Under the pieces are notes generated by a model. It did no database searches. It was not told the DNA's origin and worked only from the letters and a program-made list of their open reading frames with translations. The translations under genes and the position numbers were made by a program. A DNA stretch of 64,000 bases from Thiogranum sp. (lineage in GTDB: Bacteria > Pseudomonadota > Gammaproteobacteria > DSM-19610), in assembly GCA_030148805.1 (NCBI GenBank), contig JASBSS010000035.1, positions 186,001 through 250,000 on the forward strand, read 5' to 3'. Positions within the stretch are counted from its first letter, which is position 1. Each line of letters starts with the position of its first letter. Positions 1-64,000 of the stretch are shown here, piece after piece.

Positions 1-327
1 GCGGGCTTCTCCCAGGGCGCGGCGGTAGCGTTACACACCGCCCTGCGCGATGCGCGCCCCCTTGCCGGCGTTCTGGCGCTTTCCGGTTATCTGCCCCTGG
101 CGGCGCGCCTGGGCGAGCAGCGGCAGGCCGACCCGGAATCGCTGGTGGTGCGCATCGATCACGGGGAACAGGATCCGGTCGTTCCGCTGCGCGCGGCGCA
201 ACTGACTCGTGACTGCCTGCAGGCGCACGGTTTCCGGGTCGAGTTCAACACCTATCCGATGGCGCATGGTCTGTGCCCCGAGCAGCTGCCCGGCTTGCTC
301 GAGTGGTTGCGCGAGCGCTTTGCCTAA
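1..327 (+). CDS. Carboxylesterase/phospholipase family hydrolase (3' part)
   Basis: The reading frame is open from the first base to a TAA, so only the C-terminal 108 residues are present. It begins with AGFSQGA, the nucleophile elbow GxSxG of the alpha/beta-hydrolase carboxylesterase/phospholipase group (Abhydrolase_2). Further on, HGEQDPVVP carries the usual acid Asp and MAHGL the catalytic His. The family hydrolyses short carboxyl esters or lysophospholipids, usually in the cytoplasm; the substrate here cannot be told. The gene runs convergently with cyaA, with a gap of about 70 bases. Confidence 0.85.
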   Translation, partial: AGFSQGAAVALHTALRDARPLAGVLALSGYLPLAARLGEQRQADPESLVVRIDHGEQDPVVPLRAAQLTRDCLQAHGFRVEFNTYPMAHGLCPEQLPGLLEWLRERFA

Positions 328-397
328 GTAGCGACGGTCTGGGGTGCCGCGCAGTGGAAAAGCGGGGTGATGGGGCGCGGCGTGCCCCAGACTGGGA

Positions 398-3310
398 TCA
401 AGCGGACGCGGATTTCTGCAACGCGCCGTTCAGCAGGCTCTCCACCCGTTTCTTGTAGTTCAGAAAATGTACGGTTTGCACCCCGCTCGCCTGGTCGTTG
501 ACCAGCATCGAGGGCTTGACGTCGATGTCGGTTATGTAGATCGGATAGTGGCTGCCGCTGCGTCGCCGGCGGGTGATGAAACGGGCGACCTCCGAGAACA
601 GGCGCTCGCCGTATTCCAGCGCTGAGAATTCCTGTTGATCACAGAATATGCTGATCGAGCCATGCTGTTGGTCGTCGATATCGCCGATCACCTGCACGTG
701 CATGAAGCCGTCCCGGGCGCCATAGGGCGGTGTACTGCAAGCCTCGAGGCAGTACTGGTCCTGATGGTCGCGCGTCACTTGAAAATATTCACACTCGATG
801 TCGCTGGGGCTGTCGGGCCCGGACATGTTACGCAGGCGATAGACCACCGCATCGAGGAATTGCCGGAATTGCCCCAGGAGTGTCTGCCGGCTGTGGAAAA
901 CAACGCTCTGATGAAACAAGGAGCCGCGTTCGTCGAGGATGTAGACATAGGCGCGCGGCCCGCGAACCTGGAAGAAAAGTTGAATACGATCGGCCTTGTT
1001 ATGATCGAGAATGAAGGCCAGCGGTGAATCATCCAGCGTCTGTCGGTCGATTTTTATGGGGCTGAAGGACGCCTGGGGGCTGCCGAGGTGTTGCAACAGC
1101 GCCTGCGGGGAGTCAAAGGCCTGATAGCGGGGTATGTCGTGCTCACACTGCAGAACATAGTACTGTTGCCCTATGCGCAGCGCGTATCGCGCATGGCGTC
1201 GCCAGTAATTGCGATAGAAATAGTCGTTGATCTCGCAGAACAACTCCTCCACGCGCCGGGCGATAATCGGACCCCGGGGCGAAGAGAAACTGAAGCACGG
1301 CACCGGCACGGGGACGCGGCCGCTGTTGACCGGAGACCAGGCGAAATAGTCGCACAAACAGTCGAGCAGCGCGGTCTCGCCCTTGTAGCGGAATGTCAGC
1401 GCCTCTCCCCAGGACGTCACATTGATCATCTCGAAACTGGTGGCCAGATTTTCCCACTGCCCCCCATAACTGAGCGGATCGATGCGCTCGCTCACCAGTT
1501 GCATGCCGTTGCGCGTAAGCTTGGACATCGGGTCGCGTCCCAGGTTGATGAACAAGCCGGCCTGGCGCACACTTTGTGGCTCTGCCAGCGACTGCATGTC
1601 GTTCTCGGGTATTTTGCCTTGCGGAAACAGCTGTTGCAGGCAGTCCAGGACGCAGCTCAATTCCCATTGACCGAGCGCGCAGTCGGCGGGATGAATGCTG
1701 ACGGTGGCTGGATCGTGGTTGATCAGGCCGTTGAAATGGCACCAGGCCAGTAGTTCGAGCAGTCCGGCGCAGCGCTTCAGGGGCGGCTGGGCGGCGGCCT
1801 CGTGCTGGCCGACGGCGCCGCGGTAGATGGCCCAACCGCGCTGGTCGGCCTCTTCCACCCGGTGTAACGACAGCCGCTCTTCGGACAGGTTGTCCGAGAT
1901 CCCCGGGTTGATCAGTTCAACCTTGCCCGCCTTGCGTTCAAAAGCCACATACAATTTTCTTCCCAGCAGATTGAGATCTTCGGAGCGAATGGCGTGAGTG
2001 GCGTTCTGGTCGCGGCCGAATTGGGACAGCGCCCGATAGCTGCGCGTCAGTTCGTCGACCAGAAGCTGACGCTCTTCCAACACCCGATTGATTTTCCATT
2101 GTTTGCGCTGGTCCAGGTTGAGCAGCTTGGGCTGACCCCAGCCCCAGGTGTCGATGAGCGCGCGGATGGCATCGCGACGCCAGGACCGGCCAGCGTCGCC
2201 TGCCGTCCTGCTCATCGGCTCATTGACCTTGAAATAGAAGCAACGGCGCACCAGATCCAGGCGTTCGAGCTCCTTGCGTGAAAACAGGTATTCTTCCACT
2301 GTGTTGCACATCATGACGTAGGGGTCGAGCTGATCGATCTGCACGTCGCCCGCGTGCACGGCTTTCTTGAAGCGCAAAGCCAGGATATCTATCTCGGGGT
2401 ACTGATTGGCGTAGGCCTCCATCAGAAGGATTTTCAAAATGGATTTGTAGGGAGAATCGACGGCCTTGTAAAGCTGCCACAAAGTGGCGCCGAAGAATTC
2501 GGCGCACGGCAGTCGGGAAAGCCCGCCGAAGTCGACAATGTCGTGCGCTTTGATGAAGCGGTTGAGCAGAAGCTTCTCAACATACTCCGTGTACTGCTGT
2601 TCATATTGCGGCGGTACCAGCCACCAGACCGGAAAACGACCGGCGACCAGCAGGCCGGTGCGATAGAACTCGTCGAGCAACAGGTGATGTTGTGAGCTGC
2701 CGGCGTTTTCATTGGACAGCTGCTGGTGCTGCTGTTCTCTGAAGGAAGCGTCGTCCATGAGGAAAAAGTGCACTTCCAGGCCCAACGACTCCGCCCAGCT
2801 GCGAATACTCTCCGCTTTCGCCCTCAATTCCTCCGTCTCGTCTTCCGTCAGCCCCGGGCTATGGCAGACCCAGATATCGAAGTCGCTGTTCTGGGAGTAG
2901 GCGACGGTGCCGGTGCTGCCCATCAGGTAGAGGGCGTGGATGCAATGGCGTTGCTGCGCCCGGCGCTGATAGCTGAAGCTGCGGGCGAGTTTACGCGCCG
3001 CCTGGATGCAGCGTTTTCCGGGTGCGTAATCGGAAACCCCGCTGGGTGTCTTGGTCGACAGATAGCCGGGTAGCATCGGGTGATTGATATGGAACAACAG
3101 GGGCAAGAGTTGAATGAAAACCCGTTGGCGCGGCTCCAGCGAGTCCTGCACGCGGCGCAATCGGTCATGATTGAGGGCGACGAAGCGGCGCTTGACGGTG
3201 CGCATCTCCAGGGCGTCGATGCTGATCGTCTCACGCGCCGGCTGGCCGAAATCACCACGGATGACTCGGTTGTCGTCTGTCTGGGCGTGTTTCTTTTCCT
3301 GCTGTGGCAT
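398..3310 (-). CDS. cyaA: Class I adenylate cyclase CyaA
   Basis: Makes cAMP from ATP in the cytoplasm. The 970-residue protein has the class I layout: an N-terminal catalytic region with GSTGTVAYSQ followed by NSDFDIWVCH at about residues 131-150, the nucleotidyltransferase-type GS...DxDxW signature, then a long C-terminal regulatory part. I chose the ATG at 3310 (MPQQEKK) rather than further-upstream codons because it follows a purine-rich GGCGGGGCGG stretch and starts 14 bases after the stop of the upstream PAS gene; the upstream extension is low-complexity and lies antisense-like inside that gene. Length matches Pseudomonas-type CyaA. It is probably co-transcribed with the PAS/GGDEF-like gene. 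Confidence 0.95.
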   Translation of the reverse strand: MPQQEKKHAQTDDNRVIRGDFGQPARETISIDALEMRTVKRRFVALNHDRLRRVQDSLEPRQRVFIQLLPLLFHINHPMLPGYLSTKTPSGVSDYAPGKRCIQAARKLARSFSYQRRAQQRHCIHALYLMGSTGTVAYSQNSDFDIWVCHSPGLTEDETEELRAKAESIRSWAESLGLEVHFFLMDDASFREQQHQQLSNENAGSSQHHLLLDEFYRTGLLVAGRFPVWWLVPPQYEQQYTEYVEKLLLNRFIKAHDIVDFGGLSRLPCAEFFGATLWQLYKAVDSPYKSILKILLMEAYANQYPEIDILALRFKKAVHAGDVQIDQLDPYVMMCNTVEEYLFSRKELERLDLVRRCFYFKVNEPMSRTAGDAGRSWRRDAIRALIDTWGWGQPKLLNLDQRKQWKINRVLEERQLLVDELTRSYRALSQFGRDQNATHAIRSEDLNLLGRKLYVAFERKAGKVELINPGISDNLSEERLSLHRVEEADQRGWAIYRGAVGQHEAAAQPPLKRCAGLLELLAWCHFNGLINHDPATVSIHPADCALGQWELSCVLDCLQQLFPQGKIPENDMQSLAEPQSVRQAGLFINLGRDPMSKLTRNGMQLVSERIDPLSYGGQWENLATSFEMINVTSWGEALTFRYKGETALLDCLCDYFAWSPVNSGRVPVPVPCFSFSSPRGPIIARRVEELFCEINDYFYRNYWRRHARYALRIGQQYYVLQCEHDIPRYQAFDSPQALLQHLGSPQASFSPIKIDRQTLDDSPLAFILDHNKADRIQLFFQVRGPRAYVYILDERGSLFHQSVVFHSRQTLLGQFRQFLDAVVYRLRNMSGPDSPSDIECEYFQVTRDHQDQYCLEACSTPPYGARDGFMHVQVIGDIDDQQHGSISIFCDQQEFSALEYGERLFSEVARFITRRRRSGSHYPIYITDIDVKPSMLVNDQASGVQTVHFLNYKKRVESLLNGALQKSASA

Positions 3311-3324
3311 ACCGCCCCGCCGGT

Positions 3325-4146
3325 TCACAGCGCGATGGCTTGGGAGTCTTGCGCCGCGCGCGCCTGCGCCAGCGCCGCGGCGGCGCGATTGATCAGTGAG
3401 CCCGCGTTGTCGCTGCGCCGCCAGCCCGTGATGCCATAACTGACGGCCGCTGGCGGCTCGCCCAGGCGGGTCGACAACTCGCCGATCAGGCGGGTGAGCT
3501 TGTCGGCGAGCGCCGCTGCCGCTTCCGGGGAGGTTTCGGGCAGAATCAGAAGGAACTCGCCGCCCGGCGAGCGACCGATCAGATCCGCCCAGCGCAGCTG
3601 GTCCTTGAGCAGCCGCGCAACCTCCAGATGGGAGCATTTTTCAGCGTTGGCGAAGTCGCTTAGCGCCATCATTATCACCGACATGGGGTTGTTGTAGCGG
3701 CGCGAGCGGGCGACCTGCGGCTCCAGCGCCAGCAGCAGACCGCGTTGATTGAGCAAGCCGGTGGCCGGGTCGGTGAGACTATTCTGGCGCAGGTCGTCCT
3801 TGAGTTTTTTCTCCTGCGATTCCAGCTCCGCCTGTCTGCTGACATCGATGTACAGTCGGGCGCGGGCCTGGTCGAGTTCGATCGTGGCCACCTGATAGTG
3901 GCGCTGCCCGCCACCGGTGTCGTGCCAATGCGCGCGCGTCTTCGAGGCAAACAGCGACTGTGCTGGGTGTCCGGATAGCTGGCGGATTTCGCGACCACAG
4001 AGTTGCGCGGCGGCGGCGGGCCCCAGCAGGCGCTCGAAGGCGAGGTTGTAGCTTATGATCCGGTCGTTTCCGTCCAGGACTACTAACGGTAAAGGTGCCT
4101 GCTCAAGTATGCGTTGAGCCTGCTCGGCGGGCAGTATGGCCGTCAT
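3325..4146 (-). CDS. PAS domain protein with degenerate GGDEF domain
   Basis: A 273-residue protein starting at ATG 4146 (MTAILPAEQ). Residues 11-105 read as a PAS domain (PLVVLDGNDRIISYN...), followed by a short linker helix and a diguanylate-cyclase-like fold from about residue 118 (LTDPATGLLNQRGL). The GGDEF loop is RSPGGEFLLIL: aligned with RLGGDEF it reads PGGEF, so the metal- and substrate-binding signature is altered at the first and third positions. This argues against cyclase activity; a GTP or c-di-GMP sensing role is possible. It sits 14 bases upstream of cyaA on the same strand, which suggests a shared transcript. A 6-3-6 inverted repeat (TTTGTC/GACAAA, 4152-4166) lies just before the start codon. 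Confidence 0.85.
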   Translation of the reverse strand: MTAILPAEQAQRILEQAPLPLVVLDGNDRIISYNLAFERLLGPAAAAQLCGREIRQLSGHPAQSLFASKTRAHWHDTGGGQRHYQVATIELDQARARLYIDVSRQAELESQEKKLKDDLRQNSLTDPATGLLNQRGLLLALEPQVARSRRYNNPMSVIMMALSDFANAEKCSHLEVARLLKDQLRWADLIGRSPGGEFLLILPETSPEAAAALADKLTRLIGELSTRLGEPPAAVSYGITGWRRSDNAGSLINRAAAALAQARAAQDSQAIAL

Positions 4147-4768
4147 CAGGGTTTGTCTCCGACAAATCGGTTCGGGTGTCCAGGTCTGTCCTCTGGTAGC
4201 GGAATCTGTGACCGATTCTTTATACCTGGTGCGACCCGGTTCACACCGTGGGCAGGATGCCAAGGGTGCCGGTGGAAGCATTTTGTTTGCTTATGAAACA
4301 ATGGGTTATTCAATATCTCGGGCCTTGGGGCGATGGCGGCGGGGGCGCGATGGCGATAGCCCCGGCATTAATGGCTGACGGGGACGGCAGTGGTATTCAT
4401 TAAATCGGCCGATCAGTCGCTATGTCTGGAAGCGAACGAGGGACTGACTGCGCTTTCCAGATGAATACGACAGGGGCTAGAAAACTGATGGCCTGTGCTC
4501 TGGCATTGCCCCTGGGCGATGCCCTGGAAGCCGCAGGCGGTTTCGGGTTCAAAGGCTTGGCATCTGGCCGCTGTTGGCTGCGGGTGGTCACGCCGGTGGC
4601 GGAAACGCAGTGGTACTCGGTCTCGGCAATGATATCGCCGCCGCCATTGCGCTTGCGGGTAGATTCCGTCACCCGCGACGGTACCGGGGCCGGGTCGGGA
4701 TTCGACTTCGAACTCGGTCGCCTCCATCCGCCGGTTGGGCCGCCGGTTGGGCCGCGGAGCGACCTGCG
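4147..4768. other. 622-base gap between divergent PAS and GGDEF-EAL genes
   Basis: No recognisable gene. It contains the inverted repeat TTTGTC-TCC-GACAAA (4152-4166) overlapping the leader of the minus-strand PAS gene. A short frame at 4293-4403 (36 residues) and a plus frame at 4422-4772 are open; the latter ends in a GTGA overlap with the start of the following GGDEF-EAL gene and has a hydrophobic stretch near MACALALPLG. A minus frame at 4400-4672 is open over the same stretch. None resembles a family I know. A 12-base direct repeat (GCCGGTTGGGCC) occurs twice in tandem at about 4731-4755. Promoters for both divergent genes must lie here, but I see no convincing pair of boxes. Confidence 0.5.
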
Positions 4769-7534
4769 GTGAACATCGAGGGCAAAAACACTTTATTCAT
4801 CGTATCACTGGTACTGGTGGTGCTGCTGGCGGTCGGGGCGACCACCTTCGTGTTGTTGCGCGAGCATGTGGAAACCGAAATCCGCGACGATCTCGGGCGC
4901 GACCACGCCGTGTTTGTGCAGATGCAGCAATACCGCTTCTCCCAACTGGCCGCTTTCGCTCAGGGAGCGGCCACGGAACCGAGCCTGTTGGCGGCCGTGC
5001 TGACCGCGGATATCCCGACCATCGCGACGGCCCTGAACGCCTATTACCCGCGTCCCGGCGTGGATCTGATGGCGGTCTACCTCGATTTCAGTCCGAGCGG
5101 GGTCACCGGCGTCGGGACGCGGCCCCACGATGGTTCGCTGCAAACCCTGCACTCGCCAGCCCTGCGCTCCCTGGTTCGGCAGCTGCGCGGCGACCAGAAG
5201 CTGGAATCTGGCAACGCCCTGCTCGACGACGACAGTTGGATGCAGTTGGTCGTAGTCCCGCTCGAGACGCCCCGCGGCCGGCGCGTCGGCGCGCTGCTGA
5301 TGGGCCGGCGATTCAGTGCCGCGGATCTGCATGATCTGCGCCAAATCATCTCCGCCGATGCCGTCGTCTATGGCGGTGACCGGGTCCTGTTGAGCGGCCT
5401 TCAGGACCTGCCGGCGACCAACGTGAACCCGGCTGGGCCTGGCAAGGACGGAGCGGGCGTGTGGCGCGCTGTTGATGGCAGGCATTACAGCGTGCGCAAG
5501 GTCGCGATGCTGCAACGGATCGACGGGAAGAAGACGCCGTTGAATCTGTTGCTGGTCACGCCGTACGAGCGATACTGGGAGCCGTATCGGGCTCTCGGTT
5601 ACAACGCATTGTATTTCTCCGGCCTCATTCTATTATTGGCCGCGCTGACCGGGATCGGTATCAGCCGGCGCACGCTGACGCGCCCCATCCAGCTACTGGC
5701 GCGTGCCACCCAAGCCATCGCCAAAGGCGATATGCTGCACAAGGTCGAGGTCAGGCGTAACGACGAACTCGGTCAGTTGGGCGCCTCGTTCAACGCCATG
5801 CTTGGCGCCTTGAGTGCCTCGCGCCGCGAGCTCGAGCGGAGTCGCCAGCGGTTCCGCGATTTCGCCTCCAGTTCCTCCGACTGGCTGTGGGAAACCGACC
5901 GCGGGGGGCATTTCACCTTCGTCTCCAGCAGCGTATCGGAAACCCTGGAGATGCCGGCGGAAAGCTGGCTGGGTCGCACCCTGTCCGAGATCTTTCCTTG
6001 CGCGCGGGTCGAGGAGTTCATGGCCTTGTTGCGTGCCGGCGAGCATTCCAAGCCACAAAGCTTCAAGGACGTGGAGGTCTGGGTGCACGCGCCGTCGGGC
6101 GTCCAGCACAGCCTGCGCCTGAACGGGGTGCCCGTATTTTCCGGTGATGTGTTCAAGGGGTACCGGGGAGCGGTACGCGATATCACCAAGCTCAAGCACG
6201 ACGAGCAGCGCATGGTGATCCTGGCCAATCAGGATCATCTTACTGGCCTGTCCAACCGCCGACGTTTTCTCCAGGACCTCGCCCTGGAAATCAGACGGGT
6301 GGAAAACGAGGGCCGGCTGGGCGTGCTGTTGCTGTTCGACCTCGACCATCTGAAACTGGTCAATGACACCGCGGGGCACGCCGCCGGTGATCAGATCATC
6401 GTCCAGGTCGCGGGGGTGTTGCGACGAACCTCGGCCGACCAGGACCTATTGGCCCGCATCAGTGGCGACGAATTCGCGCTCGCCTTCGCCAGCGAAAACC
6501 AGCAACAGGGGATGGAGAAGGCGCGTCAGTTGCTGACGGCCATCAACGGACTGAGGCCGCGGTTCGGTGGACGTTCGCTCAACATCAGCGCCAGCGTGGG
6601 GATGGTGACCTTTCCGCCGCAGGGCAAGGTGCCGGTCGAACTGCTGGCCAAGGCCGATGCGGCGATCTGCGTCGCCAAGGCCGCCGGTCGTAATCGCATC
6701 CATCTCTACGACGAAACCGACATGATGCGCGAGCGCATGGATAATCAGCTCGCGTGGAAGGACCGGTTGCTCGCAGCGTTGGAAAACGATTCGCTGGTGC
6801 TCGCTTTCCAGCCCATCGTCGGGGTCTCGACCCGCAGCGTGCATCACTTCGAGGTTTTGGTGCGCATGCGGGAGGCCGGCGGTGTCCTGATCGCCCCCGG
6901 CAACTTCATCCCGGCGGCGGAGCACTTCGGTCTGATACAGCAGGTGGACCGACAGATCGTCACCAAGGCCATCCGTTACCTGGCCGGACTGCCGGTGGGC
7001 ATGGCGCGGGTGGGTTTTTCCATCAATTTGTCCGGTCTATCGGTGGGCAGTCAGGAGATGTACGAGCTGATCGAGACTGAGGTGCACGCCTGCGGCGTGG
7101 CGCCGGCCAGGATAACGTTCGAGATCACCGAAACCGCCGCTTGCGAGCAATTGAACGACGCGCTGGAATTCATCGACAAAGTCCGCCGTCTCGGTTGCCA
7201 CGTTTCCTTGGACGATTTCGGGGTGGGCTTTTCCTCGTTTTCCTACCTCAAGCATCTGCGCGCCGACACGATCAAGATCGACGGCAGCTTCATCCGTGAA
7301 ATCCATCACAACCAAGCCGACCAACTGTTCGTCAAGGCGTTGGTCGACGTGGCGCGTGGCCTGGGCATGCGTACCATTGCCGAGTTCGTCGAGAACGAGC
7401 AGGTCTACCGGCGGGTCAGTGAACTGGGTGTCGACTACGTGCAGGGCTACTATCTGGGCAAGCCGCAGTTGGATCTGCACACCCGCCGCCCGCGGCCCGT
7501 GACGCGCAACAAGGCGCACGAATCCGTCGCCTGA
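4769..7534 (+). CDS. Membrane sensor GGDEF-EAL protein (PAS, HAMP)
   Basis: A 921-residue c-di-GMP turnover protein. I place the start at GTG 4769 (MNIEGKN), which has GGAG about ten bases upstream and immediately precedes the first membrane segment (residues 9-30). A periplasmic sensing region of about 245 residues follows, then a second membrane span (about 278-300), HAMP, PAS (about 361-480), GGDEF (about 485-650) and EAL (about 670-905). The GGDEF loop is ISGDEF (about 566-570) and the RxxD inhibitory site is absent (ADQD). The EAL domain has FEVLVR in place of EALLR but keeps DDFGVGFSS and KIDGSFI. Phosphodiesterase activity is the likelier one. The final residues abut argH convergently. 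Confidence 0.9.
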   Translation: MNIEGKNTLFIVSLVLVVLLAVGATTFVLLREHVETEIRDDLGRDHAVFVQMQQYRFSQLAAFAQGAATEPSLLAAVLTADIPTIATALNAYYPRPGVDLMAVYLDFSPSGVTGVGTRPHDGSLQTLHSPALRSLVRQLRGDQKLESGNALLDDDSWMQLVVVPLETPRGRRVGALLMGRRFSAADLHDLRQIISADAVVYGGDRVLLSGLQDLPATNVNPAGPGKDGAGVWRAVDGRHYSVRKVAMLQRIDGKKTPLNLLLVTPYERYWEPYRALGYNALYFSGLILLLAALTGIGISRRTLTRPIQLLARATQAIAKGDMLHKVEVRRNDELGQLGASFNAMLGALSASRRELERSRQRFRDFASSSSDWLWETDRGGHFTFVSSSVSETLEMPAESWLGRTLSEIFPCARVEEFMALLRAGEHSKPQSFKDVEVWVHAPSGVQHSLRLNGVPVFSGDVFKGYRGAVRDITKLKHDEQRMVILANQDHLTGLSNRRRFLQDLALEIRRVENEGRLGVLLLFDLDHLKLVNDTAGHAAGDQIIVQVAGVLRRTSADQDLLARISGDEFALAFASENQQQGMEKARQLLTAINGLRPRFGGRSLNISASVGMVTFPPQGKVPVELLAKADAAICVAKAAGRNRIHLYDETDMMRERMDNQLAWKDRLLAALENDSLVLAFQPIVGVSTRSVHHFEVLVRMREAGGVLIAPGNFIPAAEHFGLIQQVDRQIVTKAIRYLAGLPVGMARVGFSINLSGLSVGSQEMYELIETEVHACGVAPARITFEITETAACEQLNDALEFIDKVRRLGCHVSLDDFGVGFSSFSYLKHLRADTIKIDGSFIREIHHNQADQLFVKALVDVARGLGMRTIAEFVENEQVYRRVSELGVDYVQGYYLGKPQLDLHTRRPRPVTRNKAHESVA

Positions 7535-7552
7535 CACACCGCGATTGGCGCT

Positions 7553-8950
7553 TCAGTCGGCCTCTAGACGGGCGCGCGCGCGCGCGAGCGCCGCGCGCAC
7601 CTGCTCCGGCGCGGTGGCGCCGAAATGCTTGCGCGCGGCGACCGAGCCCTGGGCGGTGAGCACCTCGAAGACATCCGCTTCGATCAGCCTCGACAAGGCT
7701 TGCAGTTCGCCCAGCTCGAGTTCGGCCAGGTCGCGTCGACTGTCGATGGCCAGGCGTACCGCCGAGCCGACGACTTCGTGTGCGTCGCGGAAGGCCATTC
7801 CCTTGCGCACCAGATAATCCGCCAGATCGGTGGCGGTGGAATAGCCGCTGGTGGCGGCGTCGAGCATGTTCTCGGCCCGCACCTGCATCGCCGGAATCAT
7901 GTCGGCGAAGGCACGCAGACAGCCGAGCAGGGTATCGACGGTGTCGAACAGGGGTTCCTTGTCTTCCTGGTTGTCCTTGTTGTAGGCCAGCGGCTGGCCC
8001 TTCATCAGCGTCAGCAGACCCACGAGGTGACCGATCACCCGGCCGGTCTTTCCCCGCACCAGTTCCGGCACATCGGGGTTTTTTTTCTGCGGCATGATGC
8101 TCGAGCCGGTACAGAAGCGATCGGGCAGATCGATAAAGCCGAACTGCGTCGACGCCCAGAGAATGAGTTCTTCGGAAAAGCGCGACAGGTGCACGTGAAT
8201 CAATGCCGCGCAGCTGCAGAACTCGATGACGAAGTCGCGGTCGCTGACCGCGTCCAGCGAATTTTCCGCCGGTCCGTCGAAACCCAGCTGCCGGGCGGTA
8301 TCGTGTCGGTCGATGGGGAAGCTGGTGCCGGCGAGCGCCGCGGCGCCCAGCGGCATGACGTTGACCCGCCGCCGGCAGTCGCGCAGGCGCTCGCGGTCGC
8401 GCTGCAGGTTCTCGAACCAGGCCAGCATGTGGTGGCCGAAGGTCACCGGCATGGCCACCTGCAAGTGCGTAAAGCCTGGCATGATGGTCCCCGCCTCCCG
8501 TGCGGCCAGCATCAGCAGCCCTTGCTGCAAGCGTTTCAGCTCCGCTCTGGCCGCGTCTATCTGGTCGCGCAGATAGAGTCGCAGGTCGGTGGCGACCTGG
8601 TCGTTGCGCGAGCGACCGGTGTGCAGCTTCTTGCCCGCCTCGCCGATCAGGTTGGTGAGCCGGGCCTCGATGTTCATGTGGACGTCTTCCAGGGCCACCG
8701 ACCAGTCCAGCTCTCCTTTCGCCGCCAGCTGCGAGATCTGCTCCAGCCCGCCGAGAATGGCCTCACACTCGGCCTGGCTGATGACACCGGTTTTGGCGAG
8801 CATGCGGGCGTGCGCCCGCGAGCCCTCGATATCGTAGGGGTAAAGACGCCAATCGAACCCCACCGAGGCGGTGAAGGCCTCCACGAAGGCATCGGTGGAC
8901 TCGGTGAAACGCCCGCTCCAGGGCTTGTCGCTTTTGGCTTTATCGGTCAT
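7553..8950 (-). CDS. argH: Argininosuccinate lyase
   Basis: Last step of arginine synthesis: splits argininosuccinate into arginine and fumarate as a cytoplasmic homotetramer. The 465-residue length is normal for the family. The fumarase/aspartase superfamily signature [12 protein letters not shown] is present near residue 283 and the N-terminal WSGRF motif is intact. ArgH lies back to back with algZ, about 100 bases apart, the arrangement found in Pseudomonas. The gene is convergent with the GGDEF-EAL gene, 18 bases apart. Confidence 0.98.
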
Positions 8951-9051
8951 GGCGGTGTCAATGGCGGTTCAATCCGGCGAAGTATACCTGAAAGTACCGA
9001 AAAGCTTGGCCGATATACTCAGACGGGGTGTGAAATCCGGCCCAGGGCCTG

Positions 9052-10122
9052 ATGGACAAGCCGATGCGCAAACTCACAAGCAGACAACAAGGCGGTGCCG
9101 GCGGCGACGGTCTGTTCCTGCCCAGTTTTTGTGAAATTCGTCTGGTATTTGCCGTGGTGGTGATCGCCGAGCTGCTGGCGTTGGTGCTGGTGCTGGCCGG
9201 CGGCGGCGGCGACCCCTGGGGGGATCTGGGACTGACCTCGCTGCTGGTCCAATGGATTGCGCTGGCCAGCGCCGCGGTACTGTGCCTGGCACGCCCGCTG
9301 CTGCTGCGGTTGAACAACGGCGCGGCGGCGCTGAGCAGCTATTTGCTGCTGTTGCTGACCAGCCTGTCGATCAGCGAGATCGCATTCCGGCTCAGCCATG
9401 GCGTGCTACCCGGTCACGAGGGCGGCCATGCCGAGTTCCTGTTCCGTAGCTTCGCCATCAGCGCCATTCTTAGCGCGCTGGTGTTGCGCTACCTCTATAT
9501 TCGCCATCAGTGGAGTCGGCAGATAGAAGCCGAAGCCCAGGCCCGGGTGCAGGCGCTGCAGGCGCGGATTCGACCCCACTTTCTCTTCAACAGCATGAAT
9601 AGCATCGCCGCCTTGACGCGCAGCGACCCCGAGCGCGCGGAAGCTGCGGTGCAGGACCTGGCGGATCTGTTTCGGGTCTCGCTGGGGGATGCCAGCGAGC
9701 GGGTCACGCTGGAGGAGGAGTTGGAAATCGCGCGCCGTTACCTGCGCCTGGAGTCGCTGCGCCTGGGCGAACGGCTGCAGGTTGAATGGTCGATCGAGCG
9801 ACTGCCGCGCCAGCGCCTGGTGCCGTCGTTGATCTTGCAGCCGTTACTCGAAAATGCCGTCTATCACGGCATCGAGCCTTGTGCGCAGGGCGGCCGGATT
9901 TCCGTGCATGGCGCCGCCGAGGGGCGCCGCGTCAGTATCGTCATTCGGAATCCGCGCGCCAGCGGCCAGCCGGCAGGGCAGCGTCGTGGTCATAGCATCG
10001 CGCTGGAAAACATACGCCTGCGCCTGCAGCTGGCGTTCGGCCCGCACGCCGGCGTGGCGCTGCGGGAGATGGCTCAGGTATTCGAAACCACTCTCTATTT
10101 CCCGCGGGAAAAGCTGCAATGA
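9052..10122 (+). CDS. algZ: LytS/YehU-type sensor histidine kinase AlgZ (FimS)
   Basis: Membrane sensor kinase partnered with AlgR. The 356-residue protein has four hydrophobic segments in the first 150 residues, then the His_kinase domain with H176 in RPHFLFNSMNSIAAL, and a short ATPase domain (NAVYHGIEP as N box). The N-terminal residues MDKPM could be trimmed to the ATG at 9064. It overlaps algR by four bases (ATGA), indicating translational coupling. Gene order argH / algZ-algR-hemC matches Pseudomonas, where the pair controls alginate, twitching motility and other surface traits; the regulon here is unknown. Confidence 0.93.
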   Translation: MDKPMRKLTSRQQGGAGGDGLFLPSFCEIRLVFAVVVIAELLALVLVLAGGGGDPWGDLGLTSLLVQWIALASAAVLCLARPLLLRLNNGAAALSSYLLLLLTSLSISEIAFRLSHGVLPGHEGGHAEFLFRSFAISAILSALVLRYLYIRHQWSRQIEAEAQARVQALQARIRPHFLFNSMNSIAALTRSDPERAEAAVQDLADLFRVSLGDASERVTLEEELEIARRYLRLESLRLGERLQVEWSIERLPRQRLVPSLILQPLLENAVYHGIEPCAQGGRISVHGAAEGRRVSIVIRNPRASGQPAGQRRGHSIALENIRLRLQLAFGPHAGVALREMAQVFETTLYFPREKLQ

Positions 10123-10853
10123 AATGCCTGATTGTCGACGACGAGGCCCTGGCGCGCCAACGGCTGGCGCGGCTGCTTGGCGACTGCGAGGGATTGCGGG
10201 TCTGCGGCGAGGCTGCCAACGGCGAGCAGGGTCTGCAGCAGGTCGCCCTCCTGCGGCCCGATCTGGTGTTGCTGGACGTGCGCATGCCGGGGATGGACGG
10301 GCTGGAGGTGGCACGCCATCTGCTGAACCTGGATCCCGCGCCGGCGGTGATTTTCACCACCGCGTATGGCGATCACGCCCTTGAGGCGTTCGAGACCCAG
10401 GCCGTGGACTATCTGCTCAAACCGGTGCATCCGCAGCGCCTGCGCCAGGCACTGGACAAAGCGCGGCGCCTGAGCCCGGCGCGGTTGCAGCAGCTGCAGG
10501 CGGCCAATGGCGAGCGGCGCACGCATCTGTGCGCGCGGGTACGCGGCAATCTGGAACTGATGGCCGTCGACGAGGTGATCTACCTGCAGGCGGACAGCAA
10601 ATATGTCACGGCTTGCTCCGGTGCGCGCAGCATCCTGTTGGAGGAACCGCTGAAAGCGCTCGAACAGGAGTTCGCCTATCGCTTCATCCGTGTCCATCGC
10701 GGCGCCCTGGTGGCCGCCCCCTGTATCCGGGGCCTGGAGAAGGATTCGCAGGGCCGCCACAAGGTGATCCTTGAAGGGGTCGATGTTCGTCTGGAGGTCA
10801 GCAGGCGTCTGTTGCCGCAGGTTCGCAAGCGGATCAAGGATGGGGCCGTATAG
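10119..10853 (+). CDS. algR: LytTR response regulator AlgR
   Basis: A 244-residue response regulator: receiver domain with D53 in LLDVRMPGMDG and the conserved Lys in YLLKPV, then a LytTR DNA-binding domain from about residue 140 (RGNLELMAVDEVIYLQADSKY, then FIRVHRGALV). It is translationally coupled to algZ by a four-base overlap. LytTR proteins bind direct repeats upstream of target promoters. Between its stop and the convergent thioredoxin-fold gene is a GGTCCG/CGGACC inverted repeat (10865-10887) without a T-run. Confidence 0.93.
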   Translation: MKCLIVDDEALARQRLARLLGDCEGLRVCGEAANGEQGLQQVALLRPDLVLLDVRMPGMDGLEVARHLLNLDPAPAVIFTTAYGDHALEAFETQAVDYLLKPVHPQRLRQALDKARRLSPARLQQLQAANGERRTHLCARVRGNLELMAVDEVIYLQADSKYVTACSGARSILLEEPLKALEQEFAYRFIRVHRGALVAAPCIRGLEKDSQGRHKVILEGVDVRLEVSRRLLPQVRKRIKDGAV

Positions 10854-10886
10854 CCCGGCACCCGGTCCGTCAACGGCCGGTCGGAC

Positions 10887-11390
10887 CTAGTCACTACAGC
10901 TGTTGCGCTCACGTAGCTTGGCGCGCGAAGCGTCCAGCGCCAGGTCGAGATAACCGCCGTACATCTCAATCGTGTTGACACCCACCATGCGTTCGGTCAG
11001 TTCGTTGCCGGCCGCGTCCACGAACAGTACCGTGGGCGTCACCCAGACTTTGTAGCGTTCCGCCAGCTGCTGGGCGCTGAGGCGGTTGTCGCCGTCGAAG
11101 TCTGTCAGTCGGGCGGAGCTGTCGAGCAGCAGTTTGCGCATCAAGACACGCTCATCGTAATCGCGGTTGAGCAATGTCGGATTCAACACCTCGGTTTCCA
11201 ACAACTCGCAGTAGCCGCAATCGGAGGCGGAAAATTCCAACATCAGGGGTTTGCAGCCGTTCTCGGCGCGCGCGCCGTCGGCGGACAGATTCTGGGTCAG
11301 CGGAACCGCCACCACCGAGGCCGACGCGCACGCCAGCGCCATCCCCATCGCCATCCGCCGGGCGGCCGACTTGCGTCGTTCGTACTTCAC
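10887..11390 (-). CDS. Secreted thioredoxin-fold protein
   Basis: A 167-residue protein starting at GTG 11390. The first 29 residues form a basic then hydrophobic signal sequence ([18 protein letters not shown]). The mature part is a thioredoxin fold with [12 protein letters not shown] as the CxxC redox site and the cis-Pro loop VTPTVLFVD. It is related to SoxW/thioredoxin-like_2 proteins that reduce or exchange disulfides in the periplasm. An internal ATG (at MAMGM) is a possible alternative start but would remove the basic signal-peptide head. It is divergent from hemC with 49 bases between them. Confidence 0.8.
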
Positions 11391-11439
11391 TCGCTATTCT
11401 CCTCGCTCTTTCACGCTACCGAATATCCAACCAAATCCC

Positions 11440-12378
11440 ATGACTCCATCCCGCCTGCGAATCGCCACCCGCAAAAGCCCCCTGGCACTGTGGCAAGCAC
11501 AGTACGTGCGTGAAGCGCTGCTGGCGCGTAATCCCGAGCTGGAAGTCGAACTGCTTACTATGACCACGCAGGGCGACAAAATACTCGATACGCCCCTGGC
11601 GAAAGTGGGCGGTAAAGGATTATTCGTTAAAGAACTTGAACTTGGCATGCTCGAAGGACGCGCCGACCTGGCGGTGCATTCCATGAAGGATGTTCCCGTG
11701 GACTTCCCCGAGGGCCTGGGTCTGGCCGCCATCCTGCCCCGCGAGGATCCTCGTGATGCATTGATTTCAAATGAATTTTCTTCCCTGGACGCGCTTCCTT
11801 CCGGGGCCCGCGTGGGCACCTCCAGTTTGCGCCGCCAATGTCAGTTGCGCGCGCGTCGCCCGGATCTGCAGGTGGTGGACCTGCGCGGCAACGTCAACAC
11901 CCGGCTGCAGAAGCTCGACGACGGCGAATACGATGCCATCATGCTGGCCGCCGCCGGCGTCCGGCGGATGGGTTGGGAGGCGCGTATCACCGAGTTGCTG
12001 CCACCCGAGCAGTTTCTGCCGGCGATCGGACAGGGTGCCATCGGCATCGAGATACGCGCCGACGATACCGCCACGCGGGCGTTGGTCGGCGCACTCAACG
12101 ATCCGCAGACCGCCGTGCGCGTCTCCGCGGAAAGATCCCTCAACGAGGGCTTGCAGGGCGGCTGCCAGGTGCCCATCGCCGGCTATGCCGAGCTCGGACA
12201 TGGGGTGATCGTGTTGCGCGCGCTGGTCGGTCAGCCCGACGGGAGCGAACTGGTGCAGGGCGTGATCAGCGGCAAGCCCGAGGATGCGGTGGAGCTCGGT
12301 CGGGTGCTCGCCGACGACCTGCTCGCGCGGGGCGCGCGCGAGATTCTCGCGGCGGTCTACGCCGGGGCGCCTGGATGA
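11440..12378 (+). CDS. hemC: Porphobilinogen deaminase (hydroxymethylbilane synthase)
   Basis: Polymerises four porphobilinogens to hydroxymethylbilane. I use ATG 11440 ([19 protein letters not shown]), which gives 312 residues as in other HemC. Visible landmarks: [40 protein letters not shown], and EGGCQ-type cofactor loop in [14 protein letters not shown] carrying the dipyrromethane-binding Cys. The stop overlaps the hemD start by ATGA, so hemC, hemD, hemX and hemY form one operon. Confidence 0.97.
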
Positions 12379-13178
12379 GCCCCGGCGGGCCGCTCGCCGG
12401 CCTGGGGGTGCTGGTGACCCGGCCGGCGGCGCAGGCCGGCGGGCTCTGCCAGCTGATCGAGCAGCACGGTGGGACGGCCCACCGTTTCCCGGTATTGGAG
12501 ATTCTTCCGCCCGCCGACCCCGAGCCGCTACGCGCCGCGGGCGAACGCCTGCACCGGTATGACTGGGCGGTGTTCATCAGCGCCAACGCGGTGGAGCGGG
12601 CTTTGGAGGCGATCCTGGCGGTTCGCACCTGGCCGAGCAGCACGCGCATCGCCGTTATCGGTCGCAGCTCGGCCCAGGCACTGGAGCGCTTTCAACTGCG
12701 CGCCGACTTGTGTCCCAGCGAACGCATGGACAGCGAGGGGCTGCTCGCCTTGCCCGCGCTGCAGCAGGTCCAGGGTAGCCACTGGGTGATATTCCGCGGC
12801 GGCGCAGGGCGCGCCCACCTGGGCGACAGTCTGCGCGCGCGCGGCGCCAGGGCGGATTACGTCGAGGCCTATAGGCGCGCCCGGCCGCGCGCGGACGCCG
12901 CGCCGTTGCTGGCGCGCTGGCAACGCGGAGAGATTCAGGTCGTGGTCGTGAACAGTGTCGAAAGCCTGCACAATCTGATGGTGATGCTGGGACCCCAAGG
13001 GGCGGCGTTGCTGCGGGAAACCCCGCTGCTGGTGGTCAGCGAGCGCCTGCGGGCGGAGGTGGAGGAGCAGGGATTTGGCCGGTCCCTGCTGGCGGCCAAC
13101 GCCACCGATACGGCGGTGGTCGAGTCGCTTCTGGCCTGGCACGCCGGCGAACGCCTGCGCGCGCCGCCCCCCAGGTAG
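12375..13178 (+). CDS. hemD: Uroporphyrinogen-III synthase
   Basis: Closes and isomerises the D ring of hydroxymethylbilane to give uroporphyrinogen III. A 267-residue protein starting at ATG 12375, four bases inside hemC. The family is poorly conserved, but [17 protein letters not shown] at the N-terminus, [11 protein letters not shown] in the first domain and [11 protein letters not shown] in the second match the usual landmarks. It is 33 bases upstream of hemX. Confidence 0.93.
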
Positions 13179-13211
13179 GCGCAGAGCGCGAAAATCGGCT
13201 AGCATGTCTCC

Positions 13212-14348
13212 ATGAACGAGACCAATTCCCCCGCAGTTGTTGACGAAAAGCCGGCCGCCGAGCCGCCGGCGCAAGCGCCGGCGCGCAACCGCTCCGGCGC
13301 CTTGCCCCTGGTGATTTCCGTGCTGGCGCTGATAGTGGCGATCGCCCTCGGGGTGGCGGCTTATTTCATCTGGTATCAGGTGCAGCAGCAGACCGGTGCG
13401 CAGGCCGAGCTCGAGCGGGGCGTCGCCAACCGTCTCGACCCCGTGCGCGCCAGCGTCGACCAGCTCGAGCGCAAGCTGGAGCAGAAAAACGAGGCACTGG
13501 CCCAGCGCCTCGACCGTCTCGCTCAGGATCAGCAGGCCATGGCCAACCGAATCAGCATGCTGGCGGCCCTGGTCGGGCGCAGTGAAACCGGTTGGGCCGT
13601 GGCGGAGGTGGAGTACCTGTTGCGGGTGGCCAATCAGCGTTTGCAGATGCAGCGCGACAAGCGCACTGCGCTGCAGGCGTTGAAAGCCGCCGATGCCCGT
13701 CTGCGCGACCTGGCCGATCCGCACTATCAGGGCGTGCGCGAGCAGATCGCCGAAGAGATCAACGCCATCAACGCGGTACCCGAGGTGGATGTCAGCGGGC
13801 TGGCGGCCACCCTCGAGGCGGCGCTCAAGCTGGTCGACCAGCTGCCGGTCGCCGGCAGCCACTATCGGCCTGGACCCGCCGCGGATAGCGCCGAGGCCGC
13901 GGAGAAAACCCCCATGGATCGTCTCGGGGACGTGGGCAAGGTGGTGTGGGGCGCGCTTTCGGGATTGTTCCGGGTGCGCGAGCACGACCAGCCGGTAGGG
14001 CCGATGCTGGCGCCGAAACACGAATATTTCCTGCGCGAGAACCTGCGGCTGCAGCTCGCGGCGGCCCGCCTGGCGCTGCTGCGCCAGGACCCGGCCCAGT
14101 ATCGCGGCGCACTGGATACCGCCATCGACTGGCTGCAGCGGTATTTTGACCCGCAAGCGCCTGGCGTGCGCAAACAGATCGAAAGGCTGCAGGCCATCGC
14201 CGCGACCGACATCCGGCCGGCGCTACCCGATGTGGCCGCCTCGTTGCGGCTGTTGCGCCAGCAATTGCAGCTCAGCCAGCCGCAAACGGCCACGCGGGCC
14301 GATGGCGCGGCGGATGCGGCCGGGGAGCCGGGTGGAGAGGCGCAGTGA
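13212..14348 (+). CDS. hemX: HemX-like membrane-anchored coiled-coil protein
   Basis: A 378-residue protein: proline-rich cytoplasmic N-terminus, one membrane span at about residues 34-56 (ALPLVISVLALIVAIALGVA), then a long predicted coiled coil (QLERKLEQKNEALAQRLDRL) and a globular end. It belongs to the HemX family once annotated as uroporphyrin-III C-methyltransferase; no SAM-binding methylase motifs are visible, so an enzymatic role is doubtful. It overlaps hemY by four bases, consistent with the two acting together at the inner membrane. Confidence 0.9.
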   Translation: MNETNSPAVVDEKPAAEPPAQAPARNRSGALPLVISVLALIVAIALGVAAYFIWYQVQQQTGAQAELERGVANRLDPVRASVDQLERKLEQKNEALAQRLDRLAQDQQAMANRISMLAALVGRSETGWAVAEVEYLLRVANQRLQMQRDKRTALQALKAADARLRDLADPHYQGVREQIAEEINAINAVPEVDVSGLAATLEAALKLVDQLPVAGSHYRPGPAADSAEAAEKTPMDRLGDVGKVVWGALSGLFRVREHDQPVGPMLAPKHEYFLRENLRLQLAAARLALLRQDPAQYRGALDTAIDWLQRYFDPQAPGVRKQIERLQAIAATDIRPALPDVAASLRLLRQQLQLSQPQTATRADGAADAAGEPGGEAQ

Positions 14349-15598
14349 AGTGGCTGCTGATAGCGCTGATAGCGCTCATCGTCTCGGTCAGTGTGGCGCT
14401 CAAGGCGTTGCCCGACCCCGGCTACGTCCTGTTGGGTTACGGCAACTACAGTGTGGAAAGCTCGCTGCTGGTGTTTGCCGTGGTGCTGTTGCTGGCCTAC
14501 ATCGGCGTGCGGCTGCTGGTGCGGGTCTGGCGGGTGCCGGCGCAGCTGGACAACTGGGCCCAGCGGCGGCGTGACCGCCGCCTGCAGCGCTGGTACGACG
14601 ATGCGACCCGGGCGCTGGCCGAGGGCAGGCCCGAGCGTGCCGAGCGGCGTCTGGCGCGCCTGGTGAGAACACCGGAAGCACCGCTGCAGGCCTATCTGGC
14701 GGCGGCCCAGGCGGCCAGTCAGCGTGGCGACGACCGCCGCCGTGACCGCTATCTGCAACTGGCCATCCAGCGACAACCCCGTTCCGAAGCCGGTATCCTG
14801 TTGCAGCAGGCGGAGTTGCAGCTGGCCGCGGCGCAGTCGGACCAGGCGCAGACGACCCTGGCCCGGGTGCAGAAACTGCTGCCGCAAAACGCCCGCCTGT
14901 TGCGTCTGCAGATGCAACTCTATTTGCAGCAGCGCGATTGGCACAGCCTGCGTGAGCTGTTGCCCGACCTGCGGCGCAGCCGTGTGATCGATCAAACCGC
15001 TTGGCACAAGCTGGCGGTGCAGGTGTATCGCGAGGAGGTCATGGCATTGTCGAGCGCGGCCGACCTGGAAGGGCTGAGCGCGGGCTGGAAACGGTTGCCG
15101 GCCCCCATTCAAACCGATCAGGGGCTACTCGCCGTATATATCGAGCAGATGACCCGACTGGGCGCGCATGAGCAGGCCGGCAAACTGCTGCGCCAGCAAC
15201 TCAAGCGCGTCTGGGATCAACGGCTGGTCTATCTATTCGGCGAAGTCCAGGAGACCGATCCGGCGGCCCAGCAGACCCAGGCGGAAAACTGGTTGCAGAC
15301 CCACCCGGAGGACCCCGTTCTGCTGCTGTCGCTCGGTAAGCTGAGTCTGCGCAATCAGTTGTGGGGCAAGGCGCGGAACTACCTCGAGGAAAGCGTCAGG
15401 CGCCAGCCGCTGGCGGAATCTTACCAGGTGCTTGCCGGCCTGTTGGAGCAGCTCGACGAGCCGGATGCGGCGGCGGAATGTTACCGCAAAGGGCTGGCGC
15501 TAAGTCATCCAGCGGATGCCGACGTGCAGACACCGGCCATCGGCCGGGACCCGGATGGGGCGATCGCTCAACCGGAGCTTCTCAGCCGTTCTGCTTGA
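14345..15598 (+). CDS. hemY: HemY, TPR membrane protein of haem operon
   Basis: A 417-residue protein with two membrane spans in the first 65 residues (WLLIALIALIVSVSVAL and SLLVFAVVLLLAYIGVRLL) forming the HemY_N domain, followed by helical TPR-like repeats. This is proteobacterial HemY, not the protoporphyrinogen oxidase of the same name in Bacillus. It is coupled to hemX and ends 17 bases inside the convergent flavin-reductase gene. Its role in haem synthesis remains poorly defined. Confidence 0.92.
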   Translation: MKWLLIALIALIVSVSVALKALPDPGYVLLGYGNYSVESSLLVFAVVLLLAYIGVRLLVRVWRVPAQLDNWAQRRRDRRLQRWYDDATRALAEGRPERAERRLARLVRTPEAPLQAYLAAAQAASQRGDDRRRDRYLQLAIQRQPRSEAGILLQQAELQLAAAQSDQAQTTLARVQKLLPQNARLLRLQMQLYLQQRDWHSLRELLPDLRRSRVIDQTAWHKLAVQVYREEVMALSSAADLEGLSAGWKRLPAPIQTDQGLLAVYIEQMTRLGAHEQAGKLLRQQLKRVWDQRLVYLFGEVQETDPAAQQTQAENWLQTHPEDPVLLLSLGKLSLRNQLWGKARNYLEESVRRQPLAESYQVLAGLLEQLDEPDAAAECYRKGLALSHPADADVQTPAIGRDPDGAIAQPELLSRSA

Positions 15599-16622
15599 TC
15601 TTGTCCAGCACGTCCTGGGCGAACTCGAACGCGTCCGAGTACATGTGCGCCAGTTCGGCGCCGTGGGCGACAAACAAGGGGGTGGCGCTTTCGATCATCG
15701 CCGGTGGCCCACTCATGTAGATATCGTGGCCAGACAGCTGCGGATAGGCCTCGACCACGGCCTCGGTGACCAGACCGGTGGCCCCCTGCCAGGGCGGTGA
15801 GCTTTGCTCCGGCTCGGTCAACACCGGGGTATAACGGAAGTGAGGGTACTGTTCCTGCCAGCCGCGCGGCAACGCGTCGAGGTAGAGATCGGGTTGGGCG
15901 CGCACGCCCCAGAACAGGTGGATGGGACGATCGAAGCCGGTATAAAAAGCGTGCTCCAGCATGCCCTTCAGGGGCGCGAAGCCGGTGCCGCCAGCCATCA
16001 TGATCACCGGGCGCGGTGAGTCGTCGCGCAAATAGAAACTGCCCAGCGGACCTTCCACGCGTAACAGGGCCCGATCTTTCATCTCGTCGAAGACATGCCC
16101 GGTGAAGGAGCCGCCCGGCACATGGCGGATATGCAGCTCCAGGAACTCGTCCTGATGGGGCGCGTTGGCGATCGAAAACGCCCGCCGCCGCCCGTCCTTG
16201 AGCAGGAATTCGATATACTGGCCGGCCAGAAATTGCAGGCGTTCGGTTTCCGGTAGTTTCAGCGTGACCCGCATGACATCGTGCGACAGCCGCTCCAGGT
16301 GCTCGGCGCGAGCGGGCAGCAGTTTGATGCTAATATCGGGGCTGGCCTGGACTTCCCGCACGGCGATCACCAGATCACTCTCGGCGTGTGCGCGGCAGAT
16401 CACCACGGGGTTTTCGCCGCTGTGGCCTTCCAGTGCATCGGGCGAACCCTCGGGGTAGCGGACCTGGCCGGAAATCAGACGGGCGATGCAGGAGCCACAG
16501 GCGCCGTTGCGACAGCCATACGGCAGACCGATGCCGTGCTGCAACGCGGCATCCAGGATCGATTGACCGTCGGCCACGCGGAAGCGGTGACCGCTGGTCT
16601 CAATGATGACCTGGAAGCTCAT
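15582..16622 (-). CDS. Ferredoxin-domain NAD(P)H:flavin/CDP-deoxyhexulose reductase-like protein
   Basis: A 346-residue electron-transfer protein. Residues 1-90 are a plant-type 2Fe-2S ferredoxin (YGCRNGACGSC plus a later CRA cysteine). An FAD-binding domain with RRAFSIANAP follows, then an NAD-binding domain with GGTGFAPLKGML and the C-terminal SGPPAM motif. This is the layout of CDP-6-deoxy-3,4-glucoseen reductase, and such genes near ubiD in gammaproteobacteria carry that name. Without sugar-nucleotide genes nearby, a general oxygenase or dehydratase reductase role is as likely. The 3' end overlaps hemY tail to tail. Confidence 0.85.
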   Translation of the reverse strand: MSFQVIIETSGHRFRVADGQSILDAALQHGIGLPYGCRNGACGSCIARLISGQVRYPEGSPDALEGHSGENPVVICRAHAESDLVIAVREVQASPDISIKLLPARAEHLERLSHDVMRVTLKLPETERLQFLAGQYIEFLLKDGRRRAFSIANAPHQDEFLELHIRHVPGGSFTGHVFDEMKDRALLRVEGPLGSFYLRDDSPRPVIMMAGGTGFAPLKGMLEHAFYTGFDRPIHLFWGVRAQPDLYLDALPRGWQEQYPHFRYTPVLTEPEQSSPPWQGATGLVTEAVVEAYPQLSGHDIYMSGPPAMIESATPLFVAHGAELAHMYSDAFEFAQDVLDKIKQNG

Positions 16623-16683
16623 AGTTAGGTTTCCGCCAGCGAAAGTTCCGCATTTTCCTTGATTTTGGAGATGGGGTAAACGT

Positions 16684-17568
16684 ATGAATCCTGTGCTAAT
16701 CGTGGGCTGCGGCGATATCGGGAGGCGGATTGCCGCGCGCGTGGCGCCGCGGCGCCTGCTCGCTCTGGTGCGCAGCGCCGAGAGCGCCGAACGCCTGCGC
16801 TCGCAGGGTATAACGCCCTTTCAGGCCGATCTGGACGCGGATCCGGATGTTCTCGATGTGCCGGTCGCCGGTCACGAGGTGTTTTATCTGGCGCCGCCTC
16901 CCGGCGAAGGCGAGCGCGACGATCGGGTCGCGCGGGTGTGTCGCCGTTGGCGTGGCGACTCGCTGCCGCAGCGACTGGTCTATCTCAGCACCAGCGCCGT
17001 CTACGGCGACTGTGCCGGCGCCTGGATCGACGAGAGTGCCGCGCTCAGGCCCGCTAGCGCCCGCGGGCGCCGGCGCCTGGACGCCGAGAACCAATGGCGG
17101 CGTTGGAGCGGGGAAACCGGCGTGCCGGTGGTCGTGTTGCGGGTCCCGGGTATTTACGCCTGCGATCGCTTGCCGGTCAAACGTCTGCGCGCGGGCCTGC
17201 CCGTGTTGTCGCCCGGGGATTCACCCTACACCAACCGGATTCATGCCGACGATCTGGCGCAGGTTTGCCTGGCGGCCATGGCCCGTGGCACCGCCGGGGG
17301 GGCCTACAATGTCGCCGACGGGCAACCCACCACCATGACGGACTATTTCTTTAAGGTGGCCGATTGCCTGGGCTTGCCGCGACCGCCCGTGGTGGATCGG
17401 CAAACCGCCGAGCAGCGCCTGAGCGCGTCGATGCTGTCTTTTCTGGCGGAATCCAAACGTCTCGACAATCGGCTGATGCTGCGGCAACTGGGCGTGCGCT
17501 TGCAGTATCCCGACCTGACGGCGGGTCTGGCAGGCTGTCGTTCCGAAACCGCGGCGGACTCCCCCTAG
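16684..17568 (+). CDS. NAD(P)-dependent epimerase/SDR family protein (YeeZ-like)
   Basis: A 294-residue extended SDR-fold protein. The Rossmann loop is IVGCGDIGRRIA (GxGxxG) at the extreme N-terminus, STSAVYGD is the active-site strand with its Tyr, and RVPGIYACDRLPVKRL and YNVADGQPTTM match the nucleoside-diphosphate-sugar-epimerase-like family that includes E. coli YeeZ. The YxxxK lysine is not evident after VYG, as in several atypical members. Substrate unknown. Convergent with the GGDEF-EAL gene, seven bases apart. Confidence 0.85.
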   Translation: MNPVLIVGCGDIGRRIAARVAPRRLLALVRSAESAERLRSQGITPFQADLDADPDVLDVPVAGHEVFYLAPPPGEGERDDRVARVCRRWRGDSLPQRLVYLSTSAVYGDCAGAWIDESAALRPASARGRRRLDAENQWRRWSGETGVPVVVLRVPGIYACDRLPVKRLRAGLPVLSPGDSPYTNRIHADDLAQVCLAAMARGTAGGAYNVADGQPTTMTDYFFKVADCLGLPRPPVVDRQTAEQRLSASMLSFLAESKRLDNRLMLRQLGVRLQYPDLTAGLAGCRSETAADSP

Positions 17569-17575
17569 CGCAGAC

Positions 17576-20014
17576 TCAAGTTTCGCATTGGGAAACCGCC
17601 GGGGGGGCGCACAACCCGTCCAGCGGTGCTGGCTTGGCCACACCATAACCCTGCGCGTAGTCGACGCCGATTCGGGCCAACGCCTGCAGCGTTTCGCTGT
17701 CTTCGACGAACTCCGCGATCGTTTGCATGCCCATGGCGTGACCGATCTGGTTGACCGCTTCGACCATCGCGCGGTCGACCGGGTCGCGCACCAGGTCGCG
17801 GACATAGCTGCCGTCTATTTTGAGATAATTCACCGGCAGATTTTTCAAATAGGCGAACGAGGACATGCCGCTGCCGAAATCGTCGAGGGCGAACTCACAG
17901 CCCATGGCTTTCAGGGCCGTGATGAAGCGCGTGGCATTGTCCAGGTTGGCGATCGCGGCTGTCTCCGTGATCTCGAAACATATCTCGGTGGGGCTGGCAT
18001 CATAGGTGGCGAACAGCTCGATGACACTGTCGAGAAATGGCCGCAACGATAGCGACTGCCCCGAGAGGTTGATTGCCAGGCGGCGGACGCCGGCGTCGAC
18101 GTTCAGGGTCAGCCATTCCAGCGCGCGGCGAATCACCCAGGCGTCGATGTCGGTCATGAGGCCGAATTGCTCGGCGGCGTGCATGAACTGTCCGGGCGCC
18201 AACAGGTGGCCCTGTTCGTCGAGCATGCGGATCAGCACTTCGTGGTGGCTGATGTTTTCGCAGCCGCCTTTTACCGCCACGATCGGCTGTTGGTAAAGGC
18301 GAAAGCGGTCTTCCTTCAGCGCCAGGCGAATCCGGTTGACCCATTGCATATCGGTGCGCTTGCGGCGCAGCTCACCGTCGTCCGCCTCATAGACGTGCAC
18401 CCGGTCACGGCCCCCGTCCTTGGCGGCGTAACAGGCGACGTCCGCCGCGCTGAGCGCCTCGGTGACACCGCCGGTATCGGCCGACAGCGGCACCACGCCG
18501 ATACTGACGCCGACCTCGAAGGTTTTGCCTTCCCAGGTGAAGTGGTGTTCGCGCACCGCCTGGCGCAGCTTGGACGCCAGCCTGCCGGCGTCTTCCAGCG
18601 TGCAGCCCTGCAGCAAGACGCCAAACTCGTCTCCGCCGAGGCGTGCCAGGGTATCGCTGTCGCGGAGTTCCTTTTTCAATGCCTGCGCCAATTGACGCAG
18701 CAACTCGTCGCCGGCTACGTGGCCGCAAGTGTCGTTTACCAGTTTGAATTGATCCAAATCCAGATAACAAAGCGTTACCAGCGTGTCGTTCTCACTGGCC
18801 GCGCGCAGCGCGGCGCGCAGGCGTATCTCGAATTCACGCCGGTTGAACAGTCCGGTCAGCGTGTCGTGGCTGGCCTGATAGGAGAGTTTTCGCGTCAGCT
18901 CGCGGTTCTGACTGACGTCGGCGAACGCCAGTACCACGCCGATGGTGCGGCCGTCGCTGTCGCGAATCGGCGCGGCGTTCTCTTCAATGGCGATTTCTTC
19001 GCCGAGCCTGGGCATCAGCAGCCGGCCGGTGAAGGCGCGTGCCACCCGATCCGTGCGTAGGCAGGTGTAGACCGATGACTCGGCGGGTTGGCCGTCGTGT
19101 TCGTTCTTCAGTTGCAGGATCCGCGAAATGGGCTGTCCCTGGGCCTGCGACTGCGGGAAACCGGTCAGGCTTTCCGCGGCGGGATTCATGTACTGAACGC
19201 AGCCGAGCTCATCGGTGGTGATGACACCTTCGGCGATGGAGTGCAGGGTGACTTCGGCGCGCTCTTTCTCCGCGAACAGCGCCTGTTCCGAGATCTGGGC
19301 GCGTTTGAGTGCCTCTACTGCTTCGTTCTGGCGTTGGGTGAGATTGTCGAGCGCATGATTGATGAAGCGGGCAAGATAGCCGAATTCGTCGTTGCGCGTC
19401 TCGTCGAAGTTCGAGGCTGCGCCTTTGCTGGATTCGCGCGCCGCGGTGACCATCTGGGTGATGGGGGTGGTCAGCAGCCGTTGCAGTATCCACTGCAGTA
19501 TGGTGCCGAACAGAAACACCAACATGCCCATTTCTATCATCAGGCGTTTTTTCTGCGGTGCCAGGATCTCGTCGATCGGTCGCATCCAGACCGAGACATA
19601 AACGGTTTCGGCCGTACCGGTATCGGCTACCGGGAAGCTGCTGCTGTACTGTGTCAGCCCGGGGAGCACCTCTCCGGCGGCGACTTTCTCCAGGCCATAA
19701 TGTACCGCGATCGCGGCGACGTCCGTATTGTCCACGATCAGGTCCATTTGGTATTGGAGGTCGTTGGTGCGGATATTCGGGTTGTGGTTCATCAGCGTGC
19801 GCACCATCAAAGTGGTCTGCTCGGCGACCGCCGACTGATTGGCCTGCATATCGGTGCGTAACCAGTGCATGGTTTCCACGGCCAGCAACAAGCCGATCAC
19901 CACCAGACCCCAGAACACGATTCCGGTGATTTTCAGCGGCAGGCCGATGCGTACGCCTTGCTCCAGGGATAACGCGTCGTCGTCGCTTTTCGGTTTTACT
20001 TCAAACCCGCCCAT
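17576..20014 (-). CDS. Membrane sensor diguanylate cyclase/phosphodiesterase (GGDEF-EAL)
   Basis: An 812-residue c-di-GMP protein from ATG 20014 (MGGFEVKPK), which overlaps the end of the upstream membrane-protein gene by 19 bases; a longer reading would run deep into that gene. Layout: membrane span 26-47, periplasmic part, span 159-178, HAMP, PAS (about 250-370), GGDEF and EAL. The cyclase signature RLGGDEFGVLL is intact, with an RxxD inhibitory site (RDSD) five residues before it. The EAL domain has HEVLIR in place of EALLR but keeps DDFGSGMSS and KIDGSYV. Both activities are plausible. It shares its plan with the protein at 4769-7534, and the two are probably distant paralogues. Confidence 0.92.
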   Translation of the reverse strand: MGGFEVKPKSDDDALSLEQGVRIGLPLKITGIVFWGLVVIGLLLAVETMHWLRTDMQANQSAVAEQTTLMVRTLMNHNPNIRTNDLQYQMDLIVDNTDVAAIAVHYGLEKVAAGEVLPGLTQYSSSFPVADTGTAETVYVSVWMRPIDEILAPQKKRLMIEMGMLVFLFGTILQWILQRLLTTPITQMVTAARESSKGAASNFDETRNDEFGYLARFINHALDNLTQRQNEAVEALKRAQISEQALFAEKERAEVTLHSIAEGVITTDELGCVQYMNPAAESLTGFPQSQAQGQPISRILQLKNEHDGQPAESSVYTCLRTDRVARAFTGRLLMPRLGEEIAIEENAAPIRDSDGRTIGVVLAFADVSQNRELTRKLSYQASHDTLTGLFNRREFEIRLRAALRAASENDTLVTLCYLDLDQFKLVNDTCGHVAGDELLRQLAQALKKELRDSDTLARLGGDEFGVLLQGCTLEDAGRLASKLRQAVREHHFTWEGKTFEVGVSIGVVPLSADTGGVTEALSAADVACYAAKDGGRDRVHVYEADDGELRRKRTDMQWVNRIRLALKEDRFRLYQQPIVAVKGGCENISHHEVLIRMLDEQGHLLAPGQFMHAAEQFGLMTDIDAWVIRRALEWLTLNVDAGVRRLAINLSGQSLSLRPFLDSVIELFATYDASPTEICFEITETAAIANLDNATRFITALKAMGCEFALDDFGSGMSSFAYLKNLPVNYLKIDGSYVRDLVRDPVDRAMVEAVNQIGHAMGMQTIAEFVEDSETLQALARIGVDYAQGYGVAKPAPLDGLCAPPAVSQCET

Positions 20015-20388
20015 TTCAACGCCAGATAGGCGGGACAAACCCCGCTGATACCCGCGCCCATCAGCGCGAAACCCATGAACCACGGAAAGAACCACAATTG
20101 CTTGGCAAACGCCACGAGACTGAGCAGGAGCATGCAGGCAACGAGAATGCGCCAGGCGCGTTCGGCCTCGAAATGCGTGCGCGCTTTGAATGCGATGCCG
20201 AGCGAGCCCTCCTGGGGGTCACCGTCGTCGAGTCCGCGCAGCCGGTTGACCAGGGTGGATAGCCGTAGATTGGCAGCCGCTTCAAACAACAGCAAAGCGA
20301 TCAACCCGTACAGCGCGGCAAGCAGGTCAAAATAGAGAAATACCAGTAACGCCGCCCCCAGCAGCAATCGATACATACGGTTACTCAC
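19996..20388 (-). CDS. Small inner-membrane protein (DUF2892-like)
   Basis: A 130-residue protein with GTG start at 20388 (an in-frame ATG lies 12 bases on). Two hydrophobic spans at the N-terminus (LLLGAALLVFLYFDLLAALYGLIALLLF) and two near the C-terminus (ILVACMLLLSLVAFA and WFMGFALMGAGISGVCP). The ending GISGVCPAYLALKW resembles the YgaP_TM/DUF2892 pattern. It overlaps the downstream GGDEF-EAL gene, so the two are probably co-translated. Function unknown. Confidence 0.7.
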   Translation of the reverse strand: MSNRMYRLLLGAALLVFLYFDLLAALYGLIALLLFEAAANLRLSTLVNRLRGLDDGDPQEGSLGIAFKARTHFEAERAWRILVACMLLLSLVAFAKQLWFFPWFMGFALMGAGISGVCPAYLALKWAGLK

Positions 20389-20593
20389 GGCCTCCCCCCC
20401 TTTTTTTCACTCCCTGGTGTCACTTGAACGGCAGAGGGACTCAAAGGTTTAGCCATATTTGGCTGAAAACTATCGGCTTTATCTAAATATTCACAACTGA
20501 TGCGGCTCTTTTGGGGGGCAGGGGGCCACGCTCGCGAGGTGGCGGGGAAACGTGAGCGGCGGAGGGACGAACGCGGGGGGCCGTTGGCGTGGC

Positions 20594-22063
20594 TCAGGAG
20601 AGGATGCCAAGTTCATCCCAGATGGCGTCTACCTGCTCTTTGACGCGACTGTCCATGCGGATGGGACGTCCCCATTCGCGATCGCTTTCCCCAGGCCACT
20701 TGCCGGTCGCGTCCATCCCGATTTTGCTGCCCAGGCCGGCCACCGGCGAGGCGAAATCCAGGTAGTCGATCGGCGTGTTTTCCACCAGGGTCACATCGCG
20801 CGCCGGGTCCATGCGCGTGACCATGGCCCAGATGACGTCCTGCCAGTTGCGTACGTCGATATCGTCATCGGTGACGATCACGAACTTGGTGTACATGAAC
20901 TGGCGCAGAAAACTCCAGACGCCGAACATCACCCGCTTGGCGTGCCCCGGGTACTGTTTTTTGATGCTCACGCAGGCCAGTCGATAGGAGCAGCCTTCCG
21001 GCGGCAGGTAGAAATCCGTGATTTCGGGGAACTGCTTCTGCAATAGGGGCACGAAGACTTCGTTGAGCGCGACCCCTAAGATCGCCGGCTCATCGGGTGG
21101 CCGCCCCGTATAGGTGCTGTGGTAGATGGGCGCGTCGCGGTGGGTGATGCAGTCGATGGTGAAAACGGGGAAACGTTCCTGTTCGTTATAGTAGCCAGTG
21201 TGGTCCCCAAACGGACCCTCCAGGGCGTCTTCGCCCGGGTGGATGTGGCCTTCGAGCACGAACTCGGCGCTCGCCGGCACTTGCAGATCCAGCGTTTGGG
21301 CCTTGACCAATTCGGTTTTGGAGCCGCGCAACAGCCCGGCGAAGGCATATTCCGAGAGCGTGTCGGGGACCGGCGTCACGGCGCCCAGGATGGTGGCGGG
21401 ATCGGCGCCTAGGGCGACCGCTACCGGAAAGGGTTCGTTGGGACGCTGTGCCTGCCAGTCGCGCAGATCCAGCGCGCCGCCCCGATGCGGCAACCAGCGC
21501 ATGATGACCTTGTTGCGTTCCAGCACCTGCTGGCGGTAGATACCGAGATTCTGGCGTTCCTTGTCCGGACCGCGGGTGATCACCAGCGCCCAGGTGATCA
21601 ACGGCGCCGCGTCGCCCGGCCAACAGGTCTGAATCGGCAACCGTCCCAGGTCCACCTCGCTGCCCCGCAGTACGTTTTGCTGGCACGCCGCGCTGTTGAG
21701 AACACGCGGTGCCATATCCAGTACCTTGCGGTAGAGCGGCAACTTGCTCCACGCGTCCTTCAGGCCTCTGGGGGGATCGGGCTCGCGCAGAAACGCCAGC
21801 AACCGACCGATCTCGCGCAACGCCTCGGCCGAGTCAGCGCCCATGCCGGCGGCGACGCGTCGCTGGGTGCCGAAGAGATTGGCCAATAGCGGGATCGAGC
21901 AATTGCGCGGCTGCTCGAACAGCAACGCCGGTCCGCCGGCACGCAGGGTTCGATCGCAGATTTCGGTGATTTCCAGACAGGGGTCGGCCGCGTACTGAAT
22001 GCGCCGCAGTTGACCGCTGCTTTCCAGTTGGGCGATGAAGTCGCGTAAATCCTTGTAGTGCAT
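20594..22063 (-). CDS. ubiD: 4-hydroxy-3-polyprenylbenzoate decarboxylase UbiD
   Basis: Prenylated-FMN-dependent decarboxylase of ubiquinone synthesis. The 489-residue length is typical. Recognisable blocks: [12 protein letters not shown] at the start, [37 protein letters not shown] with the catalytic Glu region, and [14 protein letters not shown] near the end. It needs UbiX to make its cofactor; no ubiX is in this window. Between its stop and the membrane-protein gene on its 3' side are about 205 bases with an AT-rich patch (20440-20500) that could hold the promoter of that gene. Confidence 0.97.
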
Positions 22064-22111
22064 GGGCTGCCTATGCCGTTTAAGGGGGCAATTGTAGCGA
22101 AAAAGCGCGCT

Positions 22112-24172
22112 TCAAGCGCCAGGCCCCGCGCCCGCCGGCTCTGCCAGGCCGCTGTGGCGCAGCAGTGCGTCGATGCTCGGCTCGCGGCCGCGAAAGGCAC
22201 GAAACAGGGTCATCGCCTCCTGGCTGCCGCCGGGGGCCAGGATCTCGCGGCGAAAGCGCTGGCCGGTGTCGGCGTCGAAGATGCCGTTTTCCTCGAACAC
22301 CGAGAACGCGTCGGCAGAGAGCACTTCAGCCCACTTGTAACTGTAGTAACCGGCGGCATAACCGCCACTGAAGACGTGGGTGAAGCTGTGCAGGTAGCGG
22401 TTGAACGCCGGCGGCACGACCACCGCCACCTGCTCGCGCACCTGTTGCGCGATGTGGTAAGGGTCGGCCTCAGGCGTGGGATCGAACCCATAATGCAGGC
22501 GCATGTCCACCAGGGCGAACTCGAGCTGGCGCAGCAGGCGCAGGGCGCTGTGGAAGTTGCGCGCCGCGTGCAAGCGCTGAAGCAGGGGCTGCGGCAGCAC
22601 CTCCCCGCTCTGATAATGGGCGGAAATCAGCGCCAACGCATCGCGCTCCCAGCACCAGTTCTCCATGAACTGGCTGGGAAGCTCCACCGCGTCCCAGGCC
22701 ACGCCGTTGATGCCGGCGACGCTGGGCGTGTCGACGCGGGTGAGCATGTGGTGCAATCCATGTCCAAACTCGTGAAACAGGGTAATGACCTCGTCGTGGG
22801 TCAGCAGCGCAGGCTGGTCGTCTACCGGCGGCGTGAAGTTACAGGTGAGAAAGGCCACCGGGTACTGCTCGCGTTGCGCCAGGCGCAGGCGCGAGGCGTG
22901 GCTGTCCATCCAGGCCCCGCCGCGTTTCCCGGCGCGGGCGTACAGATCCAGATAAAACCGCCCGCACAGCGCGCCGTCGGCCTCGCGAATCTCAAAGAAA
23001 CGCACCTGCGGGTGCCAGGTGGCGACGTCGCGGCGCTCCTCGATGCGCAGGCCATAGAGTCGCTGCACGACCTGGAACAGCCCGCTGACCACCTTGTCGT
23101 CGGGGAAGTAGGGTTTGAGTTCCTCCTGTGACACCTGGTAGCGCTGCTGGCGCAGTTTTTCGGCATAATAGGCGATATCCCAGGCTTGCAGCGGAAGCTC
23201 GCCGCCCAGGCCGGCGGCGAAGCGCTCGAGTTCGGCCAGCTCCGCCCGCGCGCGTGACAGCGCGGGCGCGGCGAGTTGCTGGAGGAAATCCACGACCTGG
23301 GACGGGCTGCTCGCCATCTTGGTGGCCAGCGAGTACTCCGCGTAGCTGTCAAAGTCCAGCAATTGGGCCAGCTCGTGGCGCAGCGCGAGTATTTCCCGCA
23401 GCAGCGGCCCGTTGTCCCAGCGACCTGCGTGCGGACCTTGATCCGAGGCGCGCGTGGTGTAGGCGCGATAGAGCTCGTGGCGCAGGTCGCGGTTATCGGC
23501 GTGGGTGATCACCGGAAAATAACTGGGGAAATCGAGCGTCAGCAACCAGCCGTCGAGATCCTTGTTGCGGGCGGCCTGGCGGGCCAGCGCCAGGGCCGAT
23601 GGCGGCAGACCGGACAGCTCGGCGGGGTCCGTGATCCGCTTTTCCCAGGCGGCGGTCGCATCGAGCACATTGTCCTGGAAGTTCGCCTGCAGTTGCGCCA
23701 GTCGTTGCTGCAGCGCTTTGAAGCGCGCCTGTTGCGCGGGGGGCAAGGCGATGCCGCTGAGACGGAAGTCGCGCAATCGGTGTTCGATGGAGGTCCGCTG
23801 GGCGGTGTCCAGCGCGACGAACTCGCTCGATTCGGCTACCGACTTGATGGCGCGATACAGGCCCTGGTGTTGTCCCAGCTCGGTTTCGAACGCGCTCATC
23901 AACGGCAGGCAGTGCTTGTGGGCGGCGCGCAGCTCGGGGCTGTTGCACACCGCGTTCAGGTGATCGACCGGCGACCAGACCTGGTGCAGAGTCTCGAGTG
24001 CCAGTTCCAGCGGGGCCAGCAGGTTGTCCCAGGTGTAGACCTGGTTGCGCTGCAGTAAAGCTTCGATTTCACGGCGCGTGTTCTCTAGCGCGGTTTCCAC
24101 CGCCGGCACCACGTGGGCGGGCTGGATGCGGTCAAAGGCGGGTAAATCAGCGGGGTTCAATAAGGGTTTCAT
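22112..24172 (-). CDS. prlC: Oligopeptidase A (M3 zinc metallopeptidase)
   Basis: Cytoplasmic thimet-type oligopeptidase that degrades short peptides, including cleaved signal peptides. The start at ATG 24172 (MKPLLNPADLPAFDRI) gives 686 residues, as in E. coli PrlC; the open frame upstream is only the antisense of gor. The zinc site is TLFHEFGHGLHH with the third ligand in NGVAWDAVELPSQFMENW. Divergent from gor, with 63 bases between the two starts. Confidence 0.96.
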   Translation of the reverse strand: MKPLLNPADLPAFDRIQPAHVVPAVETALENTRREIEALLQRNQVYTWDNLLAPLELALETLHQVWSPVDHLNAVCNSPELRAAHKHCLPLMSAFETELGQHQGLYRAIKSVAESSEFVALDTAQRTSIEHRLRDFRLSGIALPPAQQARFKALQQRLAQLQANFQDNVLDATAAWEKRITDPAELSGLPPSALALARQAARNKDLDGWLLTLDFPSYFPVITHADNRDLRHELYRAYTTRASDQGPHAGRWDNGPLLREILALRHELAQLLDFDSYAEYSLATKMASSPSQVVDFLQQLAAPALSRARAELAELERFAAGLGGELPLQAWDIAYYAEKLRQQRYQVSQEELKPYFPDDKVVSGLFQVVQRLYGLRIEERRDVATWHPQVRFFEIREADGALCGRFYLDLYARAGKRGGAWMDSHASRLRLAQREQYPVAFLTCNFTPPVDDQPALLTHDEVITLFHEFGHGLHHMLTRVDTPSVAGINGVAWDAVELPSQFMENWCWERDALALISAHYQSGEVLPQPLLQRLHAARNFHSALRLLRQLEFALVDMRLHYGFDPTPEADPYHIAQQVREQVAVVVPPAFNRYLHSFTHVFSGGYAAGYYSYKWAEVLSADAFSVFEENGIFDADTGQRFRREILAPGGSQEAMTLFRAFRGREPSIDALLRHSGLAEPAGAGPGA

Positions 24173-24235
24173 GCTGTCTCGCGATGTTTGCAGTAGAATC
24201 CGATCGAGGATGCACTGACGGGAGTTTATCGAGCT

Positions 24236-25585
24236 ATGACGCAGCATTATGACCTGATTGCCATCGGCGGCGGTAGTGGCGGATTGTCGGTGGCCGAACG
24301 CGCCGCGCGTTACGGTAAAAAATGCGCGGTTATTGAGAAAGGTCCGCTGGGTGGAACCTGCGTCAACGTCGGCTGTGTCCCGAAGAAAGTCATGTGGTTC
24401 GGCGCCAGCATTGCGCACACGCTCGAAGAGGCGGCGGGCTACGGCTTCAGCTTGTCGGCGGTGGATTTCGACTGGGCCCATCTCAAGCGCGTGCGGGATG
24501 AGTACGTGCAGGGTATCAATGACTGGTATCACACCTATCTGGCCGATTCGGGCATTAGCGAGATCGTCGGCACGGCCCGTTTCGTCGACGCGCGGACCGT
24601 CGAGGTGGCCGGCGAGCGTTACAGCGCAGATCACATCGTGATCGCGCCGGGCGGCGAGCCTACGCTACCCGACACCGAGGGCGCGCAGCTGGGCATCACC
24701 TCGGATGGGTTCTTTTCGCTCGAGACGCTGCCCAAGCGGGTTGCGGTGGTGGGTTCGGGCTATATCGCGGTGGAGCTGGCGGGCATGCTCAACGCGCTGG
24801 GGTCGGATGTCACCATGCTGCTGCGACGCGAACATCTGCTGCGCAACTTCGATGCCATGCTGCGCGAGAGCCTGATGGAGGAAATGCTGGGCGATGGTAT
24901 CGATATCCTGGCGCGCACCCAGGTCAGGCGCGTGGTGCGCGAGAGCGATGACTGTCTGAGCATCGAGTGTGAGAACGGCCAGCGGCTGGAAGGCTTCGAT
25001 GTGCTGATCTGGGCGATCGGGCGGCGGCCGTTGACGGCCGGATTGGAGCTGGGGGCCGCGGGTGTGGAGACCGATGCGCACGGCTATATTACCACCGATA
25101 AATTTCAGCAGACCAACGTCTCCGGCATCTACGCGATCGGCGACGTCACCGGCCAGGCTCAGCTCACGCCGGTCGCCATCGCCGCCGGACGGCGTCTGAG
25201 CGACCGTCTGTTCGGCGGCATGGACGAGCGCCATCTGCCCTACAGCAACATTCCCACCGTGGTGTTCAGCCATCCGCCGATCGGCACCGTGGGGCTGACC
25301 GAAAGCGAGGCGCGTGCTACCCACGGCGAGGCGGTCAAGATCTATCAGACCCGGTTCACGGCCATGTACAACGCCTTCACTGAGCGCCAGCAGAAAACCG
25401 CCATGAAGCTGGTGACCGTCGGCGCGCAGGAAAAGGTCGTCGGCTGCCATATCATCGGGCCGGGGGCCGACGAAATGTTACAGGGGTTCGCCGTGGCGAT
25501 TCGCATGGGCGCGACCAAGCAGGACCTGGACGACACCGTGGCCATCCACCCCACCAGCAGCGAGGAGCTGGTGACCATGCGCTGA
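24236..25585 (+). CDS. gor: Glutathione-disulfide reductase
   Basis: FAD- and NADPH-dependent reduction of oxidised glutathione. The 449-residue protein has the FAD loop [10 protein letters not shown], the redox-active pair in [13 protein letters not shown], the NADPH loop [13 protein letters not shown], and the dimer-interface motif [11 protein letters not shown] with the catalytic His at the C-terminus. Good family length and no disruption. Convergent with aroE; a 24-base perfect palindrome lies between the stops. Confidence 0.97.
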
Positions 25586-25591
25586 AGTTCC

Positions 25592-25615
25592 GCGGCCTGC
25601 GCCGGCGCAGGCCGC
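25592..25615. terminator. 24-base perfect palindrome between convergent gor and aroE
   Basis: Two 12-base arms (GCGGCCTGCGCC and its complement) meet with no spacer, six bases after the gor stop and ten bases before the aroE stop. In RNA this would form a very stable GC hairpin usable from either side, but there is no T-run, so it may be a Rho-assisted or transcript-stabilising hairpin rather than a classic terminator. One arm recurs within the 3' end of aroE (about 25633-25644). Confidence 0.5.
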
Positions 25616-25625
25616 TCACGGCGGA

Positions 25626-28107
<2,482 letters not shown>

Positions 28108-28176
28108 GCATCCACCGTTGGCGATTGTCGCCAGCGGTGGGCTCCGGTAGGCTGGCCGTCTTCTCCGGCCGACGGA

Positions 28177-29259
28177 ATGCAGCGCATGCTTTACAGCTTG
28201 GCCCAGTGGGTCACCCGCCATCTGGCGATTCTGACGCTGGCCGGTGCGTTGGTGGCCTATGCGCGACCGGGTCTGTTGTTGCCGCTGCAACACGGCTTTC
28301 TTGCCCTGTTCGCGCTGACCATGTTCGCCGTCGGCGTAGTGCTGCAACCGGCGGAGCTGCGGGCGACCGCGCGTCGTCCCGGACGAATCGCGCTGGGGCT
28401 GTTGACGCAATACACCGTGATGCCGGCCTTGGGCCTGGCGGCGGCGTTGCTCGCCCCGCTGCCGCCGGAGATCGCCTTGGGGTTTATCCTCGTCGCCTGC
28501 GCCCCTGGTGCCATGGCCTCCAATGTCATCGTCTATCTCGCCGGTGGCGCGGTGGCGTATTCGGTGGCGCTGACCACGCTGGCCACCCTGCTCTCGCCTG
28601 TCGTCACGCCATTGTTGGTGCAATGGCTCGGCGGAGTGTTTCTCGCCATCCCTTTTTGGCCGATGGTCGTCACCATTGTATGGACCGTCTTGTTGCCCTT
28701 GTTGGCGGGAATGTTGGCGAGTCGGCTCCTGGGTGCGCGGGTCGAGCCGTTGCGCCGCCTCGCGCCCGCCGTGGCGGCCTTGGCGATCGTGCTGATCTGC
28801 AGCTACGCGGTGGCGGCGAACCAGGCGCGCATCGCCCAGGTGGGTTTGTGGGTCCTGGCAATGGTGGTGGCCGTCAATGCCCTGGGGTATCTGGCAGGCT
28901 GGACACTAGCACGCTGGTATGGCTTCGACCGCCGCCACCGCCTCACGCTGGCGGTGGAGATCGGGATGCAGAACGCCGGCCTGGGCGTGGCGCTGGCGCT
29001 GGCCCACTTTGCCCGCCACGGCGCTGCCGGGGGCGCTGTTCGCCGTTTGGTGCATTCTCACCGCCGCCGGGGCCAGCGCCTGGTTACGCCGACAATCCGT
29101 CACCATTTGACGGCACTTTGGCGCGCGGCCGTGGTCAAAGTTTTTGTGATGGTCTGGGTCAGAAATAAAATTGGTTCTGAAGCAAGTGGTTACCTGGATT
29201 CTCCGTTTTTGGCATCGACCTTGCATTCATTACTCGCAAGGAGCGGGAAACGGCATTGA
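28177..29259 (+). CDS. Bile acid:sodium symporter family transporter, frameshifted at the 3' end
   Basis: Up to about residue 278 this is a clear member of the BASS/PanS family: nine or so hydrophobic helices, LVACAPGAMASNVIVYLAGG as the first sodium-site crossover, and EIGMQNAGLGVALALAHF as the second. At about 29011-29016 the frame changes. The open frame continues with Arg/His-rich sequence unlike the family, while the +1 frame reads ALPGALFAVWCILTAAGASAW to a TGA at 29110, the expected last helix. One extra C in the run GCCCGCC explains this. So either a sequencing error (true gene 28177-29110) or a real recent mutation that replaces the last helix. Confidence 0.8.
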   Translation: MQRMLYSLAQWVTRHLAILTLAGALVAYARPGLLLPLQHGFLALFALTMFAVGVVLQPAELRATARRPGRIALGLLTQYTVMPALGLAAALLAPLPPEIALGFILVACAPGAMASNVIVYLAGGAVAYSVALTTLATLLSPVVTPLLVQWLGGVFLAIPFWPMVVTIVWTVLLPLLAGMLASRLLGARVEPLRRLAPAVAALAIVLICSYAVAANQARIAQVGLWVLAMVVAVNALGYLAGWTLARWYGFDRRHRLTLAVEIGMQNAGLGVALALAHFARHGAAGGAVRRLVHSHRRRGQRLVTPTIRHHLTALWRAAVVKVFVMVWVRNKIGSEASGYLDSPFLASTLHSLLARSGKRH

Positions 29260-29439
29260 AGGAGCGCTTAAGGAAGGCGCCGGACCGGCCGCTAAAGGGA
29301 TGAAGGCCGGGACTCCTGGTCCAGGGATGGAGAACTTTCGGACTGTGTCTTCGCAGGGATGACGAGGATGCACTCCGAAAGACGGTGAACAGATTGAAGT
29401 TGTGTGACTGACTCCTCCGACGCTGAAAAGCGTTTTTTA
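29260..29439. other. Intergenic stretch without a gene
   Basis: About 180 bases between the transporter frame and the hairpin at 29440. No tRNA or reading frame is convincing. The part near 29301-29360 (GGCCGGGACTCCTGGTCCAGGGATGG and following, shown only in pieces here: GGAC-TCCT-GGTCC forms a small hairpin) looks like a decayed intergenic repeat, but I see no second copy in the window. Confidence 0.4.
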
Positions 29440-29466
29440 CCCCACCTCTTCGGTGGGGTTTTTTTT
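29440..29466 (+). terminator. Rho-independent terminator, plus strand
   Basis: A perfect 7-base stem CCCCACC / GGTGGGG with loop TCTTC is followed by eight T. A weaker stem CGCT-GAAA-AGCG with six T lies directly before it. It ends plus-strand transcription coming from the transporter region; on the minus strand there is no T-run, so it is not the rubredoxin terminator. Confidence 0.85.
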
Positions 29467-29482
29467 GCCCGGACGCCTTGGA

Positions 29483-29647
29483 TTATACGATGATCATCTC
29501 GAAGTCGGACTTGCCGACGCCGCACTCGGGACATTCCCAATCCTCCGGGACGTCTTCCCAGCGCGTCCCCGGCGCGATGCCTTCATCCGGCAGTCCGAGC
29601 GATTCGTCGTAGATAAATCCGCAGACCACGCATTCCCATCTCTTCAT
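29483..29647 (-). CDS. Rubredoxin
   Basis: A 54-residue protein, [15 protein letters not shown]..., ending FEMIIV. The two iron-binding pairs are CVVC (near residue 6-9) and CPEC (near residue 39-42), with the aromatic core of rubredoxins, so it holds one Fe(Cys)4 centre and carries single electrons in the cytoplasm. An in-frame ATG two codons upstream (29653) is an alternative start; GAGAG is four bases before that one and ten before the chosen one. It sits between hemF and the plus-strand terminator; partner enzymes are not evident. Confidence 0.93.
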
Positions 29648-29708
29648 AGTCATCAGTCTCTCGATTGCAAATTCAGCGTCTCCACCGGCCTCGCGGCGGA
29701 CTTTGCCG

Positions 29709-30680
<972 letters not shown>

Positions 30681-31340
30681 TCAGGCGCGAACGATGCGGC
30701 CCGAGGCCAGATCGCGGATTTGCGTCGGCTGGGCCCGCCCGCCGAGAGCGCCGGGCAATAGATAATCGAGCGCGCCGCCGAAGCGCAACTGGACTTGCAG
30801 CAAGGTGCGCGCCGGCGCCTGGGTGCTGACGTTGGCGCTGGTGGAGACCAGCGCGCTGCCGATGCGCGCGCACAGCGCCCGCACCAGGGGATGCGCGCTG
30901 ACGCGTACCGCGAGGCTGTCGTGATCGCCGGTCAGCCAGTGGGGGCAGTCCGGCGCCGCCGGAACCAACCAGGTCACCGGGCCCGGCCAACTGCGCAGCA
31001 GCTGGTGTTCGTGCGCGCGCGACAAAGGTTGTAGCCAGGGCTTCAGCTGCGCCCATTCGGCCGCCACCAGGATCAGACCTTTGTTCAGCGGACGTCGTTT
31101 GAGCGTCAGGAGCCTGCGCACCGCGGCGTCATCGCCGGGATCGCAACCCAGGCCAAACACGGCTTCCGTCGGGTAGGCGATGACGCCGCCGCAGCGCACC
31201 CAGTCGGCGGCGCGGCGCAAGTGGAAGTGGTCGCGCGCTTGCGCAGGTGCCGGTTGCGCGACAGCCTTATTGCGCTTCGCTGTCGGCCGGTTCTTGTTCG
31301 AAGGGTTCGGCAAACTTGCAGTCCTGTTGCGGGCAGACAC
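30681..31340 (-). CDS. tsaC: Threonylcarbamoyl-AMP synthase (TsaC/YrdC family)
   Basis: Makes threonylcarbamoyl-adenylate for the t6A37 modification of ANN-decoding tRNAs. Family landmarks are YPTEAVFGLGCDPGDDAAV, LKRRPLNKGLILVAA and SALVSTSANVS. The nearest ATG (31340) lies 74 bases inside topA and gives 219 residues, about 30 more than usual, with a Lys/Asn/Arg-rich head (NPSNKNRPTAKRNK). Homologues would begin near ARDHFHL, where no ATG, GTG or TTG occurs except TTG in HFHL; the true start is therefore uncertain. Confidence 0.9.
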   Translation of the reverse strand: MSARNRTASLPNPSNKNRPTAKRNKAVAQPAPAQARDHFHLRRAADWVRCGGVIAYPTEAVFGLGCDPGDDAAVRRLLTLKRRPLNKGLILVAAEWAQLKPWLQPLSRAHEHQLLRSWPGPVTWLVPAAPDCPHWLTGDHDSLAVRVSAHPLVRALCARIGSALVSTSANVSTQAPARTLLQVQLRFGGALDYLLPGALGGRAQPTQIRDLASGRIVRA

Positions 31341-33570
31341 GCTCGGTGCCGCGCTTTTTTGTCGTTTTGACCGTCAGAATCGGCCAGTTGCAATCGGGAC
31401 AGGGGCCGGCCACCGGTTCGTTCCACACGGCGTAGTCGCAATCGGGGTAAGTCGAGCAGGAATAGAATATTTTGCCGCGGCGTGATTTCCGCTGCAGCAT
31501 GCTGCCCTTGGCGCACTTGGGGCAGCTCACGCCGGTGTCGGCGGGCCGCTCCAGCGGCTCGATGTATTTGCAGTTGGGGTAGCTGGAGCAGCCGATGAAC
31601 TTGCCGTAGCGGCCGGAACGGATAATGAGCGCGGAGTCGCACTCCGGGCAGCTGCGGCCTTCGACCACTTCCGGTTCCGCCGACTCGGCGCTGTCATCCA
31701 GGTTGCGGGTGTAGTCACAGTCGGGAAAGCCGCTGCAACCGATGAAACGTCCGCGGCGGCCGAGGCGGATGTTCAGCGGCTTGCCGCATTTCGGACATTC
31801 CTCGTCGAGTGCCTCGGTGGTGACTTCGGCGCGCGAGACGCTCTCCTCTTTCTCCTTCACCAGATCCTTGAACGGGTACCAGAAGCTTTTCATCAACGGG
31901 ACCCATTCCTTCTCCCCGCGCGAGACTTCGTCCAGTTCGTCTTCAAGCCGCGCGGTGAAGTCGTAATCGACGTAGCGGGTGAAATGATTGGTCAGGAACT
32001 TGCTGACGATGCGTCCCACGTCGGTCGGTTCGAAGCGGCGCTTCTCCAGAATGACATATTCGCGTTGCTGCAGGGTGGAGATGATGGTGGCATAGGTCGA
32101 CGGCCGGCCGATGCCGTGCTCCTCCAGCGCCTTGACCAGGCTCGCCTCGCTATAACGCGGCGGGGGCTCGGTGAAGTGCTGTTCCGGGCGCAGCTTGAGC
32201 AGCTTGACCTTGTCGCCCTCCTCCATCGGCGGCAGGCGGTTTTCATCGCCGGCGGATTTCTTGGCGTCATCGACCCCTTCCTCGTACACGGCCATGAAGC
32301 CCGGCTCCACCACCGTCGAGCCGGTCGAGCGCAGGATATTCCCATTGCCGACGGCGAAATCCACGCCCACGGTGTGAATGGTGGCATGGATCATCTGGCA
32401 GGCCACGGTGCGCTTCCAGATCAGGTTGTAGAGTTTGTATTGATCCGAGGACAGGTGCGCCTTGACGCTCTCGGGCACATTGCGCGCCGAGGTCGGGCGC
32501 ACCGCCTCGTGGGCCTCCTGGGCGTTTTTCGCCTTGGTCTTGAAGGTATGCGGCTGTTTCGGCAGTTTGTCGGCGCCGTATCGCTCGCGGATCAATTCCC
32601 GCAGTTCGTCCACGGCCTCGTTGGCCAGGGTGACCGAGTCGGTGCGCATGTAGGTGATCAGACCGGTCGCGCCGTCGCCGATATCGATGCCCTCGTAGAG
32701 CTGCTGCGCCACGGTCATGGTGCGTTTGGCGCTGAACCCCAGTTTGCGCGAGGCTTCCTGCTGCAGGGTCGAGGTGGTGAAGGGCGCGGCGGGGTTGCGT
32801 TTGCGCTGCTTCTTCTCGATGCTGCTGACGGTGAGTTCGCCCTTGGCCGCCGCGGCGATCTCCTGCTCTGCAGCGGCCGCCTGCGCCTGCTTGTTGATGC
32901 TGAACTGCGACAGTTTCTTGCTGTGCAGGTGGGTCAGTCGCGCCGCGAAGCCTTGCTGGTCTTTCTCCAGATCCGCTTCGATGGTCCAGTATTCGCGCGG
33001 CTTGAACTGTTCGATTTCCTCCTCGCGCTCGACGATCATGCGCAGCGCGGGGCTCTGCACGCGCCCCGCCGAAAGACCGCGGCGGACTTTCTTCCACAGC
33101 AAGGGCGAGAGATTGAAGCCGACCAGATAGTCCAGCGCGCGGCGCGCCTGCTGGGCGTTGACCATGTCGGTGGACAGTTCGCGCGGGTGCTCGATGGCGT
33201 CGTTGATGGCGCGTTTGGTGATTTCGTGGAACACCACCCGGTAGACGCCTTTGTCCTTGAGCGCCTTGCGCTCGCGCAGCAGTTCGTAGAGGTGCCAGGA
33301 AATGGCCTCGCCCTCGCGATCGGGGTCGGTCGCGAGATACAGGTTGTCGGCTTTTTTCATCGCCTTGGCGATGGCGTCGACGTGACGGGAGTTGCGTTCG
33401 ATGACCTGGTATTTCATGGCGAAATCGGCTTCCGGATCGACCGCCCCCTCTTTCGGGATCAGATCGCGCACGTGCCCGTAGGAGGCGAGCACTTCAAAGC
33501 CCTTGCCCAGATATTTTTTGATGGTCTTCGCCTTGGCGGGCGATTCCACAATGACCAGATTCGTACTCAT
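31267..33570 (-). CDS. topA: DNA topoisomerase I (type IA)
   Basis: Relaxes negatively supercoiled DNA. The 767-residue protein has the Toprim domain (VIVESPAKAKTI, DPDREGEAISWH), the catalytic Tyr in GLITYMRTDS, and C-terminal Cys4 zinc ribbons: CPKCGKPL, CPECDSAL, CPKCAKGSM and CPDCNWPI each lead a repeat, so four in all. The C-terminus is shorter than in E. coli. Its end overlaps the assigned tsaC start. Upstream, a strong terminator separates it from smg. Confidence 0.98.
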   Translation of the reverse strand: MSTNLVIVESPAKAKTIKKYLGKGFEVLASYGHVRDLIPKEGAVDPEADFAMKYQVIERNSRHVDAIAKAMKKADNLYLATDPDREGEAISWHLYELLRERKALKDKGVYRVVFHEITKRAINDAIEHPRELSTDMVNAQQARRALDYLVGFNLSPLLWKKVRRGLSAGRVQSPALRMIVEREEEIEQFKPREYWTIEADLEKDQQGFAARLTHLHSKKLSQFSINKQAQAAAAEQEIAAAAKGELTVSSIEKKQRKRNPAAPFTTSTLQQEASRKLGFSAKRTMTVAQQLYEGIDIGDGATGLITYMRTDSVTLANEAVDELRELIRERYGADKLPKQPHTFKTKAKNAQEAHEAVRPTSARNVPESVKAHLSSDQYKLYNLIWKRTVACQMIHATIHTVGVDFAVGNGNILRSTGSTVVEPGFMAVYEEGVDDAKKSAGDENRLPPMEEGDKVKLLKLRPEQHFTEPPPRYSEASLVKALEEHGIGRPSTYATIISTLQQREYVILEKRRFEPTDVGRIVSKFLTNHFTRYVDYDFTARLEDELDEVSRGEKEWVPLMKSFWYPFKDLVKEKEESVSRAEVTTEALDEECPKCGKPLNIRLGRRGRFIGCSGFPDCDYTRNLDDSAESAEPEVVEGRSCPECDSALIIRSGRYGKFIGCSSYPNCKYIEPLERPADTGVSCPKCAKGSMLQRKSRRGKIFYSCSTYPDCDYAVWNEPVAGPCPDCNWPILTVKTTKKRGTERVCPQQDCKFAEPFEQEPADSEAQ

Positions 33571-33583
33571 GCGCTCTATAGCT

Positions 33584-33607
33584 AAAAAGCCGCACCAGGG
33601 TGCGGCT
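33584..33607 (-). terminator. Rho-independent terminator after smg
   Basis: Read on the minus strand: stem GCCGCACC / GGTGCGGC with a two-base loop, extended by A-T pairs, followed by five T. It lies between the smg stop and the topA start, so topA must have its own promoter within the same 63 bases or use readthrough. Confidence 0.9.
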
Positions 33608-33633
33608 CAAGTCAATTGATTCGTCTGCGGCTG

Positions 33634-34113
33634 CTAATGCAGGTGGCCGCCCGGCTGGCTGTCGAACACCAGGTCCTCCATCCAGGCATAGGCGGCTTCG
33701 GCGCCGGGCTGGTTGAACAATACCATCAAAACCACCCACTTCAGCTGGTCGATGTCGAAGTCGTCGGTATCCAGCGCCATGGCACGGTCGATGACCCGTT
33801 CGCGGGCTTCCGGGGTGAGAATGCCCATCTGTTCCAGGAACAGCAGAAAACCCCGGCTCTCGGTATCCAGGCGCTCGTTTTCCGCGGTCGAATAGATGCG
33901 CAACGCATGGTCGGTCTGCGGCGCCTGCACCTGATGCGGCTGAACGGCGAGATCCTCCAGCCATTCAAACGCTTGATTGATGTCGCTGGCGGGGAAGCCG
34001 GCTTCCATCAGTTCCGTGTGCAGGGATTCCCGGTCGGGGCTCAGCTCGGTTTCCTCGTCCATGTAGTAGTGCTCGAACAAATACATCAGCACGTCAAACA
34101 TATTTTCTTTCAT
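33634..34113 (-). CDS. smg: Smg protein (DUF494)
   Basis: A 159-residue acidic, helical protein starting MKENMFDVLMYLFEHYY, the hallmark of the Smg/DUF494 family found between dprA and topA in many gammaproteobacteria. No catalytic motif is visible and the function is unknown; genetic context links the family loosely to dprA and def-fmt. It starts nine bases from the dprA stop, so it is co-transcribed with dprA. Confidence 0.95.
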   Translation of the reverse strand: MKENMFDVLMYLFEHYYMDEETELSPDRESLHTELMEAGFPASDINQAFEWLEDLAVQPHQVQAPQTDHALRIYSTAENERLDTESRGFLLFLEQMGILTPEARERVIDRAMALDTDDFDIDQLKWVVLMVLFNQPGAEAAYAWMEDLVFDSQPGGHLH

Positions 34114-34122
34114 ATCAAGCTT

Positions 34123-35253
34123 CTACCTCGCGCGTGTATAGCGCCCGCCAGCCCCGGAGTGCACCTTGCCGTCAAGCTCCAGCAGGAGCAGCATGGAGGA
34201 AACCACTTCCGGCGTCAATCCGCTGCGTGCCACCAACTGGTCAACGGTCACCGGGGCAAAGCCCATGATCTCCAGCAGTTCGCCGTAGTCCGCGCCCAGT
34301 GTCAGCGGGTCCTGCGTCGGGGTGTCCGCTGCGGCTTGCGGCGGGTCGGCGTGGAGGTCGAGCAGGGGCGCGAGTTCCTCCAGGATGTGCGCGCCGCTTT
34401 CCACCAGCTTGGCGCCTTCGCGAATCAGCGCATGACAACCGCGCGCCAGCGGGTTGTGGACCGAGCCAGGGATGGCGAACACCTCGCGCCCCTGTTCCAG
34501 GGCCTGGCGCGCGGTGATCAGGGAGCCGGAGCGTAGCGCCGCTTCGACCACCAGGGTGCCGACGCTCAGACCGCTGATGATGCGGTTGCGGCGTGGGAAA
34601 TTGGCCGCCAGTGGCGCCGTGCCCGGGGGGAACTCCGAAACCAGGGCGCCATTGGCGCCGATCTGGTGGGCCAGCTCGTGGTGATGGGCCGGGTAGACGC
34701 GATCCAGGCCCGTGCCGGTGACGGCCACGGTTCCGGCGGCGGTGGCGAGCGCGCCCCGGTGGGCGGCGGCGTCGATGCCCGCGGCCAGGCCACTGCAGAT
34801 GGTCAAGCCGCAGCCACCCAGATAGGCGGCGAAGTCCTTGGCCAACGCGACTCCGTCGTGGCTGGGATTGCGACTGCCGACCACCGCCAGCATCGGTTGG
34901 CGCAGGTAGTCAGGGTCGCCGTGGACGAACAACAGCGGCGGCGGCGCCGGGATTTCCGCCAGCAGCGGCGGATAGGCCTTGTCGGTGATGCGCAGCAGAT
35001 GATTGCAAGGCTGGCGCAACCAGGCCAGATCCGTCTCCACGCCGTGCCAGTCGGGCCGTTGCAGCGCGTCGACGGTGGCGCGCGCGAGACCCAGGGAGAG
35101 CAGCTGTTCGGCGTCCGCCGCGAGAATCGCCGCGACATCGGGAAACTGGCGCAGCAGGGCGTTCAGCGCGCGTCCGCGCAGCCCGGGGGTCCGATAAAGC
35201 GCGAGCCAGTTGGCGTTGTCGTCATCCGCCGCCTGGGGGGTGGGCGTGCTCAT
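34123..35253 (-). CDS. dprA: DNA-processing protein DprA (Smf)
   Basis: Loads RecA on incoming single-stranded DNA during transformation. ATG 35253 (MSTPTPQAADDD) is preceded by GGAGG at ideal spacing, giving 376 residues; a longer reading would begin inside the upstream terminator. The extended Rossmann core carries VVGSRNPSHDG, SGLAAGIDAAAHRGAL and FPRRNRIISGLS; the C-terminal 60 residues form the winged-helix DprA domain (LTPEVVSSMLLLLELDGKV). An N-terminal SAM-like helix-hairpin region precedes the core. Confidence 0.97.
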   Translation of the reverse strand: MSTPTPQAADDDNANWLALYRTPGLRGRALNALLRQFPDVAAILAADAEQLLSLGLARATVDALQRPDWHGVETDLAWLRQPCNHLLRITDKAYPPLLAEIPAPPPLLFVHGDPDYLRQPMLAVVGSRNPSHDGVALAKDFAAYLGGCGLTICSGLAAGIDAAAHRGALATAAGTVAVTGTGLDRVYPAHHHELAHQIGANGALVSEFPPGTAPLAANFPRRNRIISGLSVGTLVVEAALRSGSLITARQALEQGREVFAIPGSVHNPLARGCHALIREGAKLVESGAHILEELAPLLDLHADPPQAAADTPTQDPLTLGADYGELLEIMGFAPVTVDQLVARSGLTPEVVSSMLLLLELDGKVHSGAGGRYTRAR

Positions 35254-35271
35254 CCGTGAGCCTCCAGAAAC

Positions 35272-35324
35272 AAAAAAGCCGGTGCTTCGTGGCATGGGGT
35301 TCTACCATGCCTGAAGCGACCGGC
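35272..35324 (-). terminator. Rho-independent terminator after the LysM gene
   Basis: Read on the minus strand, a long hairpin with arms GCCGGT...CAGGCATGG and CCATGCC...CACCGGC (a few mismatches) is followed by six T. It separates the LysM-protein gene from dprA; the dprA ribosome-binding site begins just after the T-run. Confidence 0.85.
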
Positions 35325-35346
35325 GTTTGCCAGTTTCGCGCGCGTC

Positions 35347-36381
35347 TCAGGGGGTGCGGATATGGTCCCCCACGTGCAGCGCGCTGGTGGCTTTCAACAC
35401 CAGGCCGAAACTGACTTTCTCGAAGCTGCGGAAAACCATCAGCAAGCCGGCTTCCTCGTCAGGCAGGCGCACCATTTCCTGATGCGCATCCCTGGCGCGT
35501 ACCTGGTCGACGATCAGATCGCCGCGTTGGTCGATGGCGAAGACCATGCCGACGTCCACGCCTTCGCGGGCGCCGCGGTTGAGCGCCACGATCTGAAACT
35601 GGCCGATCTGGCTGACGCCATCGACCACCGAGATGATGGTGCCGTTGATGGGGGTCTCGGCCGAGTGCGGGGTGAAGTAGGCGTAGACGTCTTCCTGCGA
35701 CACGGGCAGGACGCGGTCGCCGATATTGATTTCGCGCGTGGTGCTGGTGACCTTCAGGGTGGACGGGTCGCCGAATTTCTGCGCGTTGGCGTCGCCGAGG
35801 AACAGCGCCTCGTAGCCGAGGATTTCCCCACTGTCGGGGTCCTTGTAGGGGCCGCCGGGGCGGAAGATGTTGTAGCGGTTGCCCTGCTCGGCGCTGATAC
35901 CGCGGACGTACACCCGGTCGCCGGCGCCCACGATCAGGTGTTCGTCGGCGCTCGACACCACGTAGGCGGCGTCCTTGAGGGTGGCATCGTCCACCACCAA
36001 CGGGCGCGTCAGGAACTGCTGGATCGCGTCGATGGGAATGGTGGGGATGGCTTTGTCCAGCCGTTCCACGCGGGCCTTGGGTGACAGCTTGAAGGTCCCT
36101 TTGCCGCGCTGCAGGCGCAGCTGCGGTTTGCCGTCGACGTAAACCAGGCTGATGATGTCGCCGGGATAGATCAGGTGCGGATTTTCGATTTGCGGATTGA
36201 CGTACCAGACTTCCGGCCACAACCAGGGGCTGTTGAGAAAACGCGACGAAATATCCCACAGCGTGTCGCCCTTGACGACGACGTAGCGGTCCGGGTGCCC
36301 ATCCTTGAGCGCCACCTGGTCGGCGAAGGCGGCGGTGGCCTGCAGCGCCAGAGCCAGAGCCAGCGATTTGAATATCGACAT
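35347..36381 (-). CDS. Secreted LysM-domain protein
   Basis: A 344-residue protein with a signal peptide (MSIFKSLALALALQATAAFA), then an N-terminal LysM domain of about 50 residues (YVVVKGDTLWDISSRFLNSPWLWPEVWYVNPQI cut here to its core VVVKGDTLWDIS) that binds glycan strands. The rest is beta-rich, of unknown function, conserved with this LysM head upstream of dprA in gammaproteobacteria. It is the first gene of the minus-strand group and is divergent from def. Confidence 0.92.
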   Translation of the reverse strand: MSIFKSLALALALQATAAFADQVALKDGHPDRYVVVKGDTLWDISSRFLNSPWLWPEVWYVNPQIENPHLIYPGDIISLVYVDGKPQLRLQRGKGTFKLSPKARVERLDKAIPTIPIDAIQQFLTRPLVVDDATLKDAAYVVSSADEHLIVGAGDRVYVRGISAEQGNRYNIFRPGGPYKDPDSGEILGYEALFLGDANAQKFGDPSTLKVTSTTREINIGDRVLPVSQEDVYAYFTPHSAETPINGTIISVVDGVSQIGQFQIVALNRGAREGVDVGMVFAIDQRGDLIVDQVRARDAHQEMVRLPDEEAGLLMVFRSFEKVSFGLVLKATSALHVGDHIRTP

Positions 36382-36582
36382 AAGGCGATTCCCTTTTATA
36401 AAGTACCGATTTTACTGTTCCCGGCCCCGGTAAAAGCCCCAAGGCGTCCTAATTTGATGATATATAACGGCAGTTGAGGCATGGAGTGTAGCGGAAATTG
36501 GCCCCGGGCCAAATTTTGCGCGGCGGCTAAACGCGACTACGATCATTATGTTAGAGTATATGCATGGGGCGAAAGCTTGATT

Positions 36583-36598
36583 TGTGACCAGGATCACA
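36583..36598. promoter_or_regulatory. CRP/Vfr-like palindrome overlapping the def start
   Basis: TGTGACCAGGATCACA matches the CRP half-site consensus TGTGA-N6-TCACA exactly in both arms. Its last base is the A of the def ATG and its centre contains the AGGA that serves as ribosome-binding site. If bound, the protein would block transcription or translation of def rather than activate it. The chromosome encodes a class I adenylate cyclase (cyaA, 398-3310), so cAMP is available; whether a CRP homologue exists is not visible here. A chance match remains possible. Confidence 0.4.
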
Positions 36599-37143
36599 TG
36601 GCGATTCTCGATATTTTGCATTTTCCGGACCCGCGCCTGCGGCAACGCGCCGTCGAAATCGAGCGCGTCGATGACGACCTGCGCGCGCTGATCGACGACA
36701 TGTTCGCAACCATGTATCAGGCCCCGGGGATCGGCCTGGCGGCCACCCAGGTGAACGTCCATCGGCGGCTGTTGGTCATCGATATCTCGCAGGAGCAGAA
36801 TCAGCCGCAGGTGTTCATCAATCCCGAAATCCTGGAACGACAGGGGGTGGAGGAGATGGACGAGGGCTGCCTCTCGGTGCCCGGTTTCTACGAGCGCGTG
36901 CAGCGCGCCGAGCAGATCCGGGTACGCGCGCTGAATCGCGACGGCGAGACCTTCGAGCTCGAAGCCGACGGGTTGCTCGCCGTTTGTATCCAACACGAAA
37001 TCGATCACCTCGACGGCAAGTTGTTTGTCGATTATCTGTCCCAGTTGAAACGGCAGCGGATCCGCAAGAAGCTCGAAAAGCAGCGCCGTCTGGGGCTCGA
37101 CGAGGCCGCCGAGCGCGACCGACACGCCGAGCCGGTGATCTGA
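36598..37143 (+). CDS. def: Peptide deformylase
   Basis: Removes the formyl group from nascent N-terminal Met; metal-dependent. ATG 36598 ([15 protein letters not shown]) gives 181 residues with AGGA seven bases before it. The three family motifs are [17 protein letters not shown] (Cys ligand) and HEIDHLDG (two His ligands and the catalytic Glu). It heads the plus-strand def-fmt-rsmB group; fmt, encoding the opposite reaction, follows after 131 bases. Confidence 0.97.
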
Positions 37144-37274
37144 TCCTCCCGCCGCGCGCCCGCCCATGCTTCTCTTTACAGCGATGACCACGGAGTAACC
37201 GTCGGTGGCGAGGCCCAGAGTTCCCGTGTTGTGTTCCGCTGGCGGCTATCGGTAAGGTCAGCCCGGGAACGACT

Positions 37275-38201
37275 ATGCGTATCGTCTTTGCCGGCACGCC
37301 GGAGTTTTCCGTCCCGGTGCTGCAAGCCCTGCTGCGCAGCTCCCACGAAGTGGTCGCGGTCTACACCCAGCCGGACCGGCCGGCCGGGCGCGGGCGCAAG
37401 CTGGTGCTCGGACCGGTCAAGCGCCTGGCGCAGCGACAGGGTGTGGCGGTGATGCAGCCGGCGGGGCTGAAAAGCGCCGCCGCCCAGGCCGAGCTCGCCG
37501 CCTTGCGTCCCGATCTGATGGTGGTGGTGGCCTACGGGTTGTTGTTGCCCCAGGCGGTGCTGGACCTCCCGGCGTTGGGCTGCGTCAACCTGCACGCGTC
37601 CCTGTTGCCGCGCTGGCGCGGCGCGGCGCCGATTCAGCGTGCGCTGCTGGCCGGTGACGACCAAACCGGGGTCTGTCTCATGCAGATGCAGGCCGGACTC
37701 GATACCGGGCCGGTGCTGGCGGTGGCGCGCACCCCGATTTCCCCGGCTGACACCGGCGGTTCGCTGCACGATCGCCTCAGCGCGCTGGCCGCCGAGCTGT
37801 TGGCGCGCGAGCTGGACGCGCTCGCCGCGGGCGCGCTGCCAGCGACGCCACAGGACGACTCCCAGGCGACCTATGCGCACAAGCTGGACAAGCGCGAAGC
37901 GGCGATCGACTGGCGGGACGACGCCGTGCAGATCGAACGCCAGGTGCGCGCGTTCAATCCCTGGCCGGTGGCCCATACCCGATACCAGGGACAGGCGCTG
38001 CGCATTTGGGCGGCCGGCGTTTCCGACCTGGAGGCCACGGCGACGCCCGGTGCCGTGGCGGCGGCGTCCAGGGAGGGAATCGACGTGGTCTGCGGGCGCG
38101 GCTGTCTGCGCCTGCGGGAGTTGCAGCTGCCGGGCGGAAAGCGTCTCGAGGCGGCGGCGTTTTTGAATGCGCGCCGCGTTGTCGGCGACGTGTTGGGCTG
38201 A
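37275..38201 (+). CDS. fmt: Methionyl-tRNA formyltransferase
   Basis: Formylates initiator Met-tRNA with 10-formyl-tetrahydrofolate. The 308-residue protein has [16 protein letters not shown], the active-site block [17 protein letters not shown], and [17 protein letters not shown]; the C-terminal OB-like domain is present. Its stop is two bases before the rsmB GTG start. Confidence 0.97.
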
Positions 38202-38203
38202 GC

Positions 38204-39553
38204 GTGGGCGCGCGCGCCAAGGCCAAGGGCCGGGCGCTGACCGCGGAGGCGGGCCGGAACCCGCGCCTGTGGGCCGCCCGCCAGGTGCTCGCCGTGGTTC
38301 AGGGAGGCGAATCGCTCAGCCGCATGGCGGCGAGCCGGGGCCGAGCTTTCGACGATCCAAGGCAGGCCGCGCTGGCGCAGAACCTCGCCTATGGCACCTT
38401 GCGCTGGTACCAGCGGCTCGAGTGGGTGCTCCAGCAGCTGCTGGAAAAACCGCTCAAGGCGAAAGACGCCGATGTCCAGGCGCTGCTGCTGGTCGGCCTC
38501 TATCAGCTGTTGCAGCTCGAAACGCCCGCCCACGCGGCGGTCAGCGAAACGGTGGAGGCCGTCGGCCTACTCGGTAAAAGCTGGGCGCGCGCGCTGGTCA
38601 ACGCGGTGTTGCGCAATGCCGTACGCCAGCGAAGCCCCTTGTTGGCGCGGGCCGAGAACGATGCCGTGGCGCGCTGGTCGCATCCGCAATGGTGGCTGGA
38701 ACGCGTCCGCCGCGACTGGCCCGAGGACTGGCAGCGGCTGCTGGAGGCCGACAATGCGCACCCGCCGCTGACCTTGCGCGTCAATCTGCTGCAGGGGAGT
38801 CGCGCGGCCTATCTTGAGCGTCTGGCCGCGCAGGGGTTGTCCGCGCGGCCGCTGGATTCAAGCCCGACCGCTTTGGAAATGGACACCCCGGTCGGGGTCG
38901 ACAAACTGCCGGGTTTCGCCGCCGGGGCCGTTTCGGTGCAGGACGGGGCGGCGCAACTGGCGGCCCCGCTGCTGCGATTGCAGGACGGTCAGCGGGTGTT
39001 GGACGCCTGTGCGGCCCCGGGAGGCAAAACCGGCCATCTGCTGGAATCCGGCCTGGCGTTGAGCGAACTGGTGGCCATTGACAACGACTCCCGGCGGCTG
39101 GAGAAAATCGGCGAAAACCTGCGCCGGTTGCAGCTCTCGGCCCAGTGTGTGTGCGCCGACGCCGCGGCCCCCGACACCTGGTGGGACGGCGTCCCCTTCG
39201 AGCGCATTCTGCTCGACGCGCCGTGCTCGGCCAGTGGCGTGGTGCGGCGTCATCCGGACATCAAGCTCCTGCGGCGGCCACAGGACCTCGCCGCCCTGGC
39301 GCGCGAGCAGCTGCGGCTGTTACAGGCCTTATGGCCGTTGCTCGCCTCTGGCGGTATCCTGCTGTACGTGACATGCTCTGTTTTCAAGCAGGAAAACAGC
39401 GAGGTAGTCCAGGCCTTTGTTGAGCGCCACCCGGAGGCGCGCGCCGAGCCTTTGGCGCTGTCGTGGGGGCGGCCAGTGGCGGGCGGACGCCAGCTGTTGC
39501 CTGGAGAGCAGGGTATGGACGGTTTCTTTTTCGCGCGACTGGTAAAAAACTGA
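38204..39553 (+). CDS. rsmB: 16S rRNA (cytosine-967-C5)-methyltransferase RsmB
   Basis: A 449-residue SAM-dependent enzyme. The GTG at 38204 is taken as start because it lies two bases after the fmt stop; no better codon occurs downstream before the conserved helix LWAARQVLAVVQGGESL. Residues 15-150 form the NusB-like RNA-binding domain. The methylase has LDACAAPGGKTGHLLE (SAM loop), LDAPCSASGVVRRHPDIK and VTCSVFKQENSEV with the catalytic Cys. Length and order def-fmt-rsmB are typical. Confidence 0.96.
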   Translation: MGARAKAKGRALTAEAGRNPRLWAARQVLAVVQGGESLSRMAASRGRAFDDPRQAALAQNLAYGTLRWYQRLEWVLQQLLEKPLKAKDADVQALLLVGLYQLLQLETPAHAAVSETVEAVGLLGKSWARALVNAVLRNAVRQRSPLLARAENDAVARWSHPQWWLERVRRDWPEDWQRLLEADNAHPPLTLRVNLLQGSRAAYLERLAAQGLSARPLDSSPTALEMDTPVGVDKLPGFAAGAVSVQDGAAQLAAPLLRLQDGQRVLDACAAPGGKTGHLLESGLALSELVAIDNDSRRLEKIGENLRRLQLSAQCVCADAAAPDTWWDGVPFERILLDAPCSASGVVRRHPDIKLLRRPQDLAALAREQLRLLQALWPLLASGGILLYVTCSVFKQENSEVVQAFVERHPEARAEPLALSWGRPVAGGRQLLPGEQGMDGFFFARLVKN

Positions 39554-39564
39554 TACTAAGACCG

Positions 39565-40167
39565 GTGACCGAGCACTCGACAATCCCGAGCAACTGGTGG
39601 CGACGCGGCTGGCCCGGCGTGGCGGCGTTGCTGGTCGTGTTGCTTGCCGGCCTGCTGGGCCCGCACAGCGCCTTGGCGCGGGAAACCCGCATCATCGATG
39701 CCCGCACCTTGCTGGTCGACGGGGTGTATCGACTCGGCGCGCGGGTGGACTTCGATTTCAACGACACCCTCAACGACGCCTTGCACAACGGCGTGCCGCT
39801 GTTGATAGAGTTGCGTATCGAGGTGCTGCGCGATCGCGGCTGGCTGTGGCCGGAACTGATCGCCGAGTTGCGCCAGCGGTTCAAACTCGAATACCACGCG
39901 CTCAGCCGTCGCTATCTGGTGCACAACTACAGTACCGGCGGCCAGCACAGTTTCGCCACCCTGAACGAAGCGCTGAACAATATCGGCAATGTCTACGACC
40001 TGCCGTTGATCGACGCGCAACTGCTCAACCCCAGGCAGATCTATCACGTGCGCATGCGGGCCGATATCGATGTCGAGGCGCTGCCGACACCGGTGCGCGT
40101 GTGGGCCTATCTGGGCTCCGAGTGGAGCCTGAAGAGCAAGTGGTACGAATGGCAGCTGCTGCCGTAA
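39565..40167 (+). CDS. DUF4390 secreted protein
   Basis: A 200-residue protein from GTG 39565 (MTEHSTIPSNWWRRGW) with a signal sequence or membrane anchor (VAALLVVLLAGLLGPHSALA). The rest matches the DUF4390 pattern that regularly sits between rsmB and ntrY: DGVYRLGARVDFDFND, LRIEVLRDRGWLWPE and VRVWAYLGSEWSLKSKWYEW. Function unknown. The stop lies inside the assigned ntrY start region, implying coupling. Confidence 0.9.
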   Translation: MTEHSTIPSNWWRRGWPGVAALLVVLLAGLLGPHSALARETRIIDARTLLVDGVYRLGARVDFDFNDTLNDALHNGVPLLIELRIEVLRDRGWLWPELIAELRQRFKLEYHALSRRYLVHNYSTGGQHSFATLNEALNNIGNVYDLPLIDAQLLNPRQIYHVRMRADIDVEALPTPVRVWAYLGSEWSLKSKWYEWQLLP

Positions 40168-42329
40168 GCGGCCGCCGCATGGGCATCTGGCCCATGCTGG
40201 TTTTGTTCGTATTGCTGCTGATGTCGTTATCGCTGATGAGCGATGCGACCAATAATTCCGAGCGCTTCGGTCAGCTCTACTCCTGGCTGTTGTTGATCAA
40301 CGCACTCGGGCTGGTGGTGTTGATCGGGCTGATCGGCAGCAACCTCTACTGGCTGGTGTCGCAGAATCGCGCGCGCGCCCCGGGCGCGCAACTGACCTCG
40401 CGCCTGGTGGTCACGTTTGTGATCCTCGCCGTGGTGCCGATCGGCGTGGTTTACTATTTTTCCCTGCAATATCTGCAGCGCGGTATCGACTCCTGGTTCG
40501 ACGTGCAGATCGAACAGGCGCTCGACGATGCCCTTGAGCTGGGGCGCGGCGCGCTCGATGTACGCCTCAACGATCTGCTCCAGGTGACAGAGAAGATCGC
40601 CGACGAAGTCGCCGACATGTCGCCGGCCACTATTCCCATCGGCCTGTACGACATGCGCGTGCTCAGCGGTGCCGCCGAGCTGACCTTGTTCGGCCTGGAC
40701 GGGCGGATTATCGCCTCCAGCAGCGCCGAGGGCATCGGTATCGTGCCGGATCGGCCGAGCGAACAGGTATTGATGTCGCTCTCCCAGGGGCGCTCGTATG
40801 TCGGCATCGATCCGGTGGGCGACTCCGGTTTGCACGTGCGCGCGGTGGTGCCGGTGCTGACGACGAAATCCGGCAGCGAGCCACAGACGCTGCAAGCGCT
40901 CTACCGCATACCGCGGCGGCTCAACGTGCTCGCCAACAACGTCGAAAATCAGATTGTGCGTTACAAAAAGCTGGCCTATCTGCGCACGCCGCTGAAATAC
41001 AGCTACATTCTCACCTTGTCGCTGGTGCTGGTTCTGAGCCTGTTGTCCGCAGTCTGGGCGGCATTTTATTCGGCGCGCCGCATGGTCGAGCCGATCGCGA
41101 TACTGGCCGACGGTACCCGTGCCGTGGCCGAGGGCGATTACAGCAAACGCCTGCCGGTGACCAGTGAAGACGAACTGGGGTTTCTGGTGCGCTCGTTCAA
41201 CGACATGACCCGGCGGCTGGCGCGGGCGCGCGATCAGGCGCGCGTCAGTCAGGGCGAGGTGGAGCGCCAGCGCGCCTACCTGGAGACGGTCCTGGGCAGT
41301 CTGTCCTCGGGCGTGATCAGCATCGGTCCGGCCGACGAATTGCGCACCGTCAATGAGGCGGCCTGTCAGATCCTGGGCATGGACCTGAGCGGCCAGCTGG
41401 GGCACCGGCTGGCCGATATCGGGCAACGGTTCAGCTTCATCGAGCCGCTGATCGCCGCCATCCAGACCCATCAGGCCGAGTCGCTGAACGAATGGCAGGG
41501 TCAGGTCGAACTGCACGACAGCGGCGGGCGCCGGGTGCTGATGTGCCGCAGTACCGCCTTGCCGGTGAGCGAGGAGCTGGCTGGCGGCCAGGTGGTGGTT
41601 TTCGACGATGTCACCGATCTGATGCGGGCCCAGCGCGATGCCGCCTGGGGCGATGTCGCCCGCCGCCTGGCGCACGAAATCAAGAATCCGCTGACGCCGA
41701 TCCAGCTGTCGGCCGAACGCCTGCGACGCAAATATCTGACCTCCATGCGCCACGAAGACGCCGAGGTGCTGGATCGGGCCACCCGCACCATCGGTCAACA
41801 GGTGGAGACGCTCAAGGAGATGGTCAACGCCTTCGGTGACTATGCGCGCGCGCCGCAGCTGCAGCTCGGTCCGCTCGACCTGTACGAACTGATCCGCGAC
41901 GTGGCCGATCTCTACAAGGGTTCGCGGCTGCGTATCCGTCTCGATCTGGCCGAACCGGTGCCGATGTTGCAGGCAGACGCCGGACGTTTGCGTCAATTGC
42001 TGCACAATCTCTTCAAAAACGCCCTGGAGGCGGTGCGCGAGCGCGCGCGCGGCGAGCTCAAGGTGCGCTCGCGCTGGACGCTGGAGGCCGGCGAGCGCTT
42101 CATCGACCTGAGCTTCGAGGACAACGGCAACGGTTTCAGCGACGAAGTGCTGGAGCGTTTGTTCGAGCCCTACGTCACGACCAAGACGCGCGGCACCGGG
42201 CTCGGATTGGCGATCGTGAAGAAGATCGTCGAGGAGCACAACGGGCAGATCCGGGCGCAGAACACCGCCGAGCATCATGCCAGTATTGAAATCCGTTTTC
42301 ATGCCGAAACACAAAGCACTGTAACCTGA
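40149..42329 (+). CDS. ntrY: NtrY-type sensor histidine kinase
   Basis: A 726-residue membrane kinase. The start is ATG 40149, 19 bases inside the DUF4390 gene; ATG 40179 (MGIWPML) is the alternative. Two membrane spans lie near the N-terminus and a third at about residue 90, followed by a sensing region, a further span near residue 300, HAMP, PAS (about 375-480), and the kinase core with H508 in RRLAHEIKNPLTPIQLSAER and ATPase motifs NLFKNALEAV, FEDNGNGF and GTGLGLAIVKKI. NtrY phosphorylates NtrX; in proteobacteria the pair is tied to nitrogen, respiration and cell-envelope control. Confidence 0.95.
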   Translation: MAAAAVSGRRMGIWPMLVLFVLLLMSLSLMSDATNNSERFGQLYSWLLLINALGLVVLIGLIGSNLYWLVSQNRARAPGAQLTSRLVVTFVILAVVPIGVVYYFSLQYLQRGIDSWFDVQIEQALDDALELGRGALDVRLNDLLQVTEKIADEVADMSPATIPIGLYDMRVLSGAAELTLFGLDGRIIASSSAEGIGIVPDRPSEQVLMSLSQGRSYVGIDPVGDSGLHVRAVVPVLTTKSGSEPQTLQALYRIPRRLNVLANNVENQIVRYKKLAYLRTPLKYSYILTLSLVLVLSLLSAVWAAFYSARRMVEPIAILADGTRAVAEGDYSKRLPVTSEDELGFLVRSFNDMTRRLARARDQARVSQGEVERQRAYLETVLGSLSSGVISIGPADELRTVNEAACQILGMDLSGQLGHRLADIGQRFSFIEPLIAAIQTHQAESLNEWQGQVELHDSGGRRVLMCRSTALPVSEELAGGQVVVFDDVTDLMRAQRDAAWGDVARRLAHEIKNPLTPIQLSAERLRRKYLTSMRHEDAEVLDRATRTIGQQVETLKEMVNAFGDYARAPQLQLGPLDLYELIRDVADLYKGSRLRIRLDLAEPVPMLQADAGRLRQLLHNLFKNALEAVRERARGELKVRSRWTLEAGERFIDLSFEDNGNGFSDEVLERLFEPYVTTKTRGTGLGLAIVKKIVEEHNGQIRAQNTAEHHASIEIRFHAETQSTVT

Positions 42330-42409
42330 CAGGGGCTGCTCCTATAATGGTGGCACGCACGCGCGCGACAACCGAAGTTCCGAACAACAGAAGAGAAACG
42401 GGAATCCCT

Positions 42410-43786
42410 ATGTCCTCCGGCCACATTCTGGTGGTAGACGACGAACCGGATATTCGCAATCTGGTCAAGGAAATCCTTGAAGACGAGGGTTTCGAGGTCA
42501 GCGTCGCGCACAGCGGCGAAAGCGCCCGGCAGGCGCGGCGCATGCGCCGCCCGGATCTGATCCTGCTGGACATCTGGATGGACGACGTCGACGGCATCAC
42601 CCTGCTGCGCGAGTGGTCCGAAGGCGGCAGCCTGCCCTGCCCGATCATCATCATGTCGGGCCACGCCACGGTGGAAACGGCCGTCGAGGCGACCCGGCTC
42701 GGGGCCTACGACTTCATCGAAAAACCCATCTCCCTGGCCAAGTTGCTGTTGGTGGTCAACCGGGCACTGGAAGCCGGGCGGCTGAAAACCGAAAACCAGG
42801 GCTTGAAGCGTCAGGTTCAACCGGTCTCGGAGCCGGCGGGTAAAAGCGAAATCATGCAGTCGCTGCGCGAGCAGGCGCGTAAAATCGCCCAGCACAACAC
42901 CTGGGTGTTGATCAGCGGCGAGCCGGGGGCCGGCAAGGAGGTGGTGGCGCGTTACATCCATGCCCAGAGTCCCTTGCGCGAGCGGCCCTTCGTCGAGGTC
43001 GCGGTCGGTTCCATGTCGGCCGAGCATTCGGCGGTGGAACTGTTCGGGTCCGAGGAGGGCGAGCGCATTGTCTACGGCCGGCTGGAGCAGGCCAACGGGG
43101 GTACCTTGCTGCTGGCCAGCATCGCCGACATGGATCTTCAGACCCAGGCGCGTCTGCTGAGTGTCTTTCAGACCCATTCCTTTCTGCGCATGGGTGGCAC
43201 CGAGCCGGTGCCGGTCGATATCCGCGTCATCGCCACCACCTCGCGCGATCTGGAGCAGGAGGTGCGCGAGGGGCGTTTTCGCGAGGATCTGTACTACCAC
43301 CTCAACGTGGTGCCGCTGACGGTGCCGCCGCTGCGCGCCCACGCCGCCGATGTGCCGGAGTTGCTGAACTTCTATGTCGATCGTTTCGTCATGCAGGAGA
43401 ATCTCCCCTATCGCGAATTTTCCATCGCCGCGCAGAACCGGCTGCGCCACTACAGCTGGCCGGGCAACAACCGCGAGTTGAAGAACCTGGTGCAGCGGCT
43501 GTTGATCCTCGGCCAGGGTCCGGTGATAGACACCGACGAGGTGGAAGGCGCGCTGCAGCAGTTCAACGAGACCAGCGAGACGGCGGCCGCCTCGCGGGCC
43601 AGCCTGCCGCTGGATCTGCCCTTGCGCGAGGCGCGCGAGCAGTTCGAGAAGGTCTATCTGGAACATCAGCTGCAGGAAGTCGGCGGCAGTGTCGGCAAGC
43701 TGGCCAAACGCGTGGGCATGGAGCGCACGCATTTGTATCGCAAGCTGCGCGGCTTGGGCATCGACTTCAAGAAAGGCAATGACTAG
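42410..43786 (+). CDS. ntrX: NtrX-type response regulator with degenerate AAA+ domain
   Basis: A 458-residue regulator: receiver (D54 in LILLDIWMDDVDG), AAA+ region and a C-terminal Fis-type helix-turn-helix (VGGSVGKLAKRVGMERTHLYRKL). The Walker A loop GEPGAGKE (170-177) is kept, but the sigma54-contact loop GAFTGA is missing (the region reads ELFGSEEGERIVYG) and Walker B is LLLASI instead of LFLDEI (about 233-238), so ATP hydrolysis and sigma54 activation are unlikely. It probably binds DNA as a phosphorylation-controlled repressor or sigma70 regulator. TATAAT at 42343-42348 could be an internal promoter -10 box, but no -35 is evident. Confidence 0.93.
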   Translation: MSSGHILVVDDEPDIRNLVKEILEDEGFEVSVAHSGESARQARRMRRPDLILLDIWMDDVDGITLLREWSEGGSLPCPIIIMSGHATVETAVEATRLGAYDFIEKPISLAKLLLVVNRALEAGRLKTENQGLKRQVQPVSEPAGKSEIMQSLREQARKIAQHNTWVLISGEPGAGKEVVARYIHAQSPLRERPFVEVAVGSMSAEHSAVELFGSEEGERIVYGRLEQANGGTLLLASIADMDLQTQARLLSVFQTHSFLRMGGTEPVPVDIRVIATTSRDLEQEVREGRFREDLYYHLNVVPLTVPPLRAHAADVPELLNFYVDRFVMQENLPYREFSIAAQNRLRHYSWPGNNRELKNLVQRLLILGQGPVIDTDEVEGALQQFNETSETAAASRASLPLDLPLREAREQFEKVYLEHQLQEVGGSVGKLAKRVGMERTHLYRKLRGLGIDFKKGND

Positions 43787-43798
43787 GCGGATGGCGGT

Positions 43799-45172
43799 AT
43801 GAAAATCATCATTCTGGGCGCCGGGCAGGTGGGGTCGTCGGTGGCGCAGAACCTGGCCAGCGAGGCCAACGACATCACCGTCGTCGACAGCCGGCCGGAG
43901 ATCCTGCGCGAATTGCAGGACCGCATCGACATCCGCACCATTGTCGGTGCCGCCTCGCACCCCGAGGTGCTGACCCGCGCCGGCGCCGAGGACGCCGACA
44001 TGATCCTGGCGGTGACCAACAGCGACGAGACCAACATGGTCGCCTGCCAGGTGGCCTACACCCTGTTCCATACGCCGATCAAGGTGGCGCGGGTACGCGC
44101 CCAGCCCTATCTGCGCTATCCCAAGCTGTTCACCCAGGAAGCCCTGCCGATCGACGTGCTGATCAGCCCGGAGCAGCTGGTGACCGATTACATCAGCCGC
44201 CTGATCGAACAGCCCGAGGCTCTGCAGGTGCTTGACTTCGCCGGCGGGCGGGTGCAGCTGGTGGCGGTGCGCGCCGTCCAGGGCGGGCCGCTGGTCGGCC
44301 AGGAACTGCGCGAACTCAAGCAGCACATGCCCGGCATCGACGCCCGGGTGGCGGCTATTTTCCGTCGCGGTCGCGCGATCCTGCCGCAGGGCGATACCGT
44401 CATCGAGGCCAACGACGAGGTCTTCTTCGTCGCCGCGCGCAAGGACATCCGCGCCATCACCAGTGAGCTGCGCGACCTCGACAAGCCGGTCAAGCGGGTG
44501 ATGATCGCCGGCGGCGGCAACATCGGCCTGCGCCTGGCCGAATCGATCGAGGCGCGCTATCAGGTCAAGCTGATCGACTGCGACGCGGAGACCGCGCGCC
44601 GCCTGTCCGAGCAGCTCGACCGCGCCATCGTCCTGTTGGGCGATGCCGCCGACGAGGAGCTGCTGCTGGAGGAGAACATCGAAAACACCGACGTCTTCTG
44701 CGCGTTGACCAACGACGAGGAGGCCAACATCCTGTCGGCCATGTTGGCCAAGAGGCTCGGGGCGCGCAAGGTGATGTCGCTGATCAACCGGCCGTCCTAC
44801 GTGGACCTGGTGCAGAGCGAGGCCATCGACATCGCCATCTCGCCGCAGCAGGCCACCATCGGCAGCCTGCTCACCCATGTGCGTCGCGGCGACGTGGCCG
44901 CCGTGCATTCGCTGCGCCGCGGCGCCGCCGAGGCCATCGAGGCGGTGGCTCACGGCGACAACAAGACCTCCAAGGTGGTCGGCAAGGCCATAGACGAAAT
45001 CAAGCTGCCTCCGGGAACTACCATCGGCGCCGTGGTGCGCGGCGAGCAGGTGCTCATCGCCCACGACGACACCGTGATCGAAAGCGAGGACCACGTGATT
45101 CTGTTCGTTGTCGACAAGCGGCACATCACCAGCGTGGAGCGACTGTTCCAGGTCAACGTGACGTTCTTCTGA
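43799..45172 (+). CDS. trkA: Trk potassium uptake regulatory protein TrkA
   Basis: Cytoplasmic NAD(H)/ATP-binding gating subunit of the Trk potassium channel. The 457-residue protein is a tandem of two RCK units: N-terminal Rossmann loop [17 protein letters not shown] with TrkA_C, then a second loop [17 protein letters not shown] with a second TrkA_C ([16 protein letters not shown]). It is 12 bases after ntrX and six before trkH, the conserved ntrYX-trkAH order. Confidence 0.98.
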
Positions 45173-45178
45173 GCGGCG

Positions 45179-46630
45179 ATGCGTTTCGCGACCATACAGC
45201 GCATCCTAGGCCTGCTGCTCATGTTCTCGGCGGTGACCATGCTGCCGCCGCTGATCATCGCGCTGACCATGGACGAGCGCGGCTACACCGACTTTTCCCT
45301 GACCATGCTGGTGGTGCTGGCCGCCGGTCTGTTCGCCTGGTATCCGGTGCGCAAGCGGCGCCAGGAGCTGCGGGTGCGCGACGGCTTCGTCATCGTGTCG
45401 CTATTCTGGGTGGTGCTGGCGCTGGTCGGTTCATTGCCGTTTCTGTTTGCCGACCAGCCCGAGATGAGCTTCACCGATGCGTTTTTCGAGTCCACCTCGG
45501 GGCTGACCACCACCGGTGCCACGGTGCTCACCGGCATCGATCACCTGCCCTGGTCGATCCAGTTCTACCGGCAGGAACTGCAATGGTTGGGCGGCATGGG
45601 GATCATCGTGCTGGCCGTGGCGATCCTGCCCATGCTGGGCATCGGCGGCATGCAGCTGTATCGCGCCGAAACGCCCGGGCCGATGAAGGACAACAAGCTG
45701 ACGCCGCGCATCACCGAGACCGCCAAGGCCTTGTGGTACATCTACCTCGGGCTGACCGTGAGTTGCGCCGCCGCCTATTGGCTGGCCGGCATGGACCTGT
45801 TCGACGCGGTCTGCCACAGCTTTTCCACCGTCGCCATCGGCGGATTTTCCACCCACGACCTCAGCATCGGCTATTTCAACAGCCCGGCGATCGAGATGGT
45901 GGCGGTGGTGTTCATGCTCCTGGCCGGCGTCAACTTCTCCCTGCACTACCTCTCCTGGCGTTCGGTCAGCGTATTGACCTATTTTCGCGATTCGGAATTC
46001 AGGACCTATATTTCCGTGCTCGCGCTGGTCTCGGTGATCACCGTGGTCTATCTGTATCTCAGTGGCGCGTTTCCCGATCCCGCCGACGCCCTGCACCACG
46101 GTATCTTTCAGGTGGTCTCGATCGGCACCACCACCGGCTTCACCACCGCGGCCTATTTCCACTGGCCCGGTTTTCTGCCGGTGATGCTGTTGTTCACCAG
46201 TTTCATCGGCGGTTGCGCCGGTTCCACCGGCGGCGGGATGAAGGTCATCCGCTTTTTGCTGCTGTTCAAGCAGGGGATTCGCGAAATCAGCCGGCTGGTG
46301 CATCCCAACGCCCAGATCCCGGTCAAGGTGGGCAACAAAGCCATGCCCGAGCGGGTGGTCGAGGCCGTGTGGGGTTTCTTCGCCACCTATGTCGGCTGTT
46401 TCACCCTGATGATGCTGGTACTGCTGGCCACCGGGTTGGACCAGGTCACCTCGTTTTCCGCCGTCGCCGCCTGCCTCAACAACCTGGGCCCGGGCCTGGG
46501 CGCGGTCGGTTATCATTACGGCGAGCTCAATAACACCGCCAAATGGGTGCTGAGCCTGGCGATGATCCTGGGTCGGCTGGAGATCTTCACCCTGCTGGTG
46601 CTGCTGACCCCGGCCTTCTGGCGGCGTTGA
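45179..46630 (+). CDS. trkH: Trk potassium uptake channel TrkH
   Basis: Membrane pore of the Trk system, 483 residues with about ten hydrophobic helices. The four filter loops are visible: ESTSGLTTTGATVL, HSFSTVAIGGFSTHDLS, VVSIGTTTGFTTA and AACLNNLGPGLGAVG. Works with TrkA to take up K+ under osmotic stress. The stop is one base before the next GTG. Confidence 0.98.
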   Translation: MRFATIQRILGLLLMFSAVTMLPPLIIALTMDERGYTDFSLTMLVVLAAGLFAWYPVRKRRQELRVRDGFVIVSLFWVVLALVGSLPFLFADQPEMSFTDAFFESTSGLTTTGATVLTGIDHLPWSIQFYRQELQWLGGMGIIVLAVAILPMLGIGGMQLYRAETPGPMKDNKLTPRITETAKALWYIYLGLTVSCAAAYWLAGMDLFDAVCHSFSTVAIGGFSTHDLSIGYFNSPAIEMVAVVFMLLAGVNFSLHYLSWRSVSVLTYFRDSEFRTYISVLALVSVITVVYLYLSGAFPDPADALHHGIFQVVSIGTTTGFTTAAYFHWPGFLPVMLLFTSFIGGCAGSTGGGMKVIRFLLLFKQGIREISRLVHPNAQIPVKVGNKAMPERVVEAVWGFFATYVGCFTLMMLVLLATGLDQVTSFSAVAACLNNLGPGLGAVGYHYGELNNTAKWVLSLAMILGRLEIFTLLVLLTPAFWRR

Positions 46631-46631
46631 C

Positions 46632-46832
46632 GTGGCCGGGCCGCGCGCCGATCGGCTGCCGCGGTGGGCCGGGTGGCTCGCGCAGGACGCCGACGGCGCC
46701 TGGTGGGCGTTTGAAATCGAGCCGCTGCCCCACCATTGTGGCTGGTACGAGAACGAAATCGGCCGCTACCAGGCCGTGGGAAAAGACGAGCCCAACCCCG
46801 ATTGGCAGCGAACGTTGCGGAAATTGCGATGA
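46632..46832 (+). CDS. Small conserved protein downstream of trkH
   Basis: A 66-residue protein from GTG 46632, one base after the trkH stop. Its pattern, RWAGWLAQDADGAWWAFEIEP then GWYENEIGRY and NPDWQRTLRKL, is that of a small Trp-rich family I have seen in proteobacterial genomes, without a known function. Its last four bases overlap the TPR gene start (ATGA), so it is translated within the same unit. Confidence 0.75.
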   Translation: MAGPRADRLPRWAGWLAQDADGAWWAFEIEPLPHHCGWYENEIGRYQAVGKDEPNPDWQRTLRKLR

Positions 46833-47152
46833 ACATGATCGAAAATCTGAAAAAAATGCTGGAAAATGGTCAGGACTCGGCGCTGCTGCGCTACAGCCTC
46901 GGCACCGCCTGTCAGAAATCCGGCGATCTATCCCAGGCCCGCGAGCACCTGACCGCCGCGGTAACCCAGGACCCCGGTTACTCGGCCGCCTGGAAGGCCT
47001 ATGGAAAACTGCTCGCCGAACTCGATCAGCCGCGCGAGGCCGCCGATGCCTTCACCCAGGGCATCGCCGTGGCCGAGAAGAAAGGCGACATCCAGGCGGC
47101 GAAAGAAATGAAAGTGTTTTTGAAGCGCGTTCAGAAGCAGCTGAATGGATAG
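46829..47152 (+). CDS. TPR-repeat protein
   Basis: A 107-residue protein from ATG 46829 with GGAA ahead of it. After a short helix (MIENLKKMLENGQD) come two to three TPR motifs: ALLRYSLGTACQKSGDLSQA, AAWKAYGKLLAELDQPREA and ADAFTQGIAVAEKKGDIQ. Such proteins mediate protein contacts; no partner can be named. It is the last core gene before the AT-rich island and is followed directly by a hairpin. Confidence 0.82.
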   Translation: MNMIENLKKMLENGQDSALLRYSLGTACQKSGDLSQAREHLTAAVTQDPGYSAAWKAYGKLLAELDQPREAADAFTQGIAVAEKKGDIQAAKEMKVFLKRVQKQLNG

Positions 47153-47174
47153 AAAAACCCACTTTGTGAGTTTT
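47153..47174. terminator. Bidirectional hairpin at the left edge of the AT-rich island
   Basis: Nine-base arms (AAAACCCAC / GTGAGTTTT) with a TTT loop start right after the TPR-gene stop. Read on the minus strand all nine pairs form (one G-T) and five T follow, so it can end the minus-strand tRNA transcript; on the plus strand one mismatch is present and only four T follow. Confidence 0.6.
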
Positions 47175-47498
47175 CCTGCCCAATAAATAACTGTATTGCC
47201 TACTTTTATGAAATTTAACCTAGATCGGGCGATTGTATGCTTAACAAAGCAAATATCATCGGGGAGCTATGACTCATAAATAGCTCCAAGGAGAAATAAA
47301 CAAGATTGATGCAACTTTAGGTTGCTAAATACATAAGCAGAATGCTATACAGGTAGCACTTGTATACTTTTAGTTTATGTATGCGGCCCTGGAATATTTA
47401 GTATCCCGTCGCGATGACGCCATTAGCCTTACGCAGCACATGTCTTTGGCGTTGGGCAATCTAAGTTTTTGAGTTTGTGGATGTTGTTTAATTGGTGA
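47175..47498. other. AT-rich stretch without a gene
   Basis: About 320 bases, much lower in GC than the flanks, between the TPR-gene hairpin and the first tRNA-like gene. Only very short frames occur, for example ATG ACT CAT AAA TAG at 47269-47283 after a GGGGAG. A small hairpin TATACA/TGTATA lies near 47351-47371. Nothing convincing as a protein or known RNA. Confidence 0.5.
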
Positions 47499-47570
47499 GC
47501 GGGCGACGAGAGTTGAACTCGTGTTTTGCTCCTGGGGAGGACACCTGTTCTACCGTTGAACTACGCCCGC
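47499..47570 (-). tRNA. tRNA-Gly-like gene, probable anticodon CCC, degenerate anticodon stem
   Basis: On the minus strand the ends GCGGGCG / CGCCCGC pair over 7 bases, the D arm is GTTC-AACGGTA-GAAC as in tRNA-Gly, and the T arm ACGAG-TTCAACT-CTCGT is perfect with a canonical loop. The middle is poor: the best anticodon loop CTCCCCA (U33, anticodon CCC, reads GGG) has stem GTGTC/GGAGC with one mismatch and G-U pairs, and one extra base is needed after the D stem. An alternative fold pairs TCCT with AGGA. The 3' side reads TCACCA, not CCA directly. It may be a decaying tRNA or one with a non-standard fold. Confidence 0.65.
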
Positions 47571-47575
47571 ATTGT

Positions 47576-47661
47576 TGGTGCCTAGGCCGGGGGTCGAACC
47601 CGGAAGTGCGATGCACGACCGATTAGGAGTCGGTTGCGTTTGCCAATTTCGCCACCTAGGC
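47576..47661 (-). tRNA. Class II leucine-type tRNA with anticodon CCU
   Basis: On the minus strand all arms pair: acceptor GCCTAGG/CCTAGGC, D arm GCG...CGC with loop AAATTGGCAAA, anticodon stem ACCGA/TCGGT with 7-base loop CTCCTAA, a long variable arm (GTGC-ATC-GCAC), T arm CCGGG-TTCGACC-CCCGG, discriminator A and encoded CCA (47578-47576). The long variable arm, A73 and the D-arm text TGGCGAAATTGGCAAACGC are leucine-type, but the anticodon at 34-36 is CCU, which reads the arginine codon AGG. Leucyl-tRNA synthetase of bacteria generally does not read the anticodon, so mischarging of AGG with Leu is predicted, not shown. It lies five bases upstream of the Gly-like gene on the same strand. Confidence 0.88.
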
Positions 47662-47668
47662 ATTAACC

Positions 47669-47688
47669 GGGCCTGCTCTAACAGGCCC
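47669..47688. repeat. Perfect hairpin 5' of the leucine-type tRNA
   Basis: GGGCCTG / CAGGCCC arms with loop CTCTAA. On the plus strand it is followed by ACCTTTTT, so it could terminate plus-strand RNA; on the minus strand it lies 7 bases upstream of the tRNA 5' end and would be part of its leader. Confidence 0.7.
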
Positions 47689-47699
47689 ACCTTTTTCAA

Positions 47700-47783
47700 A
47701 CCACGCCACTATATATGGTGTGGTATTTTGGCAGCCTACACTATATCGTAGTGGGGCTGCAAGCACTCTCCCGTATAGAGTGC
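47700..47783. repeat. Three tandem hairpins
   Basis: Three inverted repeats follow each other almost without spacer. Hairpin 1 (47700-47724): 9 pairs ACCACGCCA/TGGTGTGGT, 7-base loop. Hairpin 2 (47731-47760): 6 pairs GCAGCC/GGCTGC, a small internal loop, then CACTA/TAGTG with 5-base loop. Hairpin 3 (47763-47783): 7 pairs GCACTCT/AGAGTGC, 7-base loop. They lie between the minus-strand tRNA genes and the plus-strand operon. TATAAT at 47790-47795 directly follows and may be its -10 box, though no good -35 is seen. Confidence 0.65.
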
Positions 47784-47795
47784 TAACGATATAAT

Positions 47796-47998
47796 CTCGT
47801 GAGTTCAGTAGGTTGGTGAGGGTATTCGAATATGCGGAAACGCTGAATGACTGACCGTAAGAGTGACTCCAGGCAGCAGTGTTTTGATCGATGGTGAAGC
47901 AAATACTGCAGCGGAGCCGCTACCCCGGCAATCAAAATCGTTTCCGATAGGCCCGTCAAACTAGAATCCTTTTCAAGGAATAGTCAAAAGGATTGACT
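47796..47998 (+). promoter_or_regulatory. Long structured leader of the membrane protein/ImmA operon, with SD-sequestering hairpin
   Basis: About 200 bases without a gene before ATG 47999. TTTTGAT (47882-47888) can pair with ATCAAAA (47931-47937), enclosing AGCGG/CCGCT. Closest to the start, AATCCTTTT (47965-47973) pairs perfectly with AAAAGGATT (47986-47994) over nine bases, burying the AAGGA ribosome-binding site. The loop holds another AAGGAA. This suggests translation is off until the hairpin is opened. Confidence 0.5.
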
Positions 47999-48355
47999 AT
48001 GGCTAATGCGGCAGACGCCGTTATCAATGGGGCATCAGATGCAGTGCAGTATGCTTCACAAGTTGGCCGATTGGATTTTATATCCGCCTTATTAGCCATT
48101 ATTGCCATATTGTTAGTATTCAGTGCGATCCCTGCGTACCTAATAATTGAAAAAAAATCGAAGCAAATAGCGCGTAATGCGGTTCAAGAGATCCGTGACG
48201 AAGCTTGCAAAACAGCGGAACAATTAGTCATTAAAAAACTCGAAGAAGAGTTGCCGGGGATGGTAGAGGATTATTGGAGCATAGCAGTAAACGCAGTAGA
48301 TCAAGATATGGCAAACGACATTGCTCGAGCGCAAGAGGATGGCGTAAATGGCTAG
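47999..48355 (+). CDS. Single-span membrane protein, first gene of the ImmA/IrrE operon
   Basis: A 118-residue protein from ATG 47999, with AAAAGGA seven bases ahead; a TTG two codons upstream is less likely. Residues 1-26 are polar and Ala-rich, 27-50 form one membrane helix (FISALLAIIAILLVFSAIPAY), and 51-118 form a charged amphipathic helical tail (KSKQIARNAVQEIRDEACKT...). No signal-peptidase site. I know no family for it. Codon use is AT-rich compared with flanking core genes. Its last eight bases overlap the metallopeptidase gene, so the two are coupled; it may be the partner or substrate of that peptidase. Confidence 0.8.
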   Translation: MANAADAVINGASDAVQYASQVGRLDFISALLAIIAILLVFSAIPAYLIIEKKSKQIARNAVQEIRDEACKTAEQLVIKKLEEELPGMVEDYWSIAVNAVDQDMANDIARAQEDGVNG

Positions 48356-48833
48356 TAAAACGATTTTTCATATCATTAATGAATTTAGGCAAAGTGCTCC
48401 AGTCGATGTTGAAGGGTTGGCGAGAGCGCTTGGCATCGATGTGCATTATGCATACTTGGATGATCAGATTTCGGGTCAAATCGAAAGAGGGGAGGATGGC
48501 GCCTATCGCATTTCCGTTAATGCTAACGATGCTCCAACGAGGCAGCGGTTCACTATTGCTCATGAGCTAGGCCATTATGTGTATCACCGACCATTAATTG
48601 GAAACGGTGTGGATGATGATAGAGCTTACCGCAGTACGAACGTCGGGATGTATTACAATATGCAAATTGGCCCTGCCGAGGAAACAGAGGCCAATAGATT
48701 TGCAGCAGCTCTTCTAATGCCTAAGGAAAAGATTTCTGAATTTAAGCAACACGGCCTGGATACTGATGCGCTTGCTAAGCAATTTGGGGTGTCGCTGCAG
48801 GCAATGAAAATTCGCCTCGGTGAAGCCGCTTAG
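48348..48833 (+). CDS. ImmA/IrrE-family metallo-endopeptidase
   Basis: A 161-residue protein, the ImmA/IrrE (COG2856) domain alone. The zinc motif is HELGH at residues 72-76 in QRFTIAHELGHYVYH, and the third ligand lies in AEETEANRFAAALLMP (about 111-118). The C-terminal LAKQFGVSLQAMKIRLGEA is the usual helical end that resembles a helix-turn-helix. Relatives cleave phage or SOS-like repressors (ImmA, IrrE/PprI), normally beside an XRE-type regulator; here no such regulator exists and the partner is a membrane protein. Starts at ATG 48348 inside the upstream gene. Confidence 0.92.
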   Translation: MASKTIFHIINEFRQSAPVDVEGLARALGIDVHYAYLDDQISGQIERGEDGAYRISVNANDAPTRQRFTIAHELGHYVYHRPLIGNGVDDDRAYRSTNVGMYYNMQIGPAEETEANRFAAALLMPKEKISEFKQHGLDTDALAKQFGVSLQAMKIRLGEAA

Positions 48834-48863
48834 GGATTGTTACCGCTAATCCACAGTAAATAC

Positions 48864-49300
48864 TCAGCAATCTTTAGCATCTCCTCGATGCGGCCCAACG
48901 CTTTTCGAGAGAAAGGATTTTTCCCCGCTACGCGTCGCTCCATAAGACAGACGTTTGCCTTCAATACCACGCAGGGCGGCATCAGCTCGTTCCTTATCGG
49001 TAGAGCCTAACTTCGTGCGGCAGTTGTACCGGAAGTCGAATTCCTCCAGGTAGCGCTTGAGGTGCTTGGCCGAGACGTGCCGATAGGTGCCGATCAGTCT
49101 GCGCTTAAGGATCGAGAAACAGCCTTCAATGGTATTGTATGGACGTTGCCTCTGGACGTGTTCGCCGATCCTGTGATTGACGGCATTGGGGCTTGCGAAC
49201 TCAGCGTCGTTTTACGGTACACCGCGGCCTCGTCTGTCATAAGGTGTGTATCTTTTTTGACCTGTTGCTTGGTGGCGTGTTAGATCTTGAAGATGGGATT
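48864..49300 (-). pseudogene. Decayed IS1595-family (ISXO2-like) transposase
   Basis: On the minus strand the translated C-terminal part reads YNTIEGCFSILKRRLIGTYR, then HVSAKHLKRYLEEFDFRYN and ALRGIEGKRLSYG to a stop at 48864, typical of IS1595-family DDE transposases. Upstream, THLMTDEAAVYRK is the next block, but in another frame: one base is missing in the T-run near 49211-49214. Farther up there is an in-frame stop (49280-49282) and part of the sequence is lost, with no N-terminal half. It is therefore a remnant. I see no terminal inverted repeats. Its left limit (high coordinate) is approximate. Confidence 0.85.
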
Positions 49301-49483
49301 ATCAAGGTCACAGATGGTTTTTAGTGTTCTTCTGGGGTGCAAACTGTCCAGATTTTATCTTTGATTTCCCACTTTTATATAAAGTGGAATTATGAGAATT
49401 GGTTAAAAAGTAGGGCGAGCTCATTGAAATAATGTAAATATATGATATATAGTATATATTTACGGCTTGGTTGTTAAATATAA
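49301..49483. other. AT-rich stretch with a 10-base-arm inverted repeat
   Basis: No gene. The perfect arms GTAAATATAT and ATATATTTAC (49433-49462) flank ten A/T-rich bases. On the minus strand this lies just after the ttcA stop and could act as a weak hairpin, but there is no adjacent T-run. It marks the right edge of the low-GC island. Confidence 0.5.
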
Positions 49484-50248
49484 TCACCCTATATTAGCCA
49501 AAAGGTGGGAACTGACATCTGTTTTCGCGCCATTTACATTCATCAAGGGGCGCATGGTGGCCAAAAGGCTTTTGAAAAGACTGGGATTCTGTTGCTCTTC
49601 CGCCGCCAGCAGTTCTTTCATGTGTTGCCGTTGGGTGGGCATGGAGAAGCAGGCGGGGCAACTGTCGGGGATCACCGGCAGACCGGCGCTGGCGGCGAAA
49701 TCCCGCGTCTGACGTTCGCGCACGTACACCAGGGGGCGGATCACGCGCAGGTCGCCGGCGTCGATGCGGTAGTGGGCCTTCATGGTCTTCAGGCGCCCGC
49801 CGTGAAACATGGACAGGAGAAAGCTCTCGGCGAGGTCGTCCAGGTGCTGCGCCAGGGCGAGCACGTTGTAGCCTTCGCGGCGGGCGGTGGCGTACATCAC
49901 CCCCCGTTTCATCCGGGCGCACCAGCTGCAATAGGAATCACCGTCGATATGCGCCTTGGCGCGCTCAAGGATGGGTTCGCGGCGGTAGTGCCAGGGCAGG
50001 CCAAGGCTGTCCATATGGCCTTGCAGGGTGGACGGATCGAAGCCCTCGACCAGGGGGTCGACGGTGACGGCACCGAGGTCGAAATCGATGGGGGCATGCC
50101 GCTGTAGCTGGTACAGGATGTGCAATAACGACAGGGAGTCCTTGCCCCCGGAGACGCCCAGCAGGACCCGGTCGCCGGGTCGGATCATGGCGAAATCGGC
50201 GATGGCCCGGCCGGCCGGCCGCATCAGTCTTTTGGGGATTTTCAACAT
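49484..50248 (-). CDS. ttcA: tRNA 2-thiocytidine biosynthesis protein TtcA
   Basis: Thiolates C32 of certain tRNAs, using ATP and a 4Fe-4S cluster. The 254-residue protein has the PP-loop GVSGGKDSLSLL, the CxxC pair in YCSWCARMKRG and the third cluster Cys in DSCPACFSMP. The start at 50248 (MLKIPKRLMRPAGRAI) is shorter at the N-terminus than E. coli TtcA but within the family. Its 3' end borders the AT-rich island; it is divergent from the rhodanese gene by about 70 bases. Confidence 0.92.
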   Translation of the reverse strand: MLKIPKRLMRPAGRAIADFAMIRPGDRVLLGVSGGKDSLSLLHILYQLQRHAPIDFDLGAVTVDPLVEGFDPSTLQGHMDSLGLPWHYRREPILERAKAHIDGDSYCSWCARMKRGVMYATARREGYNVLALAQHLDDLAESFLLSMFHGGRLKTMKAHYRIDAGDLRVIRPLVYVRERQTRDFAASAGLPVIPDSCPACFSMPTQRQHMKELLAAEEQQNPSLFKSLLATMRPLMNVNGAKTDVSSHLLANIG

Positions 50249-50317
50249 CGGCGATGTCCCTGGAGCAGTGGCGGAGCCGGATCACTATACTTGTTTCACG
50301 GCCCAAGGGAGAACCGC

Positions 50318-50740
50318 ATGGAACCGATAAAAACGCTGACGCCGCAACAGGCCTGGCAGATGATTCAGGACGAGCCGCGCGCGCTGCTGGTGGATGTGCG
50401 CTCGGACATGGAGTACCTGTTCGTCGGCCACCCGGTCGGCGCGATCCATATTCCCTGGATCGACTACCCGGACTGGAAGCTCAATCCCAACTTCGTGACC
50501 GAGGTGCGCAAGCTCCTGCTGGGCGGGCTCAGCCATGACGGCAGCGGTTCCAGTGCTCCGGTGTTGTTGATCTGCCGCAGCGGAAAGCGCTCGTTGGAAG
50601 CTGGTATCGCCTTGATAAAGGAAGGCTTTACTGATGTCTATAATATTAAGGACGGCTTTGAAGGTGAATTGGACGAGCACCATCACCGCAATACGCGCGG
50701 CGGCTGGCGCCACGCCGGCCTGCCCTGGGAGCAATGCTGA
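50318..50740 (+). CDS. Rhodanese-domain protein
   Basis: A 140-residue single-domain rhodanese from ATG 50318, with AAGGGAGAA before it. The persulfide-forming Cys is in LLICRSGKRS, and ALLVDVRSDMEYLFVGHPVGA is the usual first half. It can carry sulfane sulfur between proteins. Lying beside ttcA and dsrE2, it may belong to a sulfur-relay route; this is inference from context. Confidence 0.9.
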   Translation: MEPIKTLTPQQAWQMIQDEPRALLVDVRSDMEYLFVGHPVGAIHIPWIDYPDWKLNPNFVTEVRKLLLGGLSHDGSGSSAPVLLICRSGKRSLEAGIALIKEGFTDVYNIKDGFEGELDEHHHRNTRGGWRHAGLPWEQC

Positions 50741-50778
50741 GCCGGCGGGGGCAATGACGCGAATCTCTAGCCATTTGT

Positions 50779-50807
50779 TTGACCATGTAAAAAAGCGTTC
50801 ATATAAT
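50779..50807 (+). promoter_or_regulatory. Strong sigma70-type promoter ahead of dsrE2
   Basis: TTGACC (50779-50784), a 17-base spacer, and a perfect TATAAT (50802-50807). Transcription would start near 50814 and leave a leader of about 155 bases before the dsrE2 ATG at 50971. The leader holds no recognised riboswitch. Confidence 0.75.
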
Positions 50808-50970
50808 CGATCAACGGGTGCCATCCCAAGCCAACTCTGTCCAGGCAGAAACTCCACACCACGGGCAACGGCATCACGGACTCTTGGGGAAAGGGTGTGT
50901 CCCTGGACGGCGACACATCATGATTATCTAAATGACTATCCGTGGACACACGGCTAGGGAGGAGAGACAC

Positions 50971-51582
50971 ATGTCAACGACTGCAGAAAGCATGAATGCC
51001 ACGCAGATGGATGAGTGGCTGAACAGAAAGCTCGACGAACTGCTGCCTACCAAACTTCAGGAAATCGACGAGGCGCGTACGCCTTCCATGTCCATCATTG
51101 CGACCAAAGGCACGCTGGACTGGGCCTATCCGCCCTTCATCCTGGCGTCCACGGCCTCGGCGCTGGGCTGGGACACTTCGATTTTCTTCACTTTCTATGG
51201 CTTGCTGCTGTTGAAGAAGGAGATTCCCTGCGAAGTCAGCCCGCTGGGCAATCCGGCCATGCCGATGAAAATGCCGTTCGGGCCGAAATGGTTCCAGAAC
51301 TTCAGCTGGCCGATGCCCAACCTGCTGATGGCGGGGGTGCCGGGCTTCGAGAAAGTCGCCACCGGCCTGATGAAGAAGACCTTCAAGAACAAGGGTGTCG
51401 CCACCATCGAGGAACTGCGCAGCCTGTGCGTGGAGGCCGACGTCAAGATGGTCGCCTGCCAGATGACGGTGGACGTGTTCGGTTTCGATCACAGCGAATT
51501 CATCGACGAAGTCACCGATTATGTCGGCGCGACCTACTTCCTGCCGGTCGCCAAGGACTCCGACGTCTGTCTGTTCATCTGA
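50971..51582 (+). CDS. DsrE2-type DsrE/DsrF/DrsH-like family protein
   Basis: A 203-residue protein from ATG 50971 with AGGGAGGAG before it. After a helical head (residues 1-35) comes the DrsE_2 domain: MSIIATKGTLDWAYPPFILA, FFTFYGLLLLKKE, and SLCVEADVKMVACQMTVDVFG with the conserved Cys. DsrE2 proteins bind sulfane sulfur and are common in sulfur oxidisers, often near rhodanese and TusA. Hydrophobic stretches suggest membrane association. It has its own promoter and a strong terminator, so it is a single-gene unit. Confidence 0.88.
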   Translation: MSTTAESMNATQMDEWLNRKLDELLPTKLQEIDEARTPSMSIIATKGTLDWAYPPFILASTASALGWDTSIFFTFYGLLLLKKEIPCEVSPLGNPAMPMKMPFGPKWFQNFSWPMPNLLMAGVPGFEKVATGLMKKTFKNKGVATIEELRSLCVEADVKMVACQMTVDVFGFDHSEFIDEVTDYVGATYFLPVAKDSDVCLFI

Positions 51583-51602
51583 TCGGCTAGCCCGGCTGGT
51601 GA

Positions 51603-51632
51603 AAGGCGCGCCATAACCGGCGCGCCTTTTTT
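51603..51632 (+). terminator. Rho-independent terminator after dsrE2
   Basis: AAGGCGCGCC and GGCGCGCCTT form ten perfect pairs around a six-base loop, followed by six T (51627-51632). An ATG follows at once at 51633, which makes the start of the next gene unusual. Confidence 0.95.
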
Positions 51633-51650
51633 ATGTCAGAATGCCCGTCC

Positions 51651-52601
51651 ATGCGGACGCTCTATCCCCCTCTCGAACCTTATGTACGCCACAGTCTCCA
51701 GGTCGACGATCTGCACTGTCTCTACGCCGAGGAATGCGGCAACCCGCGGGGCATTCCGCTGGTGTTCCTCCACGGCGGCCCAGGCGGCGGTTGCGAGCCC
51801 TGGCACCGCCAGTTGTTCGACCCGCAACGCTACCGCATCGTCTTGTTCGATCAGCGCGGTTGCGGCCGCTCCAAACCGCACGCGGAACTGCGCCAGAACA
51901 CGACGCCGTTGTTGCTGGCGGACATCGAACACCTGCGCCGCCACCTGGGGATCGAGCGCTGGCTGGTGTTCGGCGGCTCCTGGGGCGCGACGCTGGCCTT
52001 GCTCTATGCCGAGCAGCAACCGCAGCGGGTCTCGGCACTGATTGTGCGTGGCGTGTTTCTCTGCCGCGCCGAGGACATCGCCTGGTTCTATCAGGCCGGT
52101 GCCGCGCGCCTGTTCCCGGATTACTGGCGGGATTTCGTTGCCCCCATCGAACCGCGACGGCGCCACGAGATGGTGGCGGCCTACTACGAGCTGTTGACCG
52201 GCGACAACGACATCAAGCGCCTGCAGGCGGCCAAGGCCTGGTCGGCGTGGGAGGGGCGGACCTCGACCCTGCGCACGCGCCCCGGGCTGGTGGAGCATTT
52301 CAGCCATAGTCGGGTCGCGCTCAGCATGGCGCGCATCGAATGCCACTATTTCGTCAACGACGCTTTCATCGAAGCCGACCAGATCCTGCTTCAGGCCGAG
52401 CGGCTGCGGGGCCTGCCGGGCGTCATCGTGCACGGCCGCTACGATGTCGTCTGTCCCGTCGATCAGGCCTACGCGTTGCACCAGGCGTGGCCGGAATCGA
52501 AGTTGCAGATCATCCCCGCCGCCGGGCACTCCGCCGCCGAGGCGGCGATTACCGATGCCCTGCTGCAGGCGACCGACGAATACGCCCGCCAGGCCTCGTG
52601 A
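51651..52601 (+). CDS. pip: Proline iminopeptidase
   Basis: Removes N-terminal Pro from peptides; alpha/beta-hydrolase of family S33. I place the start at ATG 51651 (MRTLYPPLEPYVRH), matching homologues, giving 316 residues; ATG 51633 is in frame but touches the terminator T-run. Motifs: FLHGGPGGG oxyanion loop, GGSWGATLALLYA nucleophile, RYDVVCPV and AGHSA for Asp and His. Its stop overlaps the dtd GTG (GTGA). Confidence 0.94.
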   Translation: MRTLYPPLEPYVRHSLQVDDLHCLYAEECGNPRGIPLVFLHGGPGGGCEPWHRQLFDPQRYRIVLFDQRGCGRSKPHAELRQNTTPLLLADIEHLRRHLGIERWLVFGGSWGATLALLYAEQQPQRVSALIVRGVFLCRAEDIAWFYQAGAARLFPDYWRDFVAPIEPRRRHEMVAAYYELLTGDNDIKRLQAAKAWSAWEGRTSTLRTRPGLVEHFSHSRVALSMARIECHYFVNDAFIEADQILLQAERLRGLPGVIVHGRYDVVCPVDQAYALHQAWPESKLQIIPAAGHSAAEAAITDALLQATDEYARQAS

Positions 52602-53053
52602 TCGCCCTGTTGCAACGTGTCTCCCGGGCTTGGGTGGATATCGCCGGCGAACGGGTCGCCGGCATCGGACCCGGCCTGCTGGTGTTGTGGGGCGTGGAAA
52701 AACGCGATTCCACCCGGGAGGCGGACCGGCTGTTGCAGCGGGTGCTGGACTACCGGGTCTTCGCCGACGCCGCGGGGCGCATGAACCTTGACCTCAGGGA
52801 GGTCGGCGGCGAGCTGTTGCTGGTGCCGCAGTTCACGCTGGCGGCCGACACGCGCAAGGGCAGGCGTCCGGGGTTCAGTACCGCCGCGGGCGATGAAGCA
52901 GGTCGGCGCCTGTTTGCCTATGCCGCCGAGCGGGCCGCGCAGATGCACCCGGGGGCGCGGTTCGGTCGCTTTGGGGCGACCATGCAGGTCGGTTTGGTCA
53001 ACGATGGGCCGGTGACCTTCCGCCTGCGGGTGGCACCGGCCGCGTCGGCCTGA
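52598..53053 (+). CDS. dtd: D-aminoacyl-tRNA deacylase
   Basis: Hydrolyses D-amino acids from tRNA. A 151-residue protein from GTG 52598, overlapping the pip stop. The family motifs are LVPQFTLAADTRKGRRP (SQFTL motif as PQFTL) and NDGPVTF (GPVT). Translationally coupled to pip, as often seen in gammaproteobacteria. Confidence 0.95.
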   Translation: MIALLQRVSRAWVDIAGERVAGIGPGLLVLWGVEKRDSTREADRLLQRVLDYRVFADAAGRMNLDLREVGGELLLVPQFTLAADTRKGRRPGFSTAAGDEAGRRLFAYAAERAAQMHPGARFGRFGATMQVGLVNDGPVTFRLRVAPAASA

Positions 53054-53067
53054 TTCGCCGCCGGGCT

Positions 53068-53319
53068 TCACTCGCGCGTACAGGGCCGCTGAAAATAGCA
53101 GCTCAGCGCGCAGGCGCTGAAGGTCAGCAGCCAGAAGAAGAAGAAACCGATGCTGTAGACCGCGGTGCTGCTGCTGTCGCTGCGCCGCAGCAGGTAGGCC
53201 AGGTCGTGCGGGTCGAAAGCGGTGAAGAACACCATGGTTGCCGCTCCCGCCACCAGAAACGACGGCCACAGTACCGCGACGATGCGTTGCACTCGCGGAA
53301 TGGGTTGGGTGTTTTCCAT
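53068..53319 (-). CDS. Small membrane protein at the end of the cco cluster
   Basis: An 83-residue protein with two membrane helices (IVAVLWPSFLVAGAATMVFFTA and YSIGFFFFWLLTFSACALSC) and two late cysteines (CYFQRPC). It starts three bases after the fixH stop, so it is in the cbb3 operon. It is not CcoS by sequence. Function unknown; a role in oxidase assembly is only suggested by position. Confidence 0.75.
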   Translation of the reverse strand: MENTQPIPRVQRIVAVLWPSFLVAGAATMVFFTAFDPHDLAYLLRRSDSSSTAVYSIGFFFFWLLTFSACALSCYFQRPCTRE

Positions 53320-53322
53320 GGT

Positions 53323-53835
53323 TCAGTCCTCCGCCGGGGTCAGGTGGGCCTGAAACGGGCCGTCGATATGGACGCGGGCACGCAACTGCCAGCTTCGCTG
53401 AGGGTCTTCCAGACGTAAATACCAATAACCGGGCGGCAGGCTGACGGTGGGTGCCCGATAGCTGCCGTCTTTGCCCAACCAGAGGGTGATGCTGCGGTCA
53501 AGGTCGGCGCGGGTGGCGTGGGTGATGCGCAGTTGCAGCGAGCGCTCGGTCATCGGTTCGCGGGCGGTCATCGATACCGTGAGCCATTTGGATTCGGCGC
53601 GCAACAACGCGCGCAGCCGCAGGTCGGCGGCGTGCTGTAAACGGTGTTTTTGTTGATTGATCGCCAATCCCTCCCGGTAATAGTCGTCGGCCACCAGGGA
53701 GACGGGATGGTCCAGGGCGATGAACAGCGTGACGATGCCGGCCACCACCGCGCTGGCGGGCAGGGCGATCAACAACCAGGGCCACCCCTGCCGATACCAG
53801 GCTGGCGGGCTCAGTGGTAACTGGGTCTGTGTCAT
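53323..53835 (-). CDS. ccoH: FixH/CcoH family cbb3 assembly protein
   Basis: A 170-residue inner-membrane protein: one membrane span near residues 19-42 (WPWLLIALPASAVVAGIVTLF), then a periplasmic domain beginning PVSLVADDYYREGLAINQ, the FixH signature. Needed in other bacteria for stable cbb3 oxidase assembly. Overlaps ccoG by four bases. Confidence 0.93.
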   Translation of the reverse strand: MTQTQLPLSPPAWYRQGWPWLLIALPASAVVAGIVTLFIALDHPVSLVADDYYREGLAINQQKHRLQHAADLRLRALLRAESKWLTVSMTAREPMTERSLQLRITHATRADLDRSITLWLGKDGSYRAPTVSLPPGYWYLRLEDPQRSWQLRARVHIDGPFQAHLTPAED

Positions 53836-55271
53836 GGTCCTTCCTCCGCTACAGGGCCGAGAAAACGCGCGACTTCGCGGCGGCGAAGTTCGCTCTTGTC
53901 CTCGGCTTCGATGACGAATTCGATCCGGTTCACCGTCTGGCGAAGCTCCTGCCTGTCGACGCTGACCGCAACCGGTAGATTACGTACCTCGCCGGCACCG
54001 ACCGTCACCGACGGACCGCCCTTGACCAGCCGCAGCGTGCTCAGGCCGGATGCGCCGGCCTCCACCGCCAGACGATAGCGATGCGGCTGCTCTTCCATGT
54101 TGATGATCTTCAGCGTGTAGACGTTCTCTATCCGACCCTGATCGGTTTCCCGGTAGAGACTGTTGCGGTCACGCAGAACGTCGAGGTCCAGCGCCGTGCG
54201 TTGGCCGATGGCGTAGATCAAGCCGCCGCCGAGCGCCAGCAGCAGCAGGGTGTAGACGAGGATTCGTGGGCGCAGGATGCGCGTGCCCTGCCCCGCGACG
54301 GCGTGCTCAGTGGTGTAGCGGATAAGCCCGCGCGGATAGCGCATCTTGTCCATCACCCGGTCGCAGATATCGATACAGGCGGCGCAACCGATACACTGGT
54401 ACTGCAAACCGTCGCGGATATCGATGCCGGTGGGGCAGGCCTGCACGCACTGATGGCAGTCGATACACTCGCCCAGCCCGGCACGGCGTGGGTCGCTGCC
54501 ACGGCGGCGCGAACCGCGCGGTTCACCGCGCTGCTCGTCGTAGGCGATCACCAGGGTGTCCTTGTCGAACATCGCGCTCTGGAAACGGGCGTAGGGACAC
54601 ATGTAGATACAAACCTGCTCGCGCATCCAGCCGGCATTGCCATAGGTGGCCAGACCGTAAAAGACGATCCAGAACGTTTCCCAGGGCCCCAGATCGAACG
54701 CCACCAAAGCGCCGGCAAGCTCACGAATGGGCGTGAAATAGCCGACGAAGGTGAAACCGGTATATAGCGCCAGCAGCAGCCAGATTCCGTGTTTCAAGGC
54801 CTTGAGGCGAAACTTGCTGGCGCTCATGGCCGCGTTGTCGCGTTTGATCTGCTGATTGCGTGGTCCTTCGATTTTACGTTCTATCCACAGAAACAGTTCG
54901 GTCCACACGGTTTGCGGACAGGCATAGCCGCACCACAGCCGTCCAGCCAGCGCGGTAACGTAGAACAGCAGCAGCGCGGCGATGATCAGCAGCCAGGCGA
55001 AATAGAAGAAGTCCTGCGGCCAGAAGGTCAGCGAGAAGATATGGAACTTTCTCGCCGGCAGGTCGAACAGCACGGCTTGCCGCCCGTCCCAGGGTAACCA
55101 GGCGGTGAAATAGAACAAACCCAACAGCACACTGGCGCCCAGTACCCGCAGGCTGGCGAACAACCCATGCACTTCACGCGGATAGACCTTGCGGTGGCGC
55201 GCGTAGACCTCCTGCGCCGCCGCGGTGACCGGCGGCGGCGCTGTTTTGGCGGCGGGCGGGTTGCTGGACAT
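53832..55271 (-). CDS. ccoG: CcoG (FixG/RdxA) membrane iron-sulfur protein
   Basis: A 479-residue protein with about five membrane helices and two 4Fe-4S sites: CIDCHQCVQACPTG and CIGCAACIDICD. The membrane part carries CGYACPQTVW and CIYMCPYARFQ cysteine motifs. In Rhodobacter CcoG is a cupric reductase that helps deliver copper to cbb3 oxidase. The C-terminal domain is Ig-like (FixG_C). It lies 10 bases after ccoP. Confidence 0.96.
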   Translation of the reverse strand: MSSNPPAAKTAPPPVTAAAQEVYARHRKVYPREVHGLFASLRVLGASVLLGLFYFTAWLPWDGRQAVLFDLPARKFHIFSLTFWPQDFFYFAWLLIIAALLLFYVTALAGRLWCGYACPQTVWTELFLWIERKIEGPRNQQIKRDNAAMSASKFRLKALKHGIWLLLALYTGFTFVGYFTPIRELAGALVAFDLGPWETFWIVFYGLATYGNAGWMREQVCIYMCPYARFQSAMFDKDTLVIAYDEQRGEPRGSRRRGSDPRRAGLGECIDCHQCVQACPTGIDIRDGLQYQCIGCAACIDICDRVMDKMRYPRGLIRYTTEHAVAGQGTRILRPRILVYTLLLLALGGGLIYAIGQRTALDLDVLRDRNSLYRETDQGRIENVYTLKIINMEEQPHRYRLAVEAGASGLSTLRLVKGGPSVTVGAGEVRNLPVAVSVDRQELRQTVNRIEFVIEAEDKSELRRREVARFLGPVAEEGP

Positions 55272-55281
55272 CCGGCGGTGT

Positions 55282-56193
55282 TTACTGTCGGGAAAGACTG
55301 TAGATGAAGGCCGCGAGCAAGTGCACTTTTTCGGTTCCTAGGAACTCGCGGTGCGCCGGCATGTGGCCATTGCGACCGCCGGCAATCGATTCGCGCACAC
55401 TGGCCGCGGAGCCGCCGTAGAGCCAGACCCGATCGTGCAGATTGGGGGCGCCCAATGTCTGGTTGCCGCCCGCGTCGCTGCCGTGGCAGCCGGCACAATA
55501 AGTGGCGAACAACGCCTCGCCGTCGGCGGCCAGGTTCGCGTTGGCCTCCAGTCCGGCCAGGCGGCGGACGTAGGCGGTGAGCTGGTCGACCCCCGCATCG
55601 CCGACCACCTCCTGCCAGGCAGGCATGGCGGCGTTGCGACCGTCCAGGATGCTCGTCTCGATGGTGCGCGGGTCGCCGCCGTAGAGCCAGTCGTGGTCGC
55701 TTAGATCGGGAAACCCCGGATTGCCGCGGGCATCGGAGCCGTGGCAGCCGGCGCAATAGTTGACGAAAAGACGCTGACCGATCTTGACCGCTTGCGGATC
55801 CTTGCTCAAGGCCTCCAGCGGCACTTGCGCATAGCGCGCGAACAGGGGTTGGTAGGCGGCCTCGGCGGCGGCGATCTCTTCCTGGTACTGTTTTTGCGGC
55901 GTCCAGCCGAGCAGGCCGGGCAATTTGCCAAGGCCCGGATACAGCGCGAGATAGCCAAGGGAGAACACCAGGGTGATATAAAACAGCCACAGCCACCAGC
56001 GCGGCAGCGGATTGTTGTACTCTTGTAGATCGCCGTCCCAACGGTGCCCGGTCACTTCGCCCACGGCGGCCTCGCCCGGCACTTTTTTTGCCGACCACGA
56101 GATCAGCCACCAACAGCCGAGAATATTGGCCAGCGTCAGGGCGATGATCCACCAGTTCCAGAAAGCGCTCGAGAATATGACTTCAGGGTTCAT
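55282..56193 (-). CDS. ccoP: cbb3 oxidase dihaem subunit CcoP
   Basis: Start ATG 56193 (MNPEVIFSSAFWNWW), chosen because AAGG lies eight bases ahead; an ATG 24 bases earlier is less well placed. 303 residues: two membrane helices, then two cytochrome c domains each with CAGCH (NYCAGCHGSDARG and TYCAGCHGSDAGG) and distal Met in AAMPAW and GHMPAH. Accepts electrons from cytochrome c and passes them to CcoO/CcoN. Overlaps ccoQ by 11 bases. Confidence 0.96.
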   Translation of the reverse strand: MNPEVIFSSAFWNWWIIALTLANILGCWWLISWSAKKVPGEAAVGEVTGHRWDGDLQEYNNPLPRWWLWLFYITLVFSLGYLALYPGLGKLPGLLGWTPQKQYQEEIAAAEAAYQPLFARYAQVPLEALSKDPQAVKIGQRLFVNYCAGCHGSDARGNPGFPDLSDHDWLYGGDPRTIETSILDGRNAAMPAWQEVVGDAGVDQLTAYVRRLAGLEANANLAADGEALFATYCAGCHGSDAGGNQTLGAPNLHDRVWLYGGSAASVRESIAGGRNGHMPAHREFLGTEKVHLLAAFIYSLSRQ

Positions 56194-56359
56194 TGTCGAT
56201 ACCTTTGCTGTGTTCATCCAGCGAATCGTCGGCGAAAGGCAAGTGCGCGGCTTCGTCGAAGGCGCGCTTGCGCTTGTGGCTCCAGGCCCACCACCAGACG
56301 CCGACGAAGGCGATCAGCGCCAGTGCGGTGAATAGGCCACGCAGGGTGTTGATGTCCAT
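56183..56359 (-). CDS. ccoQ: cbb3 oxidase small subunit CcoQ
   Basis: A 58-residue protein from ATG 56359 (MDINTLRGLFTALAL), AGGAG placed six bases ahead; an ATG two codons earlier touches that site. One membrane helix (TALALIAFVGVWWWAW) then a basic HKRKRAFDEAAHLPF tail, the FixQ pattern. Stabilises the complex and the CcoP contact. Confidence 0.93.
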   Translation of the reverse strand: MDINTLRGLFTALALIAFVGVWWWAWSHKRKRAFDEAAHLPFADDSLDEHSKGIDNEP

Positions 56360-56361
56360 GT

Positions 56362-56970
<609 letters not shown>

Positions 56971-56985
56971 CGGGGATTACCTCGC

Positions 56986-58401
56986 TTAAGCCGTCTGCGC
57001 CACCGGCGCATCTTGAGGCTGGACGCCGGAGACGGTTTTGAAGACGTTGTAGGCCATGACCAGCATGCCGACAAAAAACAGCGCCCCGCCGAGCAGGCGC
57101 ACAAAATAGAAGGGGTACATGGCTTGCAGCGACTCGACGAAACTGTAGGTGAGCGTGCCGTCGTCATTGACCGCGCGCCACATCAGGCCTTGCATCACAC
57201 CGGCGATCCACATGGCGACGATGTAGAGCACGACGCCGATGGTCGACATCCAGAAATGCCAGTCGATCAGACGCACGGAATACATCTGCTCGCGCCCGAA
57301 CAGCTTGGGGACAAGAAAATACACCGCGCCGATCGAAACCATGGCCACCCAGCCCAGCGCGCCGGAGTGGACGTGTCCGATGGTCCAGTCGGTGTAATGG
57401 GAAAGCGCATTCACTGTTTTGATCGACATCATCGGGCCCTCGAACGTCGACATGCCATAGAACGACAACGAGACGATGAGGAACTTCAGGATCGGATCGG
57501 TGCGCAGTTTGTGCCAGGCGCCCGAGAGCGTCATGATGCCGTTGATCATGCCGCCCCATGAAGGGGCCAGCAGAATCAGCGAGAACACCATGCCCAGCGA
57601 CTGCGCCCAGGCCGGCAGGGCGGTGTAGTGCAGGTGGTGCGGGCCGGCCCACATGTAGGTGGAAATCAACGCCCAGAAGTGCACCACCGAAAGGCGATAG
57701 GAGTAGATGGGGCGGCCCGCCTGCTTGGGCACGAAATAGTACATCATGCCGAGAAAGCCCGCGGTCAGAAAAAAGCCCACCGCATTGTGCCCGTACCACC
57801 ACTGGACCATGGCGTCGATGGCGCCGGGATAGACCGAGTAGGACTTGGTCAGGCTCACCGGCAACGCGGCGCTGTTGACCAGGTGCAATACCGCGACGGT
57901 CAGAATGAACGCGCCGTAGAACCAGTTGGCCACGTAGATGTGCGCCACGCGCCGCTTGACGATGGTGCCGAAGAAAACCACGGCATAGGCGACCCACACG
58001 AACGTGATCAGGATGTCGATCGGCCATTCCAGTTCGGCGTATTCCTTGCTCGTGGTGATGCCCAGCGGCAGGGTGATGGCGGCGAGCACGATGACGCTGG
58101 TCCAGCCCCAGAAAGTGAACGCCGCCAGCCGGTCACTGAACAGCCGCGTCTGGCAGGTGCGCTGCACCACGTAGTAAGAGGTGGCGAACAGCGCCGAACC
58201 GCCAAAGGCGAAGATCACCGCGTTGGTGTGCAACGGGCGCAAACGGCCGAATTGCAGCCAGGGCAGGTCCATGCCCAGTTGCGGCCAGACCATCTCGGCG
58301 GCGATCACCACCCCGACCAGCATGCCGACGATGCCCCAGACGACGGTCATGATGGTGAACTGGCGTACGACTTTGTAGTTATAGGTGGCTTGAGCGTCCA
58401 T
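56986..58401 (-). CDS. ccoN: cbb3 oxidase catalytic subunit CcoN
   Basis: High-affinity oxygen-reducing subunit, 471 residues with about twelve helices. Haem and copper ligands are visible in [37 protein letters not shown] and [13 protein letters not shown]; the active-site Tyr is in [12 protein letters not shown]. First gene of ccoNOQP-ccoG-ccoH. Only 40 bases separate it from ompW, so the cluster may be transcribed from the FNR-box promoter ahead of ompW. No ccoI or ccoS is in the window. Confidence 0.98.
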
Positions 58402-58441
58402 AAGGTGCCTCTACAGTCAAAGCAGTGGAAAGGAACGGGGT

Positions 58442-59077
58442 TCAGAACCGGTAGCCGACGCCCAGCATGAACACCCAGGGATCGACGTCGACGTCGACTT
58501 TGCCGACGTTGGTCTTGCCGGTGGTTTCCAGGTCCAGGTACCAGAGCTGGGCGCTGAGCAACCAGCCGTCATTCAGCCGGTAGTCGAGGCCGGCTTCCGC
58601 GGCCAGCCCGACGCTGTCGTCGAGCTTCAGCTCGGTCACCGTGCCGCCCTTGGCCGATTCGTCCCAGAACAGGGTGTAGTTCACGCCGATCCCGAGGTAG
58701 GGTTGCAGCTGACCGTTGCCCACCGCGGGAAACCACTTGGCGGTCAAGGTCGGCGGCAGCGCCTTGGCCTCGCCGATCTTGCCCAGCGAGGCGATGCTGC
58801 CGTCGCCCTTGAGCTCGATGTCGAAAGGCCATGAGGCCAGCAAGCCGATGCCGAAGCGGTCGGTCAGCAGCAGATCGAAAGTCAGGCCCAGGCTGTCGCT
58901 GTTTTCCACGTCCACGGCGCTGCCGGCCACCGCGCCGACCTGGCCGCTGTCGACATTGGGTGTGATCCGCGCCCAGCCTGCGCGGGCGATGACGTCGCCG
59001 GCCTCGTAGGCGGTGGCCGGCGCGGCGCCGATCGCGGCGGCGAGCGAAAGCAGGATCGAGGGCATCAGACTACGCAT
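58442..59077 (-). CDS. ompW: OmpW-family outer membrane protein
   Basis: A 211-residue protein with a cleavable signal (MRSLMPSILLSLAAAIGAAPATA) and an eight-stranded beta-barrel pattern ending in the outer-membrane signature GVGYRF. OmpW_family features: AGDVIARAGWARITPN after the signal and KWFPAVGNGQLQPYLGIGVNYT. OmpW forms a small hydrophobic channel and is FNR-controlled in enteric bacteria; an FNR-type box lies about 70 bases upstream here. Confidence 0.94.
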   Translation of the reverse strand: MRSLMPSILLSLAAAIGAAPATAYEAGDVIARAGWARITPNVDSGQVGAVAGSAVDVENSDSLGLTFDLLLTDRFGIGLLASWPFDIELKGDGSIASLGKIGEAKALPPTLTAKWFPAVGNGQLQPYLGIGVNYTLFWDESAKGGTVTELKLDDSVGLAAEAGLDYRLNDGWLLSAQLWYLDLETTGKTNVGKVDVDVDPWVFMLGVGYRF

Positions 59078-59143
59078 GGTTTTTCTCCCGAAGCTTGTGA
59101 AAAAGTCAGGGTTCCACTTTGTCGGTTGCGCAGGTGCGTCATA

Positions 59144-59157
59144 TTGACGCAGGTCAA
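59144..59157. promoter_or_regulatory. FNR/ANR box upstream of ompW-ccoNOQP
   Basis: TTGACGCAGGTCAA fits TTGAT-N4-ATCAA with symmetric C/G at the last position of each half. It lies 67 bases upstream of the ompW start and just after the fnr gene, whose product would bind it when oxygen is low. A typical class II position (centre near -41) would put the transcription start near 59110. Confidence 0.75.
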
Positions 59158-59259
59158 GATCGTGGCAGACAGCCGGCGCGCTGATCGGTCAGGGTCTGCG
59201 CGGCACAGGCGCGGCGGCGCGCAAGCGCCTGGCGCCGGCTCGGCGAAGCTCGCCGTCGC

Positions 59260-60036
59260 TTAGGAAGAGTGGCGGGAATTTTGCAGCTGCGAGGCCGTCG
59301 TACAGGGGGTGCCGGCGTAGGCGTAGAGGCGGTCCTGATCCAGCAGTTCGACGGATTTGCGTTCCACCCGCAGCAGGCCATCGTTATGCAAGCGGGTGAA
59401 AACGCGGCTGACCGTCTCCAGCGCCAGACCGAGGTAATTGGCGATGTCGCCGCGCGACATGCTCAGGTTGAAGCGGGTGGGGGAGAAACCCCGTTGCCGA
59501 AAGCGCGTCGACAAACTGATCAGAAAAGCCGCCAGGCGCTCCTCGGCGGATTTTTGCGCCAGCGCCGTCATGGTCTTCTGATCGTCCTGGATCTCATGGC
59601 TCATCAGGCGCAGCAGCTGGCGTTGCAGGCTGGGCAGCTGGACGCTGAGCGATTCCAGTTTGTCGAAAGGAATTTCGCACACGCTGGTGGTTTCCAGCGC
59701 CTGGGCCGACAGGGGATGCACCCCATCGGCGATGGCGTCCAGGCCCACCAGTTCCCCGGGCAGATGGAAGCCCAGGATCTGTTCCTCGCCATGTTCCGAG
59801 GTGGCATAGGTCTTCAGCGAGCCGGAGCGTACCGCGTAAATGGCATCGAAGCGTTCGCCGCAATGGTAGAGATGTTCGGCCCGCGCCAAGGGTCGCTTGC
59901 GCTCGATGATGGCATCCAGGCGGCCCAGGTCGTCGCTCGCCATGCCCAACGGCAGACAAAGGGTGTTGAGGCTGCAATCGCCGCAGGCGACCTTGATGCG
60001 TTTGAGTGAAACTACGGTTTTGGTTTCCGACGACAT
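59260..60036 (-). CDS. fnr: FNR/ANR-type oxygen-sensing regulator
   Basis: A 258-residue CRP/FNR protein. The four iron-sulfur cysteines are present: C18, C21 and C27 in VACGDCSLNTLC, and a later one in TTSVCEIPF. The cNMP-like beta barrel follows, then the DNA-binding helix MSRGDIANYLGLALETVSRVFTRL with the E-xx-SR recognition pattern of FNR. Activates genes at low oxygen; probable target is the adjacent ompW-cco unit. Divergent from hisB with about 150 bases between. Confidence 0.97.
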   Translation of the reverse strand: MSSETKTVVSLKRIKVACGDCSLNTLCLPLGMASDDLGRLDAIIERKRPLARAEHLYHCGERFDAIYAVRSGSLKTYATSEHGEEQILGFHLPGELVGLDAIADGVHPLSAQALETTSVCEIPFDKLESLSVQLPSLQRQLLRLMSHEIQDDQKTMTALAQKSAEERLAAFLISLSTRFRQRGFSPTRFNLSMSRGDIANYLGLALETVSRVFTRLHNDGLLRVERKSVELLDQDRLYAYAGTPCTTASQLQNSRHSS

Positions 60037-60190
60037 GTGCGAGCCCGCGACAACAGGATTCTAGTATAAACCTAGAAAATTCAAATGACTATATATAAGG
60101 AGTGATTTGTTTCGGGGAAATGGTTCTCTACCGCCGGGATTTCAGCTAGGATGCGAAACTGGTACGACTATTTGAATTGATTGAATAAAA
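60037..60190. other. Divergent promoter region of fnr and hisB
   Basis: AT-rich stretch with TATATAAGGAG near 60091-60101 and CTAG-TATAAAC-CTAG near 60061-60075, an imperfect inverted repeat in the fnr leader. The hisB ATG at 60191 has no clear Shine-Dalgarno. I see no FNR box here, nor a his leader peptide. Confidence 0.5.
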
Positions 60191-60784
60191 ATGTCCTCTC
60201 GCAAAGCGCAGGTGAAGCGCGACACCCTGGAAACCCGCATCGAGGTCAGCGTGAATCTGGATGGTGGCGGCAAGGCCGTCCTGGATACCGGTGTGCCCTT
60301 CCTGGAGCATATGCTGGACCAGGTGGCGCGCCATGGTTTGCTGGATCTGGAAGTCAAGGCCCAGGGCGACCTGCACATCGATGCGCACCACACGGTGGAG
60401 GATATCGGGATTACCCTCGGGCAGGCCTGCGCCCAGGCGCTGGGCGACAAGAAAGGTATCCGGCGCTACGGCCATGCCTATGTCCCGCTCGACGAGGCGT
60501 TGTCGCGCGTGGTGCTGGATTTCTCCGGGCGCCCGGGGTTGGAGTACGCGGTCAGTTTCCCCCGCGCCCGCATCGGCGAGTTCGACGTGGATCTGTTGCA
60601 CGAGTTTTTTCAGGGCTTCGTCAACCACGCCCAGGTGACCCTGCACATTGACTGCCTGCGTGGCGAAAATGCCCATCATATCGCCGAGACGGTATTCAAG
60701 GCCTTCGGCCGGGCCCTGCGCATGGCCGCCGAGCCCGACCCGCGCATGGCGGGTATGATGCCCTCTACCAAGGGTAGTCTGTAG
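60191..60784 (+). CDS. hisB: Imidazoleglycerol-phosphate dehydratase
   Basis: Sixth step of histidine synthesis. The 197-residue monofunctional form (no phosphatase domain). Metal-binding motifs: [32 protein letters not shown] and, in the second half, [16 protein letters not shown] plus GENAHHIAE. First gene of hisB-H-A-F-I-E in this window. Confidence 0.98.
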
Positions 60785-60829
60785 CCCAGCGAGCGACCGC
60801 CGTCAGCGGATCTATTGAATCACACTGCC

Positions 60830-61468
60830 ATGTCCACCATCGCCATCATCGATTACGGAATGGGCAACCTGCATTCTATCGCCAAGGCGGTGGAGCGGGT
60901 GGCCGGGAACACGCGGGTGTCCGTCAGCGCCGATCCGGCGCGCATCCTGGCGGCCGATCGGGTGGTGTTCCCGGGGGTCGGCGGCATCGGTCATACCATG
61001 CAGGAGCTGGCCCGCACCGGGTTGGGCGAGGTGGCCCGCGAGGTCGCCGGCAGCAAGCCGATGTTGTGTATCTGTGTCGGCATGCAGGCGTTGTTCGAGC
61101 GTAGCGAGGAGAACGGCGGCACGCCCTGTCTGGGCCTGATTCGCGGCAAGGTCAGGCGCTTTGCCGAAGGCAGAGCCGGACCCGACGGACAGACCTTGAA
61201 GGTCCCGCATATGGGCTGGAACCAGGTGCGCCAGCAGCCCCATCCGCTGTGGCAGGGCATCGCTCAGGACAGCCGGTTTTATTTCGTGCACAGTTATTAC
61301 ACCCAGCCGGCGGACCCCGCTGTGGTGGTCGGACAAGCCGATTACGGGGGCGCTTTCTGTTGTGCCCTGGCCCGGGAAAACCTGTTTGCGGTACAGTTTC
61401 ATCCGGAGAAAAGTCAGCACGCGGGGCTCGCGTTGCTGGGGAATTTCAGCCGCTGGGATGGCGGTTGA
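60830..61468 (+). CDS. hisH: Imidazole glycerol phosphate synthase glutaminase subunit HisH
   Basis: Supplies ammonia to HisF. Start ATG 60830 (MSTIAIIDYGMGNLHS) gives 212 residues. Class I glutaminase triad: Cys in LCICVGMQALFE, His and Glu in FHPEKSQHAG. The YGMGN head is typical of HisH. Confidence 0.97.
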   Translation: MSTIAIIDYGMGNLHSIAKAVERVAGNTRVSVSADPARILAADRVVFPGVGGIGHTMQELARTGLGEVAREVAGSKPMLCICVGMQALFERSEENGGTPCLGLIRGKVRRFAEGRAGPDGQTLKVPHMGWNQVRQQPHPLWQGIAQDSRFYFVHSYYTQPADPAVVVGQADYGGAFCCALARENLFAVQFHPEKSQHAGLALLGNFSRWDGG

Positions 61469-61512
61469 CGAGCAAGCACGTGACAGAAACCAGACGATCG
61501 AGGACATAAAGC

Positions 61513-62250
61513 ATGTTGCTGATTCCTGCCATTGACCTCAAAGACGGCAAATGCGTCCGCCTGCGCCAGGGGCGCATGGACGAGGAGACGGTGTTCGCCG
61601 ACGATCCGCTGGAGATGGCCAAGCGCTGGGTGGATGCCGGCGCCAAACGCCTGCACCTGGTGGACCTCAACGGCGCCCTCGCCGGCAAGCCGGTCAACGC
61701 CGATGTCATCCACCGTATCGCCGAGGCCTATCCGGAGATTCCCATACAGGTCGGCGGCGGGATCCGGGACGAGGATACCGTGCAGCTGTATCTCGATGCC
61801 GGCGTGCAATATGTGATCATCGGGACCAAGGCGGTGCGCGCGCCGCATTTCATCAACGATCTGTGCCTGGAGTTTCCGGGCCACATCATCGTCGGCCTGG
61901 ACGCCAAGGACGGCAAGGTGGCCATCGACGGCTGGTCCAAGCTGTCCAACCATGACGTCATCGACATGGCGCGGCGTTTCGAGCGTGACGGCGTCAACGC
62001 CATCGTCTACACCGATATCAGCCGCGACGGCATGATGCAGGGGCTGAACGTGGAGGCGACGGCGAAACTGGCGGCGGAAGTGAGCATTCCGGTGATCGCC
62101 TCGGGGGGCATCAGCACCCTCGACGATATCAGCGCGCTGCTGGCGGTGGCCGACGAAGGGATTACCGGGGTGATTATCGGGCGGGCGCTGTACGAGGGCA
62201 CGGTCGATCTGGCCGCCGCGCAGAAGCTGGTCGAAGGCGCCCGGGGTTAG
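61513..62250 (+). CDS. hisA: ProFAR isomerase HisA
   Basis: Amadori isomerisation of ProFAR in histidine synthesis. 245 residues, a TIM barrel with two phosphate-binding half-motifs: [11 protein letters not shown] and [10 protein letters not shown]. Asp residues in IPAIDLKDG and YTDISRDGM are the expected acid/base pair. Follows hisH by 44 bases. Confidence 0.98.
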
Positions 62251-62254
62251 TCAG

Positions 62255-63034
62255 GTGCCGCTGGCCAAACGCATCATCCCTTGCCTCGACGTGGATGCCG
62301 GCCGCGTGGTCAAGGGGGTGAAGTTCGTCGATATCCGTGACGCCGGCGATCCGGTGGAGATCGCCAGGCGTTACGACGCCGAGGGCGCCGACGAACTGAC
62401 CTTCCTCGATATCACCGCCAGTCACGAGCAGCGCGACACCATGGTGCACGTGGTGGAGCAAGTCGCCGGAGAGGTATTCATCCCGCTGACGGTGGGCGGC
62501 GGCATCCGCGAGCTGGCCGATATCCGGCGCATGCTCAACGCCGGCGCCGACAAGGTCGCCATCAACACCGCGGCGGTGTCCAACCCGGAATTCGTGCGCG
62601 CCGCCGCCGAGCGTTTCGGTTCCCAGTGCATCGTGGTCGCCATCGATGCCAAGCAGGTCGACGACGGCGTGCAATCCGGCCAGCCGCGCTGGGAAATCTT
62701 CACCCATGGCGGGCGCAAGCCGACTGGTCTGGACGCCGTCGAGTGGGCGCGCAAAATGGCCGCTTACGGCGCCGGCGAAATCCTGCTGACCAGCATGGAC
62801 CGCGACGGCACGCGCAACGGCTTCGACCTGGCCTTGACGCGCGCGGTCAGCGACGCGGTCGACGTGCCGGTGATCGCCTCGGGCGGGGTGGGGAAGCTGG
62901 AGGATCTGGCCGAGGGCGTACTCGCCGGCGGTGCCGACGCCGTGTTGGCGGCCAGTATTTTCCACTTCGGCGAATACAGTATCGCCGAAGCCAAGCGGAC
63001 CCTGGCCGCACGCGCCATCGAGGTCCGGTTGTGA
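62255..63034 (+). CDS. hisF: Imidazole glycerol phosphate synthase cyclase subunit HisF
   Basis: Cyclase partner of HisH. 259 residues from GTG 62255 ([21 protein letters not shown]), four bases after hisA. TIM barrel with catalytic Asp in IPCLDVDAG and LTSMDRDGT, and phosphate loops VGGGIRE and [10 protein letters not shown]. The stop overlaps a possible small downstream frame. Confidence 0.98.
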
Positions 63035-63162
63035 CCGCGCGAGGAGCGCTGGTGGGCGCAGGCGTGCCGGTCGCCGGAGGGCCGCTCGGCTTGCCACCGG
63101 TGCGCTCCCCTGACACCGCCAGCAGCCTGATTTCGCTGGAAGTCTCGAAGGGTGGGGCATGA
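63031..63162 (+). CDS. Possible 43-residue coupled small protein between hisF and hisI
   Basis: A frame from GTG 63031 to TGA 63162 overlaps the hisF stop by GTGA and the hisI start by ATGA, so it fills the 124-base gap exactly with coupling signals at both ends. It encodes a Gly/Ala/Pro-rich peptide ([20 protein letters not shown]...) without a known motif; third positions are GC-rich like coding sequence. It could be a translated linker that keeps ribosomes moving to hisI, or a chance frame. Confidence 0.3.
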
Positions 63163-63551
63163 CCGAGGCGTGGCTCGAAAGCGTGAAATGGGACGCCGAT
63201 GGCCTGGTTCCGGCCATCGCCCAGGACAGCGGCGACGGGCGGGTGCTGATGGTCGCCTGGATGAACCGCGAGGCGCTGCGCCTGACCGCCGAGGGCGGCT
63301 ACGCGGTCTATTGGTCGCGCTCGCGCGGGCGCCTCTGGCCCAAGGGTGAGGAATCGGGAAACCGGCAGAGCGTTAAGGAAATCCGCCTGGACTGCGATAA
63401 TGATGTCATTATTCTCCAGATCGAACAGATCGGGGGTATCGCGTGTCATACCGGAAGGCGCAGTTGTTTTTTTCAGCGGCTGGAGAATGGCGAATGGAAA
63501 AGCGTGGAACCGGTGCTGAAGGATCCCGCCGAGATCTACGGGAAAGGCTGA
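63159..63551 (+). CDS. hisI: Phosphoribosyl-AMP cyclohydrolase HisI
   Basis: Opens the purine ring of PR-AMP in histidine synthesis. The 130-residue monofunctional form. Zinc/magnesium motifs: [23 protein letters not shown] and [10 protein letters not shown]. One base before hisE. Confidence 0.98.
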
Positions 63552-63552
63552 G

Positions 63553-63867
63553 ATGAGCCCGCAGACCCTGCAACAGCTCGCCGAAGTGCTGGAACAGCGC
63601 AAGCAGGCCGACCCGGAGACTTCCTATGTCGCCAGTCTCTATCACCAGGGGCTGGACGCCATTTTGAAAAAGGTCGGCGAGGAAGCGACCGAAACGGTGA
63701 TCGCGGCCAAGGGCGGCGACCCCGAGCAGCTGGTGTACGAAACCGCCGATCTGTGGTTTCACACCTTGGTTTTATTGGCCCACCAGGGCATGGGCCCGGA
63801 TGAAGTGTTGCGCGAACTGGCGCGCCGCTTCGGACTTTCCGGCCTGGATGAGAAAGCCGCGCGCTAA
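63553..63867 (+). CDS. hisE: Phosphoribosyl-ATP pyrophosphatase HisE
   Basis: Hydrolyses PR-ATP to PR-AMP. 104 residues of the all-alpha MazG-like fold; [20 protein letters not shown] carries the metal-binding Glu residues, and [14 protein letters not shown] follows. Separate hisI and hisE genes are normal in this lineage. tatA starts 48 bases on. Confidence 0.97.
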
Positions 63868-63915
63868 GGCGCGCCGCGGCGCTCCAGGCCGCAACGACTC
63901 AGGAGATAGTTCAGT

Positions 63916-64000
63916 ATGGGTATCAGTATCTGGCAACTGTTGATCATTCTCGCCATCGTTCTGGTGCTGTTCGGCGCCAAGCGGCTGCGCAACGTCGGCA
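63916..64000 (+). CDS. tatA: Sec-independent translocase protein TatA (5' part)
   Basis: First 28 residues only: [20 protein letters not shown] then AKRLRNVG, the N-terminal membrane helix and hinge FGxKxLxxxG of TatA. AGGAGA lies about nine bases ahead of the ATG. The his operon followed by tatABC is a common gammaproteobacterial order. Confidence 0.95.

Follow-up and report, generated by a model that had tools for sequence, protein, structure and literature searches.

A leucine-type class II tRNA gene with a CCU anticodon in an AT-rich insert of a Thiogranum sp. genome

The window, i.e., the whole 64,000-nt stretch of DNA analysed here, belongs to a 518-kb contig of the 3.8-Mb genome of Thiogranum sp. 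and harbours an insert of about 2.3 kb, the GC content of which is mostly 37–54%, against 60–67% in the sequences around it. Blastn synteny and alignment of the junctions showed that the insert is missing at the same junction in five congeners, where the flanking genes, a TPR gene and ttcA, almost adjoin each other. An earlier note on this DNA had placed the tRNA gene at the centre of this report in an island, and the AT-rich composition and the empty sites in the congeners bear this out. The features of the locus are listed below.

47166-49504, no strand: the insert, about 2.3 kb, with approximate ends (blastn synteny, junction alignment, composition)
47497-47570, minus strand: tRNA-Gly-like gene, anticodon CCC (ARAGORN; Rfam, 47.1 bits; fold; comparison with host tRNA-Gly)
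47576-47661, minus strand: class II leucine-type tRNA gene, anticodon CCU, CCA encoded (ARAGORN, Rfam RF00005, fold, isotype profiles)
47623-47629, minus strand: anticodon loop CUCCUAA of that tRNA (C32 U33 C34 C35 U36 A37 A38; sequence)
47662-47800, no strand: five successive hairpins (fold z-scores, terminator scan)
47999-48355, plus strand: membrane ORF of 118 aa, with a probable membrane segment and a charged tail (tblastn, PHROG)
48348-48833, plus strand: ImmA/IrrE-type metallopeptidase of 161 aa (Pfam, PHROG, PADLOC)
48860-49400, minus strand: decayed ISXO2/IS1595-type transposase with internal stops, at the right end of the insert (PF12762, translation)

The two plus-strand genes are of phage type. 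The membrane ORF matches PHROG 23542 (E 6e-4), and its relatives found with tblastn (E 3e-7 in contig L103; E 6e-5 in contig L105) are placed before IrrE genes in viral contigs. Relatives of the peptidase, which matches Pfam PF06114 (E 2.4e-23) and PHROG 87 (E 1.2e-21), occur in phages of the P2 type and in others; in L103, a related membrane-ORF/IrrE gene pair adjoins genes for portal and terminase in a P2-like virus. Only this pair and the transposase remnant (PF12762 on its open fragment, E 3.7e-13) were recognised in the insert, with neither an integrase nor phage structural genes. The two phage-type genes and the empty sites in the congeners suggest that the insert is probably a prophage remnant. 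The PADLOC model for capP, the CBASS-associated regulator protease, also matches the peptidase (E 4.9e-31), and no CBASS genes were recognised within the insert.

The tRNA gene at 47576-47661 was detected with ARAGORN, which read the anticodon as CCT and assigned the label “Arg” from the anticodon alone, and with Rfam RF00005 in a search of the whole window (55.6 bits, E 2.9e-9). Its predicted fold is a full cloverleaf (MFE −31.3 kcal/mol) with stems of 7 bp (acceptor), 3 bp (D), 5 bp (anticodon), 4 bp (variable) and 5 bp (T). The long variable arm consists of the stem-loop GUGC-AUC-GCAC instead of a short class I loop, while U33, A21 and the 15-48 pair are normal, and both A73 and an encoded CCA are present. 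The class II structure with a CCU anticodon, the pairing of every arm and the encoded CCA had all been read from the letters in the earlier note and are confirmed by these programs. The anticodon corresponds to codon AGG, and the CUCCUAA loop as a whole is the same as the loop of the host’s class I tRNA-Arg(CCU).

The identity elements in the body of this tRNA are those of leucine. In E. coli, LeuRS determinants are A73, A15-U48, G18G19 and A20a (PMC9976931), and direct reading of the sequence shows that all of these are present. The host tRNA nearest to it is tRNA-Leu(UAA), which has the top pairwise score and, by hand count, shares 18 of 20 bases with it around the D arm. The leucine anticodon base A35 is absent, the anticodon being CCU. 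With anticodons masked, isotype profiles gave 34.4 for Leu, 9.9 for Ser and 3.9 for Tyr, while the Arg profile, built from four sequences, did not match at all, so that the body is not arginine-like. These profiles were home-made from small sets (11 Leu, 8 Ser, 2 Tyr and 4 Arg tRNAs), and they support the leucine assignment but do not prove it. They agree with the leucine-like body claimed in the earlier note, for which clear Arg or Ser scores would have spoken otherwise. A serine or tyrosine identity was ruled out by A73, by the profile scores and by C2-G71, an antideterminant against SerRS in the E. coli identity sets (PMC9976931) that this tRNA also carries.

The same sequence leaves room for some arginylation, which is possible via C35, U36 and A73: these three are, together with A20 as the main element, the E. 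coli ArgRS determinants (PMC9976931). One may thus conceive of an ordinary AGG helper, i.e., a class II body taken over for arginine and charged by ArgRS, by which AGG codons of the element are read as Arg. The anticodon loop shared with the host’s tRNA-Arg(CCU) is coherent with such a role, as is the codon usage of the IrrE gene, in which AGA and AGG make up 6 of the 11 Arg codons, against less than 5% in the host; decoding of such codons is what is usually proposed to explain the tRNAs carried by mobile elements. Against it, the main ArgRS determinant A20 is replaced by C20 (the tRNA has GG-C20-A20a-A20b where the host’s tRNA-Arg(CCU) has GGA), all Leu determinants are kept so that LeuRS would compete, and the host is already equipped with two Arg(CCU) genes. 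We consider recruitment to arginine rather improbable. The earlier suggestion that the tRNA serves island genes rich in AGG, or dependent on it, finds no support in the codon counts, AGG accounting for two of the 11 Arg codons in the IrrE gene and being missing from the membrane ORF, numbers that are too small to judge from.

The host itself decodes AGG in the standard manner. Its tRNAs, collected via an Rfam search of the genome, form an apparently normal set, including five tRNA-Leu, two identical class I tRNA-Arg(CCU), a tRNA-Arg(UCU) and a normal tRNA-Gly(CCC). In 162 homology-supported genes, AGG occurs at 2.3 per 1000 codons and constitutes 2.9% of the Arg codons. At 64 well-aligned host AGG sites, the residue in a congener is Arg in 38 cases, Lys in 12 and Leu in none; there is thus no sign of AGG being read as leucine in the host, as the earlier note had expected for this tRNA, and reassignment of AGG to Leu was ruled out. 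The existence of the tRNA, and the rarity of AGG, which eases reassignment, are all that would favour an organism in which AGG is reassigned or ambiguous between Arg and Leu in the normal code; the aligned sites and the two normal Arg(CCU) gene copies speak against it, and we give this idea practically no credence. The host code is standard, and the hybrid tRNA is an accessory addition rather than a change of the code.

The explanation that we favour, at about an even chance, is that of a hybrid-identity tRNA derived from a mobile element, which is leucylated if expressed and causes low-level misreading of the rare AGG codon. The gene would have arrived with a mobile element, which was probably a prophage and has since been cut to a scrap of 2.3 kb; the gene joins a body closest to that of the host’s tRNA-Leu(UAA) to the anticodon loop of a tRNA for AGG. 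If it is transcribed, the tRNA should be charged with leucine by the host’s single LeuRS, as E. coli LeuRS ignores the anticodon; leuS occurs in one full-length copy, on a contig other than that of the tRNA, and no second or dedicated LeuRS was found in the host genome. We presume that A37 carries t6A, as expected from the U36-A37-A38 context. The CCU anticodon would then be expected to decode AGG, competing with the two tRNA-Arg(CCU) gene copies and with wobble reading by tRNA-Arg(UCU), and the expected outcome is an Arg-to-Leu substitution at a low level, the cost of which would be tolerable because AGG is only about 3% of host Arg codons. Charging by LeuRS and insertion of Leu at AGG had been anticipated in the earlier note; we infer leucylation, as the most likely outcome, from the biology of the E. 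coli enzyme, and the decoding of AGG from the identity of the loop to that of host tRNA-Arg(CCU). In vitro, tRNAs that combine a leucine body with a serine anticodon are both charged and used (PMC11099018).

The surroundings of the gene bear on whether it is active. A tRNA-Gly(CCC)-like gene, absent from the earlier note, lies in tandem with it, 5 nt downstream. Its predicted fold is not a cloverleaf, and the pairing in the canonical anticodon stem is poor; the gene exceeds the host’s tRNA-Gly(CCC) by two bases and has UCACCA instead of UCCA at its 3′ end. This partner is probably decaying. Its anticodon loop region, CUCCCCA, has four C in a row and recalls the CCCC frameshift-suppressor Gly tRNAs; decay is more likely than a frameshift-suppressor character. 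Directly upstream of the tRNA pair, between it and the divergent membrane ORF, five hairpins are packed into 139 bases with arms of 4–13 bp and a spacing of about 30 bp (fold z-score for 47662-47800: −5.8 on the minus strand, −6.9 on the plus strand). The hairpin at 47669-47688 resembles an intrinsic terminator for plus-strand transcripts in the terminator scan, and the array did not match any Rfam family. These hairpins could be operators, terminators, or a packaging or replication signal of the element.

Upstream of the tRNA pair, two candidate promoter sites were found where 1.9 are expected, i.e., a chance level, and no stable structure was seen downstream of it; the tRNA with the CCU anticodon may, therefore, be silent. 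A reading of the gene as mobile-element debris that is silent or in decay and plays no part in decoding is consistent with the chance-level promoter sites, with the degraded tRNA-Gly and the dead transposase next to it and with an insert that occurs in the host genome only, among the genomes searched. It is countered by the tRNA itself, in which, unlike its neighbours, every stem pairs and CCA is intact; we consider this reading unlikely, while taking it more seriously than any other alternative. The intact structure had been taken to argue for selection in the earlier note. That argument is weak: the insert was found only in the host species and may be young, and its transposase and partner tRNA have decayed, so that a degrading mobile element fits at least as well.

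The same tRNA design was not found in 16 congeners, in 19 other genomes of the family or in 368 other genomes of the class. A blastn search with the tRNA pair gave no plasmid or phage match, the whole insert gave no plasmid match, and three patterns run against viral contigs gave no hits other than class I Arg tRNAs; a widespread phage family of such tRNAs was rejected, as the viral-contig, phage and plasmid searches were empty of class II CCU tRNAs. The search for a leucine-type body with CCU that the earlier note had proposed was extended to one genome for each of 84,980 species, using exact patterns that require ACGC or a leucine-type D arm and that other forms would escape, and it yielded three class II Leu-type CCU tRNAs, all of them cyanobacterial. 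The other 10 of 13 pattern matches in genome contigs were discarded as class I Arg tRNAs or as not being tRNAs, and a further cyanobacterial match (L210) is not a tRNA.

The carriers are Microcoleus vaginatus, Microcoleaceae UBA11344 and Phormidium LEGE 05292, and their tRNAs score 29–37 bits with the Leu profile and 22–24 bits with the Ser profile. The loci of the two Microcoleaceae show 92% similarity across 3.2 kb; in Phormidium, the tRNA and a neighbouring KilA-N gene stand in the same order as in Microcoleaceae and are followed by TniQ and TniB genes, which raises the question of a Tn7-like or CRISPR-associated transposon at the tRNA. At L056 (1308-5006) and L045 (3512-5345), the Leu-type CCU tRNA has the KilA-N gene after it and a similar-looking conserved gene before it, in the same order. 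All three cyanobacteria also have an ordinary class I Arg(CCU) gene, with a group I intron in the two complete copies, the third (L184) being cut by the contig end; given these intron-containing genes, we rejected the Leu-type tRNA as the sole AGG reader there. Like the tRNA in the window, the cyanobacterial ones combine a class II Leu body with CCU, are extra to Arg(CCU) and lie near mobile-element-type genes; they differ in the lack of an encoded CCA, in other stems, in A20 (present in two of the three) and in their synteny with KilA-N. Together, the cases suggest more than one origin or spread of the combination, always as an addition to the normal set and near mobile-element-type genes.

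Bacterial tRNAs of hybrid identity are known, such as tRNA-ProX and Sec/Cys hybrids (PMC11415595), and further mismatched tRNAs are said there to have been reported (reference 198 of PMC11415595). The tRNA-ProX of Streptomyces and Kitasatospora are hybrids by which Pro is placed at codons for Ala, Asn or Thr (PMC11415595, PMC10365949). As in tRNA-ProX, body and anticodon of the tRNA described here belong to different amino acids and the gene is extra to the normal tRNA set. In contrast to tRNA-ProX, it joins a leucine class II body to the Arg anticodon CCU, its U33, A21 and 15-48 pair are normal, no dedicated synthetase accompanies it (the single leuS is on another contig) and it forms no conserved family in its clade. 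The nematode nev-tRNAs, the nearest analogue, have leucine-like V-arm bodies with Gly CCC or Ile UAU anticodons and share with the tRNA in the window the leucine-like long-arm body, the non-leucine anticodon and the unchanged genome-wide code; they are leucylated in vitro and no misincorporation was seen in worms (PMC4300185), a result that calls for caution here, where leucylation is predicted. The tRNA in the window is bacterial, reads AGG instead of GGG or AUA, lies in a mobile-element scrap and is not a member of a conserved multigene family. In UBA7642 Bacilli, AGG is reassigned genome-wide to Met, with a tRNA(CCU) that is non-arginine and without A20 (PMC8629427); non-arginine identity and lack of A20 are shared, whereas AGG stays Arg in our host. 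Finally, the location in an AT-rich segment that was acquired horizontally and carries phage-type genes is that of the accessory tRNAs of phages and plasmids, in which body and anticodon usually match, as they do not here.

The simplest view is that the Leu/CCU tRNA is a tolerated passenger. The three cyanobacterial genomes that keep the same combination hint at a selected use instead; the lack of a promoter signal, the relatives without the gene and the decay around it are against a useful function. A use of that kind could be deliberate mistranslation by the element, as a stress response or as interference with competing phages richer in AGG. According to work cited in PMC11099018, phage replication is blocked by engineered leucine tRNAs that carry serine anticodons; tRNA-ProX shows that natural hybrid tRNAs exist (PMC11415595, PMC10365949), and the cyanobacterial tRNAs recur beside phage-type and transposon genes. 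Missing conservation in relatives, together with the lack of a dedicated synthetase and of a promoter signal, nevertheless makes such a device very improbable. More speculative still, and hardly to be expected, is a genetic-code firewall, by which a mobile-element tRNA reading AGG as leucine would harm the proteins of invaders more than those of the host, AGG being rare in the host and perhaps commoner in the genes of incoming AT-rich phages or plasmids. It would be a natural counterpart of engineered cells with swapped codes, and the class II CCU tRNAs of cyanobacteria would be parallels to it.

Only a few natural tRNAs of bacteria are known in which body and anticodon disagree, and in the literature searched, which covered few subscription journals, we found no earlier report of a bacterial Leu-body CCU tRNA. 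The favoured reading, a Leu/AGG hybrid on a mobile element, makes this gene and its cyanobacterial counterparts a concrete case of possible natural Arg-to-Leu mistranslation. Since annotation programs name tRNAs by their anticodon, such a gene would be filed as tRNA-Arg despite its leucine body. The opposite mismatch was seen in Microcoleus vaginatus, where contig L222 carries 29 tRNA genes in 6 kb (ARAGORN), among them short tRNAs of class I whose anticodons (tag, gag and taa) are those of Leu.
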